Made by a program: the position numbers and the translations under genes. Under the pieces are notes generated by a model that saw nothing but the letters and a program-made list of their open reading frames with translations, was not told where the DNA came from and did no database searches. From NCBI GenBank assembly GCA_012719175.1, contig JAAYAX010000012.1:1-64000 (forward strand): a DNA stretch of 64,000 bases, given 5' to 3'. The DNA is from Methanomassiliicoccus sp. GTDB taxonomy: Archaea > Thermoplasmatota > Thermoplasmata > Methanomassiliicoccales > Methanomassiliicoccaceae. Shown piece after piece: positions 1 to 64,000 of this stretch; the first letter of the stretch is position 1, and every line of letters starts with the position of its first letter.

Positions 1-405
1 AAGAACACCACCATTGCCATCTCCCAGGGGTCCCCCGGGATCGTGTTCCTGGAGCCAGGGAAGATCTATCCAGATGGGAATGTGACCGTCCACTTCACCG
101 TGGTCGACAGCGCAGCCCTCGGCAAGCTGGAGTATTCCCTTGACGACGGAGCGTTCGTGGAGATCCCCCTGAACTCCACTTCGGTGTCGTTCGCAGGGCT
201 CGGGAACGGACCACACAGCGTGACCGTGAAGGGCACGGACGGATCGGGTCATACCGTTGAGGGGGCCGTTGAGTTCTCGGTGGGCAGCTCTGGGAACGAT
301 GCCCTGGGAGACATCATGGGGAACCCCGTGCTCCTGGGCGGAGTGCTCGTGGCCGTGATCGGGGCCGTGGGTGGAGCGGTTTGGTTTATAAGGAGAAGAA
401 GGTGA
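1..405 (+). CDS. C-terminal part of a membrane-anchored surface protein (5' end outside window)
   Basis: The reading frame is open from base 1, so the true start lies left of the window. About 100 residues of beta-rich, Thr/Ser/Gly-rich sequence resemble an extracellular Ig/PKD-type fold (for example VDSAALGKLEYSLDDG). They are followed by one hydrophobic segment (NPVLLGGVLVAVIGAVGGAV) and the stop-transfer tail WFIRRRR. This layout suggests an externally displayed protein anchored by its C-terminus. A perfect 6-bp hairpin (410-423) follows the stop, without a T-run. Substrate and function cannot be told from this fragment. Confidence 0.75.
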   Translation, partial: KNTTIAISQGSPGIVFLEPGKIYPDGNVTVHFTVVDSAALGKLEYSLDDGAFVEIPLNSTSVSFAGLGNGPHSVTVKGTDGSGHTVEGAVEFSVGSSGNDALGDIMGNPVLLGGVLVAVIGAVGGAVWFIRRRR

Positions 406-540
406 TGCAGGGCGTAGACGCCCCAAGCGTCACTGTTCAGGGGAACGGAAGGACCATATGGATGGTTCTGCACCGTGACGGTGTTACTGGTCTGTGGGTA
501 GGGAGAATGCCCACAATCCCAGGGCAGTATCGAGGAGATT

Positions 541-813
541 ATGATGAGGAACTCCAAGGATAAGAAGAAGGAAAGGACGAACAGGATGGCCGCATATGTC
601 ACCCAGGTCATCGAGCAGAGCGGCGGCGTGGTCCTGGTAAAGCAGGACATACAGGACAACATCGATGAGATCGAGTACCTGAAGGTGGAGCATCCGGACA
701 AGAGGGATTACTACCAGGGGCAGATCGATATTCTCCAGAAGGTGATGACCAACACCCTGGACAAGTTCGAGGATGTGGAGGAGAAAGGGTCCAGCGAAGA
801 GGGCTCCAAGTAG
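541..813 (+). CDS. small charged coiled-coil protein, unknown function
   Basis: A 90-residue soluble protein with a Lys/Arg/Asp/Glu-rich head (residues 1-15), a middle likely to be helical (DIQDNIDEIEYLKVEHPDKR, ILQKVMTNTLDKFEDV) and an acidic, Ser-rich tail. A GAGGAG ribosome-binding site stands directly before the ATG. I do not recognise a family. The 135 bases between the preceding gene and this one hold no other convincing gene. It stands alone: the next gene is on the other strand and convergent. Confidence 0.55.
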   Translation: MMRNSKDKKKERTNRMAAYVTQVIEQSGGVVLVKQDIQDNIDEIEYLKVEHPDKRDYYQGQIDILQKVMTNTLDKFEDVEEKGSSEEGSK

Positions 814-928
814 GTCTTAATAAAGACAGGCCGTGTTAGGATGGGCAAGGCCAGTCGATAATGACAGGCCCTATGCCGCCATGGGGGCGGATGCATAGTT
901 CGTACCCAGGGCGGCCGAGAGGGTACGC

Positions 929-2794
929 TCAGGAGGAGAGAAGCTTCTCGATCTCCTTCTTTATCAGGTCGCTTGCCGCCTTTCCGTCGAGCTTGCCCTT
1001 GAGCTCGCCCATCACCACGCCCATGAGAGGGCCCACCGCGCCCGCTCCCTTCTCGCGCACAAAACCTTCCCGCTCATGCACGATCCTGGCTACCACCTCA
1101 GCAGCTTCATCGGTGGAAATCACCGTTATTCCCAGCTCCTTGATCGCCTGAGGGACGCTATTGCCCTTGGCCACCAACGATAGGACGTCGGGCACCGCCT
1201 CCTTGGCGAACCCTCCCTTGGATAAGGATGTGAACACCTCGCGCAAGGCGGCCTCGTCCAGTTTGCTGACGTCCACGCCCTGCCGCTCTAGCTCGGGCAA
1301 GGTCGAGAGCAGGGTCCGGGCCGCGATGCCGGCGAGCTCCTTGTTCGAGGCGACCTCTTCGAAGAGGTCGTCCCATCCGTCACGCACCAACTGCTTTGCC
1401 TGCTGCTCATGGATGCCATATGTGGACGCAATGCGGGCGGTGCGAACCTCCGGCATCTCGGGGAGGTTGGACGCGATGCGGTCCAGCCTGTCCTTCTCCA
1501 AGGTGATTGGCGGGACGTCCGTCTCCGGGTACATCCTGGCAGCCCCCGGCAGGGGGCGGGAGTAGGTGCTGGTGCCGTCGGGGAGGGGGTCGCGGGTCTC
1601 CTCGGGAACGCCCACCAGGGCTTCGTAGGCCCGGGCCAGGGCTGCGTTCAATGCCGCCTCCGCCCTGTTGACCTCATCCGCGCAGAGCACGAATGAATCC
1701 TGAGTTCCCAGGTTGAAGGTCCTGCACACCTCATCCACATAGCTCTGATCTATCCCGTAGTTCGGTAGCTCGTCGGAGTGGAATATTCCGGCCACACCCT
1801 TGGTGCGGGCATACTGCGCCATCTCCGCTCCCAGGCGCAGCTTGTTATCAGGAGAGCGCAGTACCCCGGCAAAGCCGGGAAGGGGAGCGCCGAGCACCTT
1901 CCCGCCCTTCTTGAGCGCGCCCATGATCACCTTGGAAGGGCACTTGATGAACGTTTCCGTGAGGTCCTGTATCGCGGTCTCGCTCCTGGCGACGTTCCTC
2001 TCCTTCAACACGTCCCGTATCCGCAGCAGGGAACGCTGCCTCTCCACTTCCTTTTCCACATATACGGGAAGAAGTCTCAGCTCCTGCACTCCCTTGATCT
2101 CGATCCTGCTTCCCCCGGGGATGGATATGTTGACGTCCTCGCGGATGGTGCCGATCCCCCTCTTCACCTTCCTGGTGGCGCGCATCATCGAGCCCAGGCG
2201 CTGGGCGGCCTCCTTTACCTCCTCAGGCGTGTGCAGCTCGGGACCGGTGGCCACCTCGATGAGCGGGATCCCCAGGCGGTCCAGGCGGTATGTGATCTCC
2301 CCGGCCTTGGTGTCCACCTTGCGGGCGGCGTCCTCCTCCAGGCAGAACGTGGGTACGGAGATGGCGCGGCCGTTGACCTCCAACACCCCGTCGGTAGCGA
2401 TCATGGCAGTGCGTTGGAAACCCGTGGTATTGGAGCCATCGATGACGATCTTGCGCATGAAGTGGACCTCGTTCACCGACCGGGCTCGGAGCATGGCCGC
2501 GAACGTCAGTACAATGTCCAGGGCCTCGTCGTTAGCGCAGTGAGGGGGCTCCTCGTCCGCATCCACGAGACAGGAGGCGGAGGGGGGTGCCTGATAGCGG
2601 AATCGCATCTTCTTCTCCGCCTGCACCAAGGCCGCCCGGTCGATCTCCCCCAACTCCGACGTCGTAGGACGGAGGCGCCGCTGGAACTTGGCCCCCTCCT
2701 CCTCCACCAGAGATGTCTGGCAATCACAGAACAGCTTCTTGGTGTCAAGCTGCTGGTGGATCTCCAGCCCGCAGGTCAGCTCATGCTCGCTCAT
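929..2794 (-). CDS. gatE: glutamyl-tRNA(Gln) amidotransferase subunit E
   Basis: This 621-residue protein has the GatB/GatE core at its N-terminus (CGLEIHQQLDTKKLFCDC, residues about 8-25). In the middle lies the GatE-specific AspRS-like insertion (around FAGVLRSPDNKLRLGAEMAQYA). The C-terminus is the helical YqeY-type tail (GAGAVGPLMGVVMGELKGK) that contacts tRNA. GatE binds Glu-tRNA(Gln), activates its Glu side chain with ATP and uses ammonia from GatD to make Gln-tRNA(Gln). GatDE is an archaea-specific enzyme. The length is normal. The gene lies 3' of gatD and overlaps it by 14 bp, so the two are probably translated in a coupled way. Confidence 0.96.
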   Translation of the reverse strand: MSEHELTCGLEIHQQLDTKKLFCDCQTSLVEEEGAKFQRRLRPTTSELGEIDRAALVQAEKKMRFRYQAPPSASCLVDADEEPPHCANDEALDIVLTFAAMLRARSVNEVHFMRKIVIDGSNTTGFQRTAMIATDGVLEVNGRAISVPTFCLEEDAARKVDTKAGEITYRLDRLGIPLIEVATGPELHTPEEVKEAAQRLGSMMRATRKVKRGIGTIREDVNISIPGGSRIEIKGVQELRLLPVYVEKEVERQRSLLRIRDVLKERNVARSETAIQDLTETFIKCPSKVIMGALKKGGKVLGAPLPGFAGVLRSPDNKLRLGAEMAQYARTKGVAGIFHSDELPNYGIDQSYVDEVCRTFNLGTQDSFVLCADEVNRAEAALNAALARAYEALVGVPEETRDPLPDGTSTYSRPLPGAARMYPETDVPPITLEKDRLDRIASNLPEMPEVRTARIASTYGIHEQQAKQLVRDGWDDLFEEVASNKELAGIAARTLLSTLPELERQGVDVSKLDEAALREVFTSLSKGGFAKEAVPDVLSLVAKGNSVPQAIKELGITVISTDEAAEVVARIVHEREGFVREKGAGAVGPLMGVVMGELKGKLDGKAASDLIKKEIEKLLSS

Positions 2795-4085
2795 GTTGCA
2801 CCCTCCTCGAAGTCAGCTCTCCACGCAGGTTCGTGGTCATCAGCTCCCTGATGCTGCTCTCATCGTCCTTCTGTCCCAGTACCCACATCAACTTCACCAG
2901 TGCGGTCTCTGGCAGCATGTCTCCGCCGGATATGACGCCAGCGGTCAGGAGGTCCCGGCCGGTATCGTACACGTTCATGTCCACCATGCCGTACAGGCAC
3001 TGTGAGGTCATGACCACCGTGGTGCCTCCTGCGACCGCTTTCCTCACCTCCTCCACCATGTCCGAGGATACATGACCCAGGCCGGTACCGGCGAGGACCG
3101 CCCCTCGGCTGCCCCTTAGTACGCTGCCGAAGGTCGTGGGGCTCATGCCGGGGTAGAACTGCAACAGCGTGACGTTGGTCTCCATGGCGGTCCGGGCGAT
3201 GGTCTTTCCAGATGACCGCCGGTGGTGATCGCCATGGAAGGCGATCTGTCCCTCGAAGTCCACCGTGGCGATGGGGGCTTCGTTGATACTGCGGAAAGCG
3301 TCCCTCCGCGAGGTGTGCATCTTGCGCACTTTAGTCCCCCTGTGGACAGCGGCCGTGGTGTCGGAACTGCTCTCATGCATCAGCACCACCACCTCAGCGG
3401 CATCGGTGTCCACGATAAAGCGGGCGGCCGATAGCAGGTTGGTGTAGGCGTCCGAGGACGGTCGATCGGAGGAGCGCTGCGCGCCCACTAGGACGACCGG
3501 CCTTGTCAGATCCTCAAGCATGAAGGACAAAGCTGCCGATGTATAGCCCATGGTATCCGTGCCGTGGGGGATGATGCATCCCTCCATGCCTCCGTTGATG
3601 CGGTCCGCTACGGACTCAGCGATCCTCTGCCAGCTCTCGGCCCTCATGTTCTCGGAGAAAATGGAGAACAGCACCTCGGCCCTCACATCACATATTTCAG
3701 CGATCTCCGGGACGCTGGCCACCAGGTCACCGGCGGACAGGGCGGGATGGACCGCACCGGTCCGATAGTCGACATAGCTGGCGATGGTGCCGCCAGTGCC
3801 GAGCACCGCCACCTGTTTCTTTCCCTTGCCGTTGATGCCCTCGCGGTCGGCCTTCGCCCTGGTCGCTCCCTTGGAGACCACTGAGACCTCAGACGTCGGG
3901 ACGACCTTGACCCCAACGTTGTAGCCGCTCTTCAACTTCAGAACCACGACGTCGGGGTGGCTGAACTCGTGATGGGGCATGAGGACGCCGATATGGTCGT
4001 GGCTGTCGCTCCTCACCTGGAGCGTGTCGCCCTCGACCGCACCGGTCTTCTGCAGGATCTCGCGTACGCGGGGAGAATAGCTCAT
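2781..4085 (-). CDS. gatD: glutamyl-tRNA(Gln) amidotransferase subunit D
   Basis: The protein has 434 residues. An N-terminal SH3-like beta domain (about 1-75) is followed by a type I L-asparaginase fold. The first catalytic motif is GTGGTIAS (96-103, nucleophile Thr100) and the second is HGTDTMG (174-180), followed by a GTKVRK segment carrying the conserved Lys. GatD hydrolyses glutamine and channels ammonia to GatE. It is first in the gatD-gatE pair and is transcribed divergently from hypB; the shared 130-bp spacer contains AT-rich promoter-like sequence. Confidence 0.95.
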   Translation of the reverse strand: MSYSPRVREILQKTGAVEGDTLQVRSDSHDHIGVLMPHHEFSHPDVVVLKLKSGYNVGVKVVPTSEVSVVSKGATRAKADREGINGKGKKQVAVLGTGGTIASYVDYRTGAVHPALSAGDLVASVPEIAEICDVRAEVLFSIFSENMRAESWQRIAESVADRINGGMEGCIIPHGTDTMGYTSAALSFMLEDLTRPVVLVGAQRSSDRPSSDAYTNLLSAARFIVDTDAAEVVVLMHESSSDTTAAVHRGTKVRKMHTSRRDAFRSINEAPIATVDFEGQIAFHGDHHRRSSGKTIARTAMETNVTLLQFYPGMSPTTFGSVLRGSRGAVLAGTGLGHVSSDMVEEVRKAVAGGTTVVMTSQCLYGMVDMNVYDTGRDLLTAGVISGGDMLPETALVKLMWVLGQKDDESSIRELMTTNLRGELTSRRVQHERA

Positions 4086-4215
4086 TCAACAGACACCGAG
4101 CTGGGGATACGGCTCTTTGCTTATAATTTGTGTCGAGGGTCGGACGAAGTCCTTTTCGTATACCATGCTCCCCTTCGGAGCAAATCGTTATTACTGCCTA
4201 CTCGTCTTTGCGCTC

Positions 4216-4872
4216 GTGCATAAGGTTTCTAACATTTCCATAGAGGCGGACGTCCTCGCCGAGAACAGGAAGCTGGGCCATGAGAACCACCACCGGCTGA
4301 GGGAACATGGTATCCGCTCCGTGGACGTCATGGGTTCCATCGGATCGGGCAAGACCCTCCTCATCCAGCAGATGGCTGTACGTATGAGGGAGAAGGGTAT
4401 CAGGGTCGCGGTCCTCGCCGGCGACGTGACCGGACAGGATGATTTCGACAGGTTCCAGAAGGCTGGCGTCAAGGCGGTGAACGTCAACACCGGAAAAGAG
4501 TGCCACCTGGATGCGGACCTAGTGTACCACGCGCTGGACGAACTGGACCTGGAAAACCTGGACTTCCTGTTCGTGGAGAACGTCGGCAACCTGGTGTGCC
4601 CCGCGGACTTCCCCTTGGGGACGGACCAGCGCATGGTGGTCATCTCCGTAACGGAGGGGGATGACATGGTGCGGAAGCAACCCCTGATCTTCCTGGAGTC
4701 GGATATCGCCGTCCTCAACAAGATCGACCTGCTTCCATACATGGACATCGATGCATCCCTGCTCGACCGCGACTATGACCGCGTCAAGAAGGGGGCCAAG
4801 CTCTACCGCACCTGTGCCAAGACCGGAGAAGGGCTGGACGAACTGTTCCAGGCGCTCAACATCCAGGCCTGA
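4216..4872 (+). CDS. hypB: hydrogenase nickel incorporation GTPase HypB
   Basis: A SIMIBI-class GTPase that helps load nickel into [NiFe]-hydrogenase. From the GTG start at 4216 it is 218 residues, with P-loop GSIGSGKT (40-47), a Cys-His metal site near GKECHLDADL, and an NKIDLL guanine-specificity motif. The frame is open upstream to an ATG at 4117, but that extension (LLVFALVHKV) is atypical; the family normally begins close to IEADVLAENRKL, so GTG 4216 is preferred. A TATA-like TTATAATT lies near 4120. No hydrogenase structural genes or other hyp genes are in the window. Confidence 0.9.
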   Translation: MHKVSNISIEADVLAENRKLGHENHHRLREHGIRSVDVMGSIGSGKTLLIQQMAVRMREKGIRVAVLAGDVTGQDDFDRFQKAGVKAVNVNTGKECHLDADLVYHALDELDLENLDFLFVENVGNLVCPADFPLGTDQRMVVISVTEGDDMVRKQPLIFLESDIAVLNKIDLLPYMDIDASLLDRDYDRVKKGAKLYRTCAKTGEGLDELFQALNIQA

Positions 4873-4920
4873 ACCGCCAATTATTATTACGGGCCCCCAT
4901 TATCCTAGCGAGGCATTTCC

Positions 4921-6243
4921 ATGAAGGTCCTAGTCGTAGGAGGGGGTGGACGCGAGCACGCCATCGCCGCCGCTCTGTCCGCCAGCGGTTCGACAATCTA
5001 CTCCGCCATGAAGAACCATAACCCCGGCATAGCAGGTCTGTCCCGAGAGTTCAAGCTCATGAAGGAGACCGACGTGGAAAAGGTGGTGGGTTTCGCGGCG
5101 GATCGAGCTGTGGATCTGGCGGTCATTGGGCCGGAATCCCCCCTGGAGGTGGGTCTGGTGGATGCCCTGGAGGCCAAGGGCATCGGCTGCGTCGGCCCCA
5201 GCAAGGCGGCGGCGAGGCTGGAGGTGTCCAAGTCCTTCACCCGGGGCCTTATGCGCAAGCACGATGTTCCTGGCAACATAGAGTTCGAGGCCTTCGACGA
5301 CCTTGAGGCCGCGAAGGCTTATGTTCGAGACCACGACCAGGACCTGGTCGTAAAGCCCGTCGGGCTCACAGGGGGAAAGGGGGTCAAAGTGATGGGCGAG
5401 CACCTTCTCAGTGAGGAGGATGCCATGCTTTACCTTGAGGACATCTTCTCCCATAACATAGGCGGCGGAGGGGTGGTGCTCGAGGAGCGGCTGGTCGGCG
5501 AGGAGTTCACCCTGCAGGCCTTCTGCGACGGCCATAAGGTGATACCTATGCCTCTGGTGCAGGACCACAAGCGCGCTTACGAGGGGGATGTGGGGCCGAA
5601 CACAGGGGGCATGGGCTCATATTCTCAGGAGGACCACCTTTTGCCATTCGTCACCCCCACCGAGAAGGAGGCCGCCCTTGACATAATGCGGGCGACGGTT
5701 GCGGCCATGGAAGAGGAGGGCTGTCCTTACCGTGGAATCCTGTATGGGCAGTTCATGAACACGCGAAGCGGGCCTCGGGTGATCGAGTTCAACGCCCGCT
5801 TCGGGGACCCCGAGGCCATGAACGTCCTGTCCATCGTTTCATCATCGTTCACGGACATCTGTGCTGGCATAGCCGCGGGTAGCTTGAGCGAGAAGGACGT
5901 TTCCTTCGCCCGTAAGGCCACGGTGTGCAAGTATGTCGTCCCTCAAGGGTATGGAACCAGCCCCGCGGCGGGCAAGGAAGTGCATGTCGATGAGAAGAGC
6001 ATCGCTGCCATGGGGGCCCGCGCCTACTACGCCATGGTAAGCGAGGAGGGCGGCAGGGTGCTGACCACTACCTCTCGGGCCGTGGGAGTGGTGGGGATCG
6101 ATGACAGCATCGAGGAGGCAGAGAGGGCGTGTGAGGAGGCGCTCTCCTTCGTGACAGGAGAGGCCATCTTCGTCCGCCATGACATTGGGCGGCCTGAGGT
6201 CATCCGGCGCCGCGTCGAGCATATGGAAACGATAAGAAGGTAG
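4921..6243 (+). CDS. purD: phosphoribosylamine-glycine ligase (GAR synthetase)
   Basis: The second step of purine synthesis: it joins glycine to phosphoribosylamine using ATP. The 440-residue length is normal. Residues 1-100 form the N-terminal domain with the VGGGGREHAIA nucleotide loop. The central ATP-grasp domain contains VVKPVGLTGGKGVKVM, GGGVVLEERLVGEEF and IEFNARFGDPEAMN (metal-binding acidic residues). An AT-rich stretch (CAATTATTATTACG, 4876-4889) lies about 35 bp upstream and may be its promoter. The translin gene follows after 21 bp on the same strand, so they may share a transcript. Confidence 0.95.
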   Translation: MKVLVVGGGGREHAIAAALSASGSTIYSAMKNHNPGIAGLSREFKLMKETDVEKVVGFAADRAVDLAVIGPESPLEVGLVDALEAKGIGCVGPSKAAARLEVSKSFTRGLMRKHDVPGNIEFEAFDDLEAAKAYVRDHDQDLVVKPVGLTGGKGVKVMGEHLLSEEDAMLYLEDIFSHNIGGGGVVLEERLVGEEFTLQAFCDGHKVIPMPLVQDHKRAYEGDVGPNTGGMGSYSQEDHLLPFVTPTEKEAALDIMRATVAAMEEEGCPYRGILYGQFMNTRSGPRVIEFNARFGDPEAMNVLSIVSSSFTDICAGIAAGSLSEKDVSFARKATVCKYVVPQGYGTSPAAGKEVHVDEKSIAAMGARAYYAMVSEEGGRVLTTTSRAVGVVGIDDSIEEAERACEEALSFVTGEAIFVRHDIGRPEVIRRRVEHMETIRR

Positions 6244-6264
6244 ATGTAAACGGGCGGTGTTAAA

Positions 6265-6888
6265 ATGGATATGAAGAACCTGGAAGAGATCGCTGAACGC
6301 ATCGAATCCAGACTGGAAGAGAAGGATCAGGTGCGTGAGGTCGCCATCAAGTCCACGCGGGCCATCAACCGCCTGTCAGGCAGCATCGTACATATGATAC
6401 ACAAGAAGGACGATGCCATGCCTCTCATGCATGAGGCATTGGATGAGGCGCACCGACTTCGCTCTCTGCTGGAGGACTATCCCGAGATATGGGAATCGGG
6501 CCTGGTGGAGAGTGCTCTGCAGGAGCTGGCGGAGGCCGCGATCCTTATGGCCATGGTCAAGGACGAGGAGCTGCCGGACCCCGATGACATGGGCATCACC
6601 GGGAACGCCTACATGCTGGGCATGGCCGATGCCATCGGGGAGCTGCGACGCTTCGCCCTGGAAAGATTGCGGGAGGGCGACGTGGAGAAGGCCACGGAGT
6701 ACCTCAACTTGATGGAGGAGATGTTCCTTGTCATAATGCGCTTCGATTTCCCCGACGCGCTGATACCGATAAGAAGGAAACAGGATGTGGCCAGGTCCCT
6801 CCTGGAAAAGACCCGGGGGGAAGTGGCAGTGGCGGTCAACTCGGCCCGCCTACAGAAGAAGATCGATGAGCTCTGCCGCAAGCTGTGA
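6265..6888 (+). CDS. translin family RNA-binding protein
   Basis: A 207-residue, almost wholly helical protein. The C-terminal RRKQDVARSLLEKTRGE is a translin signature, preceded by the acidic segment NLMEEMFLVIMRFDFPDAL that in the family contributes to nucleic-acid binding and nuclease activity. Archaeal translins assemble into octamers; for the Archaeoglobus protein RNA binding and RNase activity have been described. The gene lies directly after purD. It converges on thioredoxin, with only 2 bases between the stops. Confidence 0.88.
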   Translation: MDMKNLEEIAERIESRLEEKDQVREVAIKSTRAINRLSGSIVHMIHKKDDAMPLMHEALDEAHRLRSLLEDYPEIWESGLVESALQELAEAAILMAMVKDEELPDPDDMGITGNAYMLGMADAIGELRRFALERLREGDVEKATEYLNLMEEMFLVIMRFDFPDALIPIRRKQDVARSLLEKTRGEVAVAVNSARLQKKIDELCRKL

Positions 6889-6890
6889 GG

Positions 6891-7214
6891 TCACAGCTTC
6901 TTTCGTATGACCTCTTCGATCTCTTCCTTGGGTACGAGCCCTACTATCTGGTCTACTACCTTTCCGTCCTTGAAGAACAGCAAAGTAGGGATAGCCATGA
7001 TGCGGTGCGTCTGCGCTAGCTTCTGATTCTCGTCGACGTTGAGCTTGGCGAACGCCACCTTGCCCGAATGGTCCATGGCCAGCTTGTCTATGATAGGGCC
7101 CATCATGCGACAGGGTCCGCACCATGCCGCCCAGCAGTCCACTACCACCTTGGGGTGGGCCTTAATGTATGCATCGAAACCATCCTGACCAATATCCTCA
7201 ACATGTTCAGCCAT
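6891..7214 (-). CDS. trxA: thioredoxin
   Basis: A small cytosolic disulfide reductase with the active site WCGPC in the context CWAAWCGPCRMMGPIID, the cis-proline segment MAIPTLLFF and a normal thioredoxin length. I chose the ATG at 7214 (MAEHVEDIG). A TTG at 7232 would add six residues but has no ribosome-binding site, while GGGGCGATC precedes 7214. On this strand TTTATTTATACA (about 7278-7290) is a likely TATA box, giving a leader of about 45 nt. No thioredoxin reductase gene is nearby. Confidence 0.95.
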   Translation of the reverse strand: MAEHVEDIGQDGFDAYIKAHPKVVVDCWAAWCGPCRMMGPIIDKLAMDHSGKVAFAKLNVDENQKLAQTHRIMAIPTLLFFKDGKVVDQIVGLVPKEEIEEVIRKKL

Positions 7215-7305
7215 AGCGATCGCCCCGAACAATTGAGGAGGGACTATTTGGAGCTATTCCCGACAACGAAAAGATCGCTGTATAAATAAAAGGAGGAAAA
7301 TGGTT

Positions 7306-8037
7306 TCAGTTCTTCTTCTTCCCCTTCTTACCCCTGTTCATATAGGTCAGGAACACGATGAAGGCGAGGATGGCCACGAGTATGGCCAAGATGATGTTCA
7401 TGGTGCCCCAGATGGACTCTCCAACAAAGAACTTGGATGTGTACGTGGAGCTGCCGTCGAGGAACCTCACATACTCGTTGTCCGGGTCCAACATCACCTG
7501 CACGGTGTGTTCTCCTGCGCTCAGACCGTGCGCCGTCCAGTTGTAAGATACCGTACTGGTTGAATTGGCGGCGATATTGAAGGTGGTCTCGTTCAGGACC
7601 GCCCCGTCCGCCAGGAACCGCACCTTCACATCATCCATCGCCAGGAAGCCGCTGTTCTTCACCGTCGCGGAAATGACCGTGGCCTGTATGACGTGCAACG
7701 TATAGGTGGAGGTGTGGTTCACCGTCCCGTTGGTCAGGCTCAGGCTCAGGACCGCATCCCCTGTGGTAGCGGGAGCGGTGACAGTGATGTTGAAGCTGTC
7801 CGCGCTTCCCGAACCCTTGTTGGGGGTGATCTGCCCGGAACTTATCGACGCGTTCCAGGTGTAGTCGCCTAAGGGCCGGTCGGTGGCGATGTTTACCACC
7901 ACCACGCCCTGCTCAGACGGGATCAGGTACTCGGCGCCGCTGAAGCTTACTCTATAGTCACTCGCCTCATCCGCCATCACCGGCAAGGCGAGGGCTGATG
8001 TCAGCAGCAGCGATATCACCGCTGCGATCAAGATCAT
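7306..8037 (-). CDS. membrane-anchored surface protein with CARDB-like domain, coupled to AglB
   Basis: The 243 residues begin with a signal peptide (MILIAAVISLLLTSALALPVMA), followed by two beta-sandwich regions. The second (ATVKNSGFLAMDDVKVRFLADGA onward) looks like a CARDB adhesion domain. A C-terminal membrane helix (about 205-230) ends in a very basic tail, RGKKGKKKN. It has several N-glycosylation sequons (NAS, NIT, NGT, NHT, NST). Its start overlaps the stop of aglB by 4 bp (ATGA), implying translation after AglB from one mRNA. It may be an accessory partner or substrate of the oligosaccharyltransferase; this is inferred from position only. Confidence 0.8.
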   Translation of the reverse strand: MILIAAVISLLLTSALALPVMADEASDYRVSFSGAEYLIPSEQGVVVVNIATDRPLGDYTWNASISSGQITPNKGSGSADSFNITVTAPATTGDAVLSLSLTNGTVNHTSTYTLHVIQATVISATVKNSGFLAMDDVKVRFLADGAVLNETTFNIAANSTSTVSYNWTAHGLSAGEHTVQVMLDPDNEYVRFLDGSSTYTSKFFVGESIWGTMNIILAILVAILAFIVFLTYMNRGKKGKKKN

Positions 8038-11000
8038 CTCTTTCTTCGGCGTCCGAACACCCCCTTGTTGACCCTAAGGACCACGAACAGCACCAGCATC
8101 AGGACCAGAGCCACCAGGAGCACCCAGGTCATGGCCGGTATCTCCGGGGCGTTCATCTTGATGCCGTCTCCGCTGACCGTGAGGCCATCTTCTGGCATGC
8201 TGATGTCGGCCCTCTGAATCTGCCTTTCCCCGCTGGCCGTGGCGCTCTGCTCCGAGCTTACCGCCACCACTACAGTGGAGTTCACATCGGGTGTCTCCTG
8301 GTTCCTTGTAAGCACCACATTGACCGTCTGGGTGCTTCCCGCGGCCACTGACACGACCTTGTAGTCGTTGCTCGTGCCTGAGATGGTGGCTGTCCATCCC
8401 TGCACCGCCAGCTCTGCTATGTTGGACACCGTGAAGTTGTAGGTGTCCACGATGTTACCGTCGTTCTCGATGATGAACGGGTAGGTTATGGTGTCGCCTC
8501 TTATCGTCTGAGCCGCGGACGTGTTGATACTGACCGCGTACACCGGCACGATGTTGACGTCGACGTTGACCGTACCTGATGCGCTGGTGTGGTTCTTGGA
8601 GGTGGCGGTCAGCTTTATGGCGGAGTGGCTTACCTTTGCGTTATCCGGGGTCCCTATGGTTACCTGGACCGTCCTGAAGCTGTTGGCGCCCCAAGGTATC
8701 TCCACGGTGTTCTCGGAGAAGGTGACGTTCCAGCTGGAGTCACTGCCGAGGACGTACGTGTCGTCAATGTTGCCGCGGTTGTACACGGTAACATCATAGG
8801 TGGCGGACTCCCCCGCGTTGACGGTCGTCTTGCTCCCGGAGTCCCATACCAGCTCCACTACTCCCTTAATCTGCCGGACCAGATCGATGTCCCTGCTCAC
8901 ACTGGAGTTGACATCCAGATCGAAGGAGCGGGAGTAGGTAACGATGACTCCGGCCACCTCTTCGTTGGTCCATGTTGCTGTCACATTATAGGAGCCCCGT
9001 GGCAGGTAGGCGGAATAGCCTCCAGCCCCGTTGGCGTTGGCAGTGACCTGGGCACCGTCCGAGAATACTATCTTGGCGTTACCGGCGCCCGCTCCGTTGT
9101 ATCGGACCGTCCCGCTGACCAGGAGGCCGCTCTCGAACGTCACGTTGGCGGTGTTGGTGCCCTCGGAGTTGACGTTTACGACCCCCAAGTACACATTGCC
9201 AGAACCATCGACGCCGTGGGCGCTGTATGTCCCTGGTGCGAGGTTCACGGAATAGGAGCCCGCTCCGGAGCTGGCGGCGCTATCGATGGCCGTGCTGGAC
9301 AACGCAACGAAGGTCCAGCTCACTCCTGAGGAGGCCCCGCTGATGGAGCCGCTGAGGGTGGCGTTATCAAGGCTGCGGGCCAGAGCGATGTCCGCGGTCT
9401 GCCCGCCGTTGACAGTGACGCTTTGGCTCGCTGTGTAGACAAGGTAACGTGTCTTTTCATCTATCGTCCCCGTGGTGTGGTACTCCGCATCCACGGTATA
9501 GGTGCCGTTCACCAGGTAGGTGGTGAACGACCCTTGGCTGTTGGCGTTCATGGTAATCGCGGCCGCTCCCGAGGAGATGGTGACGTTGGCGGGGATGAGA
9601 AGGTCCTCACCATCGTACTGCAACTGCCCAGTTAGGGCATAGGAGAGCTGGGGAGCGATGTTCAGATCTGTGCCCGCAGCTATGGTCGCCGACCTTAGGT
9701 CAGTGTAGTACACACCGTCGTCCGAGAGCTCGGTATATACCGAATATGTGCCTGGTGTCAGGTACTCGGTGAAGGATGTGGACGCGGCCACGGTCGTTTC
9801 GTCGGGCCCGATGAAACGGACCGATCCCGATGCTCCCGAAGGTATGGCCACGTTGACCGTGACCCGGGCTACCGTGTCTAGCGAGACGTTGACGGCGTCG
9901 GGGTCCTTGCCTACCTCCACTGTCAGGGACTGGGAGGCCTTGTACATGCTGGAGTTGTCCCCGGAGACGTTCTGATCGACGATGATCGAGTAGGTGCCAG
10001 GTGCAGCGGTGACAGCGAACTGCCCGGACCCGCTGGTGGTCGCGGTGGTGGTCACAGCTCCACCGCCGTTGGCGGTAAGGGTGACCGTTATCCCGTTGAC
10101 CGGGGTCCCGCCGGATGTTACCGTTCCGGTGACCGTGCGGTTGATGGCCGCCATCTCGATGTTGGTGGTGACGGCCGAGCTCAGGGGATCGTACGTGTTG
10201 GTGTACTCGGTGTAACCGTCCAAGTTGGCGGTGAGCACGTACGAGTTCCCAGTGGGCAGGGTTATGTTATAATCGCCCGAAGCATCGGATGTGAAGTACA
10301 CCGTCTGAGATGGTGAATTCTTGGACTGCACCTTGAGGACCACGTTGCCGAGGCCCTCGCTGGCGTCCATCTCATCGTTGAGGTTGGTATCGTACCAAGT
10401 GGTTCCTCCGATGGTTGTCGAATCCTGCAAGGCGATCTCCTGGGTGCTGGTGCCGCTTATGGCCAGGTTACCCCAGTGGGCCTTTCCGGAGCCTGCCGCA
10501 TACACGAAGTAATCTCCCGTGGGCAAGACCAGACGGTAGTCCCCGGTGGAGTTGGTAGAGGTCCTCAGGAAAGTAGCGTCAGCTGTAGAGGTGAAGACAA
10601 CCTCAGCGTCGCTGACCGCCGAGCCGCCGTTCTTGACCGCTCCTGTGACCACCGAACCGGTGGACAGTTGTAGGTCGAGGGTGGCGCTGATGGTATTGGC
10701 GACCAGGGGCTCCATGGCCACCATGCTCGCGCCTTCCTTCAGGGTCAGAGCGTATGCGGTGTAAGTGCCTTGGGGCAGTGTCATCACATAGTTGCCTGAG
10801 GGATCGGTAGTGGTGAACAGCTCACCGGCATCGGATATGAAGCCGACCGCCACATTGGCCTGGGGCACCGCATCGATGGTGACCTGGCCGGTGATCTGTG
10901 TCGCTCTGTACATGTTCAAGTTCACGGTCGCGGTGGACCCTGCACTGAGGGTAACGGTCTGGGAGCCTCCGCTGATGTTGGCGTCGGCAGTGTCCACATT

Positions 11001-14000
11001 GTACTCTCCCGGCAGCAGGCGGCCAAAGGTGAACGCACCTCCAGCCCCGCTGGTGGTGTTGACCACCTCTCCGCTGGCAGTGTCGGTGAGGCTTATCACG
11101 ACCCCACTGGCGGTCCCGCCTTCCAGGAAGGAGATGGTCCCACTGACCACCGCCGGCTCTATAGCGATGTTGCGGCGTAGGGAACCGGTCGAGGCCAGGT
11201 CCACAGAATCGTAACCGAAGGTATGGTCCTCGTAGGTGGCGTAGAGCACGTTGTCGTCGCTCTCCGGACCTAGCAGGGAGTAATATCCGCTGCCGTCAGA
11301 GGTCACGGTGGATGTGAACCCAGTTTTGTTATTCTCGAGTACTACGGTAGCGCCGGCGATGGCCTCATCCCCGGTGCTGTAACGCCCGTTCCCGTCCATG
11401 TCCCAGAACACGTAACCGGACAACCTCGAGCCCGCGAGGGTTATGTCTCCGTTCGCGGTGAAGCTCTCCAGCCTCATGGCCTGGGCATAGGATACCTGGT
11501 AGTCCACCCGATCGATCTCAGAGCCGATGAGGGTGCTGCCTTCGAGGTCTCCGACGGAGTATACCACGCTGACGTTGCCGAAAGGCAGGTAGACCTGGTA
11601 GGAACCGTCGGACGAGGTTGTGACCGTCTGATGCGGTATACCGTTCTCATCGACCACGGTAACGTGGATGCCCGAGTAGGGTGTCCCGTCACTGGCGATA
11701 GCCGTGCCGTTCAGTACCGCGCCGTCGTAGTATTGCAAGAACACCACGCCGGATTGCAGTACCGAGGCGCTCATGTCCACGGTACCGTTGATGGCGCCAG
11801 CATCTATCTGGGACTGCAGGTACTTAGCCTCCTCATAGGAGACCGCCTCCCAGGTGGTGGAGTTGTCTGGCAAGTAGTAAGCTGTGCGGTAGACCTGCTT
11901 GAAATGGGTCAGGTTATAGCCCGGCATGGCGTCGTACTTGCTTAGCGATCCCGAGTACCCGGGTATTCCCTGGGTGGTCTCGCCTATGTCCGAGGGGCTC
12001 AGACCCATGAACGTCCTGTAGATCATGGTGTCGTAGAACAGGTCGGTGTAGTAGATCTGGTAGCCCAGGACGGTGTCGCTGGAGGTCACGTTCTGGATGT
12101 CCACGGCGCTATAGTCGCTGAGTATGGCCTTTATGGTGTAGTAGTCGGTCGGAGAACCGGTGTTCGAGTCTATGTTCCGATCGTTGAGCTTGGCGGGGGC
12201 ATAGAAGATGTTGCTCCCCGTCGCACTGAAGGGGAACAGCCTGCTGTCCACGGCCACATAGCCGATGTCGTGCCCACTGACCTCTCTGACATCGTGGTAC
12301 ATATCGACCAGTTTATCAAGGCCGACCTTCTCGAGCTCCACGCGGGCCGCCGCATACTTGGCGTTGGCCACGCTGATGTCGCTCGTGAACTTACTGTAGA
12401 CATCGGGGTTGTCGAGAACCGTCTGGATATAGTTGGACGGGTTCTGCATGATATCCTTGAGGGCGGCTGCATCGGCGCCATTGTCAGTTAACGCGCTGTT
12501 CATGTCATCGGTGAAGCCGGTCTTCTCCAGCAGTCTTATGATCAGCAGGGAGACGGCATCGCTCTCGTTCTCTGACATCAGGAACGAGGCGGCATATTCG
12601 TAGCCGCTCTGGAAGTTGTCGGCCACGGTAGGGTGACCGCCCGATTGTATGGCCTCGAATCCATAATCCCACCATGATAGGAAGGCCGGTCTGTCTGCCT
12701 CCGTCAGATTACTGTCCTGCGTCTTGAGCCATGACCACGCGGCCGGATAGTATGAGGTCGGTAGCGGCAGCGAATACGAGAACGCACCAAGGTAATGGAA
12801 CGTTCCGTTGACCGCATCATAGTCAGCAGGGTGCAGCACGTCCGGCAGGGCATAGTAGATCTGCTTGTCGTAGTCCTTCTTGGTCTCCGACGGGATGCTC
12901 GCGTCCATCGCCCCCCAAGCGTTGGGGAGGATGACCAAGAAGGCGAGGAACAGCACTCCTACAACATGGCTTATCCTCACGTTCTTCCTGAGCGTTCGCA
13001 GAGGATTGGACCAGAAGCCATTGAATGTCTTGGGCATTTCCTCGAACTTGAGCCTCGTGATCAGCAGCGCCAGTATCCATCCCGCGGCCATAGCGAAGGC
13101 GGGGGAGGCATTGAACAGGAACCTGCTGGCCGAGGCCGCCATATACATGCTGACCGCCATCCACACGACGATGAACACCAAGTAAGGCGAGGGGTCCTTG
13201 GGTATCTTCACCGCTGCCCATATAAGGCCGATGATGGCGAGCCAGAAGGTCACCACACCGAATGACATGGCCAGGTTGGAGAAGGTGGGGGCCGTGGCTT
13301 CCGAAATGGTGGAGTACAACTTGCTCTTGACCAGATATCCTTGGCCCGTGACGATCGCCTCGAACAGGTTGGGGGCGAGGAAGAACACCGCCACCAGTGC
13401 CAGGATGATTATGCCGACGACCACTGGGATGACCAGCGTCCAGGGATAGTCCCGGGATGCCACGAACAACCCGCCCACGAACATCGTGGCGAGGAACAGA
13501 TAGAAAGGCACATCGTACCACTGGTTCCAGTAACTGAGCTGCCAGTACAGGGGGGCCATGAGGACGAAGCCAGTTAGGAGCATGGCCCCGATGACGAAGA
13601 ACGCACCCATGGAGTCGATGTTCCGGAAGCGGTTTATAAGGACCTGGACCAAGAAATAGACCAGGACGATTATGAGCATGTACGTGTACCCGGTCCATAT
13701 CATGGCCACTGTAGCGAAGCAGACGCCTCCCAACATCGCGTAGATGAGGGAACGCCGATTGGTTTCCATGTAAGATTTGACGCCCGTTCTAATGGACGTG
13801 ACATTTTTCCAGTTCTCGACCCATCTGGTCCCTTTTATATTGGCCAGGGATCGGAAGAGGAAGTACAGACCGAAGATCACGAAGAACAATATCATGGCAT
13901 CGTGGTCGGCATCCGCGAACACGCTGCGGGTGATGTTACCCGGCATTATCGCGAACAGAAGAGCCGCTAGGAGCCCTGCGCGGTTACCGAAGGCGGCCCG

Positions 14001-14474
14001 CGTCAGCATGTAAACTGGAATGCATGTAAGTGCCCCCCAGAACGCCGTGGAGGACAGGAGGGTAAAGCCAGTGCTGTCCGTGATCGACATCCCCGTGACG
14101 CCGGACATGAACATGCTGGTAACAGCTACAGACCAGTCGTATAGAGGCGGTCTCATGTTCCTGACGCCCATAGGGTAGTTCAGCATGGGGTCGTTAACCA
14201 GATGGTTGCCTGTGTCCTCGACATATCCGATAACGCGCTGATGATAGTACGAGTCCGAGCCTCCTGCGACCAAGAAACCATTGTCCACTGCTGTGGAGTA
14301 CCCGAAGTAGCTACGCACGAAGAGTGCGATAAAAATGATAGCTACCAGGATGAGGATGGTGCCCCAGTTCCGACCCAGCCAGGAATCTTCCTTGAACAGG
14401 GCGTGGAGACCACCTTCCTTTGGCTTCTGTATCTTATGGGGACGACCATTTGGCCTCCCATCATTTGCATCCAT
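8034..14474 (-). CDS. aglB: giant AglB/STT3 oligosaccharyltransferase fused to a repeat-rich extracellular tail
   Basis: Transfers a lipid-linked glycan to Asn in N-glycosylation sequons on the outside of the membrane. Of 2146 residues, about 1-530 form the multi-spanning membrane domain with the acidic catalytic motif FADADHD (near 187-193). The soluble part carries WWDYG at 601-605, which recognises the sequon's +2 Ser/Thr. From about 910 to 1865 follow eleven carboxypeptidase-regulatory/SdrD-type modules, then two NEW3/CARDB-like domains (about 1870-2100), a single membrane helix and the tail FGRRRKR. Archaeal AglB is usually 800-1000 residues, so the tail is exceptional. An AGGAGACG ribosome-binding site precedes the ATG; TATA-like sequence lies at about 14518-14530. 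Confidence 0.93.
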   Translation of the reverse strand: MDANDGRPNGRPHKIQKPKEGGLHALFKEDSWLGRNWGTILILVAIIFIALFVRSYFGYSTAVDNGFLVAGGSDSYYHQRVIGYVEDTGNHLVNDPMLNYPMGVRNMRPPLYDWSVAVTSMFMSGVTGMSITDSTGFTLLSSTAFWGALTCIPVYMLTRAAFGNRAGLLAALLFAIMPGNITRSVFADADHDAMILFFVIFGLYFLFRSLANIKGTRWVENWKNVTSIRTGVKSYMETNRRSLIYAMLGGVCFATVAMIWTGYTYMLIIVLVYFLVQVLINRFRNIDSMGAFFVIGAMLLTGFVLMAPLYWQLSYWNQWYDVPFYLFLATMFVGGLFVASRDYPWTLVIPVVVGIIILALVAVFFLAPNLFEAIVTGQGYLVKSKLYSTISEATAPTFSNLAMSFGVVTFWLAIIGLIWAAVKIPKDPSPYLVFIVVWMAVSMYMAASASRFLFNASPAFAMAAGWILALLITRLKFEEMPKTFNGFWSNPLRTLRKNVRISHVVGVLFLAFLVILPNAWGAMDASIPSETKKDYDKQIYYALPDVLHPADYDAVNGTFHYLGAFSYSLPLPTSYYPAAWSWLKTQDSNLTEADRPAFLSWWDYGFEAIQSGGHPTVADNFQSGYEYAASFLMSENESDAVSLLIIRLLEKTGFTDDMNSALTDNGADAAALKDIMQNPSNYIQTVLDNPDVYSKFTSDISVANAKYAAARVELEKVGLDKLVDMYHDVREVSGHDIGYVAVDSRLFPFSATGSNIFYAPAKLNDRNIDSNTGSPTDYYTIKAILSDYSAVDIQNVTSSDTVLGYQIYYTDLFYDTMIYRTFMGLSPSDIGETTQGIPGYSGSLSKYDAMPGYNLTHFKQVYRTAYYLPDNSTTWEAVSYEEAKYLQSQIDAGAINGTVDMSASVLQSGVVFLQYYDGAVLNGTAIASDGTPYSGIHVTVVDENGIPHQTVTTSSDGSYQVYLPFGNVSVVYSVGDLEGSTLIGSEIDRVDYQVSYAQAMRLESFTANGDITLAGSRLSGYVFWDMDGNGRYSTGDEAIAGATVVLENNKTGFTSTVTSDGSGYYSLLGPESDDNVLYATYEDHTFGYDSVDLASTGSLRRNIAIEPAVVSGTISFLEGGTASGVVISLTDTASGEVVNTTSGAGGAFTFGRLLPGEYNVDTADANISGGSQTVTLSAGSTATVNLNMYRATQITGQVTIDAVPQANVAVGFISDAGELFTTTDPSGNYVMTLPQGTYTAYALTLKEGASMVAMEPLVANTISATLDLQLSTGSVVTGAVKNGGSAVSDAEVVFTSTADATFLRTSTNSTGDYRLVLPTGDYFVYAAGSGKAHWGNLAISGTSTQEIALQDSTTIGGTTWYDTNLNDEMDASEGLGNVVLKVQSKNSPSQTVYFTSDASGDYNITLPTGNSYVLTANLDGYTEYTNTYDPLSSAVTTNIEMAAINRTVTGTVTSGGTPVNGITVTLTANGGGAVTTTATTSGSGQFAVTAAPGTYSIIVDQNVSGDNSSMYKASQSLTVEVGKDPDAVNVSLDTVARVTVNVAIPSGASGSVRFIGPDETTVAASTSFTEYLTPGTYSVYTELSDDGVYYTDLRSATIAAGTDLNIAPQLSYALTGQLQYDGEDLLIPANVTISSGAAAITMNANSQGSFTTYLVNGTYTVDAEYHTTGTIDEKTRYLVYTASQSVTVNGGQTADIALARSLDNATLSGSISGASSGVSWTFVALSSTAIDSAASSGAGSYSVNLAPGTYSAHGVDGSGNVYLGVVNVNSEGTNTANVTFESGLLVSGTVRYNGAGAGNAKIVFSDGAQVTANANGAGGYSAYLPRGSYNVTATWTNEEVAGVIVTYSRSFDLDVNSSVSRDIDLVRQIKGVVELVWDSGSKTTVNAGESATYDVTVYNRGNIDDTYVLGSDSSWNVTFSENTVEIPWGANSFRTVQVTIGTPDNAKVSHSAIKLTATSKNHTSASGTVNVDVNIVPVYAVSINTSAAQTIRGDTITYPFIIENDGNIVDTYNFTVSNIAELAVQGWTATISGTSNDYKVVSVAAGSTQTVNVVLTRNQETPDVNSTVVVAVSSEQSATASGERQIQRADISMPEDGLTVSGDGIKMNAPEIPAMTWVLLVALVLMLVLFVVLRVNKGVFGRRRKR
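8870..11745 (-). repeat. eleven tandem CarboxypepD_reg/SdrD-like modules encoded in aglB
   Basis: Each module spans roughly 65-105 codons and follows one pattern: a hydrophobic start of the type (T/S)GTV, a beta-strand with GV.V.L, an S-D-G-x-Y/F core, then an LPxGxY(S/T)V strand. Examples are TSSDGSYQVYLPFGNVSV, TDPSGNYVMTLPQGTYTA and STGDYRLVLPTGDYFVYA. Two modules contain Asp/Asn-rich loops resembling calcium sites (DMDGNGRYSTGDE, DTNLNDEMDASEG). Sequence divergence between modules is high, so this is old domain expansion rather than recent DNA repeat growth. Confidence 0.8.
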
Positions 14475-14685
14475 CGTTAACGTCTCCTAGGCAGAATCGT
14501 CCTCAGATTACTGGTCCGGTATAAAAAATCTGGCTTTAAAGGGCTTTTTTCTGGCACAACCGTGCGGATGGGATTATAGATGTGCCTTTTCCGGGCATGA
14601 CTTTCCAAAAAAGACGCGGCGAGGTGCAGGACGCAGCGGAGACGGAAGGCCGCCCCGAAGGGGCGAAGGAACGCGCCGGCGAACG

Positions 14686-15339
14686 CTATGGGGCTTGTAT
14701 CACCTTCTGTATCTCTTCTACAAGCCTTTCCGCGGCCTCCCGGGGCCTTGGAGAGCCGTAGATGGAACGCCCCACGATCACATGGTCAGCTCCCATGGAG
14801 ATGGCATCAGAAGCGCTCCCTCCCTGCGCTCCCACTCCCGGCGTCAGAATGAGGAGGTCTCCCACGATCCTGCGAACCTTAGCAATGCTCTCCGGGCGAG
14901 TGGCGGGTGCGATCACGCCAGATGCCCCTGCCTCCACGGCCATGCTGGCGAAGCGCTCGGCCAGGGGGGCGGTGAACTCCTGACCCCCGGGATGGGACAT
15001 CTCTGTCACCACGAACACATCCAGATCCTCGGCCGCCTTCACGGCCGCGGACAGGGAATCCGAGCCGGTGAAGGCATGAACGATAACGCCAGCAGCACCC
15101 CTCTTCTGCACCTGCTCCACGATCAGGCGGTCGGTGTTGGGTATGTCCGCGATCTTGAAGTCGCATATGACCGGGGCCATTCGAGAGAGGCGGGTGATCA
15201 TCTCCGGCGATGTGGAGAGCACCAAGGGCCAGTTGATCTTTATAGCGTCCACAAGGTCGGCCACCTCATCGGCGATCTTGAGCGCCCTGCTCTCGTCCGT
15301 CTCGTCCAGGGCGAGGATCATCCTCGTGTTCATCTTCAT
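14686..15339 (-). CDS. pyrF: orotidine 5'-phosphate decarboxylase
   Basis: Last step of UMP synthesis. The 217-residue TIM barrel has ILALDETDE at the first strand, the Lys of [10 protein letters not shown], the catalytic [10 protein letters not shown] (Asp-x-Lys-x-x-Asp), the phosphate-binding TPGVGAQGG and [15 protein letters not shown]. The length fits the archaeal form. It is a single-gene unit; the next gene upstream is divergent. The stretch downstream (14475-14685) holds the promoter of aglB and a small GCCCCGAAGGGGC hairpin at about 14652-14664. Confidence 0.95.
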
Positions 15340-15509
15340 GTGACCATCATGACCTTATCACGATGCACGTATTTTAGGGATGGTCAGCCGCCCTTGGACC
15401 TCTCTAGGGGATGTGGAGCTCCATCGAAGGATGGTAAAGGGTCGAAAGAAGAAGTAAGATAGCTGGGGTAACGGCAGGGTCCCATGTACTTGCCTTGCGC
15501 AGAAGCAAC

Positions 15510-15518
15510 CTTTAATAG
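15510..15518 (+). promoter_or_regulatory. TATA box for the radical SAM gene at 15543
   Basis: CTTTAATAG is centred about 28 nt before the ATG at 15543, which puts the start of transcription at or next to the start codon. There is no ribosome-binding site before that ATG, so a leaderless mRNA is likely. Confidence 0.5.
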
Positions 15519-15542
15519 CGGCGCCCGGCCTCAGGCAGACTG

Positions 15543-16607
15543 ATGAGGGTCGAACCGATGGAGGCGGGGTCCGCATACACCGGACGGTTACCACGTGGAT
15601 GCGTGCTGTGCCGCCAGGGGACCAAGATGGTGCTATTGGTGTCTGGCAGGTGCTCCACCGGCTGCTTCTATTGCCCACTGTCATTGGAGAAGAGGGGTAA
15701 GAACGTCGTCTTTGCCAACGAGCTGAAGGCCGGCAGCGATGAGGACGTGATAGAGGAGGCCAAGACTATAGGGGCCCTGGGCACCGGGATAACAGGAGGG
15801 GACCCCGTGGCATGTCTAGACCGCACAGTACACTTCATCAAGCTACTAAAGGAGACCTTCGGGAAGAGGCACCACATCCACCTCTACACCTCATCCTTGG
15901 ATATCTCCGCATACCATGCTCTGGAGGACGCAGGGTTGGACGAGCTGCGACTGCATCCCCCTATGGAGGCATGGGGCCAGCTGGAGGGGTCCGGGATCGC
16001 GGAGTTCAAGAAGACCTCCCGTATGAAGATGGGGATGGAGGTCCCGGCCATGCCCGGAAAGGAGGAGGAGCTGAGGCGCCTCGTCCATTACGCCCAGGAG
16101 GCAGGTCTGGACTTCGTCAACCTCAATGAGCTGGAGTTCTCCGAGGGCAACTGGGAGGAGCTGAAGGATAGGGGCATGGAGGTCAAGGACGATGTGTCCA
16201 GTGCGGTCCTTGGGAGTGAGGAGACGGCGCTGAGCGTGGTCCAAGGTAAGCACACCATCCCCGTCCATTACTGCTCATCCAGCTTCAAGGACTCTGTGCA
16301 GCTGAGGAAACGTATAAAGAGGCGGGCGCTGAGGGTTGCGCTGCCCTCGGATATGATCACCGATGAGGGCATGCTCCTCAAAGGCGTTGTCGAAGGCCCC
16401 GCAGATGAGATCATGGCCGTGCTGCGGGACAAGTATGGTGTGCCCGATGGGCTCTTCAGAAGGGACGTGGAAAAGGAAAGGGTTGAGGTGGCCCCGTGGG
16501 TGCTGAAGGATCTAGCCCCCTTGCTACCTTACGAGTCCTTCCTGGTGGAGGAGTACCCCACCGCCGATCGGTTGGAAGTAGAGCGGGAACCGCTCAAGCC
16601 ACGCTGA
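15543..16607 (+). CDS. radical SAM protein, COG2108-type (PFL-activase-like)
   Basis: A 354-residue radical SAM enzyme. The cluster-binding motif is C37-x3-C41-x2-C44 (GRCSTGCFYCP), preceded by a second Cys pair C20-x2-C23 in RGCVLCRQG. Glycine-rich GTGITGGDP is the SAM-binding strand. The pattern matches the archaeal COG2108 group, related to pyruvate formate-lyase activating enzymes, whose substrate is unknown. A C-terminal domain of about 100 residues (from CSSSFKDSVQLRKRIKRRAL) has no function I can name. Its 3' end overlaps that of nusA by 14 bp in a convergent arrangement. Confidence 0.82.
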   Translation: MRVEPMEAGSAYTGRLPRGCVLCRQGTKMVLLVSGRCSTGCFYCPLSLEKRGKNVVFANELKAGSDEDVIEEAKTIGALGTGITGGDPVACLDRTVHFIKLLKETFGKRHHIHLYTSSLDISAYHALEDAGLDELRLHPPMEAWGQLEGSGIAEFKKTSRMKMGMEVPAMPGKEEELRRLVHYAQEAGLDFVNLNELEFSEGNWEELKDRGMEVKDDVSSAVLGSEETALSVVQGKHTIPVHYCSSSFKDSVQLRKRIKRRALRVALPSDMITDEGMLLKGVVEGPADEIMAVLRDKYGVPDGLFRRDVEKERVEVAPWVLKDLAPLLPYESFLVEEYPTADRLEVEREPLKPR

Positions 16608-17022
16608 TGCTCTGAACGTTGTGGTGACGGTTGACGATGTCCCGGGCGATCTTGAGGTTGCGGCCGTTCTTGCCGATGGCCCTCCCCTTGACCTTGGGAT
16701 CCACGGTCACGGTGGCATGCACCACATTGCCCCGGTTCTCGATGACGACGTTCTGCACATTGTAGTTGTAGAACACGTTCCGGATGAACTTCTCCGGCTC
16801 GTCCGAGTACTCTATGACCTGGATATTCTTCCCGGTCTGGTTCTTGAGGCGGATGACGTTCTCGCCAGCCTTGCCCACGGCCCTGTTGGCCTGGCCAGGC
16901 TCGACCACGAACACCAGCTTCTCCTCTGTCTCCATGCAATCTTTGACCCTGGTCTTGGTCACCGCCTCGAAGAGGTTGATGTACCTCAGGGTGTCCTCGG
17001 TGAAAGTTATCTCAGCCGGCAT
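16594..17022 (-). CDS. nusA: NusA-like KH-domain transcription factor
   Basis: The 142-residue archaeal NusA consists of two KH domains only, without the bacterial N-terminal polymerase-binding domain. KH signatures are visible in the first half (VVEPGQANRAVGKAGENVIRLK) and the second (VDPKVKGRAIGKNGRNLKIA), both with GxxG loops. It presumably binds RNA during elongation or termination. It is the last gene of the polymerase operon, 4 bp after rpl30e. The usual continuation with rps12/rps7/EF-2 is absent here because a convergent radical SAM gene follows. Confidence 0.92.
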   Translation of the reverse strand: MPAEITFTEDTLRYINLFEAVTKTRVKDCMETEEKLVFVVEPGQANRAVGKAGENVIRLKNQTGKNIQVIEYSDEPEKFIRNVFYNYNVQNVVIENRGNVVHATVTVDPKVKGRAIGKNGRNLKIARDIVNRHHNVQSISVA

Positions 17023-17026
17023 AGGA

Positions 17027-17308
17027 TCACAACGAAAGGATGTTGGAGGTACCCTTGTCGATCACCGCTAAAGCGGACACCGAGAACGGTTTCCCACATA
17101 GAGCCCCTAGCTCCATGTTGGTACCCTCAAACTTGACAACCTTGACATTGTTGTGGTTTCCAGATCTGAGGAACTCACTCGGGCAGTTCACAGATAGAAT
17201 GACCATCTTGGCCTCACCGCTGTTGACCGCCTTCTCTGCCTGCTGCACGCCGTAGACCACCTTTCCGGTGGTCGCAGCCGCCTTAATCGCTCTTCCCAAA
17301 TCTATCAT
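17027..17308 (-). CDS. rpl30e: ribosomal protein L30e
   Basis: A 93-residue protein of the L7Ae/L30e fold ([28 protein letters not shown]; later [19 protein letters not shown]). It is a component of the large ribosomal subunit and a kink-turn RNA binder. It overlaps rpoA2 by 4 bp and sits between rpoA2 and nusA, a classic archaeal arrangement. Confidence 0.95.
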
Positions 17309-18777
17309 TCGCTTGCCTCCTTAGGCCTTTTCTTGGGCACGTAAACAAGGTTGACAGCACCTGTCCCCAGGGTTACGGGTTGCCCCACGATAATGTTCTC
17401 CGCTACACCGTCCAGATCGTCCGTCTCTCCGGTGAGAGCGGCGTGGAGCAAGTGGGTGGCAGTGATCTCGAACGCGGCCCTCGCGAGCACGCTCGATTTC
17501 CTGCCGGAGATCCCATGCCTACCTATGGCCTTGACGTCGCCGTCGTTGGTCATCAGATCGGCCACGAGCATGATATGCCGGATGTCCACCGTCAGACCCT
17601 GTTCGCCCAGGGTCCTGGATGCCTCGTGGATGATGGAGTTCCGGGCAGCCTCCACACCCAATACGTCATATATCTCCTGGATGGAGTTGGTGGTGGTCCT
17701 CTTACGGTCCACGTGCTCCTCCGCCAGTACCTCCCTGAGATTGGAGCCTGCAGTGTATATGACGTACTCGCCACCCTGGTTCCTTAGGATGGCCCTCTCG
17801 ATTCCGTCCAAGCCCTGGATGACCGCATCCCGGGTGGCCTGAACGATGCCTTGGAGCTTCTTGAAGCTGGCCTCCTCGGAGGATATGACGACCAACCGGC
17901 GGTCCTTGTCCTCCTCGTCCTGGACCAGGGCTACCTGCCCGCGCAGGCGGCGGTCCTTGTTGAGCCTCTCCACGATCTGCTCCTCGGTGATCCCTTTCTG
18001 CTCCAGCTTGGAGCGGTCGGGGTGGACTATCACCTTCATGTTGGCGATATCGGTCTCGATGTCCGCGATGTCCAGGAGGGTCGTCTTCTCGATCCTGGAC
18101 GCCACCTTGCGAACGACCTCGACGTCCCCGGCCAGTTCCGGTTCGATGTACACCGTCATCATCGGGGTGGAGGGCACCCGACGGGCGTCCACGATCTCGA
18201 TGAGACGCGGCAGACCCAACGTAACGTTGATCTCCGCCACACCGGCGTAGTGGAAGGTACGCATGGTCATCTGGGTACCCGGCTCCCCGATGGACTGCGC
18301 CGCAAGGATCCCCGCAGACTCGTTGGCGTCCATCTTGTGGAGCTCGTACTTCTCGGCGGATCTCAGCAGTATCTCCTTGATCTTGGAATCGGAAAGAGCG
18401 ACCCCATCCAGCCTCTCTGCGAGAGAGACGACCACGCGACGGGGGAGGTACCTATTGATGTCAGAGAGCAATTTGTTCAGCTTCTCTTCCATCGGTATGA
18501 GGGGACGGGCCTTGACAACCCTCTGGAACTCCGTCTTCTTCACGGGCTCCGGAGCCGCCTCCTTCTTCTCCGCTTTCTTTCCGCCTTCCTTCTTCGCCTT
18601 GCCCAGGAGCTTGCTTACCTCACCGGCCTGAGCTTCGGTGAGGCCCAGGGCCACCATGTCCGCGGCCGAGGCCGCGGCGATATCGGTGATGCTGCTGTAC
18701 CCCTGGAGCAGCTTGTCTGCCGTGGCCTCATCTATGCCCCGGCGCAACAGTGCCTTGAACGTGTCCTTACGGGCCAT
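17305..18777 (-). CDS. rpoA2: DNA-directed RNA polymerase subunit A'' with N-terminal helical extension
   Basis: Carries the C-terminal part of the largest RNA polymerase subunit, with the trigger-loop/clamp region ([31 protein letters not shown]) and the jaw. At 490 residues it is about 90-100 longer than usual for archaeal A''. The extra N-terminus (1-85) contains two helix-hairpin-helix-like stretches ([40 protein letters not shown]) and a Lys/Glu/Pro linker ([12 protein letters not shown]). The typical A'' sequence begins around [16 protein letters not shown]. The start overlaps the rpoA1 stop by 1 bp. I saw no intein. Confidence 0.95.
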
Positions 18778-21566
18778 CAGTCCTCACCTCCGCCGCCTCC
18801 GGCGTCATATTCCGTCTCCTCGACCTCCTCTTCCTCGATGGTCTCCATGAGGTCCTTCTCCATGGTGGCGTAGCCGGCCACCTTCTTCTCCTCCAGCCGG
18901 GCCAGGGCCTCGGCATCATCACCAAGGACCTCAGCGAGGATATCATCGATATCCACGGCATCTCCCTGCACGCTGCGGCAGGGGTCCACTCCATCTTCCC
19001 CGTACTGTAACTGGACGATCATGTCCGCGGTGTTCCTCACCGTACCGTCCTGCTTCAGCTTTAGGTCCTCGAGCGCGTTGATCAGTCGGCGCTGCATGTA
19101 ACCGGAACGGGATGTACGGACGGCGGTATCGACCAGACCCTCCCTTCCACCCATGGAGTGGAAGAAGAACTCGGTCGGGGTCAACCCGCTCTTGTAGGAG
19201 TTCTGCACAAAGCCCTTGGCCTGCGCCCCCAGGTCGCCTTTCTTGAAGTGCGGCAGGGTCCTGTTCCAGTACCCCCTAGATAGGCGTTCCCCACGGACAG
19301 CTTGCTGTCCTATGCAGCCCGCCATCTGTGAGAGGTTAAGCATGGACCCTCTGGCGCCCGAGCGGGCCATTATGACCGCGGAGTTCTCCATACCCAGATG
19401 CCGGCCGGCAATTTGACCGGCCTCATCTCTGGCGTTTCCCAGCGTTTTCATGACCTCGACCTCGAGGGTCTCCTCAAGGGACCGGCCCGGCCTTTGCTCT
19501 AAGGTCCCGTCACGGTATGCCTGGACATATTCCGATACCTTGCGTACCGAGTCCTTGAGCATATCGTTGATCTGGTGGGTCGCCTCCTCCGGAATGTCCT
19601 CATCATCGATGCCGGTGGTGAACCCGCGCACCATGATGGCACCGATGGCGAGCTTGGTAACGTTATCCAGGAACTCCCTGGCAGCGTCAGCGCCGTAATC
19701 GCGGGTTATCTTGTCGAGGATCTTGCCCTTGAAGGAACCGATGGCCTTCTCATCGATGGTGCCGGTGATCAGCTTCCCCTCACGTATCTTCACGTAGGCG
19801 TCAAGGTCACAGTCCTCTTTCTTGCATACCGCGCAGTTGCGGCAGATGGACGCCTTGAAGGTGCTGTGGAAGCCCTTGGGAAGCACCATGGAGAAGAGCT
19901 GATGGCCTGTCCAGTATTCCTTCCCGTCGACCACCAAGGGCTCGGGTAGGTGCTCGTGCTTCACCTTGGAGAGGATGCTCAGCGTCTCCTGCTTGTCGAA
20001 CTTGGGGTCCATATGGGTCAGGAGGAACGTCCCGGTGATGTGGTCGTGGATAGCACCGATGACGGGGCCGCCGAACCTCGGGGACAGGATATGCTCCTGC
20101 ACCCTCATCAGGATCATCGCCTCCGCCCTGGCCTCATCGCTTTGAAGGACGTGCAGGTTCATCTCATCGCCGTCGAAGTCGGCGTTGTAGGGCGGGCACA
20201 CGCACAGGTTGAACCGGAAGGTCTTCCACGGCATGACCCTGACGGTGTGGGCCATCATGGACATGCGGTGCAGGGACGGCTGCCTATTGAACAGCACGAC
20301 GTCCTTGTCCATGAGATGCCTCTCCACTATGTACCCGATCTCCAGGCCGTCGGAGATCATCTCGGCGTTCCTGTCGGTGACCTTCATCCTGCGCCCGTCG
20401 GAACGGATGACGTAGTTGACACCAGGGGCGTACCTTCCGTCGTCCAGAGGCGGGTTGGAGCCCCTCTTGACCATAGCCTTGAGGACGTCTATGTTGGCCT
20501 TGGTGACATGGACCGGGACGGTCAGTTCACGGGCAGCCTCGTACGGTACTCCCACTTCATTGATGGAGAGCGAGGGGTCGGGAGAGATGACGGTACGCGC
20601 CGAGAAATTGACACGTTTACCGGACAGGTTCGATCGGAACCTCCCCTCCTTACCCTTTAGCCTCTGGACCAGGGTCTTGAGGGGCCTACCGGAGCGGTGC
20701 CTAGCCGGGGGGATGCCCGACGTCTGATTGTCGAAATAGGTGGTTACGTGGTACTGCAGCAGCTCCCACAGGTCCTCTACGATCAGCTGAGGGGCGCCGG
20801 CATCACGGTTCTCACGCAGACGCTGGTTGATCCTCAGGACGTCCACCAGCTTGTGTGTGAGGTCGTCCTCGGAGCGGTCGCCGGACTCTAGTGTGATGGA
20901 GGGGCGGACCGTCACCGGCGGAACGGCCAGTGCGGTGAGCACCATCCACTCGGGACGGCATGAGTTGGGGTCTATGCCCAGTGGAGGCAGGTCCTCATCG
21001 GGGATACGCTCCAGGCGCTCCCTGACCTCCTTGGGGGTGAGCTTGTGGCCATCCTCACGGAACGTGGTCGGCTTGTCCAGGGTGATCTTGCCCTGCTCCT
21101 GGCCGCAGTGGGGGCAGGTGGTGTTCTTGGACGCGTCCTTGGCCGTTCCCTTGGCAAGGAGACGATAATCGATGGCATCTCCACCGAGATCATCCATCAT
21201 CTCCCATTCCTGGGCCTTCCGCTGCGCTTCCTCCTTGGTCATGAGGAGCTTTCCGCAGGTCTTGCAGGTGGACTGCAGCAGCTTCTTGATCTCCTTAACC
21301 AGGCCAACGTGGATCACAGGCATGGCAAGGTCGATGTGGCCAAAGTGGCCAGGGCACTCATCCACTTTGTTGCCGCAGGTCTTGCAGCGCAGACCGGGCT
21401 CGATGACGCCCAGGTGGGGGTCCATCAGACCCATGTCTATGGGGAAGCCATCGTCATCGTACGTGTCCGCGGTGATGACCTTGGTCGCGGACATCTTCCT
21501 GACCTCATCGGGTGACAACGACGAGAACTTGATCGAACCTATCCTCTTTGAAACGCCTCGCATCAT
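18777..21566 (-). CDS. rpoA1: DNA-directed RNA polymerase subunit A'
   Basis: The 929-residue large catalytic fragment carries the zinc-binding [19 protein letters not shown], a second zinc site ([10 protein letters not shown]) and the catalytic magnesium loop [12 protein letters not shown]. The frame extends 60 codons further upstream into rpoB, but that extension is low-complexity and Arg/His-rich. The start is placed at ATG 21566, where GGAGG stands just upstream and ATGA overlaps the rpoB stop by 4 bp. Split A'/A'' is the archaeal norm. Confidence 0.96.
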
Positions 21567-24500
21567 CTTAGGTCCTCCAGTTGAAGGCGCATGACGACGC
21601 CAAGTGACAGCAGCTCGTCGAGCAACAGCTTGAACGCATAGCTCGTCTGCACGAGGTGCACGTTGGTGTTGTTGCCGCATACTGGGCAGCGTATCGCTCC
21701 CCTCCGGTCCATCATGGCGATGTGACCGCAGTTGGAGTTGCCGCAAACATACAGGAACGTCCCATCGGACTCGTCCAGCAACCGGTCCTTGATGACCATG
21801 GCCGCCCCATGCCCGATCAGGCAGTCCCTCTCCATCTCACCGAAACGCAGACCGCCCTGCCTTGAGCGGCCTTCCGTCGGTTGTCTTGTCAATATCTGCA
21901 CCGGTCCGCGGGAACGCACGTGCATCTTTCCCGACACCATGTGGTGCAGCTTCTGGTAGTAGATGACGCCGGTGAATATCTCGGCCTCGATCTTCTTGCC
22001 GTTCTGACCGTCGTACATCACCTCCTTCCCCGTGGTTCTAAACCCGGCTCGGCCCAGGGATTCCCTGATGGCCTGCTCCTTCTCCCCTGAGAAGGACGTG
22101 CCGTCGATGGATCTGGCCTCCATGGCCCCGACCTTACCGCCGATCATCTCCAGGACGTGGGCGACGGTCATACGAGAGGGGATAGCATGGGGGTTGATGA
22201 CCAGGTCCGGTGTCACACCGTCGCAGGTGAACGGCATGTCCTCTTGCGGCACGATGAGGCCTATGACCCCCTTCTGCCCATGTCTAGAGGCGAATTTGTC
22301 ACCCAGCTCAGGGATGCGCTCGTCCCTCACCTTGACCTTGACCAAGCGGGAACCGTTCTCCGATTCTGTCAACATGACGGAGTCGACCCAGCCGCTCTCT
22401 CCCGGCCGTATGGTTATGGACGTCTCCCTCCTCTTCTGCGGAGTGAGGAAGTCGGTCTCCTCCTCCAGGAACCTGGGGGGTGAGGTCTTTCCGACCAGGA
22501 CATCGCCTCCGGAGACCAAGGTCTCGGGGGAGATCAGTCCGTCCTCTCCCAGGTTTGCATAAGAGAGGTCGGTACGTGCGCCGCGGACATCGGGGGAGGG
22601 GATCTCAAAGTGGTCCTCCTGCCCTCCAGGGTAGCGCCGCTCCTCGGCACGGTATGTCCTCATGAAGGTTGATCGTCCCAGGCCGCGCTCGATGGAAGCC
22701 CGGTTGAGGATGAGGGCATCCTCCATGTTGTAGCCATGATAGGATATGACGGCGACCACGAAGTTCTGCCCCGCCGGGCGATCGTTGAACGCCACGAAGT
22801 CCATGGGCTTGGTCTGCACCATGGGCTTCTGGGGGTAGTGCAGGATGTGGCCGCGAGTATCCGGCCTCTTCCTATAGTTGGTGCAGCTTAGCCCCAGCGA
22901 CTGCTTTGCCATTCCCGATCCCATGGTAACACGCGGGGAGGAGTCATGCTCCGGATAGGGGACGACTCCCGCCGCCACGCCCAGGATGACCATTGGATCT
23001 ACCTCCATATGGGTATGCTCAGGTGTGATCAGTAGAGGGACCTTGTTGTCCCCACCGCAGTGCTTGCACTTCAGGACGGCCTCGGTACTGTCCGTCCCCG
23101 GGTTCATCCAATCCACGTCAGTAGGCGACAGCGCACGGGAGCATGACGCGCAACGCTCGGGGGAATCGAAGGGCTCCACAGCCACCAGGGAGTCCTCTTC
23201 CTCTTCGGCGTCGATCCACTCCGTGACCCCTTCGCGCAGCAGGTCGGACCACTTTATCCGGCCCTCGCGGATGTCCTCGAGGTGCCTACGGGTGATGACG
23301 GTGCGCCCCTCCTGGATGACCAGTAGGGGCCTCCTCAGGCGGCCTTCATCGCAGTTGATGACGACCTCGCCCATCTCCTCGTCGTAGCGGATGTTTATCT
23401 CGCTGGACAGCAGCCCCTGCCTCCTGCCGGCCCGGATCTCGGACACCAACAGGCGGGGATTGTCCACATTTCCCACCAGGTCGCCGTTCACATATACCTT
23501 GGCCCCGGTGCTGATCTCCCCCGCCTTGACCTCCACAACGCCCCGGTCCCGGAGCAGCCACTGGACGTCCTCCTCGCGGAATCCTTCGGAAACGTCGATG
23601 ATGAGGGCGGCGTTCTTCACCAGACCGCAGTTCTGACCCTCAGGGGTCTCATTGGGGCACAGCCGGCCCCACTGGGTGGGGTGCAGGTCACGAGCCTCGA
23701 AGTGAGGCTGAGAGCGAGTTAGGGAGGAGGTGACCCTCCTCAGGTGGGACAGGGTGCTCATGTTGGAGGTGCGGTCCAAAAGCTGAGATACTCCAGCCCT
23801 ACCGCCGACCCAGTTACCGGTCGCCAGCGCGTGCAAGAGCCGGTGCGTGAGCAGGTCCGGACGGATGGCCGACGCGATTCGCAAATCCTTCTTCCTGGCA
23901 AAGCTCCTCTCCAGCTGATACTTCAAATCCTTCATCAGGTTGGTGAAGGCCACCCGGAAGAGGTCCTCCATGAGGTCCCCCGAAAGTTTGAGACGCTTAT
24001 TGGCATAGTGGTCCTTGTCGTCCTCCTTGCGCAGGCCGATGCTCAGTTCCAACACCGAGCGAGCGATCCTGCCCAGGAAGTGGGCCTTCTTGATGCGGTC
24101 CTCCTTGGTGTCGCCCAGGTGGGGCAGCAAGGAACGGTCGATGATGGACTCCACCTTCTTCTCCCTGTACTCCCGCGCCTGCCCGGTCGCGAACTTTCGC
24201 TCCAGGTAGTTCAAGGCATCCTCGGTGGTGAACACACCGTTGGGGGGGTAGAGCTTCTTGTCATGGCACTCCTCGATGTTGGCGTAAACTATGTTGGCCA
24301 TGTCCGAGACGCTCACGATGGCATCGTAGATCTCCTTGTCGTTCTCCATCCCCAGGGCCTTCATGAGGATGACCAGGGGGATCTGTCCGGATGCGGCAGG
24401 GACGGTGACCATCAGGATGCCGTCCTTCTTCTTCTCCACCAGGGTGAGGGCGCGGTAACCCTCCTTCTGCGAGAATACCTTCGCTACCTCCAGCTGGGTA

Positions 24501-25162
24501 CCGTAGCGCTCGTTGTACTCCACCATCACTCTGTTAGGAGCGAGGTCCTCAAGAGAAATGAGGACCCTCTCGGTCCCTCCGATGATGAAGTATCCCCCAG
24601 GGTCAGCGGGGTCCTCCCCGAACTCGATGAGCTTCTCCTTGTACTCGGCCTCGGTCAGCTCCCGCTCCTCCTCCATGCTCTCCTTGAAGAGATTGCAGCG
24701 CTTGGAACGGAGCATGATGGGGAGGTCACCTATGTGCACCTTCTCCGGTTCCTTCTCGATGCCATCCTCGATGATGGTGAACTCCAACTCTATAGGTGCC
24801 AGGTAGTTCAGGTTCCTTAGCCTGGCCTCCATGGGGGTCAGTTTGTGGGTGGCACCGTTGGCCTCCCTGACCACGGGGTTGAGGATCCTTATCGTCGGCC
24901 GGCTGTACTGAGGATCGATGTTGCCGGTCTTCTCGTCCCGTCGCCGTCCCACCCGGATCTCCACTTGGCGTCCGTCGGTGCGGTCCTGCTCCAGTTTGAT
25001 GATGCCTCGGGTGGTATCATCGGCCGACACCCTCAGGTTGTCGACGATCTTCTGCATGCGGCTGTTGGGATTGTCCATCGTGGAGAGGAAATCGTTGAAA
25101 CTGGCGATGTGGTGATTGACGATGGACCGGTCCTTGAAGTATAGCTCTATAAGATCACGCAA
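21563..25162 (-). CDS. rpoB: DNA-directed RNA polymerase subunit B (unsplit)
   Basis: The second-largest polymerase subunit, 1199 residues in one piece. Many methanogens split it into B'' and B'. Landmarks are [22 protein letters not shown] near the N-terminus, the wall/hybrid-binding region [29 protein letters not shown] and the C-terminal zinc clamp [27 protein letters not shown] further Cys cluster ([10 protein letters not shown]...CKHCGG) lies mid-protein. It is preceded by rpoH with 7 bp between them. The unsplit form is one of the reasons to suspect a Thermoplasmata lineage. Confidence 0.97.
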
Positions 25163-25169
25163 TTTGTCC

Positions 25170-25442
25170 TCACCCCTTGAGTTCCTTGCTAATCACCAGG
25201 CGGTACACTATGAACTCCTCGGCGGTGTCGCTTTTACGTCTTATCTGTATCACCCTTCCGGGACTTATGGGGCCTTCTATCCTCTCCAAGATCCTGATGC
25301 AGGCATCATCCTTCCGGATCTTGGGTAGCTGGTCCTTGGTAATCTTAAACTTGGCCAAGACCTTCTCGGCCTCCTGCTCGGTCAGCAGGGTATGCTCTGG
25401 CACGAGATCGTGCTCCAAAACGTGTAAATCAGATTCGACCAC
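25170..25442 (-). CDS. rpoH: DNA-directed RNA polymerase subunit H
   Basis: This 90-residue protein matches archaeal RpoH (RPB5 C-terminal domain): [34 protein letters not shown] and [22 protein letters not shown]. It starts at GTG 25442 with GAGGTGA upstream. It is about 12 residues longer at the N-terminus than many RpoH proteins. First gene of the polymerase operon rpoH-B-A1-A2-rpl30e-nusA. Confidence 0.95.
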
Positions 25443-25568
25443 CTAGTTCACCTCGTCCGCGAATGAGATTGAAAGATATTGTTGACCACTGGTCAGAATT
25501 GTAAAACATCGCCGTATTGGCTTCCCGAACGTTGCACCTTCCATCGTTCAACTCCTATTTCCCCAGGG

Positions 25569-25708
25569 CGGGCCCGCGGGGATTTTCGGAGCGCACGGGA
25601 AGGCCGCGCGCCTTTCGAACCCCGGACCACCTGGTTAAAAGCCAGATGCTCTTTCTAGGGACAACGGGATGTTATTACCGCCATCCTACCTAGCTGAGCT
25701 ACGGGCCC
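25569..25708 (-). tRNA. tRNA-Lys(UUU), apparently interrupted in the D-loop and in the T-loop
   Basis: Read on the minus strand the gene begins GGGCCCG-UA-GCUC and ends CCCCG-CGGGCCC-G. It holds a perfect 7-bp acceptor stem, 4-bp D stem (GCUC/GAGC), anticodon arm UCUGG-CUUUUAA-CCAGG (anticodon UUU, Lys) and T stem CGGGG/CCCCG. The span is 140 nt while the clover-leaf parts add up to 74. The excess is one insertion of about 35 nt in the D-loop after AGCUAGGUA and one of about 31 nt in the T-loop after UUCGAA. Both insertions can fold into hairpins (GGAUG/CAUCC; GCGCG/UGCGC). No CCA is encoded. Exact splice points cannot be fixed by eye. Confidence 0.8.
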
Positions 25709-25901
25709 ATGGCAAGCTAATAGGCATTGCAGAAGCCCATGTAAAGCCTCTAATTATTTAAAGGTTGGCTTGGGTCCTGGAAGGGGGCCATTGCTCATGG
25801 GCGGTTTTCGAAGGATGAGGCCGCGGCGGCGGCCGAACGAAGCGGGTCCTGTTCCGCCCGCCCCTGCCTATCTGGATGCGGCCCAACATAACAACTGGCC
25901 A

Positions 25902-26606
25902 TTACTTATGCTTTACCAGGCGCTTCTGCACGGCCTCGCTGCGAAGCTCGCGGAGAGCATCAGATGATATCCAACGTCCGGCCTTGGTACCTTTCGCCCT
26001 GATCCTCTCCGCGCAGGCGACCGCTGAGGCGTTCAATGCCAAATTCCGCTTTCCGATGTTTCTTAAGGCCCAGTTCACGGCCTTGCGGACATAGTTGCGG
26101 TCATCGTACGACTCCCGTTCTATGACAGACAGAAAAGGGTCGAACCTATCGTTCTCTGCCTTCTTATCGTGTACGGCCAGCGCGGCCATGAGGGCGAATC
26201 CCGCCCGCTTCACGAACTCCTCCTCTCGCGATGACCATTCCACGGCCTTCGTCCACCCCCTGGATGTGTAGGAGAAGACGTTGGAGGTGCATTGGTCGCA
26301 GATGTCCCAGGAGTCGAAGTCGGCCACCCATGCCTCCATCTGTTCCTCGGTGACCTCTTGGGGATCCTCTACCAAGGTGGCCAGCAGGCGGGCCTCGTGG
26401 ACATCCGTCGACCACAGGGCCAGGGCCAGAGCGTGGTCCTTACCGAGGCCTTTGGCCATGGCCCTGAGGAAGTAGAGGGAGGAGCCGCCGAGGGCATGAT
26501 CAGTCCTGATGCCGTATCGGGCCATACCCTCTCGGGAAGCAGGGTCAGCCCGAGCCCGAAGTTCGTTCATGATGCGATCGAGTGTTCCATCCTCTGTTCT
26601 GGCCAT
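25902..26606 (-). CDS. AlkD-like DNA alkylation repair HEAT-repeat protein
   Basis: The 234-residue all-helical protein resembles the AlkD (COG4912) DNA glycosylase family, which removes alkylated bases. Visible family segments are REGMARYGIRTDHALG, ELLATLVEDP-type helices (HEARLLATLVEDPQEV), the acidic WDICD (FDSWDICDQ) and YVRKAVNWALRNIGKRN with its conserved Trp/Arg. It shares a short divergent promoter region with the metallophosphoesterase gene. Substrate preference cannot be read from sequence. Confidence 0.85.
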   Translation of the reverse strand: MARTEDGTLDRIMNELRARADPASREGMARYGIRTDHALGGSSLYFLRAMAKGLGKDHALALALWSTDVHEARLLATLVEDPQEVTEEQMEAWVADFDSWDICDQCTSNVFSYTSRGWTKAVEWSSREEEFVKRAGFALMAALAVHDKKAENDRFDPFLSVIERESYDDRNYVRKAVNWALRNIGKRNLALNASAVACAERIRAKGTKAGRWISSDALRELRSEAVQKRLVKHK

Positions 26607-26685
26607 GTTCCTAACCTACCGCAGGTCCGAAATGTGCGTAATCATAATAGATTATCGCTGCGATATGACCAGCTGGAGGCAATGG

Positions 26686-27429
26686 TTGAAGATAGCCCAT
26701 ATATCGGACCTGCATTTCTCAAGTTCCCTGTTCGTTCCCCGGTGGGCGGACAACGTCACCCGGACCATAGAGGAGGAGAGACCGGACCTGCTGGTGGTCA
26801 CCGGGGACCTGACCACTGACGGCTATGCCTCTGAGTTCGAAGCGGCAAAGAGCTTCCTGGAAGGCCTGGAGGTGGAGGATATGCTCGTAGTGCCCGGTAA
26901 TCACGACTCCCGAAATCTCGGCTACACCATCTTCGAGGAGATAATCGGGCCTAGGTTCCCCACCTATGTGGGAAAGGGGGTGACGGTTGTGGGTCTTGAT
27001 TCCACAGAGCCGGACGTGGACGACGGCCATGTTGGCAGGGAGCATTATGGACCCATCAGAGAGCAGTTCGCCGGTCCGAACATCAGGATAATGGCGCTGC
27101 ACCACCACCTCATACCGATACCTGGAACAGGTCGGGAGAGGCAGATACCGACCGATGCCGGAGACCTTCTGGGGGTGTGCAAGGAGGTGGGTGTCGATAT
27201 TGTTCTCTCCGGGCACAAGCACCTACCCTGGATATGGAACCTGGACGGCTGCTACTTCATAACCACGGCCACGGCCACCACCCGCCGCCTCAAGGGTCGT
27301 TCCCGACCGGCCATGGGCATCCTGGAGATAGAGGGGCGAAGTCTGGTCCTACATGACATCAAGACCGATGACCTGGAAAGAACGGTAGCGCTCAGGGCCG
27401 AGCTTCGAGCCCGATCGATCACACGATGA
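26686..27429 (+). CDS. metallophosphoesterase
   Basis: A calcineurin-like phosphoesterase with the full metal ligand set: ISDLHF, GDLTTDG, GNHDS, HHH (ALHHHL) and GHKH. The product is 247 residues from the TTG at 26686, which has GGAGG six bases upstream and gives the usual N-terminus (M/L)KIAHISDLHF. An ATG at 26665 would add seven residues. A TATA-like stretch (ATCATAATAGATTAT) lies at 26641-26655. It overlaps corA by 4 bp (ATGA), so the two are probably co-translated. The substrate (nucleotide, cyclic nucleotide or lipid) is unknown. Confidence 0.88.
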   Translation: MKIAHISDLHFSSSLFVPRWADNVTRTIEEERPDLLVVTGDLTTDGYASEFEAAKSFLEGLEVEDMLVVPGNHDSRNLGYTIFEEIIGPRFPTYVGKGVTVVGLDSTEPDVDDGHVGREHYGPIREQFAGPNIRIMALHHHLIPIPGTGRERQIPTDAGDLLGVCKEVGVDIVLSGHKHLPWIWNLDGCYFITTATATTRRLKGRSRPAMGILEIEGRSLVLHDIKTDDLERTVALRAELRARSITR

Positions 27430-28448
27430 ATCCCATGACCCCGCTGGAGCAGGAACCATCTCATCAGAGGCACGGAGCGAAGATCACGGTGGTTAGCTAC
27501 GACAGCACCACTGTGGAGAAGAGCACCGCGGCCGATATGAAGGTCGCCCTCGAATATATTGGTCGACGGAGGGTCACCTGGATCGTGGTCCAGGGGAAGC
27601 TCGACATGGACGAGCTGATGGTAATCCGGAAATGGGGAGGGCTCCATCCACTGGTCATCGACGAGATCGCCGAGGAGGGCCCTAGTCGGCCAAAGCTCAT
27701 GGACCTTCAGGGGGTCATCTTCCTGACCTGGAGGTTGTTATTGCTGGAAGGCCTGGAGGTGAAGGAGGAGCGGGCCGTGTGTCTGTTGGGCAAGGGATTC
27801 CTTATCACCATGGTCCCACCGGGTGTGAGGATGGACAAGACCATGGATGCACTGGGCAACGAGCACAACGAGATCCGGAACATGGGCACGGACTACCTCC
27901 TCTACGACATAATCGATTCCGTCATCGATGATTATTTTTCCATCTCGGAGGAGATGGGGGACCTCATCGAGGACGCTCAGGACAGCATCCTGAACGATGG
28001 TGGCACGGAAGCGCTGGCGAACGTGCAGGGCCTCCGGCGAGCGCTGATAAAGGTCCGCAAGGCGATCTGGCCTCTGCGGGAGGTCATCAATGCGCTGGTC
28101 AAGGGGCAGTCCGACCTGGTCGATGCCTACACCGCCCCCTACTACCGAGACGAATATGAGCACACCATAGAGCTTATGGACACCGTGGATACACACAGGG
28201 ACATGGTCTCGGAGATGCTCGATATGTATCAGAGCATGGTGAGCAATCAGCTGAACAAGATCGTGAAGGTGCTGACCCTTATATCAGTAATATTCGCGCC
28301 CCTGACGTTCATCGTCGGTCTTTACGGGATGAACTTCGCCCATATGCCAGAGCTCGGCAGCGTGTACGCCTATCCTGTGGTGCTGGTCATCATGATAGTG
28401 CTGGCCATCCTCATGCTGCTGATATTCAGGCGAAAGGGCTGGTTCTGA
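27426..28448 (+). CDS. corA: CorA-family magnesium/divalent cation channel
   Basis: The 340-residue CorA has a large cytoplasmic domain (1-275), then TM1 ending in the signature YGMNF (the GMN selectivity filter) and TM2 (YPVVLVIMIVLAILMLLIF) before a short basic tail, RRKGWF. The long acidic helix (SISEEMGDLIEDAQDSIL) is typical. Functions as a pentameric Mg2+ (or Co2+/Ni2+) channel. It is translationally coupled to the phosphoesterase upstream. Confidence 0.93.
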   Translation: MNPMTPLEQEPSHQRHGAKITVVSYDSTTVEKSTAADMKVALEYIGRRRVTWIVVQGKLDMDELMVIRKWGGLHPLVIDEIAEEGPSRPKLMDLQGVIFLTWRLLLLEGLEVKEERAVCLLGKGFLITMVPPGVRMDKTMDALGNEHNEIRNMGTDYLLYDIIDSVIDDYFSISEEMGDLIEDAQDSILNDGGTEALANVQGLRRALIKVRKAIWPLREVINALVKGQSDLVDAYTAPYYRDEYEHTIELMDTVDTHRDMVSEMLDMYQSMVSNQLNKIVKVLTLISVIFAPLTFIVGLYGMNFAHMPELGSVYAYPVVLVIMIVLAILMLLIFRRKGWF

Positions 28449-28508
28449 GACGCAGCAAGGCCTTATATACAAGGAGAAAACTCTATCGGCTCAAATCCGG
28501 TGAATACC

Positions 28509-28679
28509 ATGGAGTCCGAGAAGATTTGCAGCTCATGCGGAGTAAGGCTGGGCAAGAACGACGGTATGACGTTCTTCAAGTGCCCCGAGTGCGGTGTGGT
28601 CGAGATCGGCCGCTGCCCCCAGTGCAGGGATCAGAGCATCACTTACACCTGCACCAAGTGCGGGTTCACCGGTCCTTAG
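28509..28679 (+). CDS. archaeal small zinc-ribbon protein (COG2888-like)
   Basis: A 56-residue protein with four CxxC knuckles: CSSCG, CPECG, CPQCR and CTKCG. This matches the small archaeal family of double zinc-ribbon proteins often annotated as RNA-binding. A TATA box (CCTTATATACAAG, 28462-28474) stands upstream, and the stop is 8 bp before the EF-1beta ATG, so the two genes form an operon. That pairing with EF-1beta is common in archaea and suggests a translation-related role. Confidence 0.9.
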   Translation: MESEKICSSCGVRLGKNDGMTFFKCPECGVVEIGRCPQCRDQSITYTCTKCGFTGP

Positions 28680-28687
28680 GTGATGAC

Positions 28688-28954
28688 ATGGGAAAGGTGG
28701 CCGCAGTATACAACATGATCCCAGAGAGCCCCGAGTCGCCTCTTGAGGACATTATCAAATCCATTCCTGGTGCGATCCCTGAAGGCGTTACGATAAACAA
28801 CGTGGTCGTCAAGCCTTTCGCCTTTGGCCTGAAGATCATCGAGATCACCTGCATCATGGACGACACCTCGGGCATCATCGAGAAATTGGAAGAGGCCCTG
28901 CGTTCCGTCCCCCAGATCCAGAGCGTGGAGAACACCACCGTTACCCTGATCTGA
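28688..28954 (+). CDS. ef1b: translation elongation factor 1-beta
   Basis: An 88-residue guanine nucleotide exchange factor for EF-1alpha: MGKVAAVYNMIPESPE, KPFAFGLKIIEITCIMDD and the C-terminal SVENTTVTLI are typical of aEF-1beta. The ATG at 28688 lies 8 bp after the zinc-ribbon gene's stop. A hairpin plus T-run terminates this unit at 28964-28995. Confidence 0.93.
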   Translation: MGKVAAVYNMIPESPESPLEDIIKSIPGAIPEGVTINNVVVKPFAFGLKIIEITCIMDDTSGIIEKLEEALRSVPQIQSVENTTVTLI

Positions 28955-28963
28955 AACCTCTTA

Positions 28964-28995
28964 CGGCGCCGAGGCGCCGAGATCGACTTTTTTTA
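28964..28995 (+). terminator. hairpin and T-run after EF-1beta
   Basis: CGGCGCC-GA-GGCGCCG (28964-28979) is a perfect 7-bp inverted repeat, followed 8 bases later by a run of seven to eight Ts. The T-run abuts the stop of the convergent acetolactate decarboxylase gene. Confidence 0.6.
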
Positions 28996-29724
28996 TCATT
29001 CCAGGTCAACTACGTACCGGGATGTGAGGTCCCATTCCGCGCGGAGGTCCGTGAGGTTCGCATCCAGCACATGGCCGCCTTTGGTCCTATCGCTGCTCAG
29101 GAAGTGGAAGTGTAGCTCCGCCGAGCTCAGGACGGAGGTGTCAGGCGGGCTCCACAGGCCGATGAGGATCCCGTCGATGCCATCATAGTCGAAGACGGTC
29201 TGCTTCTCGATGACCTCAGCGAGGGGAGGGTAGGGAGCGGCCTGCTTGGGCACCGAGCGAACGGTGACGTTGTCGAAGGTCCCGGTTATCTTGATCAGAT
29301 AGAAAGCGCCGGAAGAGGGGAGAGCGGCTTCGATCAGGCCTTTCACGCTGCTCATGTTCAAGGATCCCTGTAGGTCAATGGTGCCATCGATATCGAACCG
29401 GCTGACCTGCGCAAAGGGCGTGGTCTCATCAGAGCTGATGACCTGAACAATTCCGTCGTCCCGGGCCTTATAGCACGTGCCGTCCAGGACTATCATCTCC
29501 CCGTCCAGACCATCGAACGTCCCCAGACCGATATCACCCTGTGAGAGCACATCGCCCACAGTGGCGATACCATTATAGTTACCCTGTACAAGGTCTTCCA
29601 AAGAGCCTACCTGGTAGAGGGACTCGCGGTCCTGCTTCCGAGGAGCGGCCAGAGTGAGCATGGCCGCGGCGATTACCACAGCGATGACGGTGAGGACGAG
29701 AGCGATCTGTGCAGGGCGGTTCAT
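28996..29724 (-). CDS. budA: membrane-tethered alpha-acetolactate decarboxylase
   Basis: Converts acetolactate to acetoin. Family motifs are QGDIGLGTFDGLDGEMIVLDG, CYKARDDG and HFHFLSSDRTKGGHVLD, the latter holding the zinc-ligand histidines. The protein has 242 residues. Residues 1-27 (QIALVLTVIAVVIAAAMLTLAA) form a signal peptide or membrane anchor, so the enzyme should act outside the cytoplasm. No acetolactate synthase gene is near. The gene stands alone between convergent and divergent neighbours. Confidence 0.88.
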   Translation of the reverse strand: MNRPAQIALVLTVIAVVIAAAMLTLAAPRKQDRESLYQVGSLEDLVQGNYNGIATVGDVLSQGDIGLGTFDGLDGEMIVLDGTCYKARDDGIVQVISSDETTPFAQVSRFDIDGTIDLQGSLNMSSVKGLIEAALPSSGAFYLIKITGTFDNVTVRSVPKQAAPYPPLAEVIEKQTVFDYDGIDGILIGLWSPPDTSVLSSAELHFHFLSSDRTKGGHVLDANLTDLRAEWDLTSRYVVDLE

Positions 29725-29782
29725 GGTCCGTTCATCGCTTGCGATTTATTAAAAACGTAGGTCTGGCCAATACAAGCATATC

Positions 29783-30226
29783 TCAAGGCTCGAGCATCTC
29801 GAAGCCGGTGGGGGCATCCCTCTTCCTGATCGCATCGACACCCAGGAGCTCGATCATGATGACTTCCAGTATCTGCCACACCACCACTCCGCGGCGGATG
29901 CATCCCATGGTGGCCTTCCCTTCCCTGCCGAAGGCGGCGTGCACATGGAGCATCATGTGTCCATCTTCATTGGGGAACAATGTGCCGGAACCGGTCATCT
30001 CATGCACGTCCGGTAGCGTATAACCGAGGGGTTTCACCGGCCGGGCATCACCATCCTGGGGACCGACCACGAGCTTGCTTTCCTTGTCAGCGGCCCCGAC
30101 TACTATGAGAGCTGCGGCCCTCACGCCCTTGTCCTCGGCGAACCTCTCCAGGACCTCATGCACGACCTCACCCTGTTCGAGTCTTATGACGAAGATCCTG
30201 CCTGGCCTAGCCTCAGTGTACTTCAT
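29783..30226 (-). CDS. PPC/DUF296-domain protein
   Basis: The 147 residues cover one PPC (plants and prokaryotes conserved, DUF296) domain. Typical stretches are FVIRLEQGEVVHEVLERFAEDKGV, GAADKESKLV, EMTGSGTLFPNEDGHMMLHVHAAFGREG and GCIRRGVVVWQILEVIMIEL. The His-x-His segment matches the presumed metal site. Stand-alone prokaryotic members form trimers; their role is unclear, although the domain is linked to AT-hook DNA-binding proteins in plants. CTTATTTCTT centred about 26 nt before the ATG suggests a leaderless mRNA. Confidence 0.87.
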   Translation of the reverse strand: MKYTEARPGRIFVIRLEQGEVVHEVLERFAEDKGVRAAALIVVGAADKESKLVVGPQDGDARPVKPLGYTLPDVHEMTGSGTLFPNEDGHMMLHVHAAFGREGKATMGCIRRGVVVWQILEVIMIELLGVDAIRKRDAPTGFEMLEP

Positions 30227-30266
30227 AGGAATACAGATAAGAAATAAGGGAAAAGGAGAAAAAGGT

Positions 30267-31619
30267 TTACTCGGGGAAATCGCGGATGTATCCAGAGTCC
30301 ATCAACAGCTGGGTCTCTCCGCGGGCCCGCTTGATAGCGGTCTCTGCACGGTGCATCAGCTCGTCCCTGCTCATCTTGGTGCGGGCCACACCTGTCTCCA
30401 TGGCCTTCATTCCTACGGCGACCGCCTCCCTGGGGAACACCTCCCACTCATCCATCGTGGGCACGATGTGGGTCTCCGTCAGCCCCTTGTCCTCAGCGGT
30501 CTTGGCGATCTCCAAGGCCGCGGCGATGCACATCTCATCGGTGATCGTCCTGGCCCTCACGTCCAACGCTCCTCGGAATATGCCCGGGAAGCCCAGGGAG
30601 TTGTTGACCTGGTTGGGGAAGTCGGAGCGACCGGTGGCGATGATGCGGGCTCCAGCCTCCTTGGCCTCCCACGGCCATATCTCGGGTATGGGGTTGGCGG
30701 TGGCGAACACGATGGAATCGTCGGCCATTCCTTGGACCCATTCCTTCAGGATGGTGCCCGGTCCGGGCTTGGATGCGGCCACCACGATGTCCGCGCCCTT
30801 CATCGCCTCCTTGGCCCCGCCAACGATGTTCTCAGCGTTGGAGTGCGTGCACATGAACCACTTCTCCTTGTGAGCATCGTCGATGTCTGTCCTGCCCTGA
30901 TGCAGCGTTCCCTTGCTGTCCACCATTACGATGTTCTTGATGTCGAAGCCCGCGGAGACCATCACCCTGGCGATAGCGATGTTGGCCGCGCCCGCCCCGA
31001 TCATGGCGACCTTCGACTCGCCGATCTTCTTTCCCACAAGCTTGTGGGCGTTGATCGCTCCCGCGGTCTCGATGGTTGCGGTCCCTTGCTGGTCGTCATG
31101 CCACACGGGGATGTCCATCTCCGCCCGGAGGCGGTCCAGGATCTCGAAGCACTTGGGGTTCTCTATGTCCTCGAGGTTTATGCCTCCAAAGGAGGGGGCC
31201 AGGTACTTGACGGTCTTGATAATCTCCTCAGGGTCCTTGGTGTCCAAACAAATGGGCACGGCGTCCACGCCTCCCAGGTACTTGAACAGCAGGGCCTTAC
31301 CCTCCATCACCGGCAGGCCGGCCTCGGGCCCGATGTCCCCCAGACCGAGGACCCTAGTGCCATCGGAGACGACCGCCACCATGTTGCCCTTGGCAGTATG
31401 ATCGTAAACCTTCTCAGGGTGGGCTTTGATGTCCTTGCAGGGCTCAGCAACGCCGGGGGTGTACCAGATGGCGAAATCCTGAAAGCTCTTGACCGGGCAC
31501 TTGGCGGTGACCTCGATCTTCCCTTCGTAGAAGGGGTGGTATTTCATCGCCAGCCTGGCCGGCTCGTACGCTTTCTTCAACATCTCTTCCTCGGTCTTTT
31601 TGTCCATGGTCATAAGCAA
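30267..31619 (-). CDS. NAD(P)-dependent malic enzyme
   Basis: Oxidatively decarboxylates malate to pyruvate. The 450-residue protein has the N-terminal malic domain (FAIWYTPGVAEPCKDI; SDGTRVLGLGDIGPEAGLPVMEGKA; CLDTKDPEEI) and the NAD(P)-binding Rossmann domain (KVAMIGAGAANIAIARVMVSAG). It lacks the phosphotransacetylase-like extension of large bacterial MaeB. On the minus strand TTTTATAATATGATG (about 31675-31689) is a likely TATA box, implying a leader of roughly 40 nt. Cofactor preference is not clear. Confidence 0.93.
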   Translation of the reverse strand: MLMTMDKKTEEEMLKKAYEPARLAMKYHPFYEGKIEVTAKCPVKSFQDFAIWYTPGVAEPCKDIKAHPEKVYDHTAKGNMVAVVSDGTRVLGLGDIGPEAGLPVMEGKALLFKYLGGVDAVPICLDTKDPEEIIKTVKYLAPSFGGINLEDIENPKCFEILDRLRAEMDIPVWHDDQQGTATIETAGAINAHKLVGKKIGESKVAMIGAGAANIAIARVMVSAGFDIKNIVMVDSKGTLHQGRTDIDDAHKEKWFMCTHSNAENIVGGAKEAMKGADIVVAASKPGPGTILKEWVQGMADDSIVFATANPIPEIWPWEAKEAGARIIATGRSDFPNQVNNSLGFPGIFRGALDVRARTITDEMCIAAALEIAKTAEDKGLTETHIVPTMDEWEVFPREAVAVGMKAMETGVARTKMSRDELMHRAETAIKRARGETQLLMDSGYIRDFPE

Positions 31620-31846
31620 CGACTCCGCCGGGTTAGGATCTGTTTTTCAGGGCCCGGTTGTCTCGAAATCTTACATCATATTATAAAAGGATTAGCAGGG
31701 ATTTGCCTGCGAACCGTTGCTTTCTCGCTCGTTATAGTGCTCGTCCATACGATTATCGTACCTGATAGTGGAGCTTTGCTCCACGGTTTGAGCAGGACAT
31801 ACCAGGAGGCGCACCGACCATCGCAATATCGTGGCAAGGGCCCATT

Positions 31847-31854
31847 TGATATAT
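31847..31854 (+). promoter_or_regulatory. TATA box for the COG1031 radical SAM gene
   Basis: TGATATAT is centred 26 nt before the ATG at 31877, so transcription should start at that codon. This decides against the ATG at 31853, which would lie inside the TATA box. Confidence 0.6.
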
Positions 31855-31876
31855 GCCTCCGCTCTTACTTCGGTCC

Positions 31877-33490
31877 ATGGCCAAGGTCCGGAGGGCGCTC
31901 ATCATCGACGGATATGTTGACGAGCCTGCCTGCCTGGGGGTCCCACCTTACGTTTCGCCGCAGACAAGGGCCGCTGTGGGCGCAGCCAGGGAGGCAGGGG
32001 CCGAGCCCATGTTACTCACCGTGGAGCAGTGGCGCCGGGGAACTCCGTTGCCCAAGGCCGATCTCAGCCTCATCATCGCCGGTTCCGCCGTTCCCGGAAG
32101 GTACCTAAGGGCCATGCCTGCGTCTGGCAGGGAGATAGGAGAGCTGTCAACGTTAATGCAAGGAGTGACAGTGTTAGGTGGCCCGGCTTCCTCTGAAGTT
32201 AGATATTTGGACATGTTCCACCACCTCGCCCGCGTGGACGCGGCCGCGAGGATCTATGATATCCTGACCGGAACGGAGAGCGGGGAACGGTGTAGGACCA
32301 TGGAGGAATGGAACACCTGGCTGCTGTCAGGGGCGGACTCTGTGCTCTCTCACCCCGATTATCCTCAGCCGTTGATCGCGGAGGTGGAGACCTACAGAGG
32401 ATGCGTACGGTACCGATCTGGAGGCTGCTCCTTCTGCATCGAGCCCCTCAAGGGCGTTCCCGCCTTCCGCGACCAGGACGATATATTCGCCGAGTGTCGA
32501 AGGCTCCGTGACCTTGGGGTCACCAACCTGAGGCTGGGGGCGCAGACGTGCATCCTATCTTATAAGGCCGACCTCACGGCCGGTGATCCGCCCCGGCCGG
32601 ACCCCAGTGCCGTAGAGTCCCTGTTCTCCCGCGTGTCCTCGCTGCATTTCGATGTCCTTCACGTGGACAATGCCAATCCGGCGGTGGTGGCCACGTACCC
32701 CCAGGAAGCGGAGGAGGTTTTGATATCTTTGGTCCGCCATTGCACCAGCGGCAACGTGCTGGCGCTGGGTTTGGAGAGCGCCGATCCTGCGGTGGCGAGG
32801 GTAAACAATCTGAACTCCACCTCAGAACAGGCGCTCGACGCGATCCGAGCCATCAATCGCATCGGTGGCAACGTTGGTACCTCCGGTCTTCCTGAGCTCC
32901 TTCCAGGGCTGAACTTTATCGTCGGCCTCGAGGGGGAGACCGAGGACAGCTTGCGAATGAACGAGAAGTTTTTGCGGACGGTGCTAGCCGAGGGGCTGCT
33001 CCTGCGGCGGATCAATGTCCGTCAGGTGATCCCCGTGCGCAAAGCGTTCCCCCGTACCGTTGACCACTCCGAGTTCGTCCGCTTCAAAGAGATGGTGCGA
33101 CGGGATATCGATCTTCCCATGCTTCGAAGGATGTTGCCCCAGGGCAGGGTCCTGAGGAAAGTGTACACTGAGCTAAGGGACGGCAACACCACCTTCGGCC
33201 GCCAAATCGGAAGCTATCCGCTATTGATAGGGATCCCTTATCCTGTGGAGGTGGGCCGGTTCGTGGATGTTGCGGTCATCGAATGGGGGTTCCGGAGCAT
33301 TACCGCCATAGAGCATCCGTTGAACGTCAATAGCTGCTCTATAAAGGCCCTTGAGGCCTTGCCTGGGGTGGGAAGGAAGAGGGCGATACGCATCTTCCGA
33401 AAGCGCCCGCTAAGGGGGGAGGCGGACCTGGTGGCAGCCCTTGACGATGCAGCAGTGGCGTCATCCATATCTCACCTCTTGAGCTATTGA
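31877..33490 (+). CDS. radical SAM Fe-S oxidoreductase, COG1031-type, with C-terminal helix-hairpin-helix
   Basis: A 537-residue archaeal radical SAM protein. After an N-terminal domain (ALIIDGYVDEPACLGVPPYVSP) comes the radical SAM core with an unusual cluster motif C176-x7-C184-x2-C187 (RGCVRYRSGGCSFC) and NFIVGLEGETED. The C-terminus has a helix-hairpin-helix (ALEALPGVGRKRAIRIF), which suggests nucleic-acid binding. This matches COG1031, widespread in euryarchaea, function unknown; an RNA-modifying role is only a guess. The start follows from the TATA box at 31847. Confidence 0.85.
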   Translation: MAKVRRALIIDGYVDEPACLGVPPYVSPQTRAAVGAAREAGAEPMLLTVEQWRRGTPLPKADLSLIIAGSAVPGRYLRAMPASGREIGELSTLMQGVTVLGGPASSEVRYLDMFHHLARVDAAARIYDILTGTESGERCRTMEEWNTWLLSGADSVLSHPDYPQPLIAEVETYRGCVRYRSGGCSFCIEPLKGVPAFRDQDDIFAECRRLRDLGVTNLRLGAQTCILSYKADLTAGDPPRPDPSAVESLFSRVSSLHFDVLHVDNANPAVVATYPQEAEEVLISLVRHCTSGNVLALGLESADPAVARVNNLNSTSEQALDAIRAINRIGGNVGTSGLPELLPGLNFIVGLEGETEDSLRMNEKFLRTVLAEGLLLRRINVRQVIPVRKAFPRTVDHSEFVRFKEMVRRDIDLPMLRRMLPQGRVLRKVYTELRDGNTTFGRQIGSYPLLIGIPYPVEVGRFVDVAVIEWGFRSITAIEHPLNVNSCSIKALEALPGVGRKRAIRIFRKRPLRGEADLVAALDDAAVASSISHLLSY

Positions 33491-33507
33491 CCGTAAGAGA
33501 ATTCTGA

Positions 33508-33518
33508 AAATATTTATC
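33508..33518 (+). promoter_or_regulatory. TATA box for priL
   Basis: AAATATTTATC lies about 28 nt before the tandem GTG-ATG start (33539/33542) and there is no ribosome-binding site, so a leaderless mRNA is likely. Confidence 0.5.
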
Positions 33519-33541
33519 CCCGCACCACCTGTCCAACGGTG

Positions 33542-34633
33542 ATGGACGTCCTTCACTATGCCAGGTATCCGTTCCTCAAGGATGCGGCCGAGCATGTGAG
33601 GGACCGGGGAGTGACCTTGGAGGACCTTCTGACCCATGAGGCCTACCGGCAGGCCCGGGCACGCGGGAAGGCGCGGGTCATCGATGCCTTGGAGGAGGGA
33701 GTGATCGGCCTACGCCCCATGGGCACGGAGGAGGACCTGTTGGAGGAGATCCTCTCGTATCCGGTCGCCAGGATGTTCGTGTCCGGCGTCAACGACAGGT
33801 TCCTCACCAAGCGCTACGCCCTCGCTGAGGGTGTGGCCATGGACACTAGATTGGAGAAGGAGAACATGGAGGTTGTAGAGGAGGTCGCCTTCCAGCTCGG
33901 TGTCAGGCTTAATACAGAGGGCGACGGGATGATGATGCACTTCTCTGACTACCTGCGGTACACGTCCCGCATGCGCAGCAAGGAATGGAAGCTCATCAAT
34001 ACGGAGGTCAAGGAGGGTCAGGTCGCCCTGAGCCAGGTGAAGCTGGCCAGAGTTCTACAACAGGCCCTTCAGGACCGCATTGAGGAGGAGCTGCCGCTTC
34101 CTGTGGACACCTTCATCAACACCGCCCTGGGGGCGGACCTCCAGGAACTGAAGGTCCGGACCGCCGTGAAGAGAGAACAATTCAAGGCCGAGGACTTCGG
34201 CAGGATAAGCGTCGAGAACTTTCCGCCCTGCATCAACCACCTCATAGGGATGGCCCAGGCCGGAGAGAACATACCTCATCTAGGCCGCTTTGCCCTCACA
34301 GCATTCCTGCACCATATCGGCCTGTCCTCGGACGATATCCTGGCACTGTACGCTACCTCTCCAGATTTCGATCAGGCCAAGACCAAATATCAGGTGGACC
34401 ACATCACTGGCCAGACCTCAGGAACTGAGTACACACCTCCAGAGTGCGCTACTATGAAGAGCTATGGCATATGCTTTGAGCCGGACAATCTGTGCACTAA
34501 CCCTAAGGCCAACGTCAAGCACCCTCTGAGCTACTACCGCATCAAGAACCTGCCCCGAAAAGGGGTAAAGGGTGAGAAGGTGCCTACCCCTTCAACCGAT
34601 TCCAGATCGTCACCGCCCGCTGAACCGCGGTGA
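33542..34633 (+). CDS. priL: DNA primase large subunit
   Basis: Regulatory subunit of archaeal primase. Of about 363 residues, the N-terminal half is helical. The C-terminal domain carries the four iron-sulfur cysteines C230, C302, C311 and C318 (FPPCINHL, PPECATMKSYGICFEPDNLC). YARYPFLKDAAEHV at the N-terminus is typical. A GTG one codon earlier is also possible. The Ser/Pro-rich end runs 50 bp into the 3' end of the convergent phosphotransferase gene. priS is not in the window. Confidence 0.93.
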   Translation: MDVLHYARYPFLKDAAEHVRDRGVTLEDLLTHEAYRQARARGKARVIDALEEGVIGLRPMGTEEDLLEEILSYPVARMFVSGVNDRFLTKRYALAEGVAMDTRLEKENMEVVEEVAFQLGVRLNTEGDGMMMHFSDYLRYTSRMRSKEWKLINTEVKEGQVALSQVKLARVLQQALQDRIEEELPLPVDTFINTALGADLQELKVRTAVKREQFKAEDFGRISVENFPPCINHLIGMAQAGENIPHLGRFALTAFLHHIGLSSDDILALYATSPDFDQAKTKYQVDHITGQTSGTEYTPPECATMKSYGICFEPDNLCTNPKANVKHPLSYYRIKNLPRKGVKGEKVPTPSTDSRSSPPAEPR

Positions 34634-35264
34634 TGTTGCCCACCACCGCGAACCACAGCATGACCAGCTCGAAGGCCGAGAGGCGTATGGAATCGGTGAT
34701 CTCCAGGAAGCCATACTGGTAGTAAGGGGTAGGATCGCCTGCAGGGATGTTGCCCGGGAGAAGGAGCATGAACACGATCTGCAGGAGCGCGGCCGCGGTC
34801 AGCAGGACCACCCGGTCCGCTCTTCCGAGAAGACCGGCGTACAGCCTCCCCGCCCCTATCGCCTGGGATTGGGTACCCATATAGCTGGTGAGAAGAACGC
34901 CTATGATGGCCATTATGCCTATGTAGGGATTGCACCATGCGGACACGGCCACCGCCCCTATCATCACTACATCGGAGTAGCGGTCCAGGATGTGGTCCAG
35001 CACGTCTCCCTGCTTAGAGGCTTTACCGGTGAGACGGGCGACCTTGCCGTCGATGGCATCGAGAAAGCCGCTCACCAATATAGCAACCGCCGACAAGGGT
35101 AGTAACAGCTCCCAGTAGTAAGGGCTGAAGAACAGCAGCAGACCAGCCACCCACGCCATCGCGAAGGAGGCCCAGGATATCGTATTGGGATCGAACCGGG
35201 ACATCGCCTTGGCGACGGGGGTGATGATGAACTCTACACTGTCACGCTTCGAGTCTAATACCAT
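34584..35264 (-). CDS. CDP-alcohol phosphatidyltransferase (probable archaetidylinositol-phosphate synthase)
   Basis: Integral membrane enzyme of ether-lipid headgroup synthesis, 226 residues with about six membrane segments. The catalytic motif is complete: D69-x2-D72-G73-x2-A76-R77-x8-G86-x3-D90-x3-D94 (FLDAIDGKVAR...GDVLDHILD). The family uses a CDP-activated lipid and an alcohol acceptor; inositol-1-phosphate is the most common acceptor for archaeal proteins of this size, which is an inference. It overlaps the kinase gene upstream by 10 bp. Its 3' end overlaps priL by 50 bp on the opposite strand. Confidence 0.85.
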   Translation of the reverse strand: MVLDSKRDSVEFIITPVAKAMSRFDPNTISWASFAMAWVAGLLLFFSPYYWELLLPLSAVAILVSGFLDAIDGKVARLTGKASKQGDVLDHILDRYSDVVMIGAVAVSAWCNPYIGIMAIIGVLLTSYMGTQSQAIGAGRLYAGLLGRADRVVLLTAAALLQIVFMLLLPGNIPAGDPTPYYQYGFLEITDSIRLSAFELVMLWFAVVGNITAVQRAVTIWNRLKG

Positions 35265-35782
35265 CCCATTACCTCCTGGCTCCAGTCCACATGACCGACC
35301 TCGTACTTTTTCCTTTCTCCGGCCAGGATCTCCTCCACTGAGGCTACGGCCTGCTCTGTGGTCAGTTCGGTGGTGTCCAGCTCTACCGTCTCGCGGCCTG
35401 ATTCCACCGCCTCGACGAGGATTACGTCCAAGGCCTCCGCCTCAACGTTCTCCTGCACTTTGGCAGGAGGCCAATCCCTAGCCTCCAGCCTCTTCCTGAG
35501 GACCGAGGGGCGGCATCTCAGTACCAGGACCAGATCGGGGTCGACATAATGGGAGAGATGACCGACGAGTATGACGTCTCCGTCCGGCAGCAGGGACGGG
35601 ATCCGTTCTGAGAGTTCTTCTGGGTCCACCTCTAGGCTGCCCCTCTCCTCATCCATGCCGGCATAGAGGTGGTGCTCCCTCACAAGATCGCCCAGCTCCA
35701 CCACGGTGCGGCCTTTGCTGGCGAGAGAAGCTCCCACGCTGCTCTTGCCGGTCCCGGGGGTGCCGGTTATGGAAAGTATCAC
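35255..35782 (-). CDS. AK6/Fap7-like adenylate kinase
   Basis: A small P-loop kinase of 175 residues: GTPGTGKSSVG, a short lid, VGHLSHYVDPDLVLVLRC and RDWPPAKVQENVEAEALDVIL. It resembles archaeal and eukaryotic AK6/Fap7 proteins, which act in small-subunit ribosome maturation. The frame is open to 35821, but GTG 35782 gives the family N-terminus (VILSITGTPGTGK). A T-rich TATA-like stretch about 26 nt upstream fits a leaderless start there. Confidence 0.85.
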   Translation of the reverse strand: MILSITGTPGTGKSSVGASLASKGRTVVELGDLVREHHLYAGMDEERGSLEVDPEELSERIPSLLPDGDVILVGHLSHYVDPDLVLVLRCRPSVLRKRLEARDWPPAKVQENVEAEALDVILVEAVESGRETVELDTTELTTEQAVASVEEILAGERKKYEVGHVDWSQEVMGWY

Positions 35783-35925
35783 GATCTCAAGAACAGGCAG
35801 CAGTGATAAAAAAACATCCATGCGGACCGGGCTCGTCCCGTCCGCAGTGACTCCCCATGGACCTTCCCCAAAGCCATTGAGCGTTCGTAGACTCCAATGT
35901 GAATATTAAAGAAGTGCTGGAGCAT
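35779..35925 (-). other. possible 48-codon leader ORF upstream of the AK6-like kinase
   Basis: On the minus strand an ATG at 35925 opens a 48-codon frame (MLQHFFNIHIGVYERSMALG and onward) whose TGA overlaps the kinase start as GTGA. A TATA-like TATATATAAAC (35937-35947) lies just upstream. A GC-rich hairpin (GCGGAC...GTCCGC) and a T-run sit inside. It could be a coupled leader peptide, a small RNA with a terminator, or chance. The composition is not clearly protein-like. Confidence 0.25.
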
Positions 35926-36030
35926 GCTACAATTAAGTTTATATATAGGAATCCTAGGCCGAACGTTCCGTTTTGGCCCAAATAGGTATCCATGGTCAAT
36001 TAACGGAGCTAAGGCCCTGATGGGGCAGGT

Positions 36031-36834
36031 TTATTCCTGGCAACGATCCAGGAGGGCATCAGCGAACAGCAGGCGGGCAAGAGCGTCCCTGCGGCATGCC
36101 TCGGCCCGTCGTCTCATTGTAGACGGGCACTCTATATCAAAGCAGAACCCGTAATCTATGTCCATCAGGGTCAGGCCCTCAGGGACCGCCAGGCCGAACG
36201 ATATGCCCCTGGCACCGCTGCCGTCCAACGCCACACTCACATCCTCCAGTGAGGCTTTACCTTCCCCTACCTTGATCATGCTGGCCACGATACGCCGGAC
36301 CATGTTGCGCAGGAACTCCCGCGCCTTCAGATCTATCACCAGGCTATCTCCCAGGGCCATAGCCGACACCGATTCCAGGGTCTTGATGGTGGCACGGCCT
36401 TCAGGCTTGCAGAAGTGGCGGAAATCGTGCCGGCCCTCGAAGAGGCGGGAGCATTCCACCACCTTCTCCATGTTTAGGCCCTCACTGCTCATCATGTACC
36501 GATACCATCGACCCTGGGCCCGACGAGGGGTGAAGGCATGAGCGACCTCCGCAAGCCCATACACATAAACGTCCTCGACGGCGGAGTTGACCGCCCGCAG
36601 GAGGGCCTCACGGGGAAAATCAGTGTCAAAGGCCGCGACGTTCCCCAGTGCGCTTACTCCCCTGTCAGTTCGGCTCGCGAAACGGAAACGGGATGCGGAG
36701 ACCGATTCGATGGCCCCTACCTTGAGCAACGCGTTGATGATCTCGGACTCCACCGTGCGCTCCCCCGGCTGCCTCTGGGAGCCCATGAAGGAGCGGCCGT
36801 CGTAAGCGAGCTTGATCGCAGCGTGCCAGACCAC
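36031..36834 (-). CDS. truA: tRNA pseudouridine synthase A
   Basis: Isomerises uridines 38-40 in the tRNA anticodon arm. Key features are AAIKLAYDGRSFMGSQRQPG, the catalytic Asp57 in SRTDRGVSALGN, and RRAQGRWYRYM. The frame runs on to 37023, but that part lies antisense to the trmJ gene and lacks family similarity. GTG 36834 gives a normal 267-residue protein, and CATTAATAG lies about 27 nt upstream. The promoter is shared divergently with trmJ. Confidence 0.9.
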   Translation of the reverse strand: MVWHAAIKLAYDGRSFMGSQRQPGERTVESEIINALLKVGAIESVSASRFRFASRTDRGVSALGNVAAFDTDFPREALLRAVNSAVEDVYVYGLAEVAHAFTPRRAQGRWYRYMMSSEGLNMEKVVECSRLFEGRHDFRHFCKPEGRATIKTLESVSAMALGDSLVIDLKAREFLRNMVRRIVASMIKVGEGKASLEDVSVALDGSGARGISFGLAVPEGLTLMDIDYGFCFDIECPSTMRRRAEACRRDALARLLFADALLDRCQE

Positions 36835-36877
36835 ATCAGGATTAAGTAGAACTGCTCTATTAATGGTTCCGAGCGGC

Positions 36878-37597
36878 ATGGTAGATTTCAGGGTAGTTCT
36901 GGTAGAGCCAGAGCACGAGGGGAACGTGGGGGCGGTGGCCCGTTCGATGGGCAACTTCGCCTTCGAGGACCTGGTCTTGGTCGACCCCTGCCCCATAGGG
37001 GATGAGGCGTTCAAGAGGGCCAAGCATGCCGGTCATATTCTGGAGAGAGCGGCCGTGGTAGGCACGGTGGAGGAGGCCATCAGGGACTGCTCACTGGTGG
37101 TGGGCACGACAGGTATCGTCACCCATGGGCCGAGGCGTTACATCCGCATACCCATGAGCCCGCGGGAACTGGCTGCAAAGACCGCTGATCATGATGGACG
37201 CATAGCCTTGCTGTTCGGCCGAGAGGGATTGGGGCTCACACAGGACGAGCTGTCCAAATGCGATCTTCTTGTGCACATCCCCTCGGATGACGCGTATCCC
37301 GTGCTGAACCTATCGCACGCTGTGACCGTGGTCATATACGAGCTGTACCTTGCGGAGGGGCACCGCACCTCCCGCGTTCCTGTATCCTCTGAGGAGGAGC
37401 GGGAGCTGCTCTACAAGTTCTTCTCCGACCTACTGGAAGCGATAGACTACCCCGAGTTCCGGAGGGAGAACACAGAGATAATGTTCCGGAGGATGATGGG
37501 GAGGTCTGTTCCCACGAAGTGGGAGTTCTACACCATCATGGGTGTCATCGGAGATGCCGCCAAGCTCATCGATGGGAGGAAAAAACTACCTCGGTGA
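36878..37597 (+). CDS. trmJ: SPOUT tRNA 2'-O-methyltransferase (TrmJ-like)
   Basis: The 239-residue protein has the SpoU/TrmJ knot motifs: VVLVEPEHEGNVGAVARSMGNF, ALLFGREGLGLTQDEL and VLNLSHAVTVVIYEL. TrmJ methylates the 2'-O of nucleotide 32 in tRNAs. The upstream frame to 36812 overlaps truA, so ATG 36878 is used. Its 3' end overlaps that of ftsZ by 12 bp. With truA it makes a divergent pair of anticodon-arm modification genes. Confidence 0.88.
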   Translation: MVDFRVVLVEPEHEGNVGAVARSMGNFAFEDLVLVDPCPIGDEAFKRAKHAGHILERAAVVGTVEEAIRDCSLVVGTTGIVTHGPRRYIRIPMSPRELAAKTADHDGRIALLFGREGLGLTQDELSKCDLLVHIPSDDAYPVLNLSHAVTVVIYELYLAEGHRTSRVPVSSEEERELLYKFFSDLLEAIDYPEFRRENTEIMFRRMMGRSVPTKWEFYTIMGVIGDAAKLIDGRKKLPR

Positions 37598-38641
37598 GCG
37601 GCGACGGGGCCTTCCGTCCACCAGCTCCTCGATGGTGTTCGCCAGCTCCTCGCGCTCGTGGGACCGCCGGCCTTTCTTCTCGCCGACCCCCTGGATGCCG
37701 GTTATCACGGCCATAACCCGTATGAGGTCCTTGTACGAGGGGTCCACCCTGGCCCCGAAGATGACCTGTGCCTCGGGGTCCAGCTGCTCGCTCATCCCTT
37801 CCAGGACCTTGGTCACCTTCCTGACCGACAGCTTCTCCCCGCCTGTGACATGTATCAGCGCGCCGGTGGCGCCCTCATAATCGATCTCCAGTAGAGGGTT
37901 GCCAAGGGCCTCCCGCACCGCCCCGTCCGGGTCCGTGCTCTCGCCGTACAGTATGGTGGAGACCCCTTTGTGACGCATGATGGTGCGCAGGTCGTTGAAA
38001 TCGATGTTTACCAGGGATGGCAGGGTCACCGCCTCCACCAGTCCCTTGATCATCTCCGAGATGAGCTGATCCATTACCCCGAAGCCCTGCTCTATGGGCA
38101 GGTGGTTGACCATATCCATCAGCCGATTGTTGTCCAGGAGGAGCATCATGTCGGAGTTGTCATTCAGCCTCCCGATGCCCCAGCGCGCCGCCTCCATGCG
38201 CCGGCCGCGCTCGAACTGGAAGGGCGTTGTCGCCATGGAGACCACCAGGGAGCCGTGCTTACGCGCCTCCCGGGCCACCACCGGGGCCACCCCCGTCCCC
38301 GTGCCGCCACCAAGACCGGCAGTGATGAAGGTCAGGTCCGCGTCTTGGAGGATCTTGTTCAGAGCGTCCAACGCGTTCTCCATGCACCCCTCGCCCACCT
38401 CCGGGATCCCCCCTGCCCCCAGGCCACGCGTCACCTGGCTCCCTATGAGCAGTCTTTGGTCGGCGTTGATGGTCCGGAGGTGGCTCTTGTCGGTATTGAT
38501 CGCAACCGTCTTGACGCCTTGAATGCCAATGCTGGTAAGGCGGTGGACGCTGTTACATCCTCCTCCACCGCACCCTATAACCAGTATCTTGAGCTCCGCA
38601 GCGCTCTGCTGCAGGTCCTCCAAGGACCCGAGGTTGATCAC
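37586..38641 (-). CDS. ftsZ: cell division protein FtsZ, FtsZ2-type
   Basis: The 351-residue tubulin-like GTPase has GCGGGGCNSVHRL (nucleotide loop T1), INTDKSHL, the tubulin signature GGGTGTG and NIDFNDLRTIM with the GTP-hydrolysing T7 loop. VAINTDKSHL resembles the haloarchaeal FtsZ2 group rather than the AANTDxQHL form seen in the other two FtsZ genes here. The start is GTG 38641 with GGAGGTG eight bases upstream. It lies 43 bp behind the ribbon-helix-helix regulator on the same strand, so they are likely co-transcribed. Confidence 0.93.
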   Translation of the reverse strand: MINLGSLEDLQQSAAELKILVIGCGGGGCNSVHRLTSIGIQGVKTVAINTDKSHLRTINADQRLLIGSQVTRGLGAGGIPEVGEGCMENALDALNKILQDADLTFITAGLGGGTGTGVAPVVAREARKHGSLVVSMATTPFQFERGRRMEAARWGIGRLNDNSDMMLLLDNNRLMDMVNHLPIEQGFGVMDQLISEMIKGLVEAVTLPSLVNIDFNDLRTIMRHKGVSTILYGESTDPDGAVREALGNPLLEIDYEGATGALIHVTGGEKLSVRKVTKVLEGMSEQLDPEAQVIFGARVDPSYKDLIRVMAVITGIQGVGEKKGRRSHEREELANTIEELVDGRPRRRSPR

Positions 38642-38684
38642 AGCCTCAACACCTCCGCTTTGTCCAACATGTGGATCAATGCGG

Positions 38685-38993
38685 CTAGTGCATCTCCTCC
38701 ATGACCCGGAGCCTCTTCCTCGTGTACTCCCTAACAGCGTTCCTTATGGCATCGTCGATCGAAACGGAGTCGCCGTCTTTGACCAGACATTCGAGCTCTA
38801 CCACGTTGCCCTTGGGCAGCTCTACTGTCACTCTCTCGATGTGATCGGGAGTGAAGTTGCTGTCCACGAAGCTGTCGATGGCCGCTCGAATGGCATCAGA
38901 GATCGTGGGGTACTTACCCTCTTTCACCAGCATCTCCAAGGCCTCGACCTTATCGCTCGGTATCCTTATGGTGATCCGTTCAGTCTCGCTCAT
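38685..38993 (-). CDS. tandem ribbon-helix-helix (CopG/CdrS-like) regulator
   Basis: From ATG 38993 (MSETERITIRIP, with GGGAGAG upstream) the product has 102 residues and two similar RHH units. The first is RITIRIPSDKVEALEMLVKEGKYPTISDAIRAAI; the second is RVTVELPKGNVVELECLVKDGDSVSIDDAIRNAV. The first is the better conserved DNA-binding unit. In haloarchaea the RHH protein CdrS is encoded next to ftsZ2 and controls division genes; the position here is equivalent. A perfect inverted repeat just upstream suggests autoregulation. Confidence 0.85.
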   Translation of the reverse strand: MSETERITIRIPSDKVEALEMLVKEGKYPTISDAIRAAIDSFVDSNFTPDHIERVTVELPKGNVVELECLVKDGDSVSIDDAIRNAVREYTRKRLRVMEEMH

Positions 38994-39011
38994 ACATCTC
39001 TCCCGATCAGG

Positions 39012-39044
39012 TTGTCCGACATTATTGGTATTATTGTCGGACAA
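39012..39044. promoter_or_regulatory. perfect 10-bp inverted repeat, probable operator of the RHH-ftsZ operon
   Basis: TTGTCCGACA (39012-39021) and TGTCGGACAA (39035-39044) are exact inverted copies separated by 13 AT-rich bases. They lie directly before the RHH gene, between TATA-like sequences (minus strand CTTATATAC, about 39063-39071) and the ATG at 38993. A bound dimer pair would block transcription initiation. The sites are also next to the divergent DUF1330 gene's promoter. Confidence 0.6.
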
Positions 39045-39198
39045 ACGTCATTATGTATAAGGAAGTATATAAGACTATACGAACTTAAACAAGAGGCCAA
39101 AAACAACGCACCATGTGAACGAGCGACCCCATAGGATCGGTTCATTCTGGATGGCGAAGTAACTAAAAAGGCAAGCAAAACAATTGGTGGAGGGGAGA

Positions 39199-39498
39199 AT
39201 GGTGCCAGTATATGTCATTGTACGTGTCGATATAACAGATAGGCAACAGTACCAGAAGTATCTCGCCGTGGCACCATCAATTGTACAGAAGTACGGAGGC
39301 CGGGTCATCGCAAGATCTGAGACCGCTGTGACCCTGGAGGGTCCGGAAGAGAAAAGAAAGATCGTTCTTATCGAGTTCTCGTCCATCGAGAGGGTAAGGG
39401 GGTTCTATGATTCCCCTGAGTATAGGCATGCCCGTGGACTTCGGGCAGAGTCAGCGTCCGGCGAGATGATCGTCGTTGATGGGCTAATACCTGGTTAG
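39199..39498 (+). CDS. DUF1330 family protein
   Basis: A 99-residue ferredoxin-like alpha+beta protein. VPVYVIVRVDITDRQQYQKYLAVAP, YGGRVIARSE and SIERVRGFYDSPEYRHARGLR are typical of DUF1330 (dimeric alpha-beta barrel); the function is unknown. The start is ATG 39199, preceded by GGAGGGGA; a TTG at 39184 is less likely. It is divergent from the RHH regulator, with a plus-strand TATA at about 39065-39073 and a leader of about 100 nt. Confidence 0.85.
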   Translation: MVPVYVIVRVDITDRQQYQKYLAVAPSIVQKYGGRVIARSETAVTLEGPEEKRKIVLIEFSSIERVRGFYDSPEYRHARGLRAESASGEMIVVDGLIPG

Positions 39499-40080
39499 CG
39501 GCCAACGAAGTTCCGATGAACATGCCGTCTGCCTAACCAATAGAAAAGTCGACTCACAGGCGTTGTGATGGTGGAGCTGAAAGCCCCTGCCTTCTCATCA
39601 GTGAACTATGATAACTATCGATAGTGATCGCAGGCACCTTCCCCCCCCCCCCAAGCAGCTAGTATCCTCCACCCGCCCACTTTTTAATTGTTCACCGCAC
39701 CGCGTTCACATCTTCAATTCTGGCTTGGCAATAGGCTTGATGAAGGATAAAAATATGTTCTAATAAATAATGTCAGACATATTGAAAGACGACGAGCAGG
39801 TTTAGATAAAATCTACGGTTTTGCTTGGAAATCATTGTGTTTGTTCGTAATTCTGTTTTCCTAACATACTGGCCCATACATGTTCCGACCTGGCTAAAGG
39901 GCCGGATGGCTGAATCATCACGAAGTTAATTCAATAATTAACGGATTTTTTTCAAACCTTTGGGCCAATTCTGAGGCTGGCGCAGATCAGGTCGTCATTA
40001 CGCTCAACGCTGGGGCTCTAACGGAGGATCGTGGGACCTGGTCCCAGCCTATTGTCCCTTTTTATTAGCTGAACATAAAA
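39499..40080. other. AT-rich intergenic stretch without a recognisable gene
   Basis: About 580 bases with no convincing frame on either strand. It contains a run of 12 Cs (39641-39652); a 7-bp inverted repeat GTTAATT-CAAT-AATTAAC (39925-39942) followed by a T-run; and TGGGACC-T-GGTCCCA (40032-40046) followed by CCTTTTTATT. The two hairpins with T-runs could be terminators or part of an unrecognised small RNA. Base composition is clearly lower in GC than the flanking genes. Confidence 0.5.
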
Positions 40081-40081
40081 G

Positions 40082-40102
40082 CTTTATAAAGGCATATAAA
40101 TA
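40082..40102 (+). promoter_or_regulatory. strong TATA-like promoter for the gene pair at 40121
   Basis: Two overlapping candidates, CTTTATAAAGG and CATATAAATA, lie here. The second is centred about 24 nt before the CTG codon at 40121, fitting a leaderless or nearly leaderless mRNA. Confidence 0.5.
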
Positions 40103-40120
40103 CTTAGGCCAGGTGTCTGT

Positions 40121-40384
40121 CTGGCCAAGCATGAGAACATTATTGCTTACACGTCCTTTGGCGAGGGGCTTGACAAACGGTCGGTCCCACTAGCTCTCGA
40201 GAGGACGTATTCCGAACTCGAGCGGTTCTCTGGTCTGGTCTGCCGCCCAGAGGGGGGCAAGGAGGCAGTGCCCCTATTTGATTCCAGCAAGCGTGTGTGC
40301 ACCGAGGCCAGGAAACCTCGGCACGTGGAGGCCGTGATAACCAATACCGCCGAAGAGTTGAAGGCCGCGAGGTTTTTGCATTGA
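40121..40384 (+). CDS. small protein, probable CTG start, coupled to the COG1099 hydrolase
   Basis: The frame has no ATG, GTG or TTG near its 5' end but reads as a credible 87-residue protein: (M)AKHENIIAYTSFGEGLDKRS, SELERFSGLVCRPEGGKEA, ending EAVITNTAEELKAARFLH. A TATA box lies about 24 nt before CTG 40121, and AGGTG stands five bases before it. The TGA overlaps the TTG start of the next gene (TTGA), typical of coupled genes. I do not recognise a family. The start codon is an inference. Confidence 0.55.
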   Translation: MAKHENIIAYTSFGEGLDKRSVPLALERTYSELERFSGLVCRPEGGKEAVPLFDSSKRVCTEARKPRHVEAVITNTAEELKAARFLH

Positions 40385-41223
40385 GCATTGTCCCAATTTA
40401 CGATAACCACTTCCATCTGCAGCCCTCCGGGCGAGGCGTGGATGCCTTGCGTGACTTCTCCAAGGCCGGGGGTACCCATGCCATGCTTTGCCATCTGCCG
40501 TATGCCGAGGTCCCCATATCTTCTGCAGAGGACTTCTCCCGCTCCTACGAGATAACGATCGGTATGGCCGAACGGGGCAACGCTGAGACGGAGGTAAGGG
40601 TGTTCACTTGTGTGGGGCCATACCCAGTGCTCCTCCTTGGCCTGGCGGAGAGATACGGCCTGCCACGTGCGGTGGAGATCATGAAAGGAGGGATGGAGGG
40701 GGCGCAGAGGCTGGTAAAGGAAGGGAAGGCCGTGGCCATCGGTGAGATCGGTCGTCCCCATTTCCCGGTGCCCCCTGAGATCTGGGATGCTTCCAATGAT
40801 ATCATGCGCTATGGCATGGAACTGGCAAAGGAGGCCTCGTGCCCCGTGGTCCTGCATACTGAGAGCAGCGACCCAGCGGTCATGTTGGACCTGGCAACTC
40901 ATGCGGATCGTGCAGGGATCGCCCGGGACAAGGTGGTCAAGCATTATTCGCCGCCACTAGTGCTCAGCGAGGAGAACCATGGACTGTTCCCATCAGTGCT
41001 GGCGAGCAGGACGTCAGTGAGGGAGGCGCTGAGCAAGGGGGACCGCTTTGTGCTCGAGACCGACTTCCTGGACGAGCCCAGTCGGCCAGGGGCGGTCATG
41101 AACATCAACACCGTTCCCAAGCGCACCAAGGCACTCCTCGCCTCCGGAGAGCTTACCGAGGAAAGGGCCTTCCGGATCCACAAGGACAATCCTGAACGCA
41201 TCTACGGAATTATCATCGAATGA
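40381..41223 (+). CDS. TatD-related metal-dependent hydrolase (COG1099-like)
   Basis: A TIM-barrel amidohydrolase of 280 residues: metal site DNHFHLQPSG at strand 1, AIGEIGRPHF, VVLHTESSD, KHYSPPL and the final acidic LETDFLDE. The pattern fits archaeal COG1099 proteins related to TatD; the substrate is unknown. The start is placed at TTG 40381, with GAGGT upstream and a 4-bp overlap with the preceding small ORF. The frame also extends to GTG 40297, but that part overlaps the upstream gene. It ends 1 bp from the acylphosphatase stop. Confidence 0.8.
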   Translation: MSIVPIYDNHFHLQPSGRGVDALRDFSKAGGTHAMLCHLPYAEVPISSAEDFSRSYEITIGMAERGNAETEVRVFTCVGPYPVLLLGLAERYGLPRAVEIMKGGMEGAQRLVKEGKAVAIGEIGRPHFPVPPEIWDASNDIMRYGMELAKEASCPVVLHTESSDPAVMLDLATHADRAGIARDKVVKHYSPPLVLSEENHGLFPSVLASRTSVREALSKGDRFVLETDFLDEPSRPGAVMNINTVPKRTKALLASGELTEERAFRIHKDNPERIYGIIIE

Positions 41224-41224
41224 G

Positions 41225-41509
41225 CTAATGACGGATGGAGAAAGAGTCGAACTCCCCCGTTGGTTTCTCCCACCTGACGTCACATTTCTTCACCACGGCC
41301 AAGGGGTGCTCCGTGCACAGTCTATGGATGACACCTTCGATGGCGTCTTGGTCACCTTCGAGGACCGCCTCCACCGACCCGTCAGGTAGGTTCCTGACCC
41401 ATCCACAGACCCCTGCCGAGATCGCATAACGTCTGGTGTAGGCGCGGAACGACACGCCCTGAACCGTTCCCTCGAATCGGGCCTTTGCTCTTACAGGCAT
41501 TGCTCCCAT
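41225..41509 (-). CDS. acyP: acylphosphatase
   Basis: The 94-residue protein has the signature GTVQGVSFRAYTRRYAISAGVCGWVRNLPDGSVEAVLEG, including the catalytic Arg and Asn of the family. It hydrolyses acyl phosphates. ATG 41509 lies about 25 nt behind an ATTTACATA sequence (leaderless start possible); an internal ATG at 41500 also gives a normal protein. Confidence 0.93.
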   Translation of the reverse strand: MGAMPVRAKARFEGTVQGVSFRAYTRRYAISAGVCGWVRNLPDGSVEAVLEGDQDAIEGVIHRLCTEHPLAVVKKCDVRWEKPTGEFDSFSIRH

Positions 41510-41773
41510 GATGGCAGGGTTGTATGTAAATTCCTTTCCTGTGTCGAGGGAATCAACTTTCGAGGTGTGAGGGACCGTCCTGAATCATAGGTACGAGCGT
41601 CTCAAAGCTCATGCGGCGATGAATTTGATCGGACCGGGGAGCGTCTACGCCAGTCGGCTGTCTGACACTGGCAGCACATGCTTATAAGCTTTTTTATTGA
41701 GTGCGATAATTATAAAGTTCTGGGTCAATGTATTAATAGTTAAAATCACCATTTCGCTTAGTAGGGATGCACT

Positions 41774-42907
41774 ATGAAATCTTTGGTCGAAGAAGCGTTA
41801 GCTAGAGAAAGCGCTGCGGCTACACCGTTCGGGCCAACGGTCGGGTCGTCTAGGACTATCGGTCAACAATCAAGCTCTGCCGACGCGGAACTGTTAGATC
41901 TGCTGCAGAAGTTGAAAACAAATATCAAGATCATCGGCTGCGGTGGTGGGGGTTCCAACACCATCAACCGCATCGCTCAGGAAGGAATATCCGGAGCTGA
42001 GCTGTACGCTGCCAACACCGATGCCCAGCATCTTCTGGCCGTCCGGGCTCCGCACAAGATACTTCTGGGAAGGCGCTCCACCCGCGGTCTAGGCGCAGGC
42101 GCGCTTCCGAAGGTAGGTGAGGAGTCGGCAATGGAGGCGGAGGAGGAGCTCCGCAAGGCGCTACTTGACGCCAATATCGTCTTCGTCACTGCAGGCATGG
42201 GGGGAGGCACTGGTACTGGCTCCGCTCCCTATGTCGCCAAGATCGCCAAGGACATAGGTGCCCTGACCATCGCTGTTACCACCATACCATTCAGGGGAGA
42301 GGGGAAGATGAGGATGGAGAACGCAGAGTGGGGTCTGGACCGCTTGAGGAACAACGCTGACACTGTTATCGTCATCCCCAACGACAGGTTGCTGGAGCTT
42401 TGCCCCCGTCTGTCCATCAACGCCGCCTTCAAGGTGGCGGACGAGGTATTGATGAGGGCCATCAAGGGGATCACCGAGCTCATCACCAAGCCTGGACTGG
42501 TCAACCTGGACTTCAACGATGTGAAGACCATCATGAAGGGCGCGGGCGTGGCCATGATCGGCCTGGGAGAGTCCACCGGTCAGACCGAGGACCGGGCCCA
42601 AGAAGCTATCGAGGATGCTCTCAACTCCCCCCTATTGGACGTGGACATTGCCGGAGCATCCGGTGTTCTTGTTAATGTGATCGGAGGGGCGGACATGACC
42701 ATATCCGAAGCGCAGAAGGTGGCAGAGGTCCTCCAGAGCAAGGTGCAGCCCACAGCACGCATCATATGGGGTGCGGCCATTGATCCTGCCCTGGAGCACA
42801 AGATCAGGGTCATGGTTGTGATCACGGGTGTGAAGTCCAAGCAGATCTTGGGCAAGGCCAGAGAGACCGCTCGGCTGAAGGAAACGGATATCGACCTCAT
42901 CAAGTAA
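41774..42907 (+). CDS. ftsZ: cell division protein FtsZ, FtsZ1-type, copy 1
   Basis: 377 residues. After a variable 45-residue N-terminus come [51 protein letters not shown], the tubulin signature GGGTGTG and [14 protein letters not shown]. The C-terminal tail ends TDIDLIK, resembling the peptide archaeal FtsZ1 uses to bind SepF (inference). AT-rich promoter sequence (CGATAATTATAAAG) lies at about 41704-41717. A hairpin and T-run follow at 42943-42975, so this gene is probably transcribed alone. Confidence 0.95.
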
Positions 42908-42942
42908 GGGTCAATCGAAGCTAGCATAGCGCACCTCCCTAT

Positions 42943-42975
42943 AGGCCGGGGCACACCCCTCCGGCCTCTTTTTTA
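42943..42975 (+). terminator. hairpin and T-run between the two ftsZ1-type genes
   Basis: AGGCCGG (42943-42949) pairs with CCGGCCT (42961-42967) across an 11-base loop and is followed by CTTTTTTATT. This looks like a termination signal that separates the two ftsZ transcripts. Confidence 0.65.
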
Positions 42976-43097
42976 TTCCCCCAGACAGCCAGTGTTAGGG
43001 GGAACAGCACCGAAACCTTTTAACGTAGAAATGCTTCTTAGCCTTTGCCCGGGCATCCAGTGGTCGCTCTAGCTGGCTTGGCCCAGGAGGGCTTATA

Positions 43098-44198
43098 ATG
43101 AAATCATTCCTCAGTGATGCCATATCCCGCGCAAGTGCCCAAGGCGGAGACATTAATTCACCGTTCGATGAGACATCGGCCGACCAGGAACTCGTAAGGA
43201 TCCTTGAGAGCCTGAGGACGAACATCAAGATCGTCGGCTGCGGTGGTGGGGGTTCCAACACCATCGACCGGTTGTCTGAGGTAGGGATCGTGGGCGCAGA
43301 TGTCTATGCAGCGAACACCGATGCCCAGCACTTGTTGGCGATACGATCCCCACACAAGATCCTCCTGGGAAGGCGCTCTACACGCGGTCTAGGAGCTGGT
43401 GCGTTACCTCATGTTGGCGAAGAGGCGGCAAAGGAGGTCGAGGAGGAGCTGAGGAAGGTCCTTACCGGAACTGACATTGTTTTCGTCACTGCGGGCATGG
43501 GTGGAGGCACCGGTACTGGCTCTGCTCCCTTCGTGGCCAAGATGGCCAAGGACATGGGAGCTTTGACCATCGCGGTGGTCACATATCCCTTCAAGGCCGA
43601 GGGAGCCATAAGAGCTGAGAACGCGGACTGGGGGATCGAGCGGCTCAGGCAGGCCGCGGATACGGTAATTGTCATCCCCAACGACAAGCTCCTGGAGCTC
43701 TGCCCGCGTCTGGCCCTCAATGCGGCGTTCAAGGTTGCCGATGAGGTGTTGGTGCGTGCAATAAAAGGTATCACCGAGCTCATCACCAAGCCCGGGCTGG
43801 TTAATTTAGACTTCAACGATCTCAAGACCATCATGAAGGGCGCGGGCGTGGCCATGATCGGTATGGGCGAGGGAGATGACGAGGATCGCGTGGAACATGC
43901 CATCAACGAGGCCATCAACTCACCGTTGATCGATGTGGACATATCTGGAGCCACAGGTGCGCTGGTGAACGTCACTGGCGGGGAGAACATGAGCATCTCC
44001 GAGGCGGAGAAGGTCGCGGAGATCATACAGAGCAGGGTATCCGCGAACGCGCGCATCATATGGGGTGCGGCGGTCGACCCTGCCCTTAAGGACATGGTCC
44101 GGGTCATGGTTGTGGTCACCGGCGTGAAGTCCAAGAACATCATCGGTCCCCGCGAGGACCGGTCCAAAAAAATCGTAGACGTCGACTTTATTAAGTAG
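43098..44198 (+). CDS. ftsZ: cell division protein FtsZ, FtsZ1-type, copy 2
   Basis: 366 residues, a close paralogue of the gene at 41774. [58 protein letters not shown] and [14 protein letters not shown] are shared almost word for word. The tail ends VDVDFIK. A promoter-like CCTTTTAACG lies around 43015. This copy leads into secE-spt5-rpl11, the conserved place for FtsZ1 in euryarchaea, so it may be the ancestral copy. Confidence 0.95.
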
Positions 44199-44242
44199 AT
44201 GTCTCTAACGATACGGCGCATCACTACAAAAATGGTGTCATT

Positions 44243-44467
44243 ATGGACGTAGTGGAAAAGTCCTGGGAAGTCCAAAAGGACATAGAGGAACGGGTCAGGA
44301 AGATCGGAAAGGGCAAGTACGGTCGAGTCATAAAGATGGCCCGTAAGCCCTCTCATGAGGAATACATGAAGGTCATCCAGATCACTGGCCTGGGCCTCCT
44401 TCTGATCGGGGGCGTAGGCTTCCTGATCTACTGGCTCATGACATATCTGCCTACGTACTTCGGTTAA
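44243..44467 (+). CDS. secE: protein translocase subunit SecE/Sec61 gamma
   Basis: The 74-residue single-span membrane protein has an amphipathic N-terminal helix ([38 protein letters not shown]) and one membrane helix ([23 protein letters not shown]). It is part of the SecYEG channel. It lies between ftsZ and spt5, the usual archaeal order. Confidence 0.93.
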
Positions 44468-44483
44468 TCAAACATGTTCGGGA

Positions 44484-45368
44484 ATGATGGAAATGAGAGA
44501 TGATCAACAGGCTGCCGCTCCCTCCTCGGAGGGGTCGGGTATGATATCGTTCATCGGTGAGGGCGGCGAGTCCAAGGTACCCGCTTCCGGCATGACCACC
44601 TGGAACATTCAGGTGAAGAGCAAGGAGGCAGCCAAGAAGAAGGTCCGGATGAAGGTAGGATTGGAGACCATCCCTGAGGACGCTGCAGAATGGTCGATCC
44701 GTCTTTACGATGCCACCGGGGGCTCCATGTTCGACACTCATAGCTCCCAATCACAACCTGAGTTCGATTTCTTCCTCGAGGGTGCCAGGCCCAAGGAGCT
44801 TCGCCTGGAGGCGCACGCTCCGGTGGGTGCCGCCTACAAGGACAGGGTCACAATAAAGCTGGAAGTATGTCTGGTGGAGTTCCCTACCGAATGCGACCGC
44901 TTGGAGTTCGCTGCTGAGGCAAGGCAGTCCATTCTGGCGCTAAAGACCTCCATCGGACACGAGAAGGACGTCGCTGACGGAATCAGCGCCAAGACCAAGT
45001 CTGGAAAGTCCGACATATCCGCTATCCTTGCACCCACCAACCTCCGCGGTTACGTGCTCATAGAAGGCATGAACACTGACAGGATGAGGGACACCGTAAA
45101 GGGAGTACGGAAGGCGCACAGTTTCGTTGACGGCGAGATGAACTTCGCCGAGATCGACCACTACCTCGCACCCAAGCCCCTGGTCTCCGGGATCATGGAG
45201 GGCGACGTGGTGGAGCTGGTGGCAGGACCGTTCAAGGGCGAGAAGGCCAGGGTCCAGAACATCGACGAGGCCAAGGAAGAGATCACCGTGGAGCTGTTCG
45301 AGGCCATGGTCCCCATCCCGGTGACGGTCAGAGGAGATCACGTTAGGGTTCTAGAGAAAGATAGGTGA
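44484..45368 (+). CDS. spt5: transcription elongation factor Spt5 (NusG) with an extra N-terminal beta domain
   Basis: The last 150 residues form normal archaeal Spt5: NGN domain (SILALKTSIGHEKDVADGIS ... LRGYVLIEGMNTDRMRD) and KOW domain (MEGDVVELVAGPFKGEKARVQNID). It binds the polymerase clamp with Spt4. The protein is 294 residues because of about 145 extra at the N-terminus: a Ser/Pro/Gln-rich start, then beta-strand-like sequence (MTTWNIQVKSKEAAKKKVRMKVG; WSIRLYDATGGSMF) resembling a NEW3/Ig-type sandwich. There is no signal peptide, so it is cytoplasmic. It sits between secE and rpl11, with 6 bp to rpl11. Confidence 0.92.
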   Translation: MMEMRDDQQAAAPSSEGSGMISFIGEGGESKVPASGMTTWNIQVKSKEAAKKKVRMKVGLETIPEDAAEWSIRLYDATGGSMFDTHSSQSQPEFDFFLEGARPKELRLEAHAPVGAAYKDRVTIKLEVCLVEFPTECDRLEFAAEARQSILALKTSIGHEKDVADGISAKTKSGKSDISAILAPTNLRGYVLIEGMNTDRMRDTVKGVRKAHSFVDGEMNFAEIDHYLAPKPLVSGIMEGDVVELVAGPFKGEKARVQNIDEAKEEITVELFEAMVPIPVTVRGDHVRVLEKDR

Positions 45369-45374
45369 AGCTAT

Positions 45375-45854
45375 ATGGCAGATACAGTGGAAGTACTAGT
45401 GGAAGGTGGCAGGGCTACCCCCGGCCAGCCGCTCGGACCGGCCCTCGGCCCCCTCGGTGTGAACATCCCCAAGATCGTGGCGGAGATCAACAACAAGACC
45501 AGGGCCTTCGATGGAATGAAGGTCCCCGTTAAGATCATCATCGACTCCAAGACCAAGGATTTCGAGATCAAGGTGGGAACGCCCCCGACGTCCTCTCTCA
45601 TCACCAAGGAACTGGGAGTGGAGAAGGGGAGCGGTTCCTCCAAAACCAACAAGGTCGGTAACCTCAGCATCGCTCAGGCCATAAAGATCGCTCAGATGAA
45701 GGGCGATTCCCTGATGGGGAAGGACCTGAAGATGAAGGTCCTGGAGGTCGTGGGAACCTGCACCTCAATGGGCGTCACCATCGAGGGATTGGATTCCAAG
45801 GCAGCCCGCACCGAGATACTGGCCGGTAAGTTCGACCAGCAGCTCACCGAGTGA
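45375..45854 (+). CDS. rpl11: ribosomal protein L11
   Basis: 159 residues. VEVLVEGGRATPGQPLGPALGPLGVN and KDLKMKVLEVVGTCTSMGVTIEG are standard for L11, which forms the GTPase-associated stalk base together with L10/L12. It is the last gene of the ftsZ-secE-spt5-rpl11 stretch before a new promoter. Confidence 0.96.
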   Translation: MADTVEVLVEGGRATPGQPLGPALGPLGVNIPKIVAEINNKTRAFDGMKVPVKIIIDSKTKDFEIKVGTPPTSSLITKELGVEKGSGSSKTNKVGNLSIAQAIKIAQMKGDSLMGKDLKMKVLEVVGTCTSMGVTIEGLDSKAARTEILAGKFDQQLTE

Positions 45855-45879
45855 GGCGAGCATAAACCCTTTACAAAAA

Positions 45880-45890
45880 ACTATTTAAAG
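45880..45890 (+). promoter_or_regulatory. TATA box of the rpl1-rpl10-rpl12 operon
   Basis: ACTATTTAAAG is centred near 45885, predicting transcription start at about 45911, just at the 5' edge of the leader hairpin. Confidence 0.55.
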
Positions 45891-45911
45891 TATTGTTTTC
45901 TTAGGGAGACC

Positions 45912-45961
45912 TCACTGTAGGAGAGCTTCACTGCTCAATTGCACTACAGGAGGTATGTTAT
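45912..45961 (+). promoter_or_regulatory. rpl1 leader hairpin overlapping the ribosome-binding site, possible L1 autoregulation
   Basis: CTGTAG (45915-45920) pairs with CTACAG (45944-45949). Inside, GAGC (45923-45926) pairs with GCTC (45933-45936), leaving an asymmetric internal loop (GA against AATTGCA). The 3' arm runs into the AGGAGG ribosome-binding site (45948-45953). An asymmetric-loop hairpin is the type of structure L1 binds, and methanogen L1 operons are known to be regulated by L1. Confidence 0.45.
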
Positions 45962-46600
45962 TTGGTAGAGAAGACAACCCTAGCGGCCGTCAAGAAGGCC
46001 CTTGAGTCCTCCCCCAAGAGGAACTTCAAGGAGACCGTTGATCTGGCCATCAACCTCAGGGATGTGGACCTGTCTGTTCCCAAGAACAGGATACAGGAAG
46101 ACGTTGTTCTGCCACATGGAAGGGGGAAGGCGCTTAGGGTCTGCGTCATCGGAGGCGCCGAACTGGCCGCGAAGGCCAGGGACGTCGCCGACATGGTGAT
46201 CACTCCGGACGAACTGGGGAAGATCGCAGATGACAAGAAGCAGGCCAAGAAGGTCGCCTCTCAGGTCGATTATTTCATCGCCGAGGCCCCCTTGATGCCC
46301 CAGATCGGTAAGAGATTGGGTATAGTCCTCGCGCCGAGAGGAAAGATGCCCAAGCCCATACCCCCAGGGGCTGACCCCAGGCCCATTATCGAGAACCTGC
46401 GCAAGTCGGTCTCGGTCCGTTCCAAGGACCGCAAGACGTTCCAGGCTCCCGTAGGCACGGTGGACATGGCCCCCGAGCAGATCGCAGAGAACGTCGATGC
46501 CATCCTCAAGAGGGTAATCGGCAAGTTGGAGAAAGGAAAGATGAACATTGACTCGGCCTATGTCAAGACGACCATGGGTCCGTCGGAGAGACTGCTCTAG
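45962..46600 (+). CDS. rpl1: ribosomal protein L1
   Basis: A 212-residue protein that begins at TTG 45962 with AGGAGG nine bases earlier. Family segments: FKETVDLAINLRDVDLSVPKNRIQEDVVLPHGRGK, VAPRGKMP-type LAPRGKMPKPIPP and NIDSAYVKTTMGPS. It forms the L1 stalk and is the likely translational repressor of its own operon (see the leader). Confidence 0.96.
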   Translation: MVEKTTLAAVKKALESSPKRNFKETVDLAINLRDVDLSVPKNRIQEDVVLPHGRGKALRVCVIGGAELAAKARDVADMVITPDELGKIADDKKQAKKVASQVDYFIAEAPLMPQIGKRLGIVLAPRGKMPKPIPPGADPRPIIENLRKSVSVRSKDRKTFQAPVGTVDMAPEQIAENVDAILKRVIGKLEKGKMNIDSAYVKTTMGPSERLL

Positions 46601-46611
46601 GAGGCTTCGAA

Positions 46612-47604
46612 ATGGCACACGTAGCATCTTGGAAGAAAGAAAAGGTCAAGGAGCTCGCCGACGTCATGGTAAAGAACCCGGTCGTCGCCATCGTCGATAT
46701 CTATGGCATCCCGTCCCCTCAGATGCAGGACATGCGTCACGGGATGAGGAAGTTCGCCAACGTCATGATGACCAGGAACAATCTCCTCCTGATCGCCATC
46801 GATGAGGCAGCGAAGCAGAGGCCTGGCCTGGAGAAGCTGAAGCCGTTGGTCGGCGGGCAGTGCGCTATAGTCGCCACCCCCATGAACCCATTCAAGCTCT
46901 TCCAGCAGATGGAGGCTACCAAGTCCAAGGCCCCCGCCAAGCCAGGCGACATCGCCCCAGAGGATATCGTCGTCAAGGAGGGTGAGACGCCCTTCAAGCC
47001 CGGCCCCATCGTGGGCGAGCTGCAAAAGGCCGGTATCCCCGCAGCCATCGAGGGCGGCAAGATCGTCATCCGCAAGGACAAGGTCCTGGTAGAGAAAGGC
47101 CATAAGGTCCCTGAAGAACTCGCCAAGATCCTTCCTAAGCTCGAGATCCTACCCATGATCGTCGGTATGGATCTAAAGGGCGCTTTCGAGGATGGCATCG
47201 TTTACCAGAGGGATATCCTCAACGTCCCGGTTGGCTATTACCCGACCATGCTGGCCACTGCGGCCAGGAACGCAACCGCCTTGGGTGTGAGCATCGTCTA
47301 CCCCACCAAGCAGACCATCGGTCCACTACTGGGCAAGGCCTATCGTGGCGCCTCTGCCGTTGGTGTCAAGGCGGCTATCCCCACAAAGGACACTATCGGT
47401 CCCCTCCTGGCGAAGGCCAGGGCAGAGATGCTTGCCATCGCCGCCCAGGTCCCCGGGCTGGAGGATGACCGTTTGAAGCAGCAGCTCACCGTGGCTGCCG
47501 CGCCTGCGCCTCAGGAAAAGAAGGTAGAGAAGAAAGAGGAAGAGAAGAAGCCCGAGGTCAGCGAGGAAGAAGCTGCTGCAGGCCTTAGTGCTTTATTCGG
47601 ATGA
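46612..47604 (+). CDS. rpl10: ribosomal protein L10 (P0)
   Basis: 330 residues. The N-terminal rRNA-binding part (WKKEKVKELADVMVKNPVVAIVDIYGIP) is followed by the archaeal/eukaryal insertion, helices for L12 dimers and the acidic [24 protein letters not shown] tail shared with L12. It forms the stalk base. Confidence 0.96.
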   Translation: MAHVASWKKEKVKELADVMVKNPVVAIVDIYGIPSPQMQDMRHGMRKFANVMMTRNNLLLIAIDEAAKQRPGLEKLKPLVGGQCAIVATPMNPFKLFQQMEATKSKAPAKPGDIAPEDIVVKEGETPFKPGPIVGELQKAGIPAAIEGGKIVIRKDKVLVEKGHKVPEELAKILPKLEILPMIVGMDLKGAFEDGIVYQRDILNVPVGYYPTMLATAARNATALGVSIVYPTKQTIGPLLGKAYRGASAVGVKAAIPTKDTIGPLLAKARAEMLAIAAQVPGLEDDRLKQQLTVAAAPAPQEKKVEKKEEEKKPEVSEEEAAAGLSALFG

Positions 47605-47628
47605 GAACTATTCAATGGAGGAATAAAA

Positions 47629-47940
47629 ATGGAGTACATATACAGCGCCTTGGTCCTTCACGCCGCTGGAAAGACTGTCAACGAGGATGCGATTGCGAAC
47701 GTCCTGAAGAGCGCCGGTGTTGAGCCGGACGCCGCCAGGGTAAAGGCTCTCACGGCCTCCCTCGAGGGCGTTAACATCGACGAGGCCATCGCCTCCGCCG
47801 CTGTCGCCGCCGCTCCCGCTGCCGCAGCCCCTGCTGCCGCGGCCCCAGCCGAGCACAAGGAGAAGAAGAAGGAAGAAGAGAAGAAGCCGGAAGTCAGCGA
47901 GGAGGAAGCCGCCGCTGGACTTTCCGCCCTGTTCGGTTGA
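47629..47940 (+). CDS. rpl12: ribosomal protein L12 (P1)
   Basis: 103 residues. The N-terminal dimerisation domain ([22 protein letters not shown]) is followed by an Ala/Pro hinge and a charged tail ending [10 protein letters not shown] that contacts translational GTPases. The last 17 or so residues equal those of L10. The GGAGG before the ATG supports the start. Confidence 0.96.
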
Positions 47941-47961
47941 ACGAGTGAACCGAAACATCTC

Positions 47962-48034
47962 GGGAGCTTTGCTCCCCCTTACCTAACGGCCTTGCGGCCC
48001 CTTTCCAAAATTTTTCCCATTTTTCCCCATCTTT
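47962..48034 (+). terminator. terminator region after rpl12
   Basis: GGGAGC-TTT-GCTCCC (47962-47976) is a perfect hairpin, followed by a second small one (GGCC-TTGC-GGCC) and several T-runs between 48009 and 48034. Confidence 0.6.
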
Positions 48035-48125
48035 GACCATAGGGACGTGCTGCCAAGCATTCCCTGAAAACGCCCCACCGCCCCAACATGTTATATTGTG
48101 GCAGGAGGATTATTCGGCCGATAGC

Positions 48126-49079
48126 ATGCGGTTGTCAGAATACTACCGGTTGGCAGTGGAGGTCGCCATGGAGGCCGATCCCCGGAAGGGGGAGGAGCTC
48201 AAGTCCATTCTCCTGCAGACGATCAGGGCGTACGATGCGCTCGATGCCGCCGGCAGGGACATGTTCGATGTCGACAGCCTGTGGAACCCCTACGCGGACA
48301 GCCGCATCCTGAGCGGTGACGGTGATACCGAGGTCTCCACAGCAATGTGGGGTATCGATATCTCCTCGGCGGAGGTCCTCCTCGCCGACCGGCTGCGCGA
48401 GAAGGGTAAGAAGATCGACGCCATCATCAGCCACCATCCCCACGGCCGAGCGCATGCTTCATTGTACAAGGTCATGCCTGTACAGGAGAGTATGATGCGC
48501 TCCTGGGGCGTGCCGGTGACGATAGCGGAGGACATACTGGGGCCGAGGATGCATGAGGTCATGTGCGCCTTGCACTCACAAAACCATGCCCAGACCGTGG
48601 ACGCCTGCCGCCTCCTGGATATGCCCTACATGTGCCTGCATCAGCCCTGCGATCTACTGGGCCAGCAGTTCATGCAGCGGCTGGTCGACGAGAAGGAGCC
48701 TGAGCGTCTGGGTGACCTGCTGGACCTTCTCGCTACCCTACCTGAATACCAGCACGCCACCAGGGAATGCAATCCCCCGGCCATCTTCGTCGGTGGCCGC
48801 GATCGCAAGGCCGGCAGCATCGCCGTTAAGTTCGCCGGGGGCACGGCCGCGCCCAAAGAGATGTACGAGCAACTGTCCCGCTCGGGCATCGGGACGGTCA
48901 TGTGCATGCACGCGCCAGAGAGCCATAGGGAGGAAGCGAGGAAGCATCACATCAATCTGGTGGTGGCCAGCCACATGGCCTCCGACTCCCTGGGGACGAA
49001 CCTGTTGGCCGACCGCTTCGAGGAACGCGGGCTGGAGATCATTCCCTGCTCGGGATACGTCCGGGTGAGGCACCAGTGA
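48126..49079 (+). CDS. NIF3-like (DUF34) probable metal-binding protein
   Basis: 317 residues. An N-terminal helical part (LSEYYRLAVEVAMEADPRKGEELK) is followed by WGIDISSAEVLLADRL and IISHHPHGRAHASLY, reminiscent of the His-rich metal site of NIF3 proteins. SHMASDSLGTNLLADRF near the C-terminus could supply further ligands. I am not certain of the family. The ATG at 48126 follows GTTATATTG by roughly 30 nt. The stop overlaps the Orc1/Cdc6 start (GTGA). Confidence 0.6.
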   Translation: MRLSEYYRLAVEVAMEADPRKGEELKSILLQTIRAYDALDAAGRDMFDVDSLWNPYADSRILSGDGDTEVSTAMWGIDISSAEVLLADRLREKGKKIDAIISHHPHGRAHASLYKVMPVQESMMRSWGVPVTIAEDILGPRMHEVMCALHSQNHAQTVDACRLLDMPYMCLHQPCDLLGQQFMQRLVDEKEPERLGDLLDLLATLPEYQHATRECNPPAIFVGGRDRKAGSIAVKFAGGTAAPKEMYEQLSRSGIGTVMCMHAPESHREEARKHHINLVVASHMASDSLGTNLLADRFEERGLEIIPCSGYVRVRHQ

Positions 49080-50251
49080 CCGCACCTCACGCGGGCAGGG
49101 CGGCCAGGGTGCTCAAGGACCCCTCCAAGCTCTCCTTCGACTACGTACCCGAAAAGCTGGTCCACAGGGAGAAGCAGATGGACCGGCTGTGGATGATGTT
49201 CCGCCCGGTACTGGAATCAGGGGTGTCGCAGACCGCCTTCCTTATCGGCAACGTAGGTACCGGTAAGACAGCCACCAGCAAGCGCTTCTGCCTGGACCTC
49301 ATAAAGGAGGGGACGAACATGGGCAAGGCCATGGACTTCATCGTGGTCAACTGCCGTCAGCGCAACACGGAGTCCAGCGTGCTGCTTCGCCTGGTGACCC
49401 ACTTCGATGAGCGCTTCCCGGACCGGGGCTTCTCCACCGCGGAGATGTTGCGGACCCTGCACAAGCATCTCGACCGTTTGAAGGTACATTTCGTGGTGGT
49501 GCTTGACGAGGCGGACGTGCTCTTGCGAAAGGGCGTGGGGGACCTGATATATCTGCTTTCACGCTTCGATGAGGAAAAGATCGGGGGGAAGGCCTCGATG
49601 TCCCTGATCCTGATCTCCCAGAAGTACCTATTGGACATGCTGGACCCGGCGTCCATGTCCACCTTTCGGAGGGCCAATGCCATCATCTTCGACAAATACA
49701 CTACGGAGGAGCTGAAGGACATCGTGGCCTCGCGCGTGCCCCTGGCGTTCTATCCGGGCACGGTGCCGCAGAGCACCATCGAACTGATCGCAGATGCCTC
49801 GGGGGAGCTAGGGGACGCGCGCTTCGCCATCGAGATACTCGAGAAGGCGGGGATGTTGGCCGAGGAGGAAGGAAGCCAGGTGGTCACCCCGGAGAACGTG
49901 CGCACTGCCAAGGCGCTCACATACAACGTGGTGACCAGCTCCAAGATCGAGGTCCTCGACGTCCAGAAGAAATTGGTGCTGTTGGCGGTGGCCCGGGCGT
50001 CCCGGGAGCAGGCCTACGTGACCACACGGGAGGTGGAGACCGCCTACAAGGTCGCCGCCGAGGAGTACGGGGAGCGGCCTCGCGGCCATACGCAGTTCTG
50101 GGCGTACCTGCAACAGCTGGCGAACGAGGGGCTGGTGGAGACGAAGGTCACCGGCGATCCTTCCGGAGGGAGGACGACTTACATCTCGGTCCCCGACATG
50201 CCCGTGAAGGTGCTGCGGGAAATTTTAGAGGGGATGCTCGGCGACCGTTGA
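49076..50251 (+). CDS. Orc1/Cdc6 family replication initiator
   Basis: An AAA+ ATPase of 391 residues: Walker A GNVGTGKT (58-65), Walker B VVVLDEAD (140-147), sensor 1 region LILISQKY, arginine-containing STFRRANAIIF, and a C-terminal winged-helix part (ARASREQAYVTTREVETAYKVAAEEYG). It recognises origins in archaea. It starts at GTG 49076, overlapping the NIF3-like gene by 4 bp. I looked for origin repeats in the flanking spacers and found none that were convincing. Confidence 0.9.
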   Translation: MTAPHAGRAARVLKDPSKLSFDYVPEKLVHREKQMDRLWMMFRPVLESGVSQTAFLIGNVGTGKTATSKRFCLDLIKEGTNMGKAMDFIVVNCRQRNTESSVLLRLVTHFDERFPDRGFSTAEMLRTLHKHLDRLKVHFVVVLDEADVLLRKGVGDLIYLLSRFDEEKIGGKASMSLILISQKYLLDMLDPASMSTFRRANAIIFDKYTTEELKDIVASRVPLAFYPGTVPQSTIELIADASGELGDARFAIEILEKAGMLAEEEGSQVVTPENVRTAKALTYNVVTSSKIEVLDVQKKLVLLAVARASREQAYVTTREVETAYKVAAEEYGERPRGHTQFWAYLQQLANEGLVETKVTGDPSGGRTTYISVPDMPVKVLREILEGMLGDR

Positions 50252-50438
50252 GCCCGCAGGGGCGTTCGTTCCTGCGTAGAAGGATCGCCAGGAGCAAGGC
50301 ATGGCACCTTTTGGAAGGTAATTCAGGACATGCTATTTGGCGGCCACTGGGAACCTAACCTCAAGGAAGTGTTCATGATGGCTCGAAACGTCCTAAATGG
50401 CCGCAGCCGTCAGAACACATCTCTCCTTAGATGTTCGA

Positions 50439-51815
50439 TCAGGAGAACCAGTGGACACGGGGCTCCGGGGAGCGGTTTATCACCAGCATCTGCTTCTTGG
50501 TGAACATCTGTAGGCGGGACATCGAGGACGGTATGCTGCTCTGCTTCCATCCCTGGAAGTACTCTCCACCGGGCAGGGTGCGGACGCACTCGTTCACCCA
50601 CACGTTCCCGACCTCCAGCTGCCGGGCGATGAACTCGCCTTTCTGGCAGTCCCGCGTCCACACCGTTGCCCCCAGGCCGTAGGGGGAGTTGTTGGCCAGG
50701 GCAACGGCCTCGAGGTCTGTGCGCACCGCGCGCACCGGGCACACCGGTCCGAAGGTCTCATTGTGCACCACGGACAACCGGTCGTCGGAGTGCCGCAGCA
50801 CCGTGGGCTGGTAGAAGAAACCGGGCCCCGGAAGGGCGTGCCCTCCGCACAGGAGCTCGGCACCACCCCTGATCGCCTCATCCACCGCCCTCATCACCTT
50901 ATCCCGTGACTCCTCGCGGATGAGCGGGCCGATGTCCTTCTCCACGTTCAGGCGGGTGGCGATGTCTACGAGACGGTCCACAAGTTCCTCGGCGATGTCC
51001 TCGTGGACGTAGACGCGCTTTATGCGGATACATATCTGCCCGCCCCGGCTGAACGTACCATAGGCGATGCCCCTCGCCGCGATCTCCACGTCCGCGTCAC
51101 CGCAGACGATCGCCGCATCGTTGCCTGACAGCTCCAGTATCAGGGGCTTTATCCCCGCATTGCGGGTGATGTCCAGCCCTGTGCTCATTCCTCCAGTGAA
51201 CGCCAGGGCGTCAACGTCTGAGGTCACCAACATCCTACCCACCTCCGGGCCCCCGATCACCGGGACGTACAGGTCCCGGGGGTAGCCGGCCTCGTGGACC
51301 AGTTCCGCGATCCTCAGCCCCGTTCCGGTGCACAGTTCTGAAGGCTTGTACACCACCGCGTTCCCGGTCAGGAGAGCGGGTATCGCCGTGATCATGGTCT
51401 GCCAGAAGGGGAAGTTCCACACGCCGATATGACCCAGCACCCCGTGGGGATGCAGGGACAGCCGAGCCGTGGTATCGGTCCAGGTCGCGGGGCAGGGGTA
51501 TTCCATGTCCTGCAGCTGCGAGGCTTCGGACACATAGTGGTCCACGCCTGCCAGCACGCTGTTGTAGGCCGCCCGCAGCGCGTTTGCGGGGATGCCCACC
51601 TCCTCGTGCATCAGCCCCACGACCTCGTCCATCCTGCGGCGGCACACCGCCTCCAGCTCCTTGACCGCGGAGACCCGCTGCTCGAGTGTGGTCCCAGAGA
51701 ACCATTGTCTCTGGGCTGACCTTGCCCGGCCCTCCGCGTCCCTCAGCTGGGAGGAAGACGTCGGGGCGTAGTCGGAGATCACTGTTCCCGTTCGAGGGTT
51801 AATGGAGCGGACCAT
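50439..51815 (-). CDS. NAD(P)-dependent aldehyde dehydrogenase
   Basis: 458 residues with the ALDH fold. IGVWNFPFWQTMITAIPALLTGNAVVYKPSE is the cofactor site, general base Glu229 is in LELSGND, nucleophile Cys262 in RGGQICIRIKRVYV, and ETFGPVCPV is present. It resembles succinate-semialdehyde-type enzymes, but the substrate cannot be assigned. The C-terminus ends SPEPRVHWFS. It is a single-gene unit, convergent with orc1/cdc6 (187-bp spacer with no evident gene). Confidence 0.9.
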   Translation of the reverse strand: MVRSINPRTGTVISDYAPTSSSQLRDAEGRARSAQRQWFSGTTLEQRVSAVKELEAVCRRRMDEVVGLMHEEVGIPANALRAAYNSVLAGVDHYVSEASQLQDMEYPCPATWTDTTARLSLHPHGVLGHIGVWNFPFWQTMITAIPALLTGNAVVYKPSELCTGTGLRIAELVHEAGYPRDLYVPVIGGPEVGRMLVTSDVDALAFTGGMSTGLDITRNAGIKPLILELSGNDAAIVCGDADVEIAARGIAYGTFSRGGQICIRIKRVYVHEDIAEELVDRLVDIATRLNVEKDIGPLIREESRDKVMRAVDEAIRGGAELLCGGHALPGPGFFYQPTVLRHSDDRLSVVHNETFGPVCPVRAVRTDLEAVALANNSPYGLGATVWTRDCQKGEFIARQLEVGNVWVNECVRTLPGGEYFQGWKQSSIPSSMSRLQMFTKKQMLVINRSPEPRVHWFS

Positions 51816-51891
51816 ACCAAATCATCCTACTACGCGCAGGACTAATGAACCTTGGCATTTGACGGGCGATCGGTCGCCTCTCGCCCCCTGA

Positions 51892-52245
51892 TCACCACAG
51901 GGCGATGCCCGTAGCCATGCCTTCCTTGTTGTACGCCCGTGCCAGCATCAGAGCGTCGACAGCGCTGGCAATCAGTATGAAGAGCAGGAATACGTACAAT
52001 AAGGCGGCCACGCCGCTGTTGACGATGCCTGATAGAAGGGAGGACTCACGGAAGATGAGCATGATAGCGGCTATGCCCCCGATCACGAGGAACGGTATCC
52101 CTCGTAGAGGCCTGCCCACGTAGAAGTGGCCTATGCCGAAAAGCCCGATAATTCCAGGAATTACAGATAATCCCAAGGTAACCAGCGGATCCTTGAAGGG
52201 CTTACGCAGTTGCGGCGCCTGGTTCGCGCAATCCGTTGAGTTCAT
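51892..52245 (-). CDS. small TM2-like membrane protein
   Basis: About 117 residues with three to four hydrophobic segments. GLFGIGHFYVGRPLRGIPFLVIGG is the turn-and-helix pattern of TM2-domain proteins, whose function is unknown. ATG 52245 lies near the start site predicted from TGTAAATAG (about 52269-52277); an ATG at 52263 is an alternative. The rest is VTLGLSVIPGI at the N-side and LLYVFLLFILIASAVDALML. Confidence 0.7.
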   Translation of the reverse strand: MNSTDCANQAPQLRKPFKDPLVTLGLSVIPGIIGLFGIGHFYVGRPLRGIPFLVIGGIAAIMLIFRESSLLSGIVNSGVAALLYVFLLFILIASAVDALMLARAYNKEGMATGIALW

Positions 52246-52400
52246 GAACCTGGACCGATGCACGGCTATTTACAGGTAGTTGGCCCCGCGGGCGAGGCGC
52301 TGGGGTCAATGCATCTCAGAGCGTCGAAGGACCTACTTCTCATGAAGACCACAATCCCACACAAAGGATATTATCCGTCCAGGGAGTTCCTCGAGCGCTC

Positions 52401-52640
52401 ATGAAGCTCTCCCTCTTGCACTGTACCCGCCCTGATACGGGTGCCGAGATGGTCTGTTATGGAGGACAGGAGACGTCCGTCCGTAACGTGAGTGCTATAG
52501 ACGAAAGCGTAGCATTGCGCCTACTTCATCTGGCAGGTGTGAGGGGTCCCCGTGACTGCGTTGTCCTGGCTGCCAGAATTACCGGTCAGCGGGTCGGGGC
52601 GACGATGAGAAGGTCACCTTGCGAGGATGTGATCCAATGA
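52401..52640 (+). CDS. small protein coupled to the M20 peptidase, unknown function
   Basis: The 79-residue ORF (MKLSLLHCTRPDTGAEMVCY ... GATMRRSPCEDVIQ) begins about 30 nt after GGATATTATCC, giving a leaderless start. Its TGA overlaps the next gene's ATG (ATGA). Both features argue for a real gene. It contains three cysteines before residue 55 and one near the end. I do not recognise a family. Confidence 0.55.
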   Translation: MKLSLLHCTRPDTGAEMVCYGGQETSVRNVSAIDESVALRLLHLAGVRGPRDCVVLAARITGQRVGATMRRSPCEDVIQ

Positions 52641-53692
52641 AAGAGAAAGTACTAGACACACTGCAGGACCTCCTGGCCATGGAGAGCGACCTTCACTGTG
52701 ACATGAGCACAATCATCCGTTATACCCGGCGCCGGCTGGAGGCCGTGGGGATGCGGGTGAAGCAGGTAGGTCCCGAAAGGTATCCGGCTCTCCTCGCTAC
52801 TTATGGCAAGAACGGCATGCTGTTCTCCGGGCACCTCGACACCGTTCCCTTGGGTTCCAACTGGGCGATGTTCCAGGGCGAGATCGACGGCAACCGCATC
52901 TATGGCCGAGGGACCACGGACATGAAGGGGGCCTGCGCCGCCATGATCGAGGCCGCCGGGGACCTGGTGAAGGAGGATGTCCCTTTCAGCATCTGCCTGA
53001 CCACGGATGAGGAGGAACAGATGGAAGGGGTGACCGCCCTTGTCAAGGAGGATGTGGTCCGCAAGGCCAAGGGCGTGCTCATCATGGAACCGACGGAGCT
53101 GGCCCCGGCGTACCGAGAGAAGGGGGTGTACCGCTTCCGGCTCACCACCCGGGGCCGGGCCGCCCATGCGAGCCAGCCCTGGCTGGGGGACGATGCCGTA
53201 CTGAAGATGCACTACTGCCTCGGCCGCCTGCTGGACCTTGCCGAGATCTCCTCTCAGAGATCGACGGGCATGACCATGTGCTTCTCCACCATACAGGGAG
53301 GGAACAAGAACAACGTGGTCTCCGACCATTGCACCGTGGAGGTCGACGTCCGGTATCCCTCCACTCAGACCACCAACGATATCGAGGACATCATCGTAAA
53401 CAGACTTAGGGGAGAGGTCTACGAGATGGATGTGGAGTACACCATCGGCGCGTTCGAGTCCGATCCCGGTTCGGAGATCAGCAGGGTCCTGTCTGACTTC
53501 CTGGGCACGGACCCCATCGTTGTGCCTTATGCCACGGAGGCGCCCCACTTTGCCGCGGTGAACCCTCATGTTTATATCTGCGGCCCCGGCGATCCTAAGC
53601 TTGCTCATATAATCGACGAGTATGTGGAGATACAGGAGCTGGAGGAGGCGCACGACTTGATCGTGCACCTCGCCAAGTATGTTCAGGGGTAG
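52637..53692 (+). CDS. M20-family metallopeptidase (ArgE/DapE/CPG2-like)
   Basis: 351 residues. First metal site SGHLDTVP, bridging Asp in GRGTTDMKGA, catalytic Glu pair TTDEEEQMEG, then the dimerisation domain (YRFRLTTRGRAAHASQPWLGDDA) and the last ligand region TEAPHFAA. It removes acyl or amino-acid groups from a small substrate that cannot be named. The start is ATG 52637, overlapping the small ORF. The 3' end overlaps asnS by 10 bp. Confidence 0.88.
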   Translation: MKEKVLDTLQDLLAMESDLHCDMSTIIRYTRRRLEAVGMRVKQVGPERYPALLATYGKNGMLFSGHLDTVPLGSNWAMFQGEIDGNRIYGRGTTDMKGACAAMIEAAGDLVKEDVPFSICLTTDEEEQMEGVTALVKEDVVRKAKGVLIMEPTELAPAYREKGVYRFRLTTRGRAAHASQPWLGDDAVLKMHYCLGRLLDLAEISSQRSTGMTMCFSTIQGGNKNNVVSDHCTVEVDVRYPSTQTTNDIEDIIVNRLRGEVYEMDVEYTIGAFESDPGSEISRVLSDFLGTDPIVVPYATEAPHFAAVNPHVYICGPGDPKLAHIIDEYVEIQELEEAHDLIVHLAKYVQG

Positions 53693-54981
53693 GCGCGAGA
53701 GACCGTGCGCGGGAACGGTATGGCGTCCCGGATATGCTCCAGGTCGCAAAGGAACTTGACCACCCTCTCGATCCCCAGGCCGAACCCGGAGTGCGGCACC
53801 GATCCGTAGCGGCGGAGGTCCAGGTACCACTCGTATGCCTCCGTGCACAATCCCTGCTCCTTAATGCGAGCGAGCATCTTGCCGAGGTCCACCTCTCTCT
53901 CCGATCCTCCGATTATCTCCCCGAAGCCGGCAGGCGCCAGCAGGTCCGCGCAGGCGTACGTCCGGGGGTCCTCCTCATCCTCCTTCATGTAGAAGGGCTT
54001 GCACTCTTTGGGGAAGTTGGTCACGAAGACCGGAACCACCTCGTCGGCGGTGATGGCCCGTTCCTCCGGTGCACCCAGGTCGCATCCCCAGGTTATCTCA
54101 TGCCCTAGGGCCTGGAGCTTCTCGATGGCCTGAGAGTAGGTCATCCGCTTGAACGGTGCCTCTATCGCTTCCAGCAGGCCGATGTCCTTCCTCAGGTGCA
54201 CCAGCTCGTCCCTGGTGTCGAGCAATGCCCTCTTCACCATGGCTGTGACCAGCTGCTCCTGGACCTCCATGTTCTTCCTGTAGTCGATCCACGCCGCCTC
54301 CAACTCCAGGTGCCAAAACTCGGTGAGATGCCTGCTGGTCCGTGATTTCTCGGCGCGGAAGGAGGGGGCCAGAGAGTAGACCCGCTCAAGGGAGAAGATC
54401 AGCGCCTCCAGGTACATCTGGGAGCTCTGGCTCAGGAACACCTCGCGGTCGAAGTAGTTCAGCTTGAACAGCGTGGTACCACCCTCGCAGGCGTTCTGGG
54501 TCAGCATGGGGGGCGTGACCTCCGTGAATCCGTTCTCCCGCAGCCAGTCCCTGGCACCGGCCATGACCGCGGCCTTGACCTTCATGACCGCGGTCTGCTC
54601 CCGGGAGCGGATCCACAGATGCCGCTGATCGAGGAGTAGCTCCTCGCTCTGGTATTCGGTGATGGGGAACGGCTGGGCGGAGCCCAGTACTCTGAACGCG
54701 GAGGCCCTCAGCTCCTTCCCGCCGGGAGCGCGTTTGTCGTCGAACAACCTCCCTTGCAACACGACGGAGGACTCCACCGTCGCGCCCTGAGCGGCCTCGA
54801 ACTCGGGGTCCGGAAGGTTCCCCTTCTTCACCGTGACCTGGATGATCCCCGAGGAATCCCTCAGAACGAGGAAAACGATGGCCCCGCTGGACCTGGCCCG
54901 GTATATCCAGCCCCGTGCCTCGACCTCGCTGTCGGATGGCAGGTGTAGGAGATTGCTGATCGGAAGGAACCTCATGCTCAT
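53683..54981 (-). CDS. asnS: asparaginyl-tRNA synthetase
   Basis: A class IIb synthetase of 432 residues: OB-fold anticodon domain (VEARGWIYRARSSGAIVFLVLRDSSGIIQVTV), motif 2 region FRAEKSRTSRHLTEFWHLELE and motif 3 GFGLGIERVVKFLC. CEGGTTLFKLNYFDREVFLSQSSQMYLEAL and FVTNFPKECKPFYMKE match AsnRS rather than AspRS. Its presence suggests Asn-tRNA is made directly, while Gln-tRNA is made through GatDE. AAATAAAAAGAT lies about 25 nt before the tandem ATG start (54981/54975). Confidence 0.9.
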   Translation of the reverse strand: MSMRFLPISNLLHLPSDSEVEARGWIYRARSSGAIVFLVLRDSSGIIQVTVKKGNLPDPEFEAAQGATVESSVVLQGRLFDDKRAPGGKELRASAFRVLGSAQPFPITEYQSEELLLDQRHLWIRSREQTAVMKVKAAVMAGARDWLRENGFTEVTPPMLTQNACEGGTTLFKLNYFDREVFLSQSSQMYLEALIFSLERVYSLAPSFRAEKSRTSRHLTEFWHLELEAAWIDYRKNMEVQEQLVTAMVKRALLDTRDELVHLRKDIGLLEAIEAPFKRMTYSQAIEKLQALGHEITWGCDLGAPEERAITADEVVPVFVTNFPKECKPFYMKEDEEDPRTYACADLLAPAGFGEIIGGSEREVDLGKMLARIKEQGLCTEAYEWYLDLRRYGSVPHSGFGLGIERVVKFLCDLEHIRDAIPFPRTVSRAYP

Positions 54982-55092
54982 TCAAACTCGGTTCAACTAT
55001 CTTTTTATTTCGCCCTGCCAGGTGGCCATCGATAACGGCCATGCAACCTTCCCGAGGCATATATTCGCTGATCATTCAAAAGTGAATTAACG

Positions 55093-55551
55093 ATGTTCTT
55101 GCTATGCGTTTTCGTGATGATCAGGACTGCGGGGATCGAGGACCTGCCGATACTGCAGCAGATCGAGAACATCTGCTTCGGAGATGAGCGCTATTCCGCC
55201 GAGGACCTGGCTGCCATCCTGGAGGAGAATGGCTTCGAGACGATGCTTGCCGAGGTGGACGGACCTGTGGGGTCTGCCATCGTGAACTATCGCCAAGATC
55301 TCATCGCGGCCCAGCTGGTTTCCCTGGCCGTTCTTCCACAGTACAGGGGCCAGGGCATAGCCCATGCCTTGCTGATAGAGGCGGAAAAAAGGGTGAGGGC
55401 AAAGGGCGCTCGGAGGATGGTCCTGCAAGTGGAGGCGATAAACGTTCCCGCCATGAACCTCTATCTACACCATGGTTTCACCATCGAGGGCGTCATCGGG
55501 GACTATTATGGGCCTGGACGGGATGCGTTCTTCATGATCAAGGCCCTTTGA
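55093..55551 (+). CDS. rimI: GNAT N-acetyltransferase (RimI-like)
   Basis: 152 residues with the GNAT core: LAVLPQYRGQGIAHALLIEAEK (acetyl-CoA motif A) and VLQVEAINVPAMNLYLHHGFTIEGVIGDYYGPGRDAFFM, typical of RimI/Ard1 alpha-amino acetyltransferases. The ATG at 55093 adds a hydrophobic MFLLCVFV before the usual start MIRTAGIEDLP at 55117. A CATATATTC TATA-like box about 30 nt before 55093 supports the longer form, but the shorter is possible. Confidence 0.85.
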   Translation: MFLLCVFVMIRTAGIEDLPILQQIENICFGDERYSAEDLAAILEENGFETMLAEVDGPVGSAIVNYRQDLIAAQLVSLAVLPQYRGQGIAHALLIEAEKRVRAKGARRMVLQVEAINVPAMNLYLHHGFTIEGVIGDYYGPGRDAFFMIKAL

Positions 55552-55671
55552 GCCATAAGTCGCCCTGAAAAACGGAACAGTGCCAGCTCGTCGAGGGGAA
55601 AAGCAATATATACCGACCGCAGTATTCGCCGTGCTGTCATCTAACGAGGATGATGGCTCGGGTGAAGGAAG

Positions 55672-55839
55672 ATGGAAGAGACCCTCTGCAACGTTGAATT
55701 CATTAAGGACAACAACGACTATATAGCCAGGGTTCAGAGCGAGATTGGCGGGGTCAGAGAGTACCGCAGTTCCTCCCTCGAAGAGGTCCTCGAGCAGGTC
55801 ATCATCGACCTCCAGGAAGAGTTCGAGACCGCAGGTTGA
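55672..55839 (+). CDS. 55-residue acidic protein, unknown function
   Basis: Reads MEETLCNVEFIKDNNDYIAR, a Gly-Gly-Val centre, then the helix SLEEVLEQVIIDLQEEFE. GGTGAAGGAAG before the ATG is a good ribosome-binding site, and CAATATATACC (55603-55613) a TATA box. Predicted to be a beta-hairpin plus a helix. No family recognised; good codon use and expression signals make it credible. Confidence 0.6.
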   Translation: MEETLCNVEFIKDNNDYIARVQSEIGGVREYRSSSLEEVLEQVIIDLQEEFETAG

Positions 55840-55928
55840 GCTCCTCTTTTAGGCTTTTAGTAAGAAGGCAGAGGATTCGCTCGTAGAGCATATCATCCAC
55901 AACTGCAATAAGGTCTTGAGGTATTGAG

Positions 55929-56276
55929 ATGCAAAACAGGGAAAAGTCCGACTACGATTCGGTAATCTCCTCGTATTTCGGGGACGAACAGGTGACAGCC
56001 TTGATCAACCTCAAGGTGGAGACCAAGGAGGCCGATGTCATTGCCGAGGCCATTGCACAGAATGACTCTGTCGACGATGTCTACCTGGTAACGGGTGACG
56101 TCGACATCGTAGCGGTCGTAAAGTTCGATTCCTACCCTAAGCTCAAGCGCTTCCTCATGGAGACTGTGTCGAGCATCCCGGGTATAAAGGAGAGCAAGAC
56201 CTCTATGGTAGTGACGACCTTCAAGAAGTACGGCGAGCTAAAGTTCGAGAAGGGAGAGGTCGAATCCTCCGACTAG
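55929..56276 (+). CDS. stand-alone Lrp/AsnC effector (RAM) domain protein
   Basis: 115 residues. TALINLKVETKEADVIAEAIAQNDSVDDVYLVTGDVDIVAVVKF is the RAM/AsnC ligand-binding fold. The usual DNA-binding helix-turn-helix is absent; only about 20 residues precede the domain. Such proteins bind amino acids or partner with full-length Lrp proteins. It precedes UPF0147 by 43 bp on the same strand. Confidence 0.87.
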   Translation: MQNREKSDYDSVISSYFGDEQVTALINLKVETKEADVIAEAIAQNDSVDDVYLVTGDVDIVAVVKFDSYPKLKRFLMETVSSIPGIKESKTSMVVTTFKKYGELKFEKGEVESSD

Positions 56277-56319
56277 CTGTGAGGAGCGTAATATATTTCC
56301 CCATGAGGGGGTAAAAACT

Positions 56320-56574
56320 ATGGCGGACAATGTTAAGTTGAAGCAAATCATGGACGTGTTGGACCAGTTGGCAGAGGATACCTCTGTTCCCCGCAATATC
56401 CGGAGAGGGGCATCGGACGCCAAGGGGCGCCTGCAGGCACCCAACGAGGCCATGGACGTCAAGGCAGCCAGCGCGATCTTCATATTGGATGAGCTGGCCA
56501 ACGACCCCAACATCCCTCTCCACGGAAGGACGTTGATCTGGAACATCATCAGCCAGCTGGAAACAGTTAAGTGA
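56320..56574 (+). CDS. UPF0147 family protein
   Basis: 84 residues, helical: VLDQLAEDTSVPRNIRRGASDAKGRL and DELANDPNIPLHGRTLIWNIISQLE are diagnostic of the archaeal UPF0147 family, of unknown function. The ATG is preceded by GAGGGGG at about 56305. Confidence 0.92.
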   Translation: MADNVKLKQIMDVLDQLAEDTSVPRNIRRGASDAKGRLQAPNEAMDVKAASAIFILDELANDPNIPLHGRTLIWNIISQLETVK

Positions 56575-56629
56575 GCTTTGCTGGGCTCCAAACATTTTAA
56601 TCACCAATTCGCTATGAGGCTCGAGTAGA

Positions 56630-56704
56630 GCGGGCGTAGTCTAGCGGTTAGGACTTAAGCTTCCCAAGCTTGAAGCCCGGGTTCGAATCCCGGCGCCCGC
56701 ACCA
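56630..56704 (+). tRNA. tRNA-Gly(CCC) with encoded CCA, integration site
   Basis: GCGGGCG/CGCCCGC acceptor, D arm, anticodon arm UAAGC-UUCCCAA-GCUUG (anticodon CCC), T arm CCGGG-UUCGAAU-CCCGG, discriminator A and CCA at 56702-56704. There is no intron. A TATA-like CATTTTAATC lies about 35 nt upstream. The stop codon of the integrase gene begins at the very next base. Confidence 0.95.
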
Positions 56705-57862
56705 TTACGCATATCCAGATATCCACGATTTTTTGTCAATCAGGGGGGTATTGGCCTCCGGCGCTGTCGAGACTGTGGCATTACTGCCCCAAACCTTCCT
56801 AGCATCGGCGACCGCGGCTTCGTTCTTCTTCCTTGCGTAGTAGGTCTCTGTGGTCCTTGTGTTGGCGTGCCCTAGCATTATGGACACCGTATCGAGTTCT
56901 ACACCATCGTCTATACCCACCTGGCCGTAGGTCCTACGGCAAGCCCGGAGGTCGAACTTTACCCCGGTCTCCCGCATGACGATGGTGCGTAGCATCGTTG
57001 TGCCGTTGATGGAGAAGGAGCCGTCCCCCTTCTTCTTGATATCCTGGATTGCGGGAAAGAGAAGGTCAGTTATGATCCTCTCCTTCTCCAGCTTCTTTGC
57101 CCTCACCCTGAGGTAGCGTCGGAGAAAGGCGAGCCCATCGGGATGAATGCAAGCATCCCTAGGCTCTCCATAACGGCCCTTTCCTTTCACCTCCTCGGCG
57201 TGGAACACTTGTCTAGCGATGTTGAGGTCCTGCGCCTTTGCGAACCTAAGCTCCTTCGGACGGAGGCCGGAGCAGATCGCTGAGACGCATAGCGCATAGG
57301 CTAGCATCCTCCGCCAATCCTTATCCGGTACCTTTCCCGCCGCCTCGATGATAGCTCTACGATCGCTATCCGAGATGGGGGCCAACCTCGCCTTCCGAGA
57401 ATGTGGGAAGTGTTGTGAGTACTTCCTTTTAGCCTGATCCACCGCACCGTTTCCAATGTAGCGAAGGAGGCCGACCAGGGCATCGAGGTTGTGATCGATA
57501 CCGCTATCCTGCAACCCTCTTGAACGCAACAGGCTGATGTAGGCCAGCACGTCCAAGTCGTTGAGCTTGTAGGGATTGCAGGTCTTGATTTTCCCAGCAT
57601 CCTTTAGGACCGTCAAATCCTTGTCCATTCTTCTCATACGCCTCTCTAGTTCCGAATGTGTGGAGACTGCCAGAACTCCACGCATTGTGTTAAGGTAGTT
57701 GAGGGCGACGGTCAGGAACGGGTAGCGTCCCATTGACCTCGCCCCCCTGCGGCGACCGGGCCGCCTATTGACCACAGAGGCCCCATGCTTGCTTGCATAG
57801 GATACCCCGCGATGATGATGGGCGATGGAGCTGATATTAGCTACGGCTGTTCTGCGGGACAT
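56705..57862 (-). CDS. int: tyrosine site-specific recombinase (integrase)
   Basis: 385 residues. The N-terminal core-binding domain contains YLNTMRGVLAVSTHSELERRMRRMDKDL. The catalytic domain has Arg201 (ICSGLRPKELRF), box II DLRACRRTYGQ (306-310; the usual His is not obvious), LGHANTRTTE (His332) and the nucleophile Tyr in TYYARKK (341-342). It ends immediately at the tRNA CCA. An AAAGGAG ribosome-binding site stands before ATG 57862; the preceding gene is 17 bp upstream, so they form an operon. Confidence 0.92.
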   Translation of the reverse strand: MSRRTAVANISSIAHHHRGVSYASKHGASVVNRRPGRRRGARSMGRYPFLTVALNYLNTMRGVLAVSTHSELERRMRRMDKDLTVLKDAGKIKTCNPYKLNDLDVLAYISLLRSRGLQDSGIDHNLDALVGLLRYIGNGAVDQAKRKYSQHFPHSRKARLAPISDSDRRAIIEAAGKVPDKDWRRMLAYALCVSAICSGLRPKELRFAKAQDLNIARQVFHAEEVKGKGRYGEPRDACIHPDGLAFLRRYLRVRAKKLEKERIITDLLFPAIQDIKKKGDGSFSINGTTMLRTIVMRETGVKFDLRACRRTYGQVGIDDGVELDTVSIMLGHANTRTTETYYARKKNEAAVADARKVWGSNATVSTAPEANTPLIDKKSWISGYA

Positions 57863-57879
57863 CTAGTACTCCTTTTTTC

Positions 57880-58353
57880 CTACTGGCTTGCCTCGGTCCC
57901 GGCATTCTCAGCGCAATCCATTCCGTCGATGGATTCCTCGTCCCCTTGTGGTAGTTCCGTCGAAGTGGACTCCTCCACACGGAAAGCCCTCTTTATCTCA
58001 GCCCTCATTGCCCTACCGACGTCTCCTCCATTTCGAAGCTCCGGAGAGGACTTGATCGCGCTACGCACTGCTCTATACCCCCATATCTTGCCAATATTCC
58101 TTGAGACCCTCGCTATCTCCTTCATGACGAGGTAGTCAGATACTCCCGCCCAGGCAATACGAACATGATCGAGCAGTGTCGAGAGCCGCCTCCCCCGTTC
58201 AATCTCATACGCGATGTACTGATCGATGCAGGGGATGCAGTTCTTGCAGACGCCCCGCCTCTTGTTATTGTCGCTTCCTGGGCAAATACGGCGCCCGAAG
58301 CACGTTCTGTTCGCTTTGCTCTTTGGCTTTTGGTTCAATCCTCCCTTCGACAT
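57880..58353 (-). CDS. Cys-rich small protein of the element, possible integrase partner
   Basis: 157 residues. The N-terminal half has a possible zinc site: C-x5-C...C-x2-C-x2-C in CFGRRICPGSDNNKRRGVCK-NCIPC. Then helical, basic sequence (RLSTLLDHVRIAWAGVSDYLVMKEIARVSRNIGK) and a Glu/Ser-rich tail follow. A TATA-like ATTTATAGC about 30 nt before ATG 58353 supports the start. No family recognised; its position before int suggests a recombination-directionality or regulatory role, which is speculation. Confidence 0.6.
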   Translation of the reverse strand: MSKGGLNQKPKSKANRTCFGRRICPGSDNNKRRGVCKNCIPCIDQYIAYEIERGRRLSTLLDHVRIAWAGVSDYLVMKEIARVSRNIGKIWGYRAVRSAIKSSPELRNGGDVGRAMRAEIKRAFRVEESTSTELPQGDEESIDGMDCAENAGTEASQ

Positions 58354-59518
58354 TGTATGGTGGTCTATGTAGGATTGGCTATAAATGTAATACAGTCACA
58401 CGCCCGTTGGCTATACCTTTTTCAATGCAAAGTCGTTGCCACATATAGCACGTTACGCGATAGCATGCTTCCAGAACAGTCCATGTTGCGATTGCCTAAG
58501 GTGGGATGGGGCCCTTGTTGTGATAGAAGCTACAAAATGAATGCACTTCCGTCCAAAAACCGTTAGTTTTCGTTTACAGGCATGCTATGAACATAGGAGG
58601 GGATCAGTGACCGTACGGCCCCTCCGGGGCCGTGATATTGGGCCTAGAGAGTAATTGGCGTATACGCTCATGTTGTGTACGAACCCAATCCTCAAGGATA
58701 TTGGACCGGAGGTCCAGTTGGCGGACCAATAGGGACGTTAGGATCCTAGAGCTACTTTGTTCCGTTATATCGAGTCTATCCTCATGGAAACGGTCCCAAA
58801 TGGGACCGTAATGTGTCCTATAGGTCCTATAGGGACACTATAGGTCACTATAGTAGCGTACATAGGTGTAATATTACAGCGAATGTACCCCATGCCGAAC
58901 GTAAGCCCTAAGGTTTGGACCAATGACGACGGTCACGTTTTATTGGGTAACGACCTATTGGGTCCTAGAGGGTCCGTATGCGTCACCTGACCAGTGACAT
59001 GTGCGTGCTCCCGCCTTGCAGGCGGGAGCGGTCACGGTGACATTACTAGCGTCCTAAGGGACGCACCCTCCATGACCGATGTAGACCGTTGTCCCTCTAG
59101 GGGCCCTATAGTACCTAGGTAAAGGAAGGGCAACGATCATCCCCTTATCCCGATGAACACCTTCGCTCTCCCTATCTCTATCCCCCCGGCATCATCTATC
59201 TTCCTCGGGGTAGGCGATCCTCACGGAGTAGGTATCTCGCAGGGATTTGGATTTCAGGATCGGTCCCCCGGTCGCCTCCGACGACCCTTTATCTTCTCGG
59301 CCCACCGCTCTCTCTCAACAATCCTCAGGGAGGCCCCTAGAACGGCCGCTAGCGGGCTTCAAGGCATGAAGGAATCCCTCGGCTAAGCTGAGGCCTTGTT
59401 GTAGCTAGAAATGCCACTTTAGGGGCGAAAAAATGCTCATGGAGCATGTCTTCCTGCTGGCTACATCCGATACCTCGGACGCTTCGCTTACTACGGTTGC
59501 TGCGATGCATCGGATACG
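58354..59518. other. 1.16-kb non-coding stretch of the element
   Basis: No convincing gene on either strand; a 77-codon plus-strand frame at 59153-59386 has protein-unlike composition and no start signals. The left part (58354-58560) contains the promoter of the small Cys-rich gene, and 58615-59121 is the palindrome array described separately. The right 120 bases lie behind hsdR. Confidence 0.6.
58615..59121. repeat. dense array of perfect inverted repeats
   Basis: At least eleven inverted repeats in about 510 bases, nearly all perfect. They include ACGGCCCC-TCC-GGGGCCGT (58615-58633), TGGACC-GGA-GGTCCA (58702), ACGGTCCCA-AA-TGGGACCGT (58790-58809), ACTATAG-GTCA-CTATAGT (58837), GTCAC...GTGAC (58982), GCTCCCGCC-TTGCA-GGCGGGAGC (59007-59029), GTCAC-G-GTGAC (59031), GCGTCC-TAAG-GGACGC (59049) and TACCTAGGTA (59112). 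GTGTCCTATAG against CTATAGGGACAC (58813-58838) is nearly perfect. The words CCTAGAG/CTCTAGG and GGACC/GGTCC recur. Confidence 0.75.
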
Positions 59519-62509
59519 TCACTTCCGTATGGTCATGGCATAGACCATCTCTTGAATGAAGCCACGGAACGACTCGTTCTCCACGAACTGCTTGTACACC
59601 TGCGTGTCGTCCTTGAGCAGGGTCTGCATCACTTTGTTCAGGGCTTCATCATGAGCTATGCGGGCGGTGTGCGGGGTGTTCTCTCGAGCGTTCTTGTACG
59701 CCGGGTCATCGGCCACCTTCGGCGCTATATCGTTCTTAATGCGCTTTGCTACCCTATCAGAATCGCTGAACAGCGTTCCGAATTGCTCGTTGAAGCTCTT
59801 CAGGATGTTGCTGAGCTTGTCGAGTTCGGGCTCCTTCTTCCCCGCGATGACATCCACGGGTATCGGTCCGATCTCCGAATCCTCATCGGGCTGGCGGATC
59901 GCTATCGTGGCCTTCTTCTCTACGCGGTAGCTGTCCATGTCGATCGCCTCCAAGATCCCCTTGGAGAGGTCTTCCTCCTTAGGAGCGGGCAGCTTGGGGA
60001 TGAGCATGTTGAGCAGGATGGATAGCTTCTCCCACTCCCTGTTTGTGTACGGCATTACCGACGCGAGGAAATCGTAGGTACGGGCGAAGGCCTTGGCCTT
60101 CCCTTTGAACTCCACCTGCTGGTCCTCGTCCAATCGCTCGTTGTACACCGCCACGCAGGTGTCGAGTATGGGGTCCAGTTGCTCTCGGCTCGCCCCTGAC
60201 AGGAACGACTCCACGACCACCTCGACCTGCTGCGGAGAGTACACTTGCGCGTTATCGAGAGTCGCTTTGAGATCGTGGAGCTTGTTGGGGTCCGTCTCCT
60301 CGCTCAAGATCGTCGTGCGGTAGTAGTCGGAGAACGCTTCCTCGATCGTTGCAGTGTTATTGTGGAAGTCGAGCACGAACACATCGTGCTTCTGTGGATG
60401 TGCTCGATTGAGTCGTGACAGCGTTTGCACGGCCTTCACCCCAGCGAGTGGCTTGTCCACGTACATTGTATGCAGCAACGGCTCATCGTACCCGGTCTGG
60501 AATTTGTCGGCGCATATGAGGAAGCGGTACGGGTCATCCTTGAAGCGATCGACGATATCGCCGCTGGGGAACTCGTTGAGCGTGGATTCGTTCACCGTAC
60601 CGCCCCGGAACTCGAAATCGCCAGAGAACGCCACGATCGCCTTGTAGGGGCTCTTGCTCTCTTCTAGATATGAACGTATCGCAAGGAAGTACTGGATGGC
60701 CCGCTCGATGCCGTTGCATATCACCATCGCACGCGCCTGACCGCCTATCTTGTTCAGTGCAAGAACCTGCTCGTGGAAGTGGTCTACCATGATCTCCGCC
60801 TTAATACGTATAGCTTGGTCATGCCCTTCGACGTACCGGCGCAGCTTCTTGTTGGCCTTCTTCACATCGTACTCAGGGTCGGCCTCCACCTTCTTGATCA
60901 GGCGATAATAACTGTTAATCGGCGTGTAGTGCTCCAGCACGTCCAGAATGAAGCCTTCCTGGATCGCCTGCTTCATGGTGTAGCTGTGGAACGGCCGGTG
61001 CCTCACCTTGCCCTCGGCATCCAGCGGCAGGGGTTCGCCGAACATCTCCAGGGTCTTGTTCTTCGGCGTGGCGGTAAAGGCGAAGTAGCTGGCGTTGGTG
61101 AGCATCTTACGGGCCTTCATGCGTCGCTCCAGCGCGTCGTTTACCGTGTCCTCGGGGTCCTCGTCGGTCAGCGCCGCACTCATCGCCGAGGAGGTCTTAC
61201 CGCCCTGGCTGGAGTGCGCCTCATCGATGATAATGGCGAAGGTGCGGTCTCGGTCCTCGCGCGAGATCTCATCGAGAATGAAGGGGAACTTCTGCACCGT
61301 GGAGACGATGATCTTCTTGCCCTCGTTGATGAAGCGGCGAAGGTCGCCGGAGTGCTCCGCGTGCCCGACCGTCGCTCCGACCTGCATGAACTGCTTTATC
61401 GTCCTCTGAATCTGATCATCGAGAACGCGGCGGTCGGTGACCACGACGACAGAGTCGAAGACCTCTCTCCCGTCACGCTTCACACCGATGAGCTGGTGGG
61501 CGAGCCAGGCGATGGAGTTGCTCTTACCGCTGCCGGCTGAGTGCTGAATCAAGTATCTTCGACCGACACCTTTCTCCTCAACGTCCGCCAGGAGCTTTCG
61601 CACGACGTCGAGCTGATGATACCGGGGGAAGACCTGGCTGCGCTTCTTCCTGCCGTTCCTCTCGCCCTTTACCTCGACTATCTGGGCGTAGTTCTCCAGA
61701 ATGTTGGTCAGGTTCCTGGGGGTCAGCACCTCCTTCCACAGGTAGTCAGTCTTGAGGCCGTTAGGGTTCGGAGGATTGCCCGCACCATCGCTATATCCCT
61801 TGTTGAACGGCAGGAACCAAGATGCCTTGCCCTTCAGTTCGGTGCACATCTGCACCTCAGCGTCATCGACAGCGAAGTGCACCACGCAGCGGCCGAAAGC
61901 GAAGAGCGGTTCCCGTGGGTCACGATCACGTCGGTACTGCTCTATCGCATCGTCAACGGTCTGCTTGGTCAGCGAGTTCTTCAGCTCAAATGTGGCGATG
62001 GGAAGGCCGTTGATGAAGAGACAGAGATCAAGAGCCCGCCTCGTCTCATCGTTGCTGTATGCGAGCTGGCGGGTGATGGAGAACCGGTTCTGAGTATTGA
62101 GTGCTGCCGCCCTTTCGTTGCCTGGGGAGGGGGTCACAAAGAAGAGATTGAGGTTCGTCGGCCCATGCTGCACCCCATTGCGCAGTACGTCAATCACACC
62201 GCGTTTATTGATCTCGGAAGCGGTGCGGGCAAGGAACTTGAGACGGTTGACGTCCTTGGGATCGTTGCCGTTCACAATACCTAGCTTCTTGAACTCCTCG
62301 GGTTGCGTGCTTTGAAGGAAGGAGAAGAGTTGTGTGACATCGACACAATGTTGTCGATCATAGTCTTTGGGGATGCCAGCAAAATAGCCCGCGCCCTCAG
62401 GGTCTGGTCTCACTTCGATGGTTCCGGGATTGCTGTTAATGCCATCGCTGCCGGTCATGTGGCGGATGATGATAGTTTCGAGGCCTTTCTCAGTGATGTC
62501 GGTGGTCAT
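59519..62509 (-). CDS. hsdR: type I restriction enzyme R subunit
   Basis: 996 residues. The N-terminal nuclease domain has Asp161 and FELKN (Glu175, Lys177) of the PD-(D/E)xK site. Next come the SF2 helicase motor with Walker A HSAGSGKS (323-330), DEAH (429-432), FTATPKN and the C-terminal helical part. It translocates DNA and cuts at collisions when bound to HsdM/HsdS. It overlaps hsdS by 4 bp (ATGA). No truncation is visible. Confidence 0.95.
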   Translation of the reverse strand: MTTDITEKGLETIIIRHMTGSDGINSNPGTIEVRPDPEGAGYFAGIPKDYDRQHCVDVTQLFSFLQSTQPEEFKKLGIVNGNDPKDVNRLKFLARTASEINKRGVIDVLRNGVQHGPTNLNLFFVTPSPGNERAAALNTQNRFSITRQLAYSNDETRRALDLCLFINGLPIATFELKNSLTKQTVDDAIEQYRRDRDPREPLFAFGRCVVHFAVDDAEVQMCTELKGKASWFLPFNKGYSDGAGNPPNPNGLKTDYLWKEVLTPRNLTNILENYAQIVEVKGERNGRKKRSQVFPRYHQLDVVRKLLADVEEKGVGRRYLIQHSAGSGKSNSIAWLAHQLIGVKRDGREVFDSVVVVTDRRVLDDQIQRTIKQFMQVGATVGHAEHSGDLRRFINEGKKIIVSTVQKFPFILDEISREDRDRTFAIIIDEAHSSQGGKTSSAMSAALTDEDPEDTVNDALERRMKARKMLTNASYFAFTATPKNKTLEMFGEPLPLDAEGKVRHRPFHSYTMKQAIQEGFILDVLEHYTPINSYYRLIKKVEADPEYDVKKANKKLRRYVEGHDQAIRIKAEIMVDHFHEQVLALNKIGGQARAMVICNGIERAIQYFLAIRSYLEESKSPYKAIVAFSGDFEFRGGTVNESTLNEFPSGDIVDRFKDDPYRFLICADKFQTGYDEPLLHTMYVDKPLAGVKAVQTLSRLNRAHPQKHDVFVLDFHNNTATIEEAFSDYYRTTILSEETDPNKLHDLKATLDNAQVYSPQQVEVVVESFLSGASREQLDPILDTCVAVYNERLDEDQQVEFKGKAKAFARTYDFLASVMPYTNREWEKLSILLNMLIPKLPAPKEEDLSKGILEAIDMDSYRVEKKATIAIRQPDEDSEIGPIPVDVIAGKKEPELDKLSNILKSFNEQFGTLFSDSDRVAKRIKNDIAPKVADDPAYKNARENTPHTARIAHDEALNKVMQTLLKDDTQVYKQFVENESFRGFIQEMVYAMTIRK

Positions 62510-63981
62510 GTCTCGACATCCCCATTGGTTGGTTCGGACTGCTCATCCAAGTCATCGAAAAGAAGCGACTCCTTATCTTTAGATAACGCATCTGAAGGTA
62601 GCTCTTTGAGGTCAGATTCACCTTGTGGCCACATTGACGACGAGGTTTTTATGGGCGGCTGTTTAGCCGCATCGCGGACATCAATTTTACCAGTCACAAC
62701 ATCGAAAGTCAATCGTGTTCGATATTCGTGCAATAATTCCATCTCGAGCTTGAGGCTAGCGATGGCAAAATCAAGCGGACTTATTCCGCCTTCAATGTAG
62801 CTTACGATTTCTAGCTGCTCGCTAAGAGGTGGCAGTGACACAGATAAATTTCTAATAGATTCGAGGGATAGATTCGAAATTGTAGTCCCTGTCAATTCTC
62901 CTCTCAAGAAATTCATCACTGCCGACGATTGCAGGTAATATGAGAGAAATTTTCTAGAAAGCGAACTGCCACAAGTTATGTATGCAACACTCTTACCAAG
63001 AATGATGGGCTCGCCTTGAAAATATGCTAAATTGCCAATCGTCCCATTGATAGATATGAGCAATGTACTATTATTTAATGGAATGAAATACTTAGTGAAC
63101 TCAGACTTGCTGACACAACTTTTTGATGTTTTTATCTGAATGGTTCCATTAACTAAATTACTTCCATTAATGAAATAAAAAGACGATTGTTCCACATATG
63201 ATGGCGTTCCATGAAGCCCGTCTCCGATCTTATCGCATATTCTCGCTAATCGTGAGATTTTCCAATGTTGCGGAATATTACCTAGCCATGGTATACCTGA
63301 AGGCTTAAGAGACAATGAGGGGTCGATGCCACGGGTGACTGCGCGATGGATGATGGCCTGCTTCTGTTCGTTCAGGAGGGCGATCAGCTTCCGTTTCGCG
63401 CGGATCACTCGCCCTATTTGAGTAGTTGCCCATTCTAAAAAATGAGTAATACACTTCTGTTCCTGGAATGGGGGGACCACGATTACCATATTACCCATTT
63501 TCATTTCTGTTACTGCGGGATAAGCTATCCCAACCGCCTCAGAAACCATTTGATTGACAAGCGCTTCTGACTGTACAACGTATCCAACAAACCCTGAGTC
63601 GGTATTCGACGGGGGCGTTAATACAGAAAAACCAGTTGACGCCACTATTGGTTCTGTTGTCTTAAGTATTGTCCATACAGCTTTCAGGTTCGGTCTCACG
63701 GTTGAAACTATCGTGTCACCAGGATGTACAATTCGCCTAGCTCGGGAAGGGGCTTTCGAAAATGTGCACTTTACGGGTTTTTTTAATAATGAACCCGTAC
63801 TTACCGAACCTATATCTAGATAGAAGAATTGGAATGTGGGGTCTGTATCTTCTGATAAGGTGTTCACATTTATCTTTATCCAATTCTTCAACCTCATAAT
63901 CTTCCATTGGGTTGGAATTTTTCCAAACCAATTTACTGCAGACTCCTTGTATTTTGGATACGGCTTCAGTCCAGCAATCAT
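62506..63981 (-). CDS. hsdS: type I restriction enzyme specificity subunit S
   Basis: 491 residues with two target-recognition domains separated by a conserved helical spacer (FLEWATTQIGRVIRAKRKLIALLNEQKQAIIHRAVTRG) and a second spacer after VSLPPLSEQLEIVSYIE (LLHEYRTRLTFDVVTGKIDVRDA). TRD1 covers about 30-185 and TRD2 about 235-400. TRD2 is strikingly AT-rich against its neighbours. It carries about 60 extra residues at the C-terminus (PPIKTSSSMWPQGE...). GGGGAGC precedes the ATG. hsdM is expected just beyond the window. Confidence 0.93.
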   Translation of the reverse strand: MIAGLKPYPKYKESAVNWFGKIPTQWKIMRLKNWIKINVNTLSEDTDPTFQFFYLDIGSVSTGSLLKKPVKCTFSKAPSRARRIVHPGDTIVSTVRPNLKAVWTILKTTEPIVASTGFSVLTPPSNTDSGFVGYVVQSEALVNQMVSEAVGIAYPAVTEMKMGNMVIVVPPFQEQKCITHFLEWATTQIGRVIRAKRKLIALLNEQKQAIIHRAVTRGIDPSLSLKPSGIPWLGNIPQHWKISRLARICDKIGDGLHGTPSYVEQSSFYFINGSNLVNGTIQIKTSKSCVSKSEFTKYFIPLNNSTLLISINGTIGNLAYFQGEPIILGKSVAYITCGSSLSRKFLSYYLQSSAVMNFLRGELTGTTISNLSLESIRNLSVSLPPLSEQLEIVSYIEGGISPLDFAIASLKLEMELLHEYRTRLTFDVVTGKIDVRDAAKQPPIKTSSSMWPQGESDLKELPSDALSKDKESLLFDDLDEQSEPTNGDVET

Positions 63982-64000
63982 GGGTGCTCCCCATTCCCCA

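Follow-up and report, generated by a model that had tools for sequence, protein, structure and literature searches.

A tRNA-Lys(UUU) gene with predicted non-canonical introns in its D-loop and T-loop, probably inherited in Methanomassiliicoccus and other Thermoplasmata

The window analysed here, a stretch of 64,000 nucleotides from Methanomassiliicoccus sp. (contig JAAYAX010000012.1), carries on its minus strand, from position 25708 down to position 25569, a double-intron tRNA-Lys(UUU) gene that, judged from its sequence and those of its relatives, is real and very probably functional. An earlier reading of the sequence alone had claimed that a complete cloverleaf with the anticodon UUU is spread over 140 nt instead of 74, and this was found to be so, with the acceptor, D, anticodon and T stems all intact; the extra sequence, which it put at about 35 nt in the D-loop and about 31 nt in the T-loop, amounts to 35 nt and 31 nt. 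Its proposal of two non-canonical introns was likewise borne out by the junctions, by conservation and by covariation. We consider it close to certain that this is a functional, essential tRNA-Lys(UUU) with two archaeal bulge-helix-bulge (BHB)-type introns, at positions 20/21 and 59/60 of standard tRNA numbering, which are spliced as proposed below and were inherited. The gene structure, pairing, conservation, covariation, collinearity and synteny, as well as the architecture of the endonuclease, are established by the observations that follow.

The three exons measure 21, 39 and 14 nt and together make up 74 nt. Exon 1 (25688..25708, minus strand; GGGCCCGTAGCTCAGCTAGGT) holds the acceptor 5' strand, the D-stem 5' strand and the D-loop as far as U20, and is gap-free against intronless orthologues. 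Exon 2 (25614..25652, minus strand) extends from A21 through the D-stem 3' strand, the anticodon arm (UUU), the variable loop and the T-stem 5' strand to UUCGAA, and exon 3 (25569..25582, minus strand) holds U60, the 3' strands of the T-stem and acceptor, and the discriminator G73. On the minus strand, the 5' part of the gene reads GGGCCCG TA GCTC AGCTAGGT, then the 35-nt D-loop intron AGGATGGCGGTAATAACATCCCGTTGTCCCTAGAA (25653..25687, minus strand), then AGAGC A TCTGG CTTTTAA CCAGG; the 3' part reads TGGTC CGGGG TTCGAA, then the 31-nt T-loop intron AGGCGCGCGGCCTTCCCGTGCGCTCCGAAAA (25583..25613, minus strand), then T CCCCG CGGGCCC G. A TATA box (TTTAAATA, 25755..25762, minus strand) precedes the 5' end of the tRNA by 54 nt, and the motif used finds a TATA-like box at -54 to -58 in 26/29 loci, the remaining three showing close variants. 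Downstream of the tRNA lies rpoB (21563..25162, minus strand), which serves as the synteny anchor, and between the two is a 90-aa ORF (25170..25442, minus strand) that we putatively name rpoH (Rpb5) from its sequence and position.

In the window, ARAGORN and Rfam at its gathering threshold both found a tRNA-Gly(CCC) only (an ordinary intronless gene at 56630-56704 on the plus strand) and missed tRNA-Lys(UUU). ARAGORN still missed the interrupted gene when introns of up to 1000 nt were allowed, and Rfam at a permissive threshold returned only chance matches from the window. Once both introns were taken out of the sequence, ARAGORN reported tRNA-Lys(ttt), and in an alignment the spliced sequence is collinear and gap-free with the intronless Lys(UUU) genes of other lineages, i.e., removal of the introns leaves a standard tRNA, as expected of archaeal BHB introns. 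A tRNA that common finders report as missing is present here. Elsewhere in the same genome, apparent introns were seen in tRNA-Arg(UCU) (G000:C5:163946-164061, L038 ~501-620; a 37/38 intron and a T-loop 59/60 intron with a UUCG:CGAA junction), in the D-loop of tRNA-Leu(CAA) (G000:C13:196271-196329, L037) and in the D-loop of tRNA-Thr(CGU) (G000:C11:100690-100789, L020), which ARAGORN mislabels as Pro(ggg). A candidate tRNA-Trp(CCA) at L038 ~830-980 is interrupted by about 100 nt of intron, possibly with a C/D box RNA inside, as known from other archaea.

The 140-nt stretch folds much better than shuffled sequences (z = -4.3, 0/200). Under constraint, the cloverleaf-plus-BHB fold has a free energy of -68.9 kcal/mol, within 2 kcal/mol of the unconstrained minimum of -70.8; we would like to note that this minimum slightly favours a fold without the D-stem, which counts against the proposed structure. 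A search for bulge-helix-bulge motifs, i.e., a central helix of about 4 bp flanked by 3-nt bulges with the splice sites inside them, found BHB-type junctions at both introns, relaxed on the 3' side of the D-loop. In the T-loop junction, the T-stem is the outer helix, followed by a 4-bp central helix UUCG:CGAA with the bulges AA^A and AA^U (the caret marks the proposed cut), and the intron itself holds a 9-bp inner helix; at the inner junction, a single additional C is unpaired. If both strands are cut behind the second base of the bulge, the loop UUCGAAU results. In the D-loop junction, the outer helix is the D-stem GCUC:GAGC and the central helix is CUAG:CUAG, again of 4 bp. Its 5' bulge, GU^A, is strict, but its 3' side places AA^A opposite AG (A14, G15), so that this splice site is a BHL-like 2x3 internal loop rather than a strict 3-nt bulge. 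The sequence-only reading had paired CTAGG with CCTAG within this loop. This 5-bp reading of the junction was rejected: it would place the A/T variation of column 22 in the exon and lengthen the D-loop. The 4-bp CUAG:CUAG helix followed by a 3-nt bulge is preferred because the cuts GU^A and AA^A then restore the standard D-loop AGCUAGGUA and all bulge variation falls on intronic bases.

An alignment of 37 distinct double-intron relatives of the gene shows how differently exons and introns are constrained. Averaged over columns, the minor-base fraction is 0.016 for exons versus 0.284 for introns. Among bulge columns, the proposed cut sites predict variable intronic bases and invariant exonic ones, as seen: 4/6 of the intronic columns vary and 0/6 of the exonic ones. 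Standard pairs fill 97.0% of the 1612 pair cells, against 33-49% in controls with slid partners, and 17 pairs have changed on both sides, against 3-7 in those controls, most of them in the inner helices of the introns, including that of the T-loop intron. When the class at large is considered, all base pairs of the D-loop central helix are kept in 62/65 loci, and its exon and intron halves change together (CTAG:CTAG, GTAG:CTAC, CCAG:CTGG, ATAG:CTAT). The two inserts are far beyond chance because both recur at identical sites in dozens of related genomes.

A second Lys(UUU) gene was looked for in the whole genome (2.42 Mb in 16 contigs, 99.6% complete, so that a second copy in a gap is just possible). 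The Rfam search gave 36 tRNAs above the cut-off, the sole lysine gene among them being Lys(CUU). No other Lys-UUU gene was found in the genome using the interrupted gene and the spliced sequence as queries, and a covariance model of the double-intron gene returned neither a second Lys(UUU) nor any further gene with D- and T-loop introns. Relatives with single-contig genomes carry the interrupted form as well; in one of them, G027, the lysine genes are the interrupted UUU form and Lys(CUU) only. A C34 anticodon is unable to read AAA, and rpoB alone contains four AAA codons; tRNA-Lys(UUU) is therefore required. The tRNA complement of this genome was compiled from Rfam hits, and neither Rfam nor ARAGORN detected the isoacceptors Ala(UGC), Cys, Gln(UUG), Leu(GAG), Leu(UAG), Pro(CGG) and Ser(GCU), which may hide behind non-canonical introns or fall in contig gaps.

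In named database records, the interrupted pattern occurs mostly in Methanomassiliicoccus, Methanomassiliicoccales and Thermoplasmata archaea. Lys(UUU) genes with both D- and T-loop introns occur in families f1, f3-f6, f8, f10, f11, f13, f14, f21, f24, f29 and f32 (the f13 state was read by eye from the sequence, where the pattern script gave no match), and genes with three introns (D-loop, 37/38 and T-loop) in f16, f19, f23, f25, f27, f28 and f31; three-intron loci were observed at L115, L116, L118-L122, L131, L135 and L141-L143. The remaining combinations are D-loop plus 37/38 (f26 and, outside the class, f36), D-loop only (f17, one f3 genome, G054, and, outside the class, f40), T-loop only (f9 and, outside the class, f34, f57 and f64, with one f34 genome, G397, lacking introns) and no intron at all (f2, f18, f22, f30 and several outgroups). 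A few bacteria-titled records (L147, L152, L160, L170, L182, L209, L213) also match the intron-specific Lys pattern, and may be ordinary bacterial tRNA-Lys genes or misbinned contigs. The locus itself is stable: in 32/34 of the Thermoplasmata genomes sampled, Lys(UUU) is found upstream of rpoB at a distance of about 350-550 bp (two of these 32, with a GGGCTCG start outside the script's pattern, were placed by coordinates), and in the other two, G186 and G088, it is elsewhere. The same neighbourhood was also found in some genomes outside the class. In two members of the phylum (G231:C16 and G242:C58), rpoB is in two open frames, possibly split B''/B' genes.

The history of the introns was read from a quick rpoB tree, midpoint-drawn and with some forks open. 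The fewest changes on it are 4 for the D-loop intron, 3 for the 37/38 intron and 7 for the T-loop intron, and if the D-loop intron had one origin, three losses suffice. By these counts, the D-loop intron is probably older than class Thermoplasmata. The T-loop intron either goes back at least to the origin of the class or was acquired on more than one occasion, and it is the canonical 37/38 intron that is patchily distributed. Because the intronless f2 is nested among intron-bearing Methanomassiliicoccales, f2 lost both introns. A rival account of this history accepts splicing and takes the introns for recent, independent insertions by transposition, as proposed for Thermoproteales. The seven T-loop changes and the three at 37/38 give it some room, and the T-loop intron of tRNA-Arg(UCU) in the same genome, with a junction identical to that of the lysine gene, would fit it as well. 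We regard it as improbable all the same, given that locus, positions and junction bases are identical across the class, that the D-loop intron needs only four changes, or one origin and three losses, and that the loss in f2 is nested. On our reading, the introns are inherited; the D-loop intron, at the least, probably arose before the class did, and several lineages, f2 among them, have lost it. Synteny anchors the locus, so that gains and losses of introns can be traced over deep time at a single site where clean intermediates occur.

Very improbable is the idea that the inserts are retained, giving a working tRNA whose D- and T-arms are extended. Both inserts do prolong hairpins, so that a large-armed RNA could form; however, it would break the conserved elbow between D-loop and T-loop, a splicing endonuclease requires such bulges and 4-bp central helices, which are conserved here, and the spliced sequence can be aligned gap-free with the intronless orthologues found at this locus. 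Least credible is a tRNA pseudogene disrupted by insertions, the decayed copy that the sequence-only reading had named as its alternative, since, although standard tRNA finders miss the gene, its exons are near-invariant, its intron helices covary and compensate, dozens of genomes share the insert sites, a further Lys(UUU) was not found, and the single-contig relative has Lys(UUU) in the interrupted form alone. A split or permuted tRNA was also considered and rejected, the three exons being collinear within 140 nt.

For the spliced, double-intron tRNA-Lys(UUU), we infer transcription, cutting at the named bonds, ligation and charging. The gene would be transcribed from its own TATA promoter, and the precursor would fold with the D-stem and T-stem as the outer helices of the two junction motifs. 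A two-unit homodimeric (alpha'2) endonuclease would then cut the D-loop junction at GU^A and AA^A and the T-loop junction at AA^A and AA^U, and an archaeal tRNA ligase would join the three exons, yielding a standard tRNA of 74 nt, the sole one predicted to read AAA.

A host-encoded tRNA splicing endonuclease is present: the whole-genome search found a single gene, a 373-aa ORF with two PF01974 units, which aligns with the Archaeoglobus fulgidus alpha'2 enzyme across both units. Its dimeric state (alpha'2) is deduced from this two-unit architecture. In the alignment, it has no insertion at the site of the engineered crenarchaea-specific loop of 3p1y. Endonuclease matches were obtained in 17/18 genomes examined (none in G125), and in 16 of these 17, three-intron lineages included, the two units lie in one open frame; the f22 enzyme has one recognisable unit. 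All sixteen aligned enzymes (the G137 sequence lies outside the alignment) have the catalytic Y, H and K motifs, and none carries a loop insertion. A crenarchaeal-type broad-specificity system, (alpha beta)2 or epsilon2 with a CSL/ASL loop, was rejected for this genome, whose enzyme has two PF01974 units in one loopless ORF. Right after the (Y/F)G motif, at the point of loop insertion, a basic residue is common, mostly K and in a few R (GFFGKK in this genome). This residue is, as a hypothesis only, a candidate substitute for the CSL/ASL loop; it is also found in intronless members.

Homodimeric splicing endonucleases are stated in one paper to be able to cut a BHL-like motif (PMC8707768). On the other hand, alpha2/alpha'2 enzymes have been called strict (PMC7714728; in Haloferax the strict motif is demanded) and narrow, with Archaeoglobus among the narrow ones (PMC6379350). 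The 2x3 internal loop of the D-loop junction, together with the strictness of some alpha'2 enzymes (Haloferax, Archaeoglobus), counts against the proposed splicing.

The kind of intron and both of its positions were previously known, archaeal non-canonical BHB introns having been described at the same 20/21 and 59/60 (PMC4090602). Such introns are known as rich in Crenarchaeota and Nanoarchaeota (PMC4090602), whereas here they run through Thermoplasmata at one orthologous locus. Some introns of this class may already be included automatically among the hundreds of non-canonical introns counted in tRNAscan-SE 2.0 surveys (PMC8450103). The sequence-only reading had called the arrangement unusual for a euryarchaeon. 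This agrees with reviews, in which euryarchaea with alpha4 or alpha2 endonucleases have single introns at the canonical 37/38 only (PMC4090602), but the arrangement is common within this class. That reading did not include the conservation across the clade, the synteny with rpoB, the relatives with three introns or the type of endonuclease. Literature searches for tRNA introns with Methanomassiliicoccales or Methanomassiliicoccus found nothing, and a deep, syntenic, clade-wide multi-intron locus with an alpha'2-type enzyme appears to be unreported in the literature searched.

The multi-intron genes of Thermoproteales, with up to three introns, resemble those described here in having two or three introns per gene and in mixing canonical and non-canonical ones. 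They differ in that the Thermoproteales endonuclease is of the (alpha beta)2 type and bears the crenarchaea-specific loop, and in that transposition has spread many of their introns, whereas here the enzyme is a loopless alpha'2 type and the introns were inherited in situ at a single locus. Methanopyrus kandleri and Methanothermobacter thermautotrophicus, the only euryarchaea named as having multi-intron tRNA genes (PMC4033280), belong to other lineages, and the M. kandleri enzyme is (alpha beta)2 (PMC6379350), unlike the alpha'2 enzyme here. The known alpha'2 endonucleases of Archaeoglobus fulgidus (1r0v/2gjw), Thermoplasma (2ohc) and Ferroplasma share the two-unit architecture and catalytic motifs; in contrast to them, the enzyme here is predicted to have among its natural substrates a D-loop intron whose 3' junction is BHL-like. 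We lean, if only slightly, towards the view that Lys(UUU) of Thermoplasmata ancestrally carried two or three introns beside rpoH-rpoB, which were lost piecemeal, and that a loopless alpha'2 enzyme still processes the non-canonical junctions. Within one class, many lineages combine an essential tRNA that has two or three introns with an alpha'2 enzyme lacking specificity loops, which makes the clade an exception to the proposed coupling of introns and endonuclease; if true, this view would contradict the proposed rule of co-evolution between multi-intron tRNAs and endonucleases that bear the loops.
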